From positions 1 to 26,339 of the IMG/VR virus record IMGVR_UViG_3300031365_000012: a stretch of DNA of 26,339 nt; one strand, given 5' to 3'. The notes below the pieces were generated by a model that did no database searches, was not told where the DNA came from, and saw only the letters and a program-made list of their open reading frames with translations. The position numbers and the translations under genes were made by a program. Of this stretch, positions 1 to 26,339 are shown in pieces. The DNA is from a virus. How positions within the stretch are numbered: the first letter of the stretch is position 1; each line of letters starts with the position of its first letter.

Positions 1-30
1 TTCGCTTGATTTAACAGATACAATATTCAT
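1..30 (-). CDS. 5' end of a truncated leftward gene
   Basis: Only the first ten codons (MNIVSVKSSE) lie in the window; the gene continues past its left edge. The ATG (complement of 28-30) overlaps the TGA stop of the 137-aa gene upstream as ATGA, and an AGGAG Shine-Dalgarno precedes it at a good distance, so it is very likely the next cistron of the leftward operon. Too little is visible to suggest a function. A perfect 9-bp inverted repeat covers this start codon. Confidence 0.55.
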   Translation of the reverse strand, partial: MNIVSVKSSE

Positions 31-37
31 TGTATCT
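16..37 (-). promoter_or_regulatory. Perfect 9-bp inverted repeat over a start codon
   Basis: AGATACAAT (16-24) and ATTGTATCT (29-37) are exact reverse complements with a 4-nt loop. On the leftward transcript the loop holds part of the overlapping stop/start (ATGA) between the 137-aa gene and the next cistron, so the hairpin could modulate translational coupling there. It lacks a following T-tract, so I do not call it a terminator. The symmetry is seen; the role is inferred. Confidence 0.4.
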
Positions 38-440
38 CCTGCAGTGATTCCAATTCTGCCCCAGTAAAGAAGTCTTGAAGTTTCTGGGCAAATTTGGCGA
101 TTGCTACTGCTTGGCTTGGCTTCATATCCCCGTATTCTGCGAATACCTCATCGGGATTTGTGGGGGAGCTTGCCTCGCTAGAGATACAGGATAACACATC
201 GTATGGAGTGGGGCGGTTGCCTTCTTCTCTATCTTTTAGGCTGTTCCAGAAGTCAAAGGATATTGATTTAGGGTTTCTGTCCCTGTTCATTCGCTTAATG
301 GTGATTCTGTATCTGTCGCCGTGTATGTGTTTACCATCGCACCAGGTGGGACATTTATCACCCTTGAAGGCTGTATTTAGGCTTAGGTCGAATAAGTCGA
401 GGAATCGCTTTGCTTGTGCTTCATAATCCTTGTACTGCAT
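27..440 (-). CDS. Conserved-looking phage hypothetical protein, 137 aa
   Basis: I cannot assign a function. The protein is soluble with no membrane segment. A central stretch (about residues 42-85) reads DRYRITIKR, then SFDFWNSL, then PTPYDVLSCI; from memory this pattern recurs in small hypothetical proteins of tailed phages and plasmids, where a beta-hairpin precedes an F-x-F-W helix. The N-terminal third is helical and charged. The start has an upstream GGAGT Shine-Dalgarno 7 nt away. It is the third gene of a leftward operon and overlaps the start of the next gene by 4 nt (ATGA). The antisense frame is also open for 110 codons but has no convincing start and is treated as a shadow. Confidence 0.75.
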   Translation of the reverse strand: MQYKDYEAQAKRFLDLFDLSLNTAFKGDKCPTWCDGKHIHGDRYRITIKRMNRDRNPKSISFDFWNSLKDREEGNRPTPYDVLSCISSEASSPTNPDEVFAEYGDMKPSQAVAIAKFAQKLQDFFTGAELESLQEIQ

Positions 441-503
441 TATCGTACTCCTATACCCTGCCTGCCTCGCCTGCTATATTCAGTTGTTAAAGAGCCTCTT
501 CAG

Positions 504-537
504 TGCTGGCATTACCAGCAGACGGGGTTTCCCCCGT
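504..537 (-). promoter_or_regulatory. Two adjacent perfect hairpins between leftward genes
   Basis: On the minus strand ACGGGG-GAAA-CCCCGT (complement of 522-537) forms a 6-bp stem capped by a GAAA tetraloop. One base later TGCTGG-TAATG-CCAGCA (complement of 504-520) forms a second 6-bp stem. They lie just downstream of the TAA of the 59-aa zinc-finger gene and upstream of the 137-aa gene. No T-tract follows, so they look like an intercistronic RNA structure (stability, partial termination or frameshift stimulation) and not a classical terminator. Confidence 0.5.
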
Positions 538-544
538 TTCGGCT

Positions 545-724
545 TTAGCTTTCCCCTCTGTTGTTACATCTTGGACAATCTATTATCCCAAGCGAGTACC
601 ATCCCCAATCATCTATCCAATACCCTTGATTGACCTTCCCTTTGCCACCGCAGGCAAGACAAGTCCCGGCCTTTTGTTCTAATCGTTTGCGGTTTGACTT
701 TAATTGGGCTATAATCTTTTGCAT
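545..724 (-). CDS. Zinc-finger miniprotein, DnaJ-type CxxCxGxG knuckles, 59 aa
   Basis: A small gene: 59 codons from the ATG at complement 722-724 to TAA at 545-547. The start is backed by a GGGGGAG Shine-Dalgarno about 4-5 nt upstream. The protein begins with a basic helix (residues 1-19), then has CLACGGKGK (Cys22 and Cys25) and CPRCNNRGE (Cys50 and Cys53), two CxxC knuckles of the kind seen in DnaJ zinc-finger repeats, joined by a Trp/Tyr-rich hairpin. A single structural zinc site is likely; RNA/DNA or protein binding is inferred. It is the second gene of the leftward operon. The +1 frame stays open past its stop to 487 with an Ala/Glu/Thr/Ser-rich tail (see findings), so the true C-terminus is uncertain. 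Confidence 0.75.
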   Translation of the reverse strand: MQKIIAQLKSNRKRLEQKAGTCLACGGKGKVNQGYWIDDWGWYSLGIIDCPRCNNRGES

Positions 725-774
725 TTCTCCCCCTTTCGCATCAATTTAGCTTTAATGCCTAAAACTTTATTTCT

Positions 775-960
775 CTAAACCCGTGCATCCCATAACTCGT
801 AACCATTATTATATTTAGTTATACGATATAAATCCCCTTGTTCCTTTATCATCTGTATGAGTGGTTGCAATTCAGCTTTGTTGGATGCTCCATATAGGTA
901 CATAAACCCTCTATCCTCTCCATGTACCTTGAACCATCTAAACCAATTTATGTTTTTCAT
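775..960 (-). CDS. Small hypothetical protein, 61 aa
   Basis: First gene of the leftward operon, directly downstream of a near-consensus promoter (leader of about 20 nt). The product is a compact alpha/beta sequence rich in aromatic residues (WFRWF at residues 6-10, then FMYLYGA, a helix around residues 28-40, and YRITKYNNGYELWDARV at the end). It has no Cys, no signal peptide and no membrane segment. The pattern of strand-helix-strand suggests a tiny single-domain fold, but I do not recognise the family. The SD is weak (only an AGAATA-like stretch), while its position behind a strong promoter and compositional coherence favour a real gene. Stop is TAG at 775-777 on the complement. Confidence 0.65.
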   Translation of the reverse strand: MKNINWFRWFKVHGEDRGFMYLYGASNKAELQPLIQMIKEQGDLYRITKYNNGYELWDARV

Positions 961-986
961 TATTCTATTTTCAGTCTGAGGGTTAT

Positions 987-1015
987 AGTATATTCCTCCC
1001 CCTAAATCCTGTCAA
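987..1015 (-). promoter_or_regulatory. Strong sigma70-type promoter for the leftward operon
   Basis: On the minus strand TTGACA (complement of 1010-1015) is followed by exactly 17 nt and then TATACT (complement of 987-992). This is a perfect -35 and a five-of-six -10 with ideal spacing. Transcription would start near 980 and give a short leader before the ATG at 960. It is the best promoter in the window. A GAAC-N4-GTTC palindrome abuts the -35 box on its upstream side. Confidence 0.8.
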
Positions 1016-1031
1016 TAGAACAGGCGTTCTA
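1016..1031. promoter_or_regulatory. Palindromic operator resembling a Gram-positive LexA box
   Basis: TAGAAC-AGGC-GTTCTA is a perfect 6-bp inverted repeat around four bases. Its core GAAC-AGGC-GTTC fits the known Bacillus-type LexA/DinR consensus GAAC-RNRY-GTTC exactly; the flanking C/G of the full consensus is replaced by A/T. It touches the -35 of the leftward promoter (1010-1015), a plausible place for repression or activation, in the divergent region between the leftward operon and the HTH gene at 1134. The match is seen in sequence; binding by host LexA or a phage repressor is inference. Confidence 0.5.
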
Positions 1032-1036
1032 CTCCA

Positions 1037-1112
1037 TAGCTGTTAGCTACGCAGCTATAAATCGTAGCCAAATAAAATTTTCTTTGAAGCTAATTAAAGC
1101 TATTTAAAGCCA
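1037..1112. repeat. AGCTA-type repeats in the divergent intergenic region
   Basis: AAGC occurs at 1087, 1097 and 1107, that is exactly 10 bp apart, inside T-rich units of the type TTAAAGCTA. Three more AGCT copies lie at 1038, 1045 and 1053, where TAGCTG and CAGCTA form an inverted repeat and GCTACG/CGTAGC form another. One-helical-turn spacing puts the sites on one DNA face, as expected of an operator cluster. The HTH protein encoded immediately downstream (1134) is an obvious candidate binder, but that is speculation. I see no convincing rightward -35/-10 pair in 1031-1133. Confidence 0.4.
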
Positions 1113-1133
1113 AAATCAAGAGATGTATATATA

Positions 1134-1595
1134 ATGGCTAAACTAGGTAGAAAATGTAAATTAACCCCCGAATTACAATCAAAAATATGTAAGTATATAG
1201 AAGATGGTAATTATGCCATCCATGCCTGTAGTGCTGTCGGTATAAATGCTAGTACTTTCTATGACTGGATTAAACGAGGTGAACTGGATAGTTCTAGTAA
1301 TAGTAATACCAAATTCTCCAACTTCTACAATTCTATAAAAGAAGCTGAAGGCAGGTCTGTTGTCTTCCATATGGAAAACATACATAAGGCAGCAGAAGCA
1401 GGTGAATGGGCAGCGTCTATGACATGGCTAGAGAGAAGGTTTCCAGATATGTTCGGCAAGAGAACAGTAGAACCAGTAATAGAGAATAAAATCCTTATAC
1501 AACTAAGAGAATCAGGTCAAGAGATGTTAGCTATAAATACGAGTAAATCAACCCCCCTGATTACGACTAGCGTGACAGAGCGTGACAGCCCGTGA
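1134..1595 (+). CDS. Helix-turn-helix protein of the small-terminase type, 153 aa
   Basis: The N-terminal 50 residues read as the HTH typical of phage terminase small subunits and related DNA-packaging proteins: LTPELQSKICKYIEDGNY, a turn, ACSAVGINASTFYDWIKRGE. In the family this domain binds the packaging start site. A second helical part follows (residues 65-105: FYNSIKEAEG, then AASMTWLERRFPDMFG), which also matches that family, where E-A-E and A-x-WxLER motifs are common. The C-terminal 25 residues are polar and probably disordered, and are encoded by the first CGTGACA repeats. The gene stands 3 kb before the large terminase. The SD is weak (AAGAGA), with a TATATA stretch directly before ATG. 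A transcriptional regulator is the main alternative. Confidence 0.7.
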   Translation: MAKLGRKCKLTPELQSKICKYIEDGNYAIHACSAVGINASTFYDWIKRGELDSSSNSNTKFSNFYNSIKEAEGRSVVFHMENIHKAAEAGEWAASMTWLERRFPDMFGKRTVEPVIENKILIQLRESGQEMLAINTSKSTPLITTSVTERDSP

Positions 1596-1704
1596 CAATG
1601 CGTGACACAAAGCTAAATGATGTCATTATATATACAGCGTGACAACCTCGGACAAACCGTGACGAGTCGTGACAAAACAAGGTATATCGTGACAAACCGT
1701 GACA
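1571..1704 (+). repeat. CGTGACA direct-repeat array with 10-bp phasing
   Basis: CGTGACA occurs at 1571, 1581, 1591, 1601, 1638, 1668, 1688 and 1698, with CGTGACG at 1658 and a degenerate TCGGACA at 1648. Within each of the two blocks (1571-1607 and 1638-1704) all starts fall on a strict 10-bp register; only the 1678 slot is empty. The blocks are separated by a gap carrying the palindrome AATGA-TG-TCATT (1616-1627). All copies point the same way. Same-strand, one-turn-spaced iterons are typical of protein-loading sites: a pac/terminase-binding site, a replication origin or an operator. The first three copies lie inside the 3' end of the HTH gene. Confidence 0.9.
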
Positions 1705-1740
1705 ACCTTTGCTCTATATATTGAGTATATGCTCACTGTT

Positions 1741-1768
1741 TTGAACAATAGATGATTCCTTGTATATA
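1741..1768 (+). promoter_or_regulatory. Candidate rightward promoter
   Basis: TTGAAC (1741-1746), a 16-nt spacer and TATATA (1763-1768) form a plausible sigma70 promoter placed after the repeat array and before the small genes starting at 1881. The -35 and -10 each deviate from consensus, the spacer is one base short, and the area is AT-rich, so this is a candidate only. Confidence 0.35.
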
Positions 1769-1867
1769 GGAGCTACCATTGACCAAGCCAAAGTTGAGTT
1801 TTGAAATTCACTAGAGGTAACTCACGCTGACCAAAACGAAGTTTTGAGATACTTCAGGTGTGAAGTA
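1769..1867 (+). promoter_or_regulatory. Structured leader with repeated hairpin units
   Basis: Two imperfect copies of one unit occur: about 1769-1807 and 1814-1848, both reading AGG, then a TGACCAA segment, then AAGTT..GTTTTGA. The second contains CAAAAC-GAA-GTTTTG (1832-1846), a perfect 6-bp hairpin. It is followed by TACTTCA-GGTG-TGAAGTA (1850-1867), a perfect 7-bp hairpin. Just downstream is the GGAGG of the 29-aa gene. Each unit could encode only a very short peptide (first unit: AGGAG then TTG, 11 codons). This may be a translational or transcriptional leader; function is unknown. Confidence 0.45.
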
Positions 1868-1880
1868 GATGGAGGTAAAA

Positions 1881-1970
1881 ATGATTAAAAAAATGATGAG
1901 TCTATTAGACCGAGTGATGCAGGTTGCGATGAGGGCAATGCGCCCGCCTGTGCCAAGGATGGCGACATGA
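1881..1970 (+). CDS. Methionine-rich 29-aa peptide
   Basis: A tiny ORF with an excellent GGAGG Shine-Dalgarno 5 nt before the ATG and an ATGA overlap with the next gene (stop 1968-1970, next ATG 1967), the signature of translational coupling. The peptide is MIKKMMSLLDRVMQVAMR followed by AMRPPVPRMAT: an amphipathic basic helix with eight methionines out of 29 residues, then a proline-rich end. It is too short for a folded domain. It may be a coupling/leader peptide that brings ribosomes to the peptidase-like gene, or a small membrane- or protein-binding peptide. Its function is not known. Confidence 0.6.
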   Translation: MIKKMMSLLDRVMQVAMRAMRPPVPRMAT

Positions 1971-2422
1971 GGAAGCCGAAAGGGAAACCGCAAGGCGGGG
2001 TAATTCCAGCATCGGAGATTGTGCTAGTTTACCAGCAGGAGTTCGGGATGAACTGGCTGAGGAGGATTTGGTCACTGGTTGACGGGACATTTAAGCTGGC
2101 TGACGAGCATTACCAACCGACAGACAGGGACATCATCATGTCTGTCGTGATGCAAGACCTGACGGACAAAGTTAAGTACAAAGAGGTAGATTTTGACTGC
2201 GATGACAGTGCATTTTCGCTCATGGGTGCGTTGCACAAGGATTTGCGCACTGCGTGTATGCCGATATTCATCACATGGGTTGAGTACTATGAAGACGGGA
2301 AGCGGTACGGACATGCTGTAATCAGCTTCTATGACAATGGCAAGGTCTGGATAATCGAGCCACAGAACGACAACCTGTTCTTAGTGCCCGAATATTACAG
2401 GTTGAACATGATATGTGGATAA
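1967..2422 (+). CDS. Cysteine-peptidase-like protein (MOA agglutinin C-terminal type), 151 aa
   Basis: The sequence shows a papain/transglutaminase-like arrangement: Cys78 in the motif FDCDDSAF, His116 in YGHAVISF, and Glu131 in the motif IIEPQND, with strands around the His and Glu. This order (DCDD-F, GHA, EPQ) matches small phage and bacterial proteins related to the cysteine-protease domain at the C-terminus of the Marasmius oreades agglutinin, which has a Cys-His-Glu catalytic set. A possible role is cleavage of a virion or host protein, or a non-enzymatic structural variant. There is no signal peptide. It overlaps the 29-aa peptide gene by 4 nt. The family match is from motif memory and needs a profile search. 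Confidence 0.6.
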   Translation: MRKPKGKPQGGVIPASEIVLVYQQEFGMNWLRRIWSLVDGTFKLADEHYQPTDRDIIMSVVMQDLTDKVKYKEVDFDCDDSAFSLMGALHKDLRTACMPIFITWVEYYEDGKRYGHAVISFYDNGKVWIIEPQNDNLFLVPEYYRLNMICG

Positions 2423-2434
2423 GGGGGTAAAGAT

Positions 2435-2557
2435 ATGAGAGGAGTACCAAAACAAGATGGGAGTGGAGGAGGTACGAGAGCCAACCGTGGCAGGAGTGGA
2501 TGCCCTGTGCCACGAAGAATGGGACGGGGACGAATGAGAAGGAGAAGGGGCTGGTAA
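2435..2557 (+). CDS. Gly/Arg-rich miniprotein, 40 aa
   Basis: A short gene with a GGGGG Shine-Dalgarno and ATG at 2435. The product begins MRGVPKQDGSGGG, continues TRANRGRSGC and ends in an Arg-rich tail (RMGRGRMRRRRGW). The DG-S/T-G..GRG.G-C pattern resembles the short glycine-rich proteins grouped as DUF5320-like, and similar peptides occur in environmental phage genomes. The strong positive charge suggests binding to nucleic acid or to the capsid interior, an inference from composition only. It lies between the peptidase-like gene and a zinc-ribbon gene, spaced 12 and 6 nt. Confidence 0.6.
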   Translation: MRGVPKQDGSGGGTRANRGRSGCPVPRRMGRGRMRRRRGW

Positions 2558-2563
2558 AGGACG

Positions 2564-2758
2564 ATGAATATCCCGTTAAAGGTTTACCTGAATGAGAGGG
2601 CACAGAATTGCTGCGAGTGTGGGGAAGTAATTAAGGCAAACCAGAGGTATGTTTGGCGGACAAAGATGATACGGGTGCAGGGAGACAGAATACGAGACAC
2701 TGCGCCATGTTGCCTGCCATGCGCACGAAAGAGGGGGTGGATTGTAGATTCGGATTGA
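2564..2758 (+). CDS. Zinc-ribbon miniprotein, 64 aa
   Basis: Two cysteine pairs make a single zinc ribbon: Cys16 and Cys19 in NCCECG, and Cys50 and Cys53 in PCCLPC, separated by 30 residues of basic beta-hairpin (RYVWRTKMIRVQGD). Extra cysteines (17 and 49) neighbour each knuckle. Such free-standing ribbons are common in phage early/accessory regions and usually remain unassigned. A short AAAGG precedes the ATG. The stop TGA (2756-2758) is overlapped by the TTG start of the next small ORF. Confidence 0.7.
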   Translation: MNIPLKVYLNERAQNCCECGEVIKANQRYVWRTKMIRVQGDRIRDTAPCCLPCARKRGWIVDSD

Positions 2759-2823
2759 AAAAGCTGATAATAGCTTTAATCATAATTTTTGTTATATTCC
2801 CTATAATAGTGAGGTGTATGTGA
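2755..2823 (+). CDS. Tiny single-span membrane peptide, 22 aa
   Basis: A TTG at 2755 overlaps the upstream TGA as TTGA and opens a 22-codon frame, MKKLIIALIIIFVIFPIIVRCM, ended by TGA at 2821-2823, which in turn overlaps the GTG of the next gene. The peptide is two lysines followed by one uninterrupted hydrophobic helix, the form of many phage micro-membrane proteins. The Shine-Dalgarno is distant (GGGGGTGG, 14 nt upstream), so it would depend on coupling. AT-rich DNA alone readily encodes Ile/Phe, so the peptide may be fortuitous; the stop/start overlaps on both sides favour a real gene. Confidence 0.4.
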   Translation: MKKLIIALIIIFVIFPIIVRCM

Positions 2824-3017
2824 TAGAAACAAGTTGCTTAAACTGTGGTTCGCCCATAGAAATTGATATGAGGGAAGGTGTAAGATATTTCTTCGGATAC
2901 GACACAGGTTATTATAGTGAGGCAGGAGAAGACAGAGACCCCCATGAAGTCGTAGGCTATTACTGTAAAACTTGTGGTGAGAATCTAAGGGAAAGGGCAA
3001 AAGGGGTGGGTCGTTGA
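2820..3017 (+). CDS. Zinc-ribbon protein, 65 aa
   Basis: Starts at GTG 2820, chosen because GAGGT (2811-2815) sits four nucleotides upstream; an earlier in-frame GTG at 2814 overlaps that site. The product has Cys6-x2-Cys9 (CLNCGSPIEID) and Cys49-x2-Cys52 (YYCKTCGENL) knuckles flanking an acidic Tyr/Gly-rich insert with Asp/Glu clusters. This matches a one-zinc ribbon of the rubredoxin-knuckle kind. Its role is unknown; it belongs to the string of mini zinc-binding proteins here. Its stop TGA (3015-3017) is overlapped by the TTG start of the next ORF. Confidence 0.65.
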   Translation: MIETSCLNCGSPIEIDMREGVRYFFGYDTGYYSEAGEDRDPHEVVGYYCKTCGENLRERAKGVGR

Positions 3018-3115
3018 AGGGGATTAAGATTGACTGGATGGAAGTGCTGATGTGCTTCATATTTTGTGAAAGCCTCCACCTGATTAGCAATGCAGTTGTT
3101 AGGCTAATAACGTAG
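3014..3115 (+). CDS. Small ORF, 33 aa, TTG start overlapping upstream stop
   Basis: TTG at 3014 overlaps the preceding TGA and has a good AAGGGG Shine-Dalgarno 7-8 nt upstream. The peptide (MKGIKIDWMEVLMCFIF, then CESLHLISNAVVRLIT) is a likely amphipathic to hydrophobic helix with two cysteines. Its TAG (3113-3115) overlaps the first bases of the tRNA-Met. Not recognised. The coupling geometry is the same as at 2755 and 4361, which supports it. Confidence 0.5.
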   Translation: MKGIKIDWMEVLMCFIFCESLHLISNAVVRLIT

Positions 3116-3184
3116 CGGGGGAGTGAGACAGTAACACGCAGGATTCATAACCCTGAAAACTGGGTGCAATTCCTAGCCCCGCCA
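3114..3184 (+). tRNA. tRNA-Met (anticodon CAT), slightly atypical
   Basis: A cloverleaf folds: acceptor AGCGGGG against CCCCGCC (six pairs plus an A1.C72 mismatch), D-stem GTG/CAC, anticodon stem CAGGA/CCCTG with loop TTCATAA (anticodon CAT), and T-arm CTGGG-TGCAATT-CCTAG. The sequence around the anticodon (TTCATAACCC) is typical of Met tRNAs. The mismatch at 1-72 is reminiscent of initiator tRNAs, although those carry C1.A72. The D-loop is short and lacks the GG pair, A31.C39 is unpaired, and no CCA is complete in the gene (ends CCATT). It could be an elongator Met, an initiator, or an Ile2 (lysidine) species. Confidence 0.75.
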
Positions 3185-3193
3185 TTAAATTGA

Positions 3194-3416
3194 GCCTATC
3201 TGCCACGTGCAGAAAAGGTACTGACTTCGCTAAGCCAATTAGGGCGGAATTGTCGGGTAACCGAAATGTCCTTGGTGCAAATCCATTAGGCGGAGTTTGC
3301 TAGGTGCTGGTGTCTGTCCTGAAAAGATGGTAATTATCGGTTGCATAATGTAAGTAGCTATGGACGCATAGTGAAAAGTCAGAGGACAATGGGAAGCGTG
3401 TCCGAGCCAGCATCTA
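3194..3416 (+). ncRNA. Candidate structured RNA between two tRNAs
   Basis: No coding frame is apparent, yet the stretch is full of pairing. The 3' domain is closed by a 10-bp helix, TAGGTGCTGG (3301-3310) with CCAGCATCTA (3407-3416), only one pair being G.U. Inside lies TGTCCTGA (3315-3322) with TCA-GA-GGACA (3379-3388), then hairpins ATTAT/ATAAT (3333-3349) and CTATG-GACG-CATAG (3358-3371). The 5' domain has GCCTA/TAGGC (3194-3198, 3287-3291) enclosing TCTGC-CACGT-GCAGA (3199-3213), a TTCGCTAA/TTA-GGGCG-type hairpin (3226-3249), TCGG-GTAA-CCGA with a GNRA loop (3253-3264), and a T-loop-like GG-TGCAAAT-CC (3274-3284). I do not recognise the class. Confidence 0.5.
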
Positions 3417-3419
3417 TAC

Positions 3420-3493
3420 GACTCTGTGGTGTAGTGGCAGCATCACACCCTGTCGAGGTGTAGGTACGGGTTCAAGTCCCGTCAGGGTCGCCA
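3420..3493 (+). tRNA. tRNA-Asp (anticodon GTC) with encoded CCA
   Basis: A canonical cloverleaf: acceptor GACTCTG with CAGGGTC (one G.U), D-arm containing TAGTGGCAGCA, anticodon stem ACACC/GGTGT with loop CTGTCGA (anticodon GTC), T-arm ACGGG-TTCAAGT-CCCGT, discriminator G and a genome-encoded CCA at 3491-3493. All stems are intact, so it should be functional. It lies 34 nt before a zinc-ribbon gene and directly after the structured RNA. Phage tRNAs commonly compensate for codon-usage differences or host tRNA cleavage. Confidence 0.95.
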
Positions 3494-3527
3494 ATGTTTA
3501 TTTCGCACTAAACAGTGGAGGTGAAGT

Positions 3528-3719
3528 ATGAAAATAGCTAGAACAGAAGCCAAGAAATATCTAACCTGCCAGATGTGTGGTAAGGGAAATCTTGTCGTAG
3601 GGCTTATAGTTTTCACAAGGGGAGAGTACGGGGTGTATTGCAAGGATTGTATAAAGTCCATGCTGAAGGCGGGTAAATATATAACTAAGCAGTCGTTGTT
3701 TAATAAGAAAGGAGGTTAA
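3528..3719 (+). CDS. Zinc-ribbon miniprotein, 63 aa
   Basis: ATG at 3528 follows a strong GGAGGTGA Shine-Dalgarno. Cys14-x2-Cys17 (LTCQMCGKG) and Cys38-x2-Cys41 (YCKDCIKS) form a short zinc ribbon with a hydrophobic hairpin between the knuckles (VVGLIVFTRGEYG). The tail is basic (KYITKQSLFNKKGG). This is the fourth small zinc-binding ORF of the window. A general nucleic-acid or protein-interaction module is likely; no specific family is recognised. Confidence 0.7.
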   Translation: MKIARTEAKKYLTCQMCGKGNLVVGLIVFTRGEYGVYCKDCIKSMLKAGKYITKQSLFNKKGG

Positions 3720-3750
3720 TAAACAGAACTTTAATAAGGAGGAAATGAGT

Positions 3751-4077
3751 ATGAAAAAGGTAATAAAAGGACTAATAACTTTGGTGGTTGCGATAGGGAT
3801 GCTAATACCGTCAGTGGTAGCAGCAGATTGTCCAGATGAATGGGGCAACTGTTGCGAGTACGAAGGCTGTTGCAGGGCGTTGTGCTGCGCCAACCAGACT
3901 TTTGATTACAAGATACGCTATTTCGAGAAAGTTGAAGTCGGTATGTTTCAGGGGAAGCCTTGTTATGCCGGTGTATGGACTACGGTAATAGTAGAAGATG
4001 CGCATAATAGAGATGGAGCAGCCGAGTCATTGGGCTTACGGGCAGGTTATAGCTGTTGGGTTACGAGGGTGTTTTAA
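3751..4077 (+). CDS. Secreted cysteine-rich protein with signal peptide, 108 aa
   Basis: The start at 3751 is preferred over the ATG at 3745 because GGAGG (3738-3742) is 8 nt from the former and only 2 nt from the latter. Residues 1-24 form a clear Sec signal peptide: MKK, a hydrophobic core (LITLVVAIGMLIP) and a VVA cleavage site, probably before Ala25. The mature N-terminus is crowded with cysteines (C, CC, CC, CC within about 20 residues: DCPDEWGNCCEY, then EGCCRALCC), followed by a beta-rich domain with two more Cys near the end. The paired cysteines suggest disulfides or metal binding outside the cytoplasm. Possible roles are envelope modification or superinfection exclusion, which is inference. 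The stop overlaps the next ATG (TAATG). Confidence 0.7.
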   Translation: MKKVIKGLITLVVAIGMLIPSVVAADCPDEWGNCCEYEGCCRALCCANQTFDYKIRYFEKVEVGMFQGKPCYAGVWTTVIVEDAHNRDGAAESLGLRAGYSCWVTRVF

Positions 4078-4364
4078 TGGCAGGGGAGTTTACTTCTTCA
4101 AATGCTCCTTACTATGGAGAGAATGGGACATACTATTGCCCGCAACCTTGTCCATGTTGTGACCCACCACGTTGCCCGTGTTGTGGGAGACCATATCCTC
4201 AGCCAAGACCGTATCCCTGTGAACCCTGTGATGAACCGTGTTCCCCTTGCTACCCATATCCATATAGAACAGGAGATTGGTGGTATCCTTTCCCCTATAC
4301 CGTTACTTGGGAGGGATTTGATATTACAAACGGGACATTTGATACTGTTACGGTGACATCTTGA
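4077..4364 (+). CDS. Cysteine/proline-rich protein, 95 aa
   Basis: Start taken at 4077 (TAATG overlap with the upstream stop, GAGGG Shine-Dalgarno 7 nt away); an ATG 21 nt earlier gives 102 aa but has no better site. Eleven cysteines fall within about 45 residues in P-C-x-C and CC arrangements (CPQPCPCCDPP, CPCCGRP, CEPCDEPCSPC), interleaved with Pro/Tyr repeats (YPQPRPYP). The rest is a beta-rich C-terminal segment (GDWWYPFPYTVTWEGFDI). No signal peptide is visible. It may be a metal-binding or disulfide-linked structural protein, perhaps working with the neighbouring secreted Cys-rich protein. The family is not recognised. Confidence 0.6.
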   Translation: MAGEFTSSNAPYYGENGTYYCPQPCPCCDPPRCPCCGRPYPQPRPYPCEPCDEPCSPCYPYPYRTGDWWYPFPYTVTWEGFDITNGTFDTVTVTS

Positions 4365-4729
4365 CCGATGAAAAAAGGATAAAGACTACAAGGGAAACGG
4401 CAGCAAAGTTCGAGAAGGAGTTTAGGAAGTACCAAAAACTTTTCGGACTTACTGGTTGGGATGTTAGCTTTATGGTAGCCCCGCTAGTTAATACAGTATC
4501 AGCGCTGCGCTATTCAGGAAGTGATTGTCTTGCTACCGTGACCCTTAATGATACGCTTCCTGTGCTTGATTCATCCCTATTAAATATTAAGAAAACTGCT
4601 AAACACGAAGCGATACATCTGCTATTGGCAAGATACGACTATGTAGCCAGTGCACGGTATATTGACTCAGAAGAACTTTTATTTGCAAATGAGGAGATTG
4701 TCGTTAAACTAACGGACATAATACCGTAA
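4361..4729 (+). CDS. Zinc metallopeptidase-like protein (HExxH), 122 aa
   Basis: The protein carries the zincin signature His82-Glu83-x2-His86 in the helix AKHEAIHLLLARY, preceded by a strand with ATVTLN and followed by Glu-rich EELLFANEEIV, where Glu111 or Glu112 could be the third ligand. N-terminal helix and W33-D34-V35 match small SprT-like/putative metallopeptidases often found beside phage terminase genes. The start is TTG at 4361, which overlaps the upstream TGA (TTGA) and follows only a weak SD; no alternative ATG exists. Its stop overlaps the TerL ATG (TAATG). A role in head maturation or host protein cleavage is possible but not shown. Confidence 0.7.
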   Translation: MTDEKRIKTTRETAAKFEKEFRKYQKLFGLTGWDVSFMVAPLVNTVSALRYSGSDCLATVTLNDTLPVLDSSLLNIKKTAKHEAIHLLLARYDYVASARYIDSEELLFANEEIVVKLTDIIP

Positions 4730-6099
4730 TGGGACTAGAGGAAGCAACGCAGTATATCTTCAAGGCTATAGGTTACGAACCCACAGATGCTCAGTGGGAA
4801 GTGCATCGTGACCCGACCAGACACAAACTTGTAACTGGAGGAGAAAGGGCTGGGAAGTCGAGGGTCAATGCCATGGAGATACTAAAACATTGGTATACTG
4901 ATATATGTATACCAAAGAAGGAGAATGCTCTCTATTGGCTAATTGGTGCTGACTATGAGGGAACACGTGGAGATTGGGAACATCTGGTAGAAGCCTTCGC
5001 AAAGTTGGGGCAGATTAAGTCTCTAACTAAGTCGATAGACCCTGCGCTGATGGTTCTCACTGATGGCACACAATTTGTCACAAAGTCGGCAAAGTACCCC
5101 GAGAAGATTGCTACCGTTGCTCCTGATGGAATCGGCGGATGTGAGGCTGCCCAGTTGGATTACGAGATTTTCCTGCGTGCTCGTTCAAGGGTTGCAGAGA
5201 AGCGAGGCTTCCTGAGCTTTACGGGAACGCTAGAAGAAGAAGAATACACAAGTTGGTATTCTGAATTGTATCAAGTTGGGCAGTCTCATAATAATCTTGA
5301 GCTTAAATCGTTCTCTATCCCATCGTGGTCTAATAAATATGTGTACCCAGAGGGAGAGACCGACCCAGAGATACTAAAGCTGAAAGCCGGTATGACCCAT
5401 GAGAGATTCATGGAGAGGTTTGCTGGAGTACCCGCTCCTAAGACAGGAAGGGTAATCACTGAATTTGCTAATCCTATACATGTACAGCTATGTCCCTTTA
5501 ATAAGGACTTACCTGTGGAGATTGGCATAGATGTAGGTTTCAAGGGAGCTTATGCTGTTGAAGCCGTACAAGAGGTAAATGGACAGTTTCGGTGTATAGA
5601 TGAGGTTTATCTGACAGGCTATGTTACAGAGGATGTTATCACTATATGCCAGAAGAAACCCTGGTGGGATAATGTCATAGGTGGCGCTATCGATATAGCT
5701 GGCACACAACATCAAGGCATGACCTCCCCTGTAGAAGTTTGGGGGAGCAAGGGGCATGTTGCCTTGGTCTATAAGAAGGTGAATGTAGAGGACGGGATAG
5801 ACCTGTTCCGCACTCAGCTAAAACAGCATCCCATTACCTTGCAGGCAGGCTTTGTGTTTGACCCTAAATGCAGAGGGGTTATCTCAGAGATGGGTGGAGG
5901 GCGACCACCTCTAGAAGAAGGTGGTGGTATATGGATGAGAGACAAGAATACAGGCGTGGCTCTCCGCAAGAATGACCATGGATGCAAGGCAGTAATATAC
6001 CTTCTGGCAAACAAGTTTTTATATACAGTAAAGGGTGACAGAATGCCCAGTATAAGGTTTATAGGGCAGCCTGCAACCCAAACCTTTAGAGGGAGATAA
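4729..6099 (+). CDS. terL: Terminase large subunit
   Basis: The DNA-packaging motor ATPase/nuclease, which translocates the genome into the prohead and cuts concatemers. N-terminal ATPase: Walker A GGERAGKS (Gly37-Ser44) after an adenine-motif-like PTDAQWEVHR (residues 18-27); the Walker B region reads GIGGCEAAQLD (134-144), with Glu139 as probable catalytic acid but Cys138 where Asp is usual. Motif III-like LSFTGTLEEE follows. C-terminal RNase H-like nuclease: Asp268 in EIGIDVGFKG, Asp322 in GAIDIAG and Asp416 in the NDHGCKAVIYLL segment. Length (456 aa) is normal. It overlaps the metallopeptidase-like gene by 1 nt and is followed after 5 nt by the portal gene, the classic order. Confidence 0.93.
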   Translation: MGLEEATQYIFKAIGYEPTDAQWEVHRDPTRHKLVTGGERAGKSRVNAMEILKHWYTDICIPKKENALYWLIGADYEGTRGDWEHLVEAFAKLGQIKSLTKSIDPALMVLTDGTQFVTKSAKYPEKIATVAPDGIGGCEAAQLDYEIFLRARSRVAEKRGFLSFTGTLEEEEYTSWYSELYQVGQSHNNLELKSFSIPSWSNKYVYPEGETDPEILKLKAGMTHERFMERFAGVPAPKTGRVITEFANPIHVQLCPFNKDLPVEIGIDVGFKGAYAVEAVQEVNGQFRCIDEVYLTGYVTEDVITICQKKPWWDNVIGGAIDIAGTQHQGMTSPVEVWGSKGHVALVYKKVNVEDGIDLFRTQLKQHPITLQAGFVFDPKCRGVISEMGGGRPPLEEGGGIWMRDKNTGVALRKNDHGCKAVIYLLANKFLYTVKGDRMPSIRFIGQPATQTFRGR

Positions 6100-6104
6100 A
6101 CACT

Positions 6105-7886
6105 ATGAGAGAATTGATTCCCCCAACGGTAGCAGACATAAAGGATAAACTCTCAGGTTGGGAGACCTTTTATGGCACGCACCACCAAAACCAAAAGGAT
6201 ATAGATGAATTTTACGAACTGACGTTCAGTGCTGGTGTACCCAAGCGGTATCCTACCCGCAAGCCTTCAACGGCTAGGGATTGGATTGACGCTGGCGTAA
6301 GACACTACACGCTTGATAATCCCAAGGTGACAGTATATGCCCGTAGAAATTCTGACGAGGCTCGTAGGCAAGCTGCATCAATAGAAAATTGGGGGAGCTT
6401 TTTCCTAAAACTGAGTCGTAAGCAAATCAAGGATGTTGCAAAGAAAGTCCTGCTTCGTGGTGAGGGATTTATTAAGCTCAACATGGATGACACTTACTTT
6501 GGTGACTATAATGGTACACCTCTTGCCGAGTTAGGCGCTGCGGAACTGGTAGAATATAGAGAGAAGCGTTTATACCACTTCCCTCTTTATATGACTATCC
6601 CAGACCCCATCAATGTCTATTGCTCTACTGCCCATGATGGGCTCATGCCCCTAGAGGTAATAGAGTGCTTTGAGATTACTGTTTCTGATGCTGAAGCCTT
6701 ATGCAAGAGAAACGGCTGGCGGTTTGACCTCAAGGACAGGAAGCCAAATGCAAAGGTTACGTGGATAAGTTATTATTCCCCTGAATGGAGATGCTTTATC
6801 CTTGATGATGTTGCCGTGCTCCCTCAAGGGGTACAGGTAAACCTTTTGGGATTCGTTCCGTATGTGCATTTCAGTGCTATGGCAGGACAAACCGGTTATG
6901 ATGGAAAGCCTGAATATGAATACAGGCCACTGATACATGGCAAGCAGGATATGTTCAAGATGGAGGCAAGGATACTTTCCTTCATTGATGCCATTAATGC
7001 TCGTTATGCGTTTCTAAGGTACAAGTTCAGGGGTAACCCAGAGGTTATTAAGAAGCATTATCCTCATGGTGTGCCAACTGACCCAGATGAACTTCTGTTC
7101 GAGATTCCCGACCAGATGGAGATTGATATTCTAGCTGGAGAGAAGCCACCTGAAGGGTTATTTGCAGAATACGGGATGTTATCACAACTGGCTGCTCCAC
7201 CCGCTACTCTTAGCGGGATAAGACCTACAGGAGTATATGGAGGAGCACACCAAGAAAGCCTGATGGCTTCGGCTCTATCACAGTACAAGGATGCCTTTAT
7301 GAGTTTACAAGAGGCGCTGGCTGCCTTACTCGGAATGGGTTTACGGATTATCGAGAAGGTCTACAAGCATGACGTAATGATAAAGAACCTTTCCTCTGAT
7401 GCTGCCAAGGTATATCAAGTCCTCAAGGTCAGTGACATTAAGGGTTACTATGACTGTGAAGTGAAACTACTTGCCGAGCCCCCAGAGGCTACTGATACAC
7501 GCAAGGCTCTCGGGAAAGCTTTTTGGCAGGGTGGCGCAATCAGCAAGGACAAAATGCAAAAAGAATACTTCGACATGTCACAACAAGAAAGACTGGAGGA
7601 ACAAACTCAGCAACTTGCCGAGAAGGTAATGGAAGACCCGCTAGTTGGCGGAGCTTTGGGGCGAGATGCCTTGGAGATGTTTGGGATGGAAAAGGCTGCT
7701 CAAGCCGTAAAGGAAATAGATGCTCAGACAGCAGCATTAGGGAAACAACCCTATCTAGGGGTAGGAGCTACTCCCCCAAATCAAGCTGGTGAAGGGATGG
7801 GGGTAGCCACTGACGCTGTGCAGCAAAGAGGCAGGAGTGCTGGAATAGGTGCTAGTCCAAGCCCTAGAGTGCAAATGGGGGGATAA
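6105..7886 (+). CDS. Portal protein, 593 aa
   Basis: Placed directly after terL and of portal size, with portal-like features: an N-terminal helical/wing region (SGWETFYGTHHQNQKDIDEFYEL), a mid-section containing RYKFRGNPEVI, then GIRPTGVYGGAHQESLM and a long amphipathic helix (ALSQYKDAFMSLQEALAALL) around residues 380-430 that fits the stem/tunnel, and a Gln/Gly-rich flexible C-terminus. A dodecameric portal forms the DNA channel at the capsid vertex and docks the terminase. No MuF-type extension is present. The start has GGGAG 9 nt upstream. The stop overlaps the next start (TAATG). Confidence 0.85.
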   Translation: MRELIPPTVADIKDKLSGWETFYGTHHQNQKDIDEFYELTFSAGVPKRYPTRKPSTARDWIDAGVRHYTLDNPKVTVYARRNSDEARRQAASIENWGSFFLKLSRKQIKDVAKKVLLRGEGFIKLNMDDTYFGDYNGTPLAELGAAELVEYREKRLYHFPLYMTIPDPINVYCSTAHDGLMPLEVIECFEITVSDAEALCKRNGWRFDLKDRKPNAKVTWISYYSPEWRCFILDDVAVLPQGVQVNLLGFVPYVHFSAMAGQTGYDGKPEYEYRPLIHGKQDMFKMEARILSFIDAINARYAFLRYKFRGNPEVIKKHYPHGVPTDPDELLFEIPDQMEIDILAGEKPPEGLFAEYGMLSQLAAPPATLSGIRPTGVYGGAHQESLMASALSQYKDAFMSLQEALAALLGMGLRIIEKVYKHDVMIKNLSSDAAKVYQVLKVSDIKGYYDCEVKLLAEPPEATDTRKALGKAFWQGGAISKDKMQKEYFDMSQQERLEEQTQQLAEKVMEDPLVGGALGRDALEMFGMEKAAQAVKEIDAQTAALGKQPYLGVGATPPNQAGEGMGVATDAVQQRGRSAGIGASPSPRVQMGG

Positions 7887-8068
7887 TGGGAAATGTATTG
7901 ACAGAAGCCATGCTAAGAGCGCAAAAACTGATGGTCAATGTTGACAAAAGGTTTGGAGAGATAGGAGGAGCGATGCCCTATGGCAAGAGAAAGGCTACGC
8001 CAGCAGAAAGCAGGGAACAGAAAGCTAGAGCAGAAGAAGCAGAAATGCAGGAGTTATTAAATGGCTGA
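7886..8068 (+). CDS. Small helical protein, 60 aa
   Basis: Begins at the ATG overlapping the portal stop (TAATG) and ends 8 nt inside the next gene. The sequence is a helix-forming, charged stretch: MLRAQKLMVNVDKRF, a Gly-rich turn (EIGGAMPYGKRK), then a long Glu/Ala/Lys helix (SREQKARAEEAEMQELL). No motif is recognised. Its position between portal and head genes suggests a head-assembly or connector-related accessory role; this rests on context only. Confidence 0.65.
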   Translation: MGNVLTEAMLRAQKLMVNVDKRFGEIGGAMPYGKRKATPAESREQKARAEEAEMQELLNG

Positions 8069-8828
8069 AGAAAAAACCACTCAAACAGCAGGAACGGTGT
8101 TAGATAGGCTAGGCATGGGTTCTCCTTGGAGTGCAAATCAAACAGCAATAGCTAATTTAGTTCGGTCAGGTTCATTATCTCCTGCTGATGTACATACCCT
8201 TACTAGCTATCAATTATCGACTTTGGGTAGCAAGGGGTATATGGACTTATACCCTCAAGTTTTCGGTGGGGGTGCATTTCAGCAGTCCCCAATGCTGTCA
8301 CCTGAAGCCATGGAGATAGCAGCACTTATTAACCTAAAGAATAGTTTTATCGGGGTAGGTATGGAAATCTACCGCACGATGATAAACAATAGGATTAACA
8401 CCCTAGAGGCAAAGATAGCCCCGGGAGCGGGGAGGACAAGACCAAGGGAGGCAGATTTTCCCCTACCAGACTGGATGAGACCTATTCTGGGACTTCCCCC
8501 GTTAGAAGAAGATGATAATAGGGGGAGAAGAAGACCAGACTGGGCAAAAGCATGGAAACGACCCTCAACCATCTCCGCAGAGGAAGCAAAAGGGCTCAAG
8601 GTTGCTCCGCTAGGGGCACAGACAGAACTGAGTGTTGACCAGCAGAAATATCTGTCTAGCTTCATTGCATGGCAGAAAGTTGGTGCGCCGTCAGCAGCAG
8701 GAACGAGTACATTACAACGTATGGCTCAGGGTCAAGGAGATTGGTGGCAGGAATTTCAACGGCAATCGCAGAGTATGTTCCCATCTTCTCAGAGACTTGG
8801 AGTACAAAAGAGGATTGCTTCTCAATAG
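8061..8828 (+). CDS. Head-region structural protein of unknown function, 255 aa
   Basis: A soluble protein encoded between portal and the giant virion-type protein; an AGGAG Shine-Dalgarno supports the ATG at 8061. The N-terminal half is rich in Ser/Leu/Gly (residues 10-75). A helix (residues 78-115: MEIAALINLKNSFIGVG then EIYRTMINNRI) is followed by a Pro/Arg/Glu-rich linker (RTRPREADFPLPDW, RGRRRPDW), and the C-terminus is Gln-rich. No catalytic motif or membrane segment is visible. It may be an internal or connector protein. I do not recognise it. Confidence 0.7.
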   Translation: MAEEKTTQTAGTVLDRLGMGSPWSANQTAIANLVRSGSLSPADVHTLTSYQLSTLGSKGYMDLYPQVFGGGAFQQSPMLSPEAMEIAALINLKNSFIGVGMEIYRTMINNRINTLEAKIAPGAGRTRPREADFPLPDWMRPILGLPPLEEDDNRGRRRPDWAKAWKRPSTISAEEAKGLKVAPLGAQTELSVDQQKYLSSFIAWQKVGAPSAAGTSTLQRMAQGQGDWWQEFQRQSQSMFPSSQRLGVQKRIASQ

Positions 8829-8835
8829 GAGTGTT

Positions 8836-8976
8836 ATGCCCAAAGAACTTGAAAGAAAGCTAAAAGCAGAGGCAAGGAAAAAGTTTCCAAGCAATAAAGA
8901 ACGCCAAGATAAATATGTCTATGGGGCTTTAAGGAAAACTGGGTGGAGGCCTTCTCACCAAAAGGGAAAGAAATAG
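8836..8976 (+). CDS. Conserved-looking basic miniprotein, 46 aa
   Basis: The start at 8836 is set by a TAGGAG Shine-Dalgarno that contains the upstream stop codon. The longer frame in this reading phase begins inside the previous gene and is artefactual. The product has a Lys/Arg-rich helix (MPKELERKLKAEARKKF) followed by NKERQDKYVYGALRKTGW. From memory, very similar small proteins (x-K-F-G/P.x.ER.xxYVYGTLxK) are widespread in phage head regions, usually unannotated. It is probably a nucleic-acid-contacting or head-associated peptide. It is separated by 1 nt from the giant gene. Confidence 0.7.
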   Translation: MPKELERKLKAEARKKFPSNKERQDKYVYGALRKTGWRPSHQKGKK

Positions 8977-8977
8977 C

Positions 8978-11900
8978 ATGGAATGGTGGAAAACCACTGA
9001 TATAGTTAATAGTTTTGCAAATAGCGTTGACGCTATGGCAAACAAGGCTATTAGCGCATATACAAATAAATATCAAGAGTTAATGACTCAGAACGCCGAG
9101 ACCGAGAGGCTGAGAAACTGGCAACAACAAGAATACTTTAAGAATATAAGCAGGGCTAAAAGGACTGCCAATGCCGAGGATAGGCTAAGGAGAGCTAATG
9201 AAAATCTCTTGGAGCTAGGCTTTACTGACCAGATTCCAATAACCCAAGATACCATTAATAGTGAGATGTCTGGGGGATTTGCCAGTTCTATTGTTCAGGA
9301 GGCTTTAACTGGGGCTTCCCAGGCTAGGGAAAAAGAACTCCGAAAAGCTGCCGAGCATGATGTGAAACTTGTAACACCTAACTGGAACAAGCTCACATAT
9401 GAAGAACAACAGGATTTGATAGAACAGAACTACCAGGTTAAGTTCAGGGCTCTGTATCCTGCTGGCAAGTATTCTCTGTCTGACCCGGGTAGTTTTCCAT
9501 ACCAGTATTCTGTTGATAAACTTGTTGAAGGTGGCTACATGGAAGCGCCACCAGTGCAAGGAGAACCAGTAACAAGTATTGAGGAATGGTATCCAAATGC
9601 AGTTATTTCTGAACAAGGTGTAGAGATTGAAAATGGGCTTACACTTATGCCCGATTATTCTGTTGTTAGTAGCAATCAAACAATAGGAAGAATAGACCCC
9701 AAGACTGGAGATTTTATAGAAAAAGAGTTAGCTTGGTGGGAGAAATTAAGAAATGTCGTAAGCTGGCTTCCTCCCAATATACCAGCAACCCTTATACAGA
9801 AATACGGTTTTGCAGTCATAGAGAAGGCTGACGTACCCTTTATGATACAAGACCACGCATTAGAGTTGAATAAGAGAGGGAATCTAACTGCTGAAGAATC
9901 AGCTTTTATGGATTTGTATAAAGATGAAGTTGGCGAACCGCCTACTGAGAACCTATTACTGTCTATAATACATCAGCCTATAAATATTATTAAGACTTGG
10001 GCTGGTGCTGATTTAAGTCCATCAGAAGAACTCAAAGAGGCATATTATAACAGTGCGGGCATTGCTACTCGCATGCTGCATGGTATAGCCACGCCATTAT
10101 CGGTAGCCTTGTTCACTGCGGGTGGACTAGGTGGAGCTACGGCAGGAGAAGCACGACTCGCAAAAATAGCCGAACAAGGGGGTGCTGTTGGCAGGGCTGC
10201 CCAAGTCGGGCAGGTAGCTGTTGCTCCATTGGCAGGTTTTGAGTGGGCAGCAGGGAAGGTTATTCAATTACCAATTAGGGGAGCTAGTGCTGCATTAAAT
10301 AAAATACTACAGAAATATGTTGAGAAATATGGACACCACTTACAGTTTGTAGCCAGAGCAAAGCCCAATGTTACACCAATGTCTGCCTTAAACCGTGTTC
10401 TCTATAAAGTTATGAATTATCATGGACACTGGTTATCTAAAAAGGTTGACGCTCTCATACTTGCCCAGAAAGCTGCTACTAAAGCCACTACCCCAGTAGC
10501 TAGGACAGCAGCTCAAACCCAGATTCATTTACTAGAGGGCGAAATAAAGACAGCTACGCAGACTATGGATAACATAGTAGGGACTATCACAAGTGGCAAG
10601 GAATTAACAGCAGCATCTATAGCTGGATTAGTGGGTAAAAACACGCCTGCTGAATTTGTGTCAGGGATAACCAATATTGTTAAAGCTGGTGCTACTGCGG
10701 GGGCTGCTCCAATTATCGCTACTACTGGTGAAGTCTTTACTTCCACAGTTTATCGTGGTGCTACATTAGCCCCCACAGACGAAGGAACAGTCGGCAAAGC
10801 AGAATACTGGACAACAGACCCTCAATATGCTGCGACATACGGAACGGTAATAGAATCTAAAGTAACCCTTAATAACCCTCTTGTTATCAACACTCAAAAA
10901 GAATGGAATGAGTTTGCTTTAAGAACTAGGGAATTAAGAGATACTGCCGTTCAACAAGGCAAAGACGAAGATTGGGTTCAAGCGACATTAAGAACCCAGT
11001 TAGAAAAAGAAGGGTATGACGGCGTAGTGATAGGAGAAGGGATTGTAGAGAAGGGGAAACAAATAGCCGTATTCCACCCAGAAGAAGCTGTTAAGGAATT
11101 TGCCCCTACTACCGCTATGGTGGAGGGGGGGGCTGTTAGTGGAAAGACTGAAGAAATCCCTGTTAATGCCACGACTGAGGCAGAGAATCTGCTTACAAAG
11201 ATTGGAGATGAATGGGTGGCTGGAAGACCTGGTATTGGGCTTACAAATAACCAAATAGCCCGTGCTAAGGCAGGAATCGCCACGATTGCTAAAAAGTATG
11301 GCATAGATAAAAATACACTCTGGAAGAATGTATGGTGGGAAGCTGAGGTTAAACCTGAAGTAGTTGAAGCTCCATTAACCGAAGAACAAATAGGGGAACT
11401 GATAAAAACTGTCATTACTCCAGTAGCGAAACCCACTGCAACTGCAGGGGAAGTTACTGCAATACCCACAGAGGGTAAGATGATACCCAAAGTTGCACCT
11501 GAAACTACCGCCCTAGCCGAAGGAACAATATCAGGAGAAATCCCCGAGGGCGCAGTTGAGGTTACTGGCATGGCGATGTCGCCCCAAGAACTAGCAAGCA
11601 TCAGGCAAAACATTATGGCGGTTGGCAAGGTAAAGGGATTATCCAAAACTGCTCTTAATGATATGTTCAGGCAAATTGCGGGGCGCACTCCTGATAACCG
11701 ACAGATGCCTTGGCGATTAACAGAAATGACTGATGAGCAGTTGCGGGATACTTTGGAGATAATCAAAACAGCCCGCCCCATAAGAATTAGACAGAAGATA
11801 GTTATTAAGCCCTCTACGGAAAAGAAGATTCTGTCGCTAAAGCAATCGCTTATTAACGAAGGCAAGCTCTCAGAAGAAGCCTTTGACAATATGGTTGAGC

Positions 11901-14266
11901 AGCTAAACCTTCCCACAACTCGTTATGAAACTGCCCAGAGGTTTATCACCGAGAAAGAGGGAAAGTCCTTAATCCGACTGATGAATGATGAGGCAGAAAT
12001 AGGACTTATTGAGCATCAGGCACAGGTTGACAGGGCACTGGCTACCCATCCCAAGGTAAAGACTGCCATTGATGCTATTGACAAAGGCATTGCGCAGAAG
12101 GGTGCTCCGTATATAGAGGGACTTCCGCCTGACCTGCATTGGAAAACAGAGATGCTAAAGGATATGCGTTTCTTCACGGAAGACCTGCAAATTCGCACAG
12201 GCAAGCCGTTCTATGATGTTTATTTCGGGCTCAACAGGCAGCACCTTGCCAATGATGCCTATATTGGTGAGGTTTTTGACAGGATTGCCATTTCAACCCC
12301 AGAATACAATAAGATTAGGAATAACAAGGCTGCCATGACAAGGGTTAGGAATTGGATTGCAGCCAAGCAAAAATGGACTAGCGTTAAATCTCCCAAGGAT
12401 ATTACGCCAGAGGAGATTAAGTTAGCCCGTGCATACGAAAAGGCATTATGGGCAGAAGTGCCTGACTTTAAGTATCATCGCTTTCTACATCATTATGAAG
12501 CAACAGAGGGCGATGTTCACAAGATGGTAGAGCATTACAAGGATGCCCCCATAGAGGAATTAAGAATGGCTGTCAATACTTACGAGAGGCAGGGGGCAAC
12601 TGCGTTAAGGAATTATCTTGATACAAAGGACTGGGGAATTATAGGCAGTGGTTACGAACCACACTATGTTGTAAGCCCTCAGTTGGCAATGCGGAGATTA
12701 AAGGCTACGTTTGCAACAAGGCGACTTGAGCCTAGAACGGGAGTGGAATTTTACCCTGAAGATATAACAATAGACCATGCGGTAAGACGATATATTGCAC
12801 AAGTGAGGAATTACAATCTTCAGCCTTATGTCAGGAAGCTAAATCAACTCTATGGGGAAGCCTTGCCTCAATTCAAAAACCCGCAGAGAATTAATCAAGC
12901 CCTTACGGGAATGATGAGGGAGATGCTTGGGTATAAAGACCGTTCCTTCTTGGGCGAACTAGCCATGAAGGTGGCTTCTCAGGCATATATTGTAATCTTT
13001 GGAACTTCTATTGACCTGCCCTTCAGGAATATATTTCAGAATCTTTCCTATGCGACTCACAAGACGGCTATTATTGACCCTAGGAACGAGAAGCTCCCCG
13101 ATTACAACAAACATTGGTATCAGGTAAACACTACCCAAATGGGTGCTATTAAAAGGCATCAGTTATTGGCAGAGGAGGGAGGGTTGCCTCCGTTTAGGAG
13201 AGCTAATAGGGCTGTTCTACGCCTAAACCTATATGGGTTATCAGATGACAAGGTAAACCGCCTGCCACACTTTTGGGGAATGTGGAATAAGGCTAACAGG
13301 GCATTAACTAACTATCAAGAGGACGGCGATGTAGGGAAATTTATGAAGGATTCTGGTATGAACGAAATGACCATGACCCAACAGAAACAAGTGCTAGAAC
13401 TCCTAGCCCTTGATAATGTTAATTATGACGTTGTTGGAACAACGGATGGCGGGACTGCTGCTACTCTGGAAATTGCCAACGAGGTAACTAACAATGTGCA
13501 TTTCCTCTACGACAGGGCACAACGAGCAGCCATAGAACATAGTGAAGGCGGGCGTATTATAGGTAGCCTGAGTATTTTCTCAAGGAGTGTGGGGCAAAGG
13601 GTGGTCAAGCAAATAAATGTTTTGAGACCCAATAGTGGTGCTAGTTCTGCTTCAAAGAAAGCTGCTTTGAAGGTACTATACTCTATGCTTTGGGGTAGTT
13701 TGGCTGCCAATTATCTCTACCAAAAGGCAACGGGAAAGACTCGTGCCCCTTACAATCCACTCAATCTTTTAACATGGCAAGCAGGTGGGTTGGCATTGGG
13801 GGCTATACAGCAACTTACCGAGGTTTCTGGGCTGATGTTTATGGCTATGGGGGGTAATGATTGGGCAAAAACTCAATTACCCATTACTATAACACAGGCA
13901 GGGGATACCTTCGTGCCTTGGTATAAATCTGCCATGCGACTTATAGAAGTCATGGTAGAGAAAAAGCATCTCGATAGATTACTTGCAAGAGAACTAATAT
14001 CAATCATTGATAAGACAATGGTTGAGATGGGATTCTTGGATGAGGCTTATCAACCGAATGAATCCTACTATGATGCTGAACGTAGTGGAGAATGGATGTT
14101 AAAACATGCTTTATTCGGAACAGACCCAGATGAAGAAGTTGCGAGGAAGGCAACGGCAAAGGATATGTATGCAAAAGTATGGGGCTACGAGAGTTGGGCT
14201 GATTTACCTGAAGGAAATGCTAATACCGCAGGTACAAGGGCTCATTTCAATAGCCTAAATTCTTAG
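8978..14266 (+). CDS. Giant polyvalent/ejection-type protein with ADP-ribosyltransferase-like domain, 1762 aa
   Basis: One intact frame covers a fifth of the window. N-terminus: coiled coil (about residues 10-90). Residues 367-440 are Ala/Gly-rich and membrane-prone (ATPLSVALFTAGG). Residues about 590-707 have ART features: VYRGA (Arg593), EYWTTDPQYAATYG (Trp611-Thr613, Tyr621), LNNPLVI, GYDGVVI and KQIAVFHPEEA, which match the ART-PolyVal type that transfers ADP-ribose from NAD+. The catalytic Glu is not certain. Pro/Thr/Glu linkers follow (about 790-865). The C-terminal half is helical and contains YEPHY and a FLYDRAQRAA-x-GRIIGSLSIFSRS block (about 1507-1535), a recurrent polyvalent/ejection-protein pattern, plus hydrophobic segments near 1564-1580 and 1604-1628. 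Position before scaffold/capsid suggests an internal virion protein delivered with DNA; that is inference. SD is weak. Confidence 0.75.
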   Translation: MEWWKTTDIVNSFANSVDAMANKAISAYTNKYQELMTQNAETERLRNWQQQEYFKNISRAKRTANAEDRLRRANENLLELGFTDQIPITQDTINSEMSGGFASSIVQEALTGASQAREKELRKAAEHDVKLVTPNWNKLTYEEQQDLIEQNYQVKFRALYPAGKYSLSDPGSFPYQYSVDKLVEGGYMEAPPVQGEPVTSIEEWYPNAVISEQGVEIENGLTLMPDYSVVSSNQTIGRIDPKTGDFIEKELAWWEKLRNVVSWLPPNIPATLIQKYGFAVIEKADVPFMIQDHALELNKRGNLTAEESAFMDLYKDEVGEPPTENLLLSIIHQPINIIKTWAGADLSPSEELKEAYYNSAGIATRMLHGIATPLSVALFTAGGLGGATAGEARLAKIAEQGGAVGRAAQVGQVAVAPLAGFEWAAGKVIQLPIRGASAALNKILQKYVEKYGHHLQFVARAKPNVTPMSALNRVLYKVMNYHGHWLSKKVDALILAQKAATKATTPVARTAAQTQIHLLEGEIKTATQTMDNIVGTITSGKELTAASIAGLVGKNTPAEFVSGITNIVKAGATAGAAPIIATTGEVFTSTVYRGATLAPTDEGTVGKAEYWTTDPQYAATYGTVIESKVTLNNPLVINTQKEWNEFALRTRELRDTAVQQGKDEDWVQATLRTQLEKEGYDGVVIGEGIVEKGKQIAVFHPEEAVKEFAPTTAMVEGGAVSGKTEEIPVNATTEAENLLTKIGDEWVAGRPGIGLTNNQIARAKAGIATIAKKYGIDKNTLWKNVWWEAEVKPEVVEAPLTEEQIGELIKTVITPVAKPTATAGEVTAIPTEGKMIPKVAPETTALAEGTISGEIPEGAVEVTGMAMSPQELASIRQNIMAVGKVKGLSKTALNDMFRQIAGRTPDNRQMPWRLTEMTDEQLRDTLEIIKTARPIRIRQKIVIKPSTEKKILSLKQSLINEGKLSEEAFDNMVEQLNLPTTRYETAQRFITEKEGKSLIRLMNDEAEIGLIEHQAQVDRALATHPKVKTAIDAIDKGIAQKGAPYIEGLPPDLHWKTEMLKDMRFFTEDLQIRTGKPFYDVYFGLNRQHLANDAYIGEVFDRIAISTPEYNKIRNNKAAMTRVRNWIAAKQKWTSVKSPKDITPEEIKLARAYEKALWAEVPDFKYHRFLHHYEATEGDVHKMVEHYKDAPIEELRMAVNTYERQGATALRNYLDTKDWGIIGSGYEPHYVVSPQLAMRRLKATFATRRLEPRTGVEFYPEDITIDHAVRRYIAQVRNYNLQPYVRKLNQLYGEALPQFKNPQRINQALTGMMREMLGYKDRSFLGELAMKVASQAYIVIFGTSIDLPFRNIFQNLSYATHKTAIIDPRNEKLPDYNKHWYQVNTTQMGAIKRHQLLAEEGGLPPFRRANRAVLRLNLYGLSDDKVNRLPHFWGMWNKANRALTNYQEDGDVGKFMKDSGMNEMTMTQQKQVLELLALDNVNYDVVGTTDGGTAATLEIANEVTNNVHFLYDRAQRAAIEHSEGGRIIGSLSIFSRSVGQRVVKQINVLRPNSGASSASKKAALKVLYSMLWGSLAANYLYQKATGKTRAPYNPLNLLTWQAGGLALGAIQQLTEVSGLMFMAMGGNDWAKTQLPITITQAGDTFVPWYKSAMRLIEVMVEKKHLDRLLARELISIIDKTMVEMGFLDEAYQPNESYYDAERSGEWMLKHALFGTDPDEEVARKATAKDMYAKVWGYESWADLPEGNANTAGTRAHFNSLNS

Positions 14267-14320
14267 GGGTAATGTCCCCCAGAATCCCCTGATTGGCGGT
14301 TTTAAGCCGATTCTCAGGGG
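14266..14320 (+). promoter_or_regulatory. Mutually exclusive hairpins after the giant gene
   Basis: CCCCTGA-TTGGC (14286-14297) pairs with GCCGA-TTC-TCAGGGG (14306-14320). The same 3' strand can pair instead with CCCCAGAATC (14277-14286 with GATTCT and GGGG, 14309-14320), whose CCCC can also pair with GGGG (14266-14269). The alternatives exclude each other, like an attenuator. No strong T-tract follows, so termination here alone is doubtful. Confidence 0.45.
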
Positions 14321-14386
14321 TTTAAGGGGTGAGGTGGTATGATTGGACTAAATAAGAATTTCACCCCCATTTTTTAAGGATGAAAT

Positions 14387-14410
14387 CCCGAGTGGTCGTT
14401 CGGGTTTTAT
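14387..14410 (+). terminator. Rho-independent terminator
   Basis: CCCGAG (14387-14392) pairs with TTCGGG (14399-14404), five Watson-Crick pairs plus one G.T, with a 6-nt loop, directly followed by TTTTATT (14405-14411). It lies between the giant gene and the scaffold gene, so it would let capsid-gene expression be uncoupled from the upstream transcript. No good promoter is seen between it and 14486, so partial termination/attenuation is possible. Confidence 0.65.
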
Positions 14411-14413
14411 TAT

Positions 14414-14471
14414 CTCCATAGTCGATGGAGATTTACCAAGTGTTCGATAGCCCCGTAAAGGAAGCTCGAAC
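14414..14471 (+). promoter_or_regulatory. Structured leader of the scaffold/capsid genes
   Basis: CTCCAT-AGTCG-ATGGAG (14414-14430) is a perfect 6-bp hairpin, and GTTCGA (14442-14447) pairs with TCGAAC (14466-14471) around an 18-nt loop. Both sit between the terminator and the GGGAGG Shine-Dalgarno of the scaffold gene. The whole 14267-14485 stretch is non-coding. A role in RNA stability or translation of the abundant capsid proteins is plausible but inferred. Confidence 0.45.
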
Positions 14472-14485
14472 AGGGAGGTATAAAT

Positions 14486-15202
14486 ATGGAAAAAGCAACA
14501 GATAATGCAAAGCAAGGCTCTCCTACCGTGGAGAATGCTGCGGTGCAAGACTCTAATGCAGAACCACAAGAACCCACTGCTGAAGAATTAAAGCAGGCGG
14601 TACTGGCTCTAACCGAAAAGGATACTAAGAGCCAACAGGAGCTTAAAAGACTGCAAGGAGTCCTCAAGAGTCAGGGTGTGACTAAGCAAGACTTGGTAGA
14701 CCTACGACAAGAGGTTACTTCAACGCAGGACTTACTGGCTGAAGCGATGGACACCATAAATCAAGGCGGAGTCGGGGAACTTAATGAAACACCCAAAACC
14801 TCCTACTCGGAGAAGCTCAAAGCTGCGAGGCAGGCTAGTCAATCGCAAGTAAACTCAGACCCAGACGCTCAAATGTTTTTCGGCTACATGATTAGTCAAG
14901 GCTTGAACCTTGAAAGTGCAGAAGTCAAGGAAGCCCTGTCTGATGGCAGGACTCCCCAAGAGGCTTTTACTCATCTCAAGGGTTCAATAGATGCTAGGAG
15001 TGAAGCTACAAGAAGAACAGAAATCGTCGAAGCAGTACAGGCAGCGGTGAAATTAGCAGGACTTACTGGTGGTGGTGTTAATGCACCTACCGCTGGTGGC
15101 AAGACCTACACCCGTGAGGGGATAAGGAATATGTCCGATGAGGATTACCTTGCAGAGAAGCCTGCCATTGACGCAGCCATCGCAGCGGGTTTAGTCAAGT
15201 AA
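14486..15202 (+). CDS. Capsid scaffolding protein, 238 aa
   Basis: Precedes the coat gene by 23 nt and has the look of a scaffold: an acidic, Glu/Gln/Ala-rich, low-complexity N-terminus (VQDSNAEPQEPTAEELKQAV), a coiled coil (about residues 33-95, KDTKSQQELKRLQGVLKSQG), disordered linkers, and a short C-terminal helical part (about 205-238, YTREGIRNMSDEDYLAEKPA) that in this family often binds the coat protein. Scaffolds guide prohead assembly and leave or are cleaved before DNA filling. A strong GGGAGG Shine-Dalgarno lies 7 nt before the ATG. No protease domain is visible. Confidence 0.75.
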   Translation: MEKATDNAKQGSPTVENAAVQDSNAEPQEPTAEELKQAVLALTEKDTKSQQELKRLQGVLKSQGVTKQDLVDLRQEVTSTQDLLAEAMDTINQGGVGELNETPKTSYSEKLKAARQASQSQVNSDPDAQMFFGYMISQGLNLESAEVKEALSDGRTPQEAFTHLKGSIDARSEATRRTEIVEAVQAAVKLAGLTGGGVNAPTAGGKTYTREGIRNMSDEDYLAEKPAIDAAIAAGLVK

Positions 15203-15225
15203 AATATTAAGAGGAGACAATTTCA

Positions 15226-16077
15226 ATGGCTAATGACCCAACCTTAGCCGAAATGAAGACTGGCGATTGGATTGGAGAAGCATTTAGTAAGGATGTAATA
15301 ATCCACACTAAGTCTGCTCTGGTCGTGGCTGGTGCTAGTAACACTAGCTATCGCTCGGATTTGAAAGTCGGCTATAAAGTAAGTATTCCCGTGTTGTCAG
15401 AGCCAAGCGCAGGTGCAGTCACCGCTGGAACTGAGCTAACCGCAGAAGATTGCGTTGGAACTCCCGCCAGTATTACCGTTGACCAATGGTACGGTGTACG
15501 TGTGGAGGAAAGCGAGATGCAGTCCGTGCAAGACCATGCCGATTATTTATCGAAGGCTGCACAGTCCTGTGGTTACGCTATCGCCAAGCAGGTTGATACT
15601 GCTCTGGGTGCGCTATTCTCAACTCTCGGTGGATATACCACGAGTGCTTACGGAGCGGACGGACAAACCTTTACGGATGACATCTTTATTTATCTGATGG
15701 AAACATTGGATGAGGCGGATGTTCCACAGGAAGACCGTTCACTAATCGTAGACCCGTCAACCAAAGCAGACTTACTCAAGATTGATAAGTTTGTCAGGAA
15801 CGACTATATTCGTGGGACTCCCATCGTGTCAGGACAGTTTGGTAGCCTGTATAATTCCAAGGTGCTTGTCACCAACAACCTCACCGCAGCTACTACCGGA
15901 CATTACGGCGTGTTGATGCAGAAGGACGCTATAGGGGTAATCCTTCAGAAAGACCCTTATTCTCAACGCATTCCTATGCCTTGGGAGCATCAAATCGTCT
16001 ATCAGGTCAAGGTTCTGTATGGCGTGGCGGAGCTTCGGGACACCTTTGGTGTACCGTTCTTCACGAGGAAGGCTTAA
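15226..16077 (+). CDS. Major capsid protein, HK97-fold type, 283 aa
   Basis: Main shell protein. The order of segments fits HK97-fold coats of the short P22/N4-gp56-like kind: a flexible N-arm, the strand pair KVGYKVSIPVLS, the VDQWYGVRVEESEMQSV segment, a long spine-like helix (DHADYLSKAAQSCGYAIAKQ) running into VDTALGAL, the RSLIVDPSTKADLL helix, then a P-domain/A-domain stretch (RGTPIVSGQFGSLYNSKVLV) and a beta-rich C-terminus (YQVKVLYGVAELRDTFGVPF). The length is compatible with a small coat. It follows the scaffold gene and is preceded by a good AGGAG. Stop overlaps the next ATG (TAATG). Confidence 0.85.
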   Translation: MANDPTLAEMKTGDWIGEAFSKDVIIHTKSALVVAGASNTSYRSDLKVGYKVSIPVLSEPSAGAVTAGTELTAEDCVGTPASITVDQWYGVRVEESEMQSVQDHADYLSKAAQSCGYAIAKQVDTALGALFSTLGGYTTSAYGADGQTFTDDIFIYLMETLDEADVPQEDRSLIVDPSTKADLLKIDKFVRNDYIRGTPIVSGQFGSLYNSKVLVTNNLTAATTGHYGVLMQKDAIGVILQKDPYSQRIPMPWEHQIVYQVKVLYGVAELRDTFGVPFFTRKA

Positions 16078-16283
16078 TGCCCCTGTTCGACTATCATTGT
16101 AATATATGTGGTCAGACAAGGGAAGTGCTAATAATGCACGGGGAAGCCCCACAGTGTTGCGATACTGCAATGCGGAGGCTTCCCCCCTCCCACATCATGG
16201 TCAAGATGAAAGGTGATGGGGGATACCCTAGCAAACGCCATCTCGTTAAGGGCACTGCGCCCTATACGAGTGGTATAATATAG
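16077..16283 (+). CDS. FmdB-like zinc-ribbon protein, 68 aa
   Basis: Real start is ATG 16077, overlapping the capsid stop; the frame is open further upstream inside the capsid gene but without a reason to start there. The N-terminus MPLFDYHCNICG is characteristic of the FmdB/Zn_ribbon_8 family (MP-x-Y-x-Y-C-x2-C-G); Cys8 and Cys11 are followed by the paired Cys27-Cys28 in PQCCDTAM, a variant often seen in phages. The remaining half is basic. Such ribbons frequently sit next to capsid genes; their role is not established, and translational coupling to the coat suggests a head-linked function. Confidence 0.75.
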   Translation: MPLFDYHCNICGQTREVLIMHGEAPQCCDTAMRRLPPSHIMVKMKGDGGYPSKRHLVKGTAPYTSGII

Positions 16284-16344
16284 TCGTAGGGGAAACTCAC
16301 TACTCCGAAGCGACTTAAAATAAATGGTTTATGAGGAGAAAAAT

Positions 16345-17073
16345 ATGAGTCAAAATTTAAGAGCGTCTAGGGAGCTTGAGTTCGTTGGTGATGCCAACCA
16401 AGAATCAAATGTCAAGGGGTATTTTGCCCCTAAGCAGAAATGCGTCACCTACGATTTCATGGAACTAGCCCTAGACGACACAAATAAATACACGCCGTAC
16501 TTGGACACTACCAGTTCAATAGCACTAGCTGATGGGGGAATAACCCTTACGACTGCTGCTACTGACACCAAGACGTGCAGTCAATCACAAGGGGGTATCT
16601 GGTGGTATCCCGCAAGAAACCCAATGGTCGAAATGACATTCCAAATAGATGTTATCACAACGGTAGCCATCTATGCGGGATTCACTGATGCGGTTTCAGA
16701 GGCAAGTTCCTATCTGCCATTCAGTCTGACAACGGCTGCTTTGGCAGATAAATGTACTGATGGTGTTGGTTTCCTATTTGATACGAACCAAACCCTTGCC
16801 TACTTTAATATAGTAAACACCCTAGATGGCACTGAGGCTTTTACTCAGCTATCTTCATCCCATGTACCCGTTGCTGCTACTGATATTACAGTAAGAGTTG
16901 CAATAGACACTGCTGGCAACGCAAGGTATTACTGGAATGGAACTGAGTGTGGGTACAAGGCTCTCGCAACGACTACCACAGTCCCGCTTGTTCCGTACTT
17001 TGGTATTAGGAACAACTCGGATGCTGCTCATGTAGCTACCCTGAAACGTGTCAGATTGTGGTGTGACGAATAA
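16345..17073 (+). CDS. Beta-rich virion protein, lectin/glucanase-like fold candidate, 242 aa
   Basis: Start at 16345 is chosen because GAGGAG lies 6 nt upstream; an ATG at 16324 lacks a site. After about 30 residues the sequence becomes a series of beta strands with alternating hydrophobics, an acidic/aromatic centre (GGIWWYPARNPMVEMTFQID) and the strand block (NARYYWNGTECGYKAL, then VPYFGIRNN). The layout is that of concanavalin-like jelly rolls seen in phage decoration or fibre proteins. It could be a capsid decoration protein, given its position just after the coat genes. No enzyme motif is visible. Confidence 0.65.
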   Translation: MSQNLRASRELEFVGDANQESNVKGYFAPKQKCVTYDFMELALDDTNKYTPYLDTTSSIALADGGITLTTAATDTKTCSQSQGGIWWYPARNPMVEMTFQIDVITTVAIYAGFTDAVSEASSYLPFSLTTAALADKCTDGVGFLFDTNQTLAYFNIVNTLDGTEAFTQLSSSHVPVAATDITVRVAIDTAGNARYYWNGTECGYKALATTTTVPLVPYFGIRNNSDAAHVATLKRVRLWCDE

Positions 17074-17096
17074 ATAATAAAAAAGGAGGATTCCAA

Positions 17097-17765
17097 ATGG
17101 ATGCTATAGTTAGAAAAAATGCCTCACCAGTCATAGGCGATGGCGATGCGACCAGTCTGGTCGTAGATTGCTTCGGTGACCTTTCGGTGGGGTCTCTTGT
17201 GGAAAAGTGGAAGCGAGAGGGTAGGGTATATTTCTACAATCGTGGTAATACTACTACTCCTGTAACTTTCACCAACACGGCTATCCTGTATACTCGACCT
17301 TCACAGGTTATTAGAGTTCCGTCAGGAAAAGCCATACTGCCACTGATGCTAGGATGCCACTTTGAGACTGCTGCTGGTGTTATCAACGAAGCTGCTTGGA
17401 TTGCCTGTAGCAACGATGTTGGCGCTGGTACTTCTACCCTTGTAGCTGCTGGCACTAATAGAGGAAACATGAGGTCTGATAAAGCTGCTGATTCTGGGGG
17501 ATGCACCATACAAATCACCTACACTGGTGATGTTTCTACAACTGGTGTTAACCCTGTAGAGTTTGCCCGATGGACTCAGCCATTCGCAGATGCTATTGGA
17601 GCGACTGCTGCCCATGATTGGGTACTAGACATTAAGACCTTTTCTGCTATGCCTTTGCTGGTCGGCAATGCCTCTCTTATCTTCATAGCTGGTGGTGGTA
17701 CAGCACTTACTGGCTACACGACTAGCGTTTGGGCTGAATTTAACGCAGCCGACTTAGGACTGTAA
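17097..17765 (+). CDS. Probable virion structural protein, 222 aa
   Basis: A beta-rich, Thr/Gly/Ala-rich protein with a GGAGG Shine-Dalgarno 7 nt before ATG. Segments such as GRVYFYNRGNTTTPVTF, LPLMLGCHFETAAGVINEA and PLLVGNASLIFIAGGGTAL alternate strands and loops; there is no signal peptide and no catalytic motif. It stands in the run of decoration/fibre-type genes after the capsid gene and ends just before an intercistronic hairpin. The family is not recognised. Confidence 0.65.
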   Translation: MDAIVRKNASPVIGDGDATSLVVDCFGDLSVGSLVEKWKREGRVYFYNRGNTTTPVTFTNTAILYTRPSQVIRVPSGKAILPLMLGCHFETAAGVINEAAWIACSNDVGAGTSTLVAAGTNRGNMRSDKAADSGGCTIQITYTGDVSTTGVNPVEFARWTQPFADAIGATAAHDWVLDIKTFSAMPLLVGNASLIFIAGGGTALTGYTTSVWAEFNAADLGL

Positions 17766-17771
17766 GCAAAT

Positions 17772-17803
17772 GGTTCGGGGGGTAAGCCTTAAACCCCCCA
17801 ACC
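17772..17803 (+). promoter_or_regulatory. G6/C6 intercistronic hairpin
   Basis: GGTT-C-GGGGGGT (17772-17783) pairs with ACCCCCC-AACC (17793-17803): eleven pairs with one bulged C and a 9-nt loop. It is followed by AAATATAAGG and not by T residues, so it is more likely an RNA-stabilising or partial-termination element between two structural genes. It is among the most stable hairpins in the window. Confidence 0.6.
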
Positions 17804-17824
17804 AAATATAAGGAGGACAAAAAG

Positions 17825-18574
17825 ATGGCAACGCAAACATGGGACAAACCTTTAAGTGCCGAGGAAGGCGAGCAGGCATCCCTTACAACGGCAGCAAGCT
17901 ACCTCGCATTTAAGAAGGGGTTTGATGGAGTAATCATGTATAGTGCGTCAGCATGGAGGCGAGCCTTGTCTCCTGCTTTAGTGAACGTACTCTACTACGA
18001 CACTTCCGCTGGCACATATACAAGCTACAAAACAGAGGCAACCGATAGGGATTCTGAAACTCATGTCAAGTTGGACGCTATGGCTACGGGCGACTACCTC
18101 TACTTGGGGTTTGTCGAGCCAGTGCTAGGCATTCAAATCGACATGGGCTCTAACGTCAATGCCAATCACGTAGATTTAGATGTTGAATATTCTTCAACCG
18201 CAGTGGGGTTGGCTGCAACCTTGGCATGGACTGATGTATCAGATGACTCAGACGGAACTGACAGCACTGGTACTCTGGCACAAGATGGTGTCTATACATG
18301 GACACTGCCTACGGATTGGGTTAGGACAACTTTGGGAACACACAATGTACCTCTATATCAGAAGTGTTACTGGATAAGATTCTGCCCGACTGGTGCTCTG
18401 TCTGCTACTGTAGATGTCAATGAGATTATACCCGTCTACAAGAATGTGAACTATAGTTACAAAGAGGCAGCTACAAGCTATGTTGACCAGCTAAACTTTG
18501 TGAAGAATAGCGGGTTTGTGCTAAAGGGCTCAACAACTCAAACGCTAAATGTTACGTGGTTGAAACACGCATAA
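17825..18574 (+). CDS. Probable virion structural protein, 249 aa
   Basis: Beta-rich throughout with many Thr, Tyr, Asp: for example GVIMYSASAWRRALS, LNVLYYD-like strands, LDVEYSSTAVGLAATL and CYWIRFCPTGALSATV. The protein ends in a clean beta segment (NFVKNSGFVLKGSTTQTLNV). Strong AAGGAGGAC Shine-Dalgarno. The size and composition match phage decoration, tail-spike or fibre-like proteins. It has no recognisable enzymatic motif. Its stop is followed by the small coiled-coil gene at 18586. Confidence 0.65.
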   Translation: MATQTWDKPLSAEEGEQASLTTAASYLAFKKGFDGVIMYSASAWRRALSPALVNVLYYDTSAGTYTSYKTEATDRDSETHVKLDAMATGDYLYLGFVEPVLGIQIDMGSNVNANHVDLDVEYSSTAVGLAATLAWTDVSDDSDGTDSTGTLAQDGVYTWTLPTDWVRTTLGTHNVPLYQKCYWIRFCPTGALSATVDVNEIIPVYKNVNYSYKEAATSYVDQLNFVKNSGFVLKGSTTQTLNVTWLKHA

Positions 18575-18585
18575 GGAGAATGAAA

Positions 18586-18882
18586 ATGAATTATGACAAA
18601 ATGCTTAAAGACATCAATGATGCCACGGCTTTGCGAGGGGTGATAGAGAGTGTCGCCCAGAACTTGAGGGGCATAGATTCTCAAATTGAAGGTAACAAGA
18701 AAGAGATAGATAAACGCAAATCTCTTGAGGAGTCTAATAAAGACCTCGAACTCAAGCGGGTGGAAGTAGCCAAGACCCTTGCACAGCATGAGGCGGAGAT
18801 GCAAAAGAGGTTGGACAGCTTGGAAAAGGCTGGTGTAACCCTACCATTTGAAGCAAAACCAAAACCATTCGTACACAGCTAG
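18586..18882 (+). CDS. Small coiled-coil protein, 98 aa
   Basis: The start at 18586 is preferred: AAGGAG ends 7 nt upstream, whereas the ATG at 18580 is only 1 nt from the site and the GTG at 18556 lies inside the preceding gene. The product is almost entirely helical with heptad-like hydrophobics (IEGNKKEIDKRKSLEESNKD, then KRVEVAKTLAQHEAEMQKRL), so an oligomeric coiled coil is likely. Position between beta-rich structural genes suggests a connector, chaperone or fibre-assembly helper; this is inference. Confidence 0.7.
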   Translation: MNYDKMLKDINDATALRGVIESVAQNLRGIDSQIEGNKKEIDKRKSLEESNKDLELKRVEVAKTLAQHEAEMQKRLDSLEKAGVTLPFEAKPKPFVHS

Positions 18883-18890
18883 GAGGTTAA

Positions 18891-20636
18891 ATGGGTAAGA
18901 TTTACCCGCATCCACAGTGGAAAGACACTGGCGATTCCAAAGAAACTATAGATGACGAACCAGCGTTAGTAACTAAGCTGGAGGTAGGCGATACCTCTAC
19001 GCACATAACAAAAGACGGTGACGGCAATATGGTATTTACTGATGCCGTCACTGGTGAATTAACACTGGCAGAGCTTGAAGGTGGAGGTGGTGGAGGTGTT
19101 GATACCTCTGGGACACCAGTGGACAACGATTACGCCAAGTTCACCGATGTAGACACTATCGAAGGGCGGAGCTATACTGAGGTCAAGCAGGATTTAAGCC
19201 TAGAAGATTCTGACATCAATACGTTAATCACGGCTACTAAGCTGGACGACCTTACAGCCCCTGATGATACCGCCGACCTAGATGCTACCGATGCCCTGCA
19301 TGGGTTAATGTCGAAGGCTGATAAGGGCAAGCTGGATGGAATAGAGGCTGGAGCAGACCAAACAGACGCAACCAATGTAGCTGCTGCTGGTGCTGTCATG
19401 GCTGACGGCTCTGTTCCCGTAACTGCGTATGTAGATATTACAGAAGCAGCCGAGCCTGATGCGCCAGCCGCTAATAACCTACGCTTACATGCACTTGATG
19501 AGAATGGATTTTCTATTCTTGCTTATAAAGACAGTGAGGGGATGGTTCGTAAGTTCGTAAAGGATGCTGTATTCATAGTCTATAATGATAGCGGAGATGC
19601 TATTGCTGCACCTAGAGCCGTTTATGCTTCAGGAAGCACAGGAACAGTGCCTACGATAGCCCTTGCTAAAGCTGACTCCTCAGATACTATGCCAGCAATC
19701 GGCGTTACGTTGGAATCCATAGCCAATGGTGCTTATGGCAGAATTATGCAAGTTGGCTTACTTGAAGATGTTAATACTCTCGCCTTTACATCAGGGGATA
19801 TATTATACGTCTCCGCAGCTACGGCGGGGATGCCTACTGATACTCCACCAGCTTACCCGAATATAAGGCAAGAACTCGGCACGGTTCTTGTAGATAGCGA
19901 AACAGTTGGAAGTATTCAAATTATAGCAAGGACAGCCTTTGACGATTCCCTAATCTCTATAGTGCCGAGTTTAGAGGGTTCGCCCACTGAAGATTTGGCT
20001 ACCAAAGCCCCTACTTCAGAATGGGCTTTCGACCACGACGCAGCCACCACAGGAGTTCATGGTGCTGGTGCTGAAACCCTCTTAAATACAGGCGATGTCG
20101 GCACTATGGCTGCTGAAACTGCTACTGATTATCTGGCAATAGCAAACTTAGAAAATCCCCCTACCGAAGATGAAACAACCAAAGCCCCTACAAGTGAATG
20201 GGCATTCGACCATAATGCTGCTACTACTGGTATTCATGGAGTTACTGGCACGATAGTCGGAACAAGCGACTCGCAGGTATTAACCAACAAGACAGTTATC
20301 TCTACTACCAATACCGTAGAAGAAATATCAACTGTTGCTTCTTCTGCTACCCCTGCTCCGACAGGTGGAAGCCTGAGAAACTTCTATACGATAACGGCAT
20401 TAGCAGCAGCAGCCGAGTTTGCTGCACCTTCAGGAACGCCAGCAAATGCCAACAAGCTAATTATCAGAATAAAAGACAATGGCACAGCAAGGGCTTTAAC
20501 TTGGAACGCTATTTACAGAGCTATGGAGTTTGCCCTACCAACTACAACCGTGATAAGCAAAACAATGTATCTTGGATTTATCTACAATTCAGCAGATTCC
20601 AAGTGGGACATGGTGGCTATCAATGAGGAGGCTTAA
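18891..20636 (+). CDS. Tail-fibre/receptor-binding-type protein, 581 aa
   Basis: An AGGAGG that includes the upstream TAG precedes the ATG. Features of phage fibres: a poly-Gly hinge (EGGGGGG near residue 63), the motif LHGLMSKADKGKLDGIEAG (about 135-155), typical of repeated fibre/collar modules, LTNKT near 470, and two copies of an SEWAFDH unit starting near residues 364 and 423 (SPTEDLATKAPTSEWAFDH and PPTEDETTKAPTSEWAFDH, each followed by AATTGxHG). The C-terminus is beta-rich with aromatic residues (YRAMEFALPTTTVISKTMY), perhaps the receptor-facing part. Target and chaperone are not predictable. Confidence 0.8.
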   Translation: MGKIYPHPQWKDTGDSKETIDDEPALVTKLEVGDTSTHITKDGDGNMVFTDAVTGELTLAELEGGGGGGVDTSGTPVDNDYAKFTDVDTIEGRSYTEVKQDLSLEDSDINTLITATKLDDLTAPDDTADLDATDALHGLMSKADKGKLDGIEAGADQTDATNVAAAGAVMADGSVPVTAYVDITEAAEPDAPAANNLRLHALDENGFSILAYKDSEGMVRKFVKDAVFIVYNDSGDAIAAPRAVYASGSTGTVPTIALAKADSSDTMPAIGVTLESIANGAYGRIMQVGLLEDVNTLAFTSGDILYVSAATAGMPTDTPPAYPNIRQELGTVLVDSETVGSIQIIARTAFDDSLISIVPSLEGSPTEDLATKAPTSEWAFDHDAATTGVHGAGAETLLNTGDVGTMAAETATDYLAIANLENPPTEDETTKAPTSEWAFDHNAATTGIHGVTGTIVGTSDSQVLTNKTVISTTNTVEEISTVASSATPAPTGGSLRNFYTITALAAAAEFAAPSGTPANANKLIIRIKDNGTARALTWNAIYRAMEFALPTTTVISKTMYLGFIYNSADSKWDMVAINEEA

Positions 20637-21580
20637 TGCCCTATGCTAAGTTAGAACCAACAGGCTGTGGTATCCACAAGGGGAGGATTAAGCTACGTCT
20701 TGATTTCTTTCTGAATCCTGATGACCCTAACTATGGCAAATATCCTGATATTCCCTTTCATTCCCATTTTATCTACCCTGGCAAGGATGCCTCCGATGCC
20801 GATATTAAGACAGAGATAGAGAAGTGTCTTAACTACTTCTACGCCTTTCATCAGCATTGTTGGGACGAAGACAAGCCATTCATTGAGGAGTGGAAGAAAG
20901 TCCCCTCACAAGTCGGGCAGGTAAGATGCCCCTTTGTCAAAGGCAATCCCAAAGACTCCACAGCTAACGAAAGCAAGGTTCAGGATGTTCTCTCAAGAAT
21001 CCAGAAGTTTCAAGTTGACGTGTCTAAAGTTCCGTCTCAAGACCTTAATATAGGAGAGAAGGGAACGATTGATGTTGGAAGTGCAGCGATAGACAGAGGA
21101 AATACTAGAACTCTAGCTTCCAACACTTGGTATCAGACGTTAATAGAGTTTAGTAATCCAGCTAATGCAGCGGGGGTGATAGATACGGTAGAGGCTTACT
21201 TTGCTTACGCCTATGAAGGTAATGTCTTCCGTGTCGGCTCTTTTCATGATGATGGGGATGAGGACTTCACTTGTAATGATGCAGAAGAAATAGGTGAGGC
21301 TGCTGAAGGCTATAACAAATTTACTGGACTTTCCATAGATATAGATGAAGGTGAATACATCGGGGCAGATTCCGATACACCGGGTCATTATCTAATTATA
21401 GACTGCGAAATCTCTGGTGGTGGCGGTATTTATCTTGCATTCGCTGAAAGTTATTGCGACCCCGAAGACTCGGGACATTTTACCTCTGAAAGTTCTTCAG
21501 TAATATCCCTCTATGGCACAGGGACAGGAGCAGGAGGAGAAGAAAACCACCGCCGAGGTTCGTTTTTTAAGATGTTCTAA
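20636..21580 (+). CDS. Fibre/virion protein, 314 aa
   Basis: ATG overlaps the upstream stop (TAATG). The first 110 residues form an alpha/beta domain with repeated aromatic and Cys/His residues (FHSHFIYPGKD, EKCLNYFYAFHQHCWDED); the rest is beta-rich and acidic with Gly/Ser loops (GYNKFTGLSIDIDEGEYIGAD, GGGGIYLAFAES). The segment with HSHF, HQH and Cys could bind metal, but the spacing does not match a known site. The C-terminus (RRGSFFKMF) is basic. Context puts it with fibre-associated proteins; no family is recognised. Confidence 0.65.
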   Translation: MPYAKLEPTGCGIHKGRIKLRLDFFLNPDDPNYGKYPDIPFHSHFIYPGKDASDADIKTEIEKCLNYFYAFHQHCWDEDKPFIEEWKKVPSQVGQVRCPFVKGNPKDSTANESKVQDVLSRIQKFQVDVSKVPSQDLNIGEKGTIDVGSAAIDRGNTRTLASNTWYQTLIEFSNPANAAGVIDTVEAYFAYAYEGNVFRVGSFHDDGDEDFTCNDAEEIGEAAEGYNKFTGLSIDIDEGEYIGADSDTPGHYLIIDCEISGGGGIYLAFAESYCDPEDSGHFTSESSSVISLYGTGTGAGGEENHRRGSFFKMF

Positions 21581-21593
21581 GAAGGAGTAAAAT

Positions 21594-22448
21594 ATGGCAC
21601 AAGTAACTATAACAAAAGCAAATTTTATGACCAAGGTGAATGACCTACTGAATGACAACTGGGCTAGCACGACAACCTCTGCTGGTGATGCAGACAAGAA
21701 GGATTTGCTAGACTCGGAACTTGCCCATTACAAGGATAATTATTTCAATGGCTGGTGGGTATATGTAGCATCGCAGCTTAGGCGTGTCTCGGATTTTACC
21801 TCCACGTCAGGAACAGTAGAGTGGATTACGGCGCTTACTGCACAGGTAGGCTCAGGCGTAGCCTATGAGTTACATCGTTATGATAGAGATAAGAAGGTGG
21901 CGGCTGCTAATCAGGCTTTAAGCATGGCGTTCCCTTGGTTCTACAGTCAAGTAGAGGATGAAGCCACCTTAATGGGAACAGGCTCAGGTGCTACAGAATA
22001 TATAGTTCCTGTCACATTTACGGAGTTCCCTGAGCAAATCTTTTACAAGGTGATAACCAACACCACTGACATTGAGTATGTAGAGGTATTGGACTTCAAG
22101 ACCCGCAAGGCTGCTGGCACAATGTATTTCTATGCTGACATCCCTCTAGGCGAGCCTATCCTGCTGGTTGGCAAGACATACCTCACCCAGTTCGGTGCTC
22201 TAGACACAACGACTACGGAACTAGATGACTCACAGGCAAATGTAGTGGCTATGCTGGCTGCGTCTATCTTTTGCAGGATGATGTCATCTACCGTTAGTGC
22301 CAATGATGCGGGTCGGTATGATAGTCTGGCTCAAAGATACGAAGCAATGTATGAGGAACAAAGGGATAAACTGGCAGAACCAAGACTAACTGAGGGTAAG
22401 CTGGACTACAGTTGGCTCACAGACTGGGAAAGAACCACATTCAAGTAA
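21594..22448 (+). CDS. Head-tail connector/adaptor-like protein, 284 aa
   Basis: AAGGAG precedes the ATG at 21594. The N-terminal helix (ITKANFMTKVNDLLND) is followed by a strand/aromatic patch (YFNGWWVYVASQLRRV) and STSGTVEWITALTAQ. Next come DRDKKVAAANQALSMAFPWFYSQVED, a pattern of phage adaptor proteins that ring the portal, and a helical C-terminal half (VAMLAASIFCRMM, RYEAMYEEQRDKLAEP) typical of the bundle. The gene lies among tail genes, where the adaptor links portal to tail. The assignment is by pattern only and is moderately certain. Confidence 0.6.
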   Translation: MAQVTITKANFMTKVNDLLNDNWASTTTSAGDADKKDLLDSELAHYKDNYFNGWWVYVASQLRRVSDFTSTSGTVEWITALTAQVGSGVAYELHRYDRDKKVAAANQALSMAFPWFYSQVEDEATLMGTGSGATEYIVPVTFTEFPEQIFYKVITNTTDIEYVEVLDFKTRKAAGTMYFYADIPLGEPILLVGKTYLTQFGALDTTTTELDDSQANVVAMLAASIFCRMMSSTVSANDAGRYDSLAQRYEAMYEEQRDKLAEPRLTEGKLDYSWLTDWERTTFK

Positions 22449-22459
22449 TAGGAGTAATT

Positions 22460-22693
22460 ATGCCTTCTCAAAAAGCAAAGGATAAAGTCAAGGACAAAAT
22501 CTTCCCTAACGACAGGGAGACTCTTGTTTACCTGTCTGCTCAGGACTATAATAAGCTGAGTAGTGAGGAGAGGGAAGCCATATTGGAAGTCGTTAATGAA
22601 AAGGGACACAACAGCTGGAAGTATGAGGAGGAAATGAAGTCCATGTTCCCGCCTGTGTTTAATCCTAAGCCTTTAACGTGGAGGGTACGCTAG
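22460..22693 (+). CDS. Small helical protein, 77 aa
   Basis: Start at ATG 22460 follows TAATAGGAG; an in-frame start at 22412 lies inside the preceding gene and is rejected. The protein is charged and helical: QKAKDKVKDKIFPND, then an LSAQDYNKLSSEEREAILEV helix and EMKSMFPPVFNPKPLTWRV. No domain is recognised. The stop overlaps the GTG of the large downstream protein (TAGTG). Its position between an adaptor-like gene and the beta-propeller gene suggests a tail-assembly role. Confidence 0.6.
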   Translation: MPSQKAKDKVKDKIFPNDRETLVYLSAQDYNKLSSEEREAILEVVNEKGHNSWKYEEEMKSMFPPVFNPKPLTWRVR

Positions 22694-25260
22694 TGGCAAC
22701 TGTGGGTGTAGATTTTGACTTGAGCTTTCTAGACATAACGACAACGGTTAAGGTAAACGCTGCTGCCTCAGCCAAAACCATTGATGTTACCACATCTACG
22801 GGCATGGCTGCGGGTGATGCTGTTGCTATTACCTTGAACGATACTAATGTTCACTGGGATATAATAGCCTCTGTAACTGATGGTGATACCATTGTTATTA
22901 CTACTGGCATACCAAGTGCTGCCGATGCTGGCAACGCTGTCAAGAGTTACAATGCCTATATGTGCAGGTCAGAGGGGGATAGAAAGATGTTCTCTGTAAC
23001 AGACTCTCCATTGCTACCCCCAACACTGATTACAGGGACAGCCTCAACGGATAACATTCAACCTGAGCGTGGGATTATCACCACCATGAAAGATTGGCGT
23101 AAGGGATTCCAACAGTATCTACTGGAGGATGCCTATAAATACTATGATTCTGAGAACTGTGACGCTAGGCTCAAAGAGAAGGTAACGCTACCGCCAAAAC
23201 GACTGACGACTATTTCATTTGGCAATCCTGTTCCCACTCAGGATATACCCGATGCTGGGTTTGAGGAATGGGATGATGCAAATACCCCAACTATTTGGAC
23301 AGTAATGGCAGGTGATGGTGTACTAAGGGGTTCTGCGCCTGGTGGGCATGAGGGAGATTACTATGCCCGCAACCCCACTGACCAAGGGAATGACATTACT
23401 GGTGGTATGTATGTAGATATGGACACCTTTTATGAGGGGTACAAGGGGACTGAATTTACGTTTAAGGTATGGGTTTATACTAGCACTTCTAATTGGAGTG
23501 GTTCTTATTGGGCAAAGATTACCATAGATGATGGTGTAGGAACTACCGTAACAACAAAAGATAGCGGTTCGGGCGAAGACTATACTCAAATTAGTGTTAC
23601 CAGAACATTAGACGCAGATGCTACAAGATTACGCTTACAGGTAGAATATGGAGTTGATGTGGTTGATTTGGGTTACAATGTACGCTGGGATGATTGTAGC
23701 CTAACATATCAAGCAAAAGATTTTGGTGCTATCCCCCAAAAGGGAATAGTAGAGTTTGGTGATGATATAGTAGTCGCTTCTGGTCAATCTTTATTTAATA
23801 TTGCAAGTGGCTCTGCGGTTTGGCTAGAGAACTTCCCTCAAACTATTACAGACCTATGCGTGTTCGAGGACAACCTTTACATAGCGCAGGGTTGGGGCAA
23901 TGATTACTATTACACATCTGACCTGATTACCTTCACTGCCTTTACCGATGCAGCCATACACCCGAAATACTTTGCTAATATTGGTGGGGCTACCATGATT
24001 TGTGCAGACACTAATAGCACGGTAAAATCTAGTGCTAATCCTATCATGTCAGGAACAGCGTGGTCAACTCTTTACCAAGTAGGCAGTGACGACTTCGATA
24101 TAACGGGATTGCCTAATAGCTCCTCTACGTGGTTTGCAAGGAAAGAGGATGACCTTTACTATCTGAGTGGCAGTGATGTTTGGTCGCTGTTAGACTTAAA
24201 GACAGAAGCATCTACAACCTACACCTACCCCGTATATACATGGGGAGGCAACCTGTATATCCCATCGGGAGTTAATTCATTGTATGAGTACAATATCGGC
24301 ACTGGTGTAGCAACTGTCATTTCGCCTACCCGCTACGCAATCGGTGATGCCGATTATGATGAAGACATTATCGCTATGGCTGGTGATGAAACATATCTAT
24401 ACTGTGCCATAGACAACGGCTCTGATATTAAGATTCTGGCTGGTAGATGGGAGAATGTAGCAGGAGATACTGACTGGTACTGGCATCCGTTATACACACT
24501 AGCCGACCATAATGATATAACTTCTATGGCGGTGTCTGCATTGTCGGGTAGTAAAAGGCTGTATGTCGGGACAGATACTTACACCGATGGAGTCCAGCCC
24601 TATTTCCTGCCAGTAAGTTACACAGAGCCGTATACGGAAACGGGCTATGAGTGTGAGGCATCTGGTACTTTCTATACTCCGTGGCTGGACGGTGGATTCC
24701 CAACCGAGGAGAAATACTGGGATGATGTAGACATTACCACCATCTGCTGCACTGATAAAACCTCCGCCCAGTTATCGTATAGGGTAAAGGGTGGAGAATG
24801 GGTAGCCTTAACTACTTGTACTACGAGTGCCTATGATGGCGGGTATCCTGACGAGACCACAGATAATAGAACCATAGGGGTTTCATCTGAAAGGATACAA
24901 TTCAAGCTCGCTATGGCTGCTGCTGTTGATGAATACACCCCTATATTACTTGGTCAAGGTGGGGGCATTTCAGTACGTGGACGGTTGCAATCAGATAGAA
25001 CCAGACAAATAAACGCACAGCTGCTTATCGCTGACAGAATCAATGAGAGAACCCGAACCACGCTGGCAAGAACTGTATCAACCGACCTTACTAATCTTAG
25101 GGCATACTACGCAGCTAATGATAAGGAGACAATAGTTGCCCCAGATGACACGGAGTACAATGTTACATTTGACAGGGAATCATACAGGGAAGACGCAGCT
25201 TATGACGAAACTGGACATAAAAATGTATGGTGGGTTTCGGTGAAGCTGCTTGAAGTCTAG
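22693..25260 (+). CDS. Large tail/fibre protein with jelly-roll and beta-propeller regions, 855 aa
   Basis: Start is GTG 22693 (GGAGGG at 22680-22685, 7-nt spacer, overlapping the previous stop); an earlier GTG at 22678 would add five residues. An N-terminal domain (about 1-115) reads as Ig-like. About residues 190-345 look like a carbohydrate-binding jelly roll (PDAGFEEWDDANTPTIWTVM, then YARNPTDQGNDITGGMYVDM, ending VRWDDCSLTY). From about 355 to 640 a repeated D/N-LY-I/V pattern (DNLYIAQGW, DDLYYLSG, GGNLYIPSG, TYLYCAIDN, KRLYVGTD) suggests a beta-propeller. The C-terminal part is beta-rich. A receptor-binding or stem component is likely. Confidence 0.7.
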   Translation: MATVGVDFDLSFLDITTTVKVNAAASAKTIDVTTSTGMAAGDAVAITLNDTNVHWDIIASVTDGDTIVITTGIPSAADAGNAVKSYNAYMCRSEGDRKMFSVTDSPLLPPTLITGTASTDNIQPERGIITTMKDWRKGFQQYLLEDAYKYYDSENCDARLKEKVTLPPKRLTTISFGNPVPTQDIPDAGFEEWDDANTPTIWTVMAGDGVLRGSAPGGHEGDYYARNPTDQGNDITGGMYVDMDTFYEGYKGTEFTFKVWVYTSTSNWSGSYWAKITIDDGVGTTVTTKDSGSGEDYTQISVTRTLDADATRLRLQVEYGVDVVDLGYNVRWDDCSLTYQAKDFGAIPQKGIVEFGDDIVVASGQSLFNIASGSAVWLENFPQTITDLCVFEDNLYIAQGWGNDYYYTSDLITFTAFTDAAIHPKYFANIGGATMICADTNSTVKSSANPIMSGTAWSTLYQVGSDDFDITGLPNSSSTWFARKEDDLYYLSGSDVWSLLDLKTEASTTYTYPVYTWGGNLYIPSGVNSLYEYNIGTGVATVISPTRYAIGDADYDEDIIAMAGDETYLYCAIDNGSDIKILAGRWENVAGDTDWYWHPLYTLADHNDITSMAVSALSGSKRLYVGTDTYTDGVQPYFLPVSYTEPYTETGYECEASGTFYTPWLDGGFPTEEKYWDDVDITTICCTDKTSAQLSYRVKGGEWVALTTCTTSAYDGGYPDETTDNRTIGVSSERIQFKLAMAAAVDEYTPILLGQGGGISVRGRLQSDRTRQINAQLLIADRINERTRTTLARTVSTDLTNLRAYYAANDKETIVAPDDTEYNVTFDRESYREDAAYDETGHKNVWWVSVKLLEV

Positions 25261-25268
25261 GAGGTTTA

Positions 25269-25634
25269 ATGGCAGAACAAATCAACGATGTAGTCATTGT
25301 GTTAAACTCGGGTACTTATAATGGTGAGGAGTATGGCTTTACCCTTGCCCTAGTGGACGGTAAGAAGGCATGGGAATGCAGGAAGATACCACGAGAACCG
25401 CCTTCTATGGTAGAGGAAGAAATAGAAATGATACTCACTGCCCGAGATGAGGAACAACCTCTTGGGGCACAATCAGAGCTTGCGAGGGTTAATGATATTT
25501 TGACACAGATACAGCGGGTTGCCGATGAGACCACTGCCTCAACGATGGTTGGGATAGATGGGGTAACTCGCCATGTTCTTATTCGGTATCACGCTTTAAT
25601 AGTAGCGGTGCATTGTTATGGGCTGCATCACTAG
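25269..25634 (+). CDS. Small virion-associated protein, 121 aa (paralogue of the next gene)
   Basis: TAGGAGG spans the upstream stop and the start region. The N-terminal half has strands ending at GKKAWECRKIPREPPSM, followed by a helix and ADETTASTMVGIDGVTRHVLI. Both segments align with the next gene (GKKRWVVEKQYNAPPSV and ADETSDITLSGFDGITYYVLF), so the two are tandem paralogues. This copy ends about 15 residues earlier with a different C-terminus (ALIVAVHCYGLHH). It is beta-rich and soluble, and may be a minor tail protein. The specific role is unknown. Confidence 0.65.
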   Translation: MAEQINDVVIVLNSGTYNGEEYGFTLALVDGKKAWECRKIPREPPSMVEEEIEMILTARDEEQPLGAQSELARVNDILTQIQRVADETTASTMVGIDGVTRHVLIRYHALIVAVHCYGLHH

Positions 25635-25642
25635 GAGAATAA

Positions 25643-26050
25643 ATGGCTAAAACAGGGGACGTACAATTTACAACAGCGGGCAGCACTGATTACAATTACA
25701 TGCTGGCTCAGGACGCAGAGGGAAAGAAAAGATGGGTGGTTGAGAAGCAATATAACGCACCACCTTCGGTTATCCTTGATAAGATAACAATGACTATCTC
25801 GGTTGCTGCACGGATGAGGCAACAGACCAATAAGACCATCATTACTACTAGAACCATATCAACCGTGATGGCAGAGCTTAGAATCTTGGCTGATGAAACG
25901 TCAGATATTACGTTAAGCGGATTTGATGGCATAACCTACTATGTGCTGTTTGACCGAGCACCCATTAGAGCCGAGAGTATATTAGACGAGACTGGGAGAC
26001 TCACACACTATAATATTGACATAGTGTGCTGGAACAGAGACCAAGTATAG
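25643..26050 (+). CDS. Small virion-associated protein, 135 aa (paralogue of the preceding gene)
   Basis: Starts after TAGGAGAATAA; shares with its left neighbour the GKK-x-W..PPS block and the ADET..G-DG-T..VL block, with a longer C-terminus (DETGRLTHYNIDIVCWN) of the type seen in tail proteins that end with a beta strand and aromatic residues. It is soluble, beta-rich and without signal peptide. The duplication probably supplies a hetero-oligomeric ring or two tail faces; this is inferred from the tandem arrangement. Confidence 0.65.
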   Translation: MAKTGDVQFTTAGSTDYNYMLAQDAEGKKRWVVEKQYNAPPSVILDKITMTISVAARMRQQTNKTIITTRTISTVMAELRILADETSDITLSGFDGITYYVLFDRAPIRAESILDETGRLTHYNIDIVCWNRDQV

Positions 26051-26062
26051 AAAGGAGTACTG

Positions 26063-26296
26063 ATGGAAAAAACAACCGACCAGATGGTAAGGGAATTATA
26101 CACCGTGATTTTGGGGGTAAATAATACAGATGAAAAGGGGATGGTATACACCGTCAAAAAGATAGAGCACCATCTTAATATGTTAAACGGCACGGTCAAG
26201 TCAAACACCGCATGGCGCAAAGCCCTCTGTTGGGCGGTGGGCATAATGGGAAGCGGGATGGTTGGTCTTAGTATCTATCTCTTGTCTAATGTTTAA
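26063..26296 (+). CDS. XhlA-like membrane protein, holin-associated candidate, 77 aa
   Basis: An N-terminal helical part (residues 1-50) with heptads and the V-G-V-N...V-K-K-I-E-H-H-L pattern is followed by one hydrophobic span (residues about 53-72, CWAVGIMGSGMVGLSIYLL) and a short end. This coiled coil plus single C-terminal transmembrane segment is the form of the haemolysin XhlA family, encoded near phage lysis genes and acting with a holin. AAAGGAG precedes the ATG. No holin or endolysin is in the window; the gene could start the lysis module, which would lie to the right. Confidence 0.6.
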   Translation: MEKTTDQMVRELYTVILGVNNTDEKGMVYTVKKIEHHLNMLNGTVKSNTAWRKALCWAVGIMGSGMVGLSIYLLSNV

Positions 26297-26339
26297 TATA
26301 CCTTGGCGATTGTGGTAATGTATGCCATAAAGTAGGCAT

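Follow-up and report, generated by a model that had tools for sequence, protein, structure and literature searches.

A helically spaced heptad array beside a viral small terminase gene, with a conserved downstream element, is a candidate packaging-initiation site

Nine near-identical 7-base repeats (eight CGTGACA and one CGTGACG) lie at the 3' end of a small terminase (TerS) gene in the window analysed here, the 26,339 bp virus record IMGVR_UViG_3300031365_000012, and are followed about 70 bp downstream by a conserved noncoding element of ~90 bp. Together the array and the element form a candidate packaging-initiation site, cos- or pac-type, a reading that we judge on balance probable. It is favoured by the retention of arrays beside TerS while the repeated word changes among relatives, by the presence of the element between TerS and the large terminase (TerL) in 11 phages, and by the other iterons that complete relatives carry in their replication genes. 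Of the three functions listed in a first-pass annotation of this DNA, a pac/cos site is thus the best supported, with an origin and an operator keeping lower probabilities, as set out below.

All eight exact CGTGACA copies in the record are on the + strand within 1571-1704, with none outside, and start at 1571, 1581, 1591, 1601, 1638, 1668, 1688 and 1698; the shuffled window contains a mean of 1.5 and a maximum of 6. A CGTGACG copy starts at 1658 and a degenerate TCGGACA at 1648. The densest 7-mer per 140 bp reaches 8 copies in the window, compared with 4 or fewer in 100 dinucleotide shuffles. The repeats fall into a left block of four CGTGACA at 10 bp spacing (1571-1607, + strand), which overlaps the TerS 3' end, and a right block (1638-1704, + strand) of four CGTGACA, the CGTGACG and the degenerate copy in 10 bp register. 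Spacing inside each block is in exact multiples of 10 bp, the GTGAC starts modulo 10 being 2,2,2,2 on the left and 9,9,9,9,9 on the right, so that each block occupies one DNA face; as the blocks are offset by 37 bp, ~3.5 turns, the two faces are about opposite. The first-pass annotation had the copies, their single strand and the register of both blocks right, but its proposal of one DNA face across the whole 130 bp is rejected, left and right being out of phase. The palindrome it placed between the blocks is present (AATGA-TG-TCATT, 1616-1627) but loses its significance, since ~0.8 such inverted repeats are expected per 160 bp by chance and the relatives L005 and L007 have no copy; it is probably fortuitous, and was rejected as a conserved centre of the array. 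The entire left block appears, from sequence comparison, to be specific to the window, as L005 and L007 have a longer TerS 3' end and a right-like block only. AT-rich stretches flank the array, but the region as a whole looks AT-rich by eye. A literature search for phage CGTGACA repeats returned nothing relevant.

The gene that contains the first repeats in its 3' end (1134-1595, + strand) encodes a 153-residue protein with an N-terminal HTH, and its earlier description as small-terminase-like is confirmed by a match to phrog_4102, terminase small subunit (3e-30). The Pfam Sf6_terminase match is under cut-off (0.0013). An AlphaFold model of the protein has a mean pLDDT of 85 and its best PDB fold match is Sf6 TerS (3hef) with a probability of 0.99, but with an E-value of 0.046 and a TM-score of ~0.4. 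The TerL gene (4729-6099, + strand) matches phrog_2 (3.3e-12), the major capsid protein gene is at 15226-16077, and all identified genes from TerS on run rightward. A host search of bacterial genomes found no relative of this TerL.

The relatives compared form a clade defined by a TerL scan of viral contigs, at 43-100% identity. Arrays at the syntenic position, which the first-pass annotation took as the expectation for close relatives, are indeed found beside TerS: GTGACA arrays directly follow the gene in the window and in four more clade phages, as nine CGTGACA directly 3' of TerS in L005, five GTGACA and two GTGACT in L007, twelve GTGACA in L102 (four forward and eight inverted), and five GTGACA spanning the TerS stop in L020, which shares a contig with L161, whose TerL belongs to the clade (E 1.5e-249). 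In L005, L102 and L020 most sites are paired 10 bp apart, with pairs every 30-34 bp, and the right block of the window partly shows this finer unit, with site pairs 10 bp apart every ~30 bp. Other members have arrays of other words adjoining TerS, namely GCGTTACA (L010), TATGACG (L012), TCTAACA (L106) and GTTAACA (L013). Those of L010, L012 and L106 sit within a small ORF homologous among the three. This ORF, at 1272-1577 in L010, 4273-4557 in L012, 2421-2705 in L106 and also 185-394 in L099, where it adjoins an apparent truncated TerS end, encodes repeated G-(V/M/L)-T peptides; their codons are largely identical across repeats, which suggests that what has been kept is the word in the DNA and not the peptide. 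An imperfect palindrome like CTTCGCACAAC-N6-TTTGCGAC after TerS or the small ORF is common to L010, L012, L103 and L106, and is possibly a further part of the site. Array copy number ranges from 5 to 12 across relatives, which with the window-specific left block indicates fast turnover, as would suit repeats left behind by recent tandem duplication, or serving as a partition-type centromere, with no role in packaging. We consider this highly improbable, as the spacers differ between copies, which is not simple tandem duplication, the words are kept while the spacers change, the place of the array beside TerS is conserved, and no ParA/ParB-like gene was recognised in the window.

When 7-mers with four or more copies per 160 bp were tallied by hand, they were found around TerS at 10/10 clade loci (8 of them convincing) versus 1/108 control windows, a count in which L007/L095 was scored on an unrelated word and L103 on an AT-rich word, and in which L106 and L107 are near-copies. 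Across all 91 TerS loci of the wider family the effect is weak, with repeats near TerS in 23% versus 11%, and this weakens the packaging reading. A location in or beside terS that is conserved among relatives is what a cos or pac site should have, and is seen here; L103 and L104, which have TerS and the conserved element, show no clear array, and this too counts against the reading. So does the putative recognition helix of TerS, which starts NAS in the window, STV in L005 and SKA in L007 while the word is identical in all three. The covariation of helix and word known from lambda and 21 is therefore not seen in this small sample, though pac sites as a class are not defined by such covariation. 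In a TerS tree, with weak support, the phages with GTGACA arrays do not group into a single clade. Other dense repeat arrays were seen directly upstream of TerS genes, as twelve GGCGACG in L019 (199-436), a GC-rich contig, and as AGTTTCT arrays in L078 (3497-3907).

The conserved noncoding element (1773-1863, + strand), identified with nhmmer in 11 different phages that belong to the TerL clade, is the candidate cleavage or core part of the packaging site. It is located between TerS and TerL in all 11, the array-less L103 and L104 among them, and its match in L020 has an E-value of 1e-7. There is one full-length match per phage (11/11), to which L007 adds a weak partial second (21.9 bits), and the element is apparently single-copy. 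An RNA element was rejected, as Rfam matched only tRNAs and no consensus fold was obtained. A loose pattern search for the element across the viral contigs as a whole matched five clade members together with L372 and L374, the last two judged to be chance because both lie within unrelated coding sequence. Contig ends of the clade, taken as a proxy for termini, did not cluster. Just upstream of the element the stretch 1709-1770 shows good conservation in L005 and L007 and resembles a promoter by eye, and the array directly precedes the structural genes, a long block that runs rightward, as would be expected if it were a late-operon operator whose regulator, bound to the heptads, controls a promoter between array and structural genes. 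This seems to us improbable, given that a promoter scan of 1705-1970 gave no site, that the distance from array to conserved stretch varies widely among relatives, that 8-12 sites across 130-160 bp are long for an operator, and that the TerS gene itself is upstream of the array.

The strongest competing explanation is that the array is a replication origin, its iterons recognised by a phage initiator whose gene is outside the window. Origin iterons combine direct repeats on a helical register with an AT-rich unwinding region; the register is seen here, whereas the AT-rich stretches that flank the array lie in a region that looks AT-rich throughout. Many unrelated phages combine the CGTGACA word with 10 bp spacing. 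In a search of viral contigs with CGTGACANNNCGTGACA, 41/108 loci among the matches listed have at least two extra in-register cores, compared with 10/99 among the matches listed for the reversed word, the single control used. Of the distinct triple arrays among the matches listed, ~18/32 lie in or directly beside replication genes, namely inside O-like or DnaD-like initiators or beside primase or DnaB genes, as assigned by profile check for a subset and by eye for the remainder. For the word at large this favours an origin function, and it forms the chief objection to packaging. Terminase or capsid genes are the neighbours of another ~4/32 listed (L132, L213, L446 and L444), a number that does not clearly exceed chance. 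In L446 six CGTGACA at exact 10 bp spacing (1247-1303) have a TerS of a different family (phrog_51) ~1 kb away.

Within the clade of the window, in contrast, arrays of the CGTGACA word sit beside TerS and none at a replication gene; none of the genes in the 26,339 bp window was recognised as a replication gene, and the array is thus not seen in or next to an initiator or helicase gene, where origin iterons reside. Near-complete relatives (G001-G003) moreover have different iterons at or adjoining their replication genes. Two of these, G001 and G002, are circularly complete with 127-bp end repeats that are likely assembly overlap, and besides the TerS array they carry CTACACC iterons (21-bp spacing) inside a Lin1244_N/DnaD-type initiator gene and GTCTACA iterons inside a DnaB-like helicase gene, so that the origin is plausibly accounted for elsewhere. 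Further repeats lie in coding sequence of their structural region (AAGAGGA in G001, GGATTAA in G002), and in G003 GCGTGAA repeats are just upstream of a gene that by eye encodes an AAA replication protein and has no PHROG match. We accordingly regard the origin explanation as unlikely, though to be taken seriously. A little less likely still is a view that joins the two functions, in which one iteron word (CGTGACA in one-turn register) would serve origins and terminase-linked sites according to lineage; packaging sites may then have evolved from replication iterons or share a reader with them, and the array here would be a ladder docking one TerS subunit per turn.

If the array and element are indeed a packaging site, the array would be bound by a TerS oligomer whose HTH domains face outward, with one CGTGACA heptad engaged per helical turn and loading mainly on heptad pairs every three turns; the array-bound protein would then recruit TerL to the conserved element as the presumed region of cleavage, in either cos or pac mode. 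A simple one-way wrap of DNA around the ring fits poorly, since most L102 sites are inverted. In the pac site of P1 the cut region is flanked by two groups of short hexamer sites, which contain Dam sites and are located inside pacA. The two groups of short sites recall the array described here, whereas its heptad contains no GATC. The likeness to lambda-like cos (cosQ-cosN-cosB) consists in short recognition repeats beside terS with a more conserved core, and in a recognition word that differs where the core is the same, lambda and 21 having identical cosN and different R sites (PMC4669245). Lambda, however, carries an IHF site and three R sites whose orientation is mixed, whereas here there are 5-12 heptads mostly in a 10-11-bp register, the array is 3' of the TerS gene, and the cosN of this phage is at most a candidate role for the conserved element. 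In SPP1 pac, direct repeats next to terS differ from those of SF6 (PMC4737164), and in both phages, as here, the repeats overlap the terS region, are proposed TerS targets and vary between relatives (PMC4737164). SPP1 pac differs in spanning the terS start with three repeat sets, where the phage described here has one array of heptads at the 3' end of the gene. The DNA-binding domain of SF6 TerS shows little preference for pac repeats (PMC4737164), which weakens the packaging reading.

The way in which TerS recognises its own DNA has been called unclear and controversial, in vitro binding being weak for most pac phages (PMC9611059). This gives significance to a naturally occurring array whose identical heptads are spaced by exactly one turn, and whose place is taken in relatives by arrays of other words. 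The array and the relatives' words provide clean substrates and swaps for asking whether TerS reads sequence at all.

Other features were noted in the window and its relatives. Tandem coding repeats occur in L102 (2763-2949, 16 copies of AGCGGCA) and G003 (28347-28551, 17 copies of GACTGAA), in two proteins whose N-termini are alike by eye. Two tRNA genes lie between TerS and TerL in the window, at 3114-3184 and, for tRNA-Asp, at 3420-3490, and the stretch between them (within 3114-3490) looks structured and matches no Rfam family. A 1762-residue protein (8978-14266) has a weak match to ART-PolyVal, the ADP-ribosyltransferase in polyvalent proteins, over residues 607-702 (Pfam 1.4e-4, under cut-off), and counterparts of 1549-1872 residues occupy the same place in relatives.
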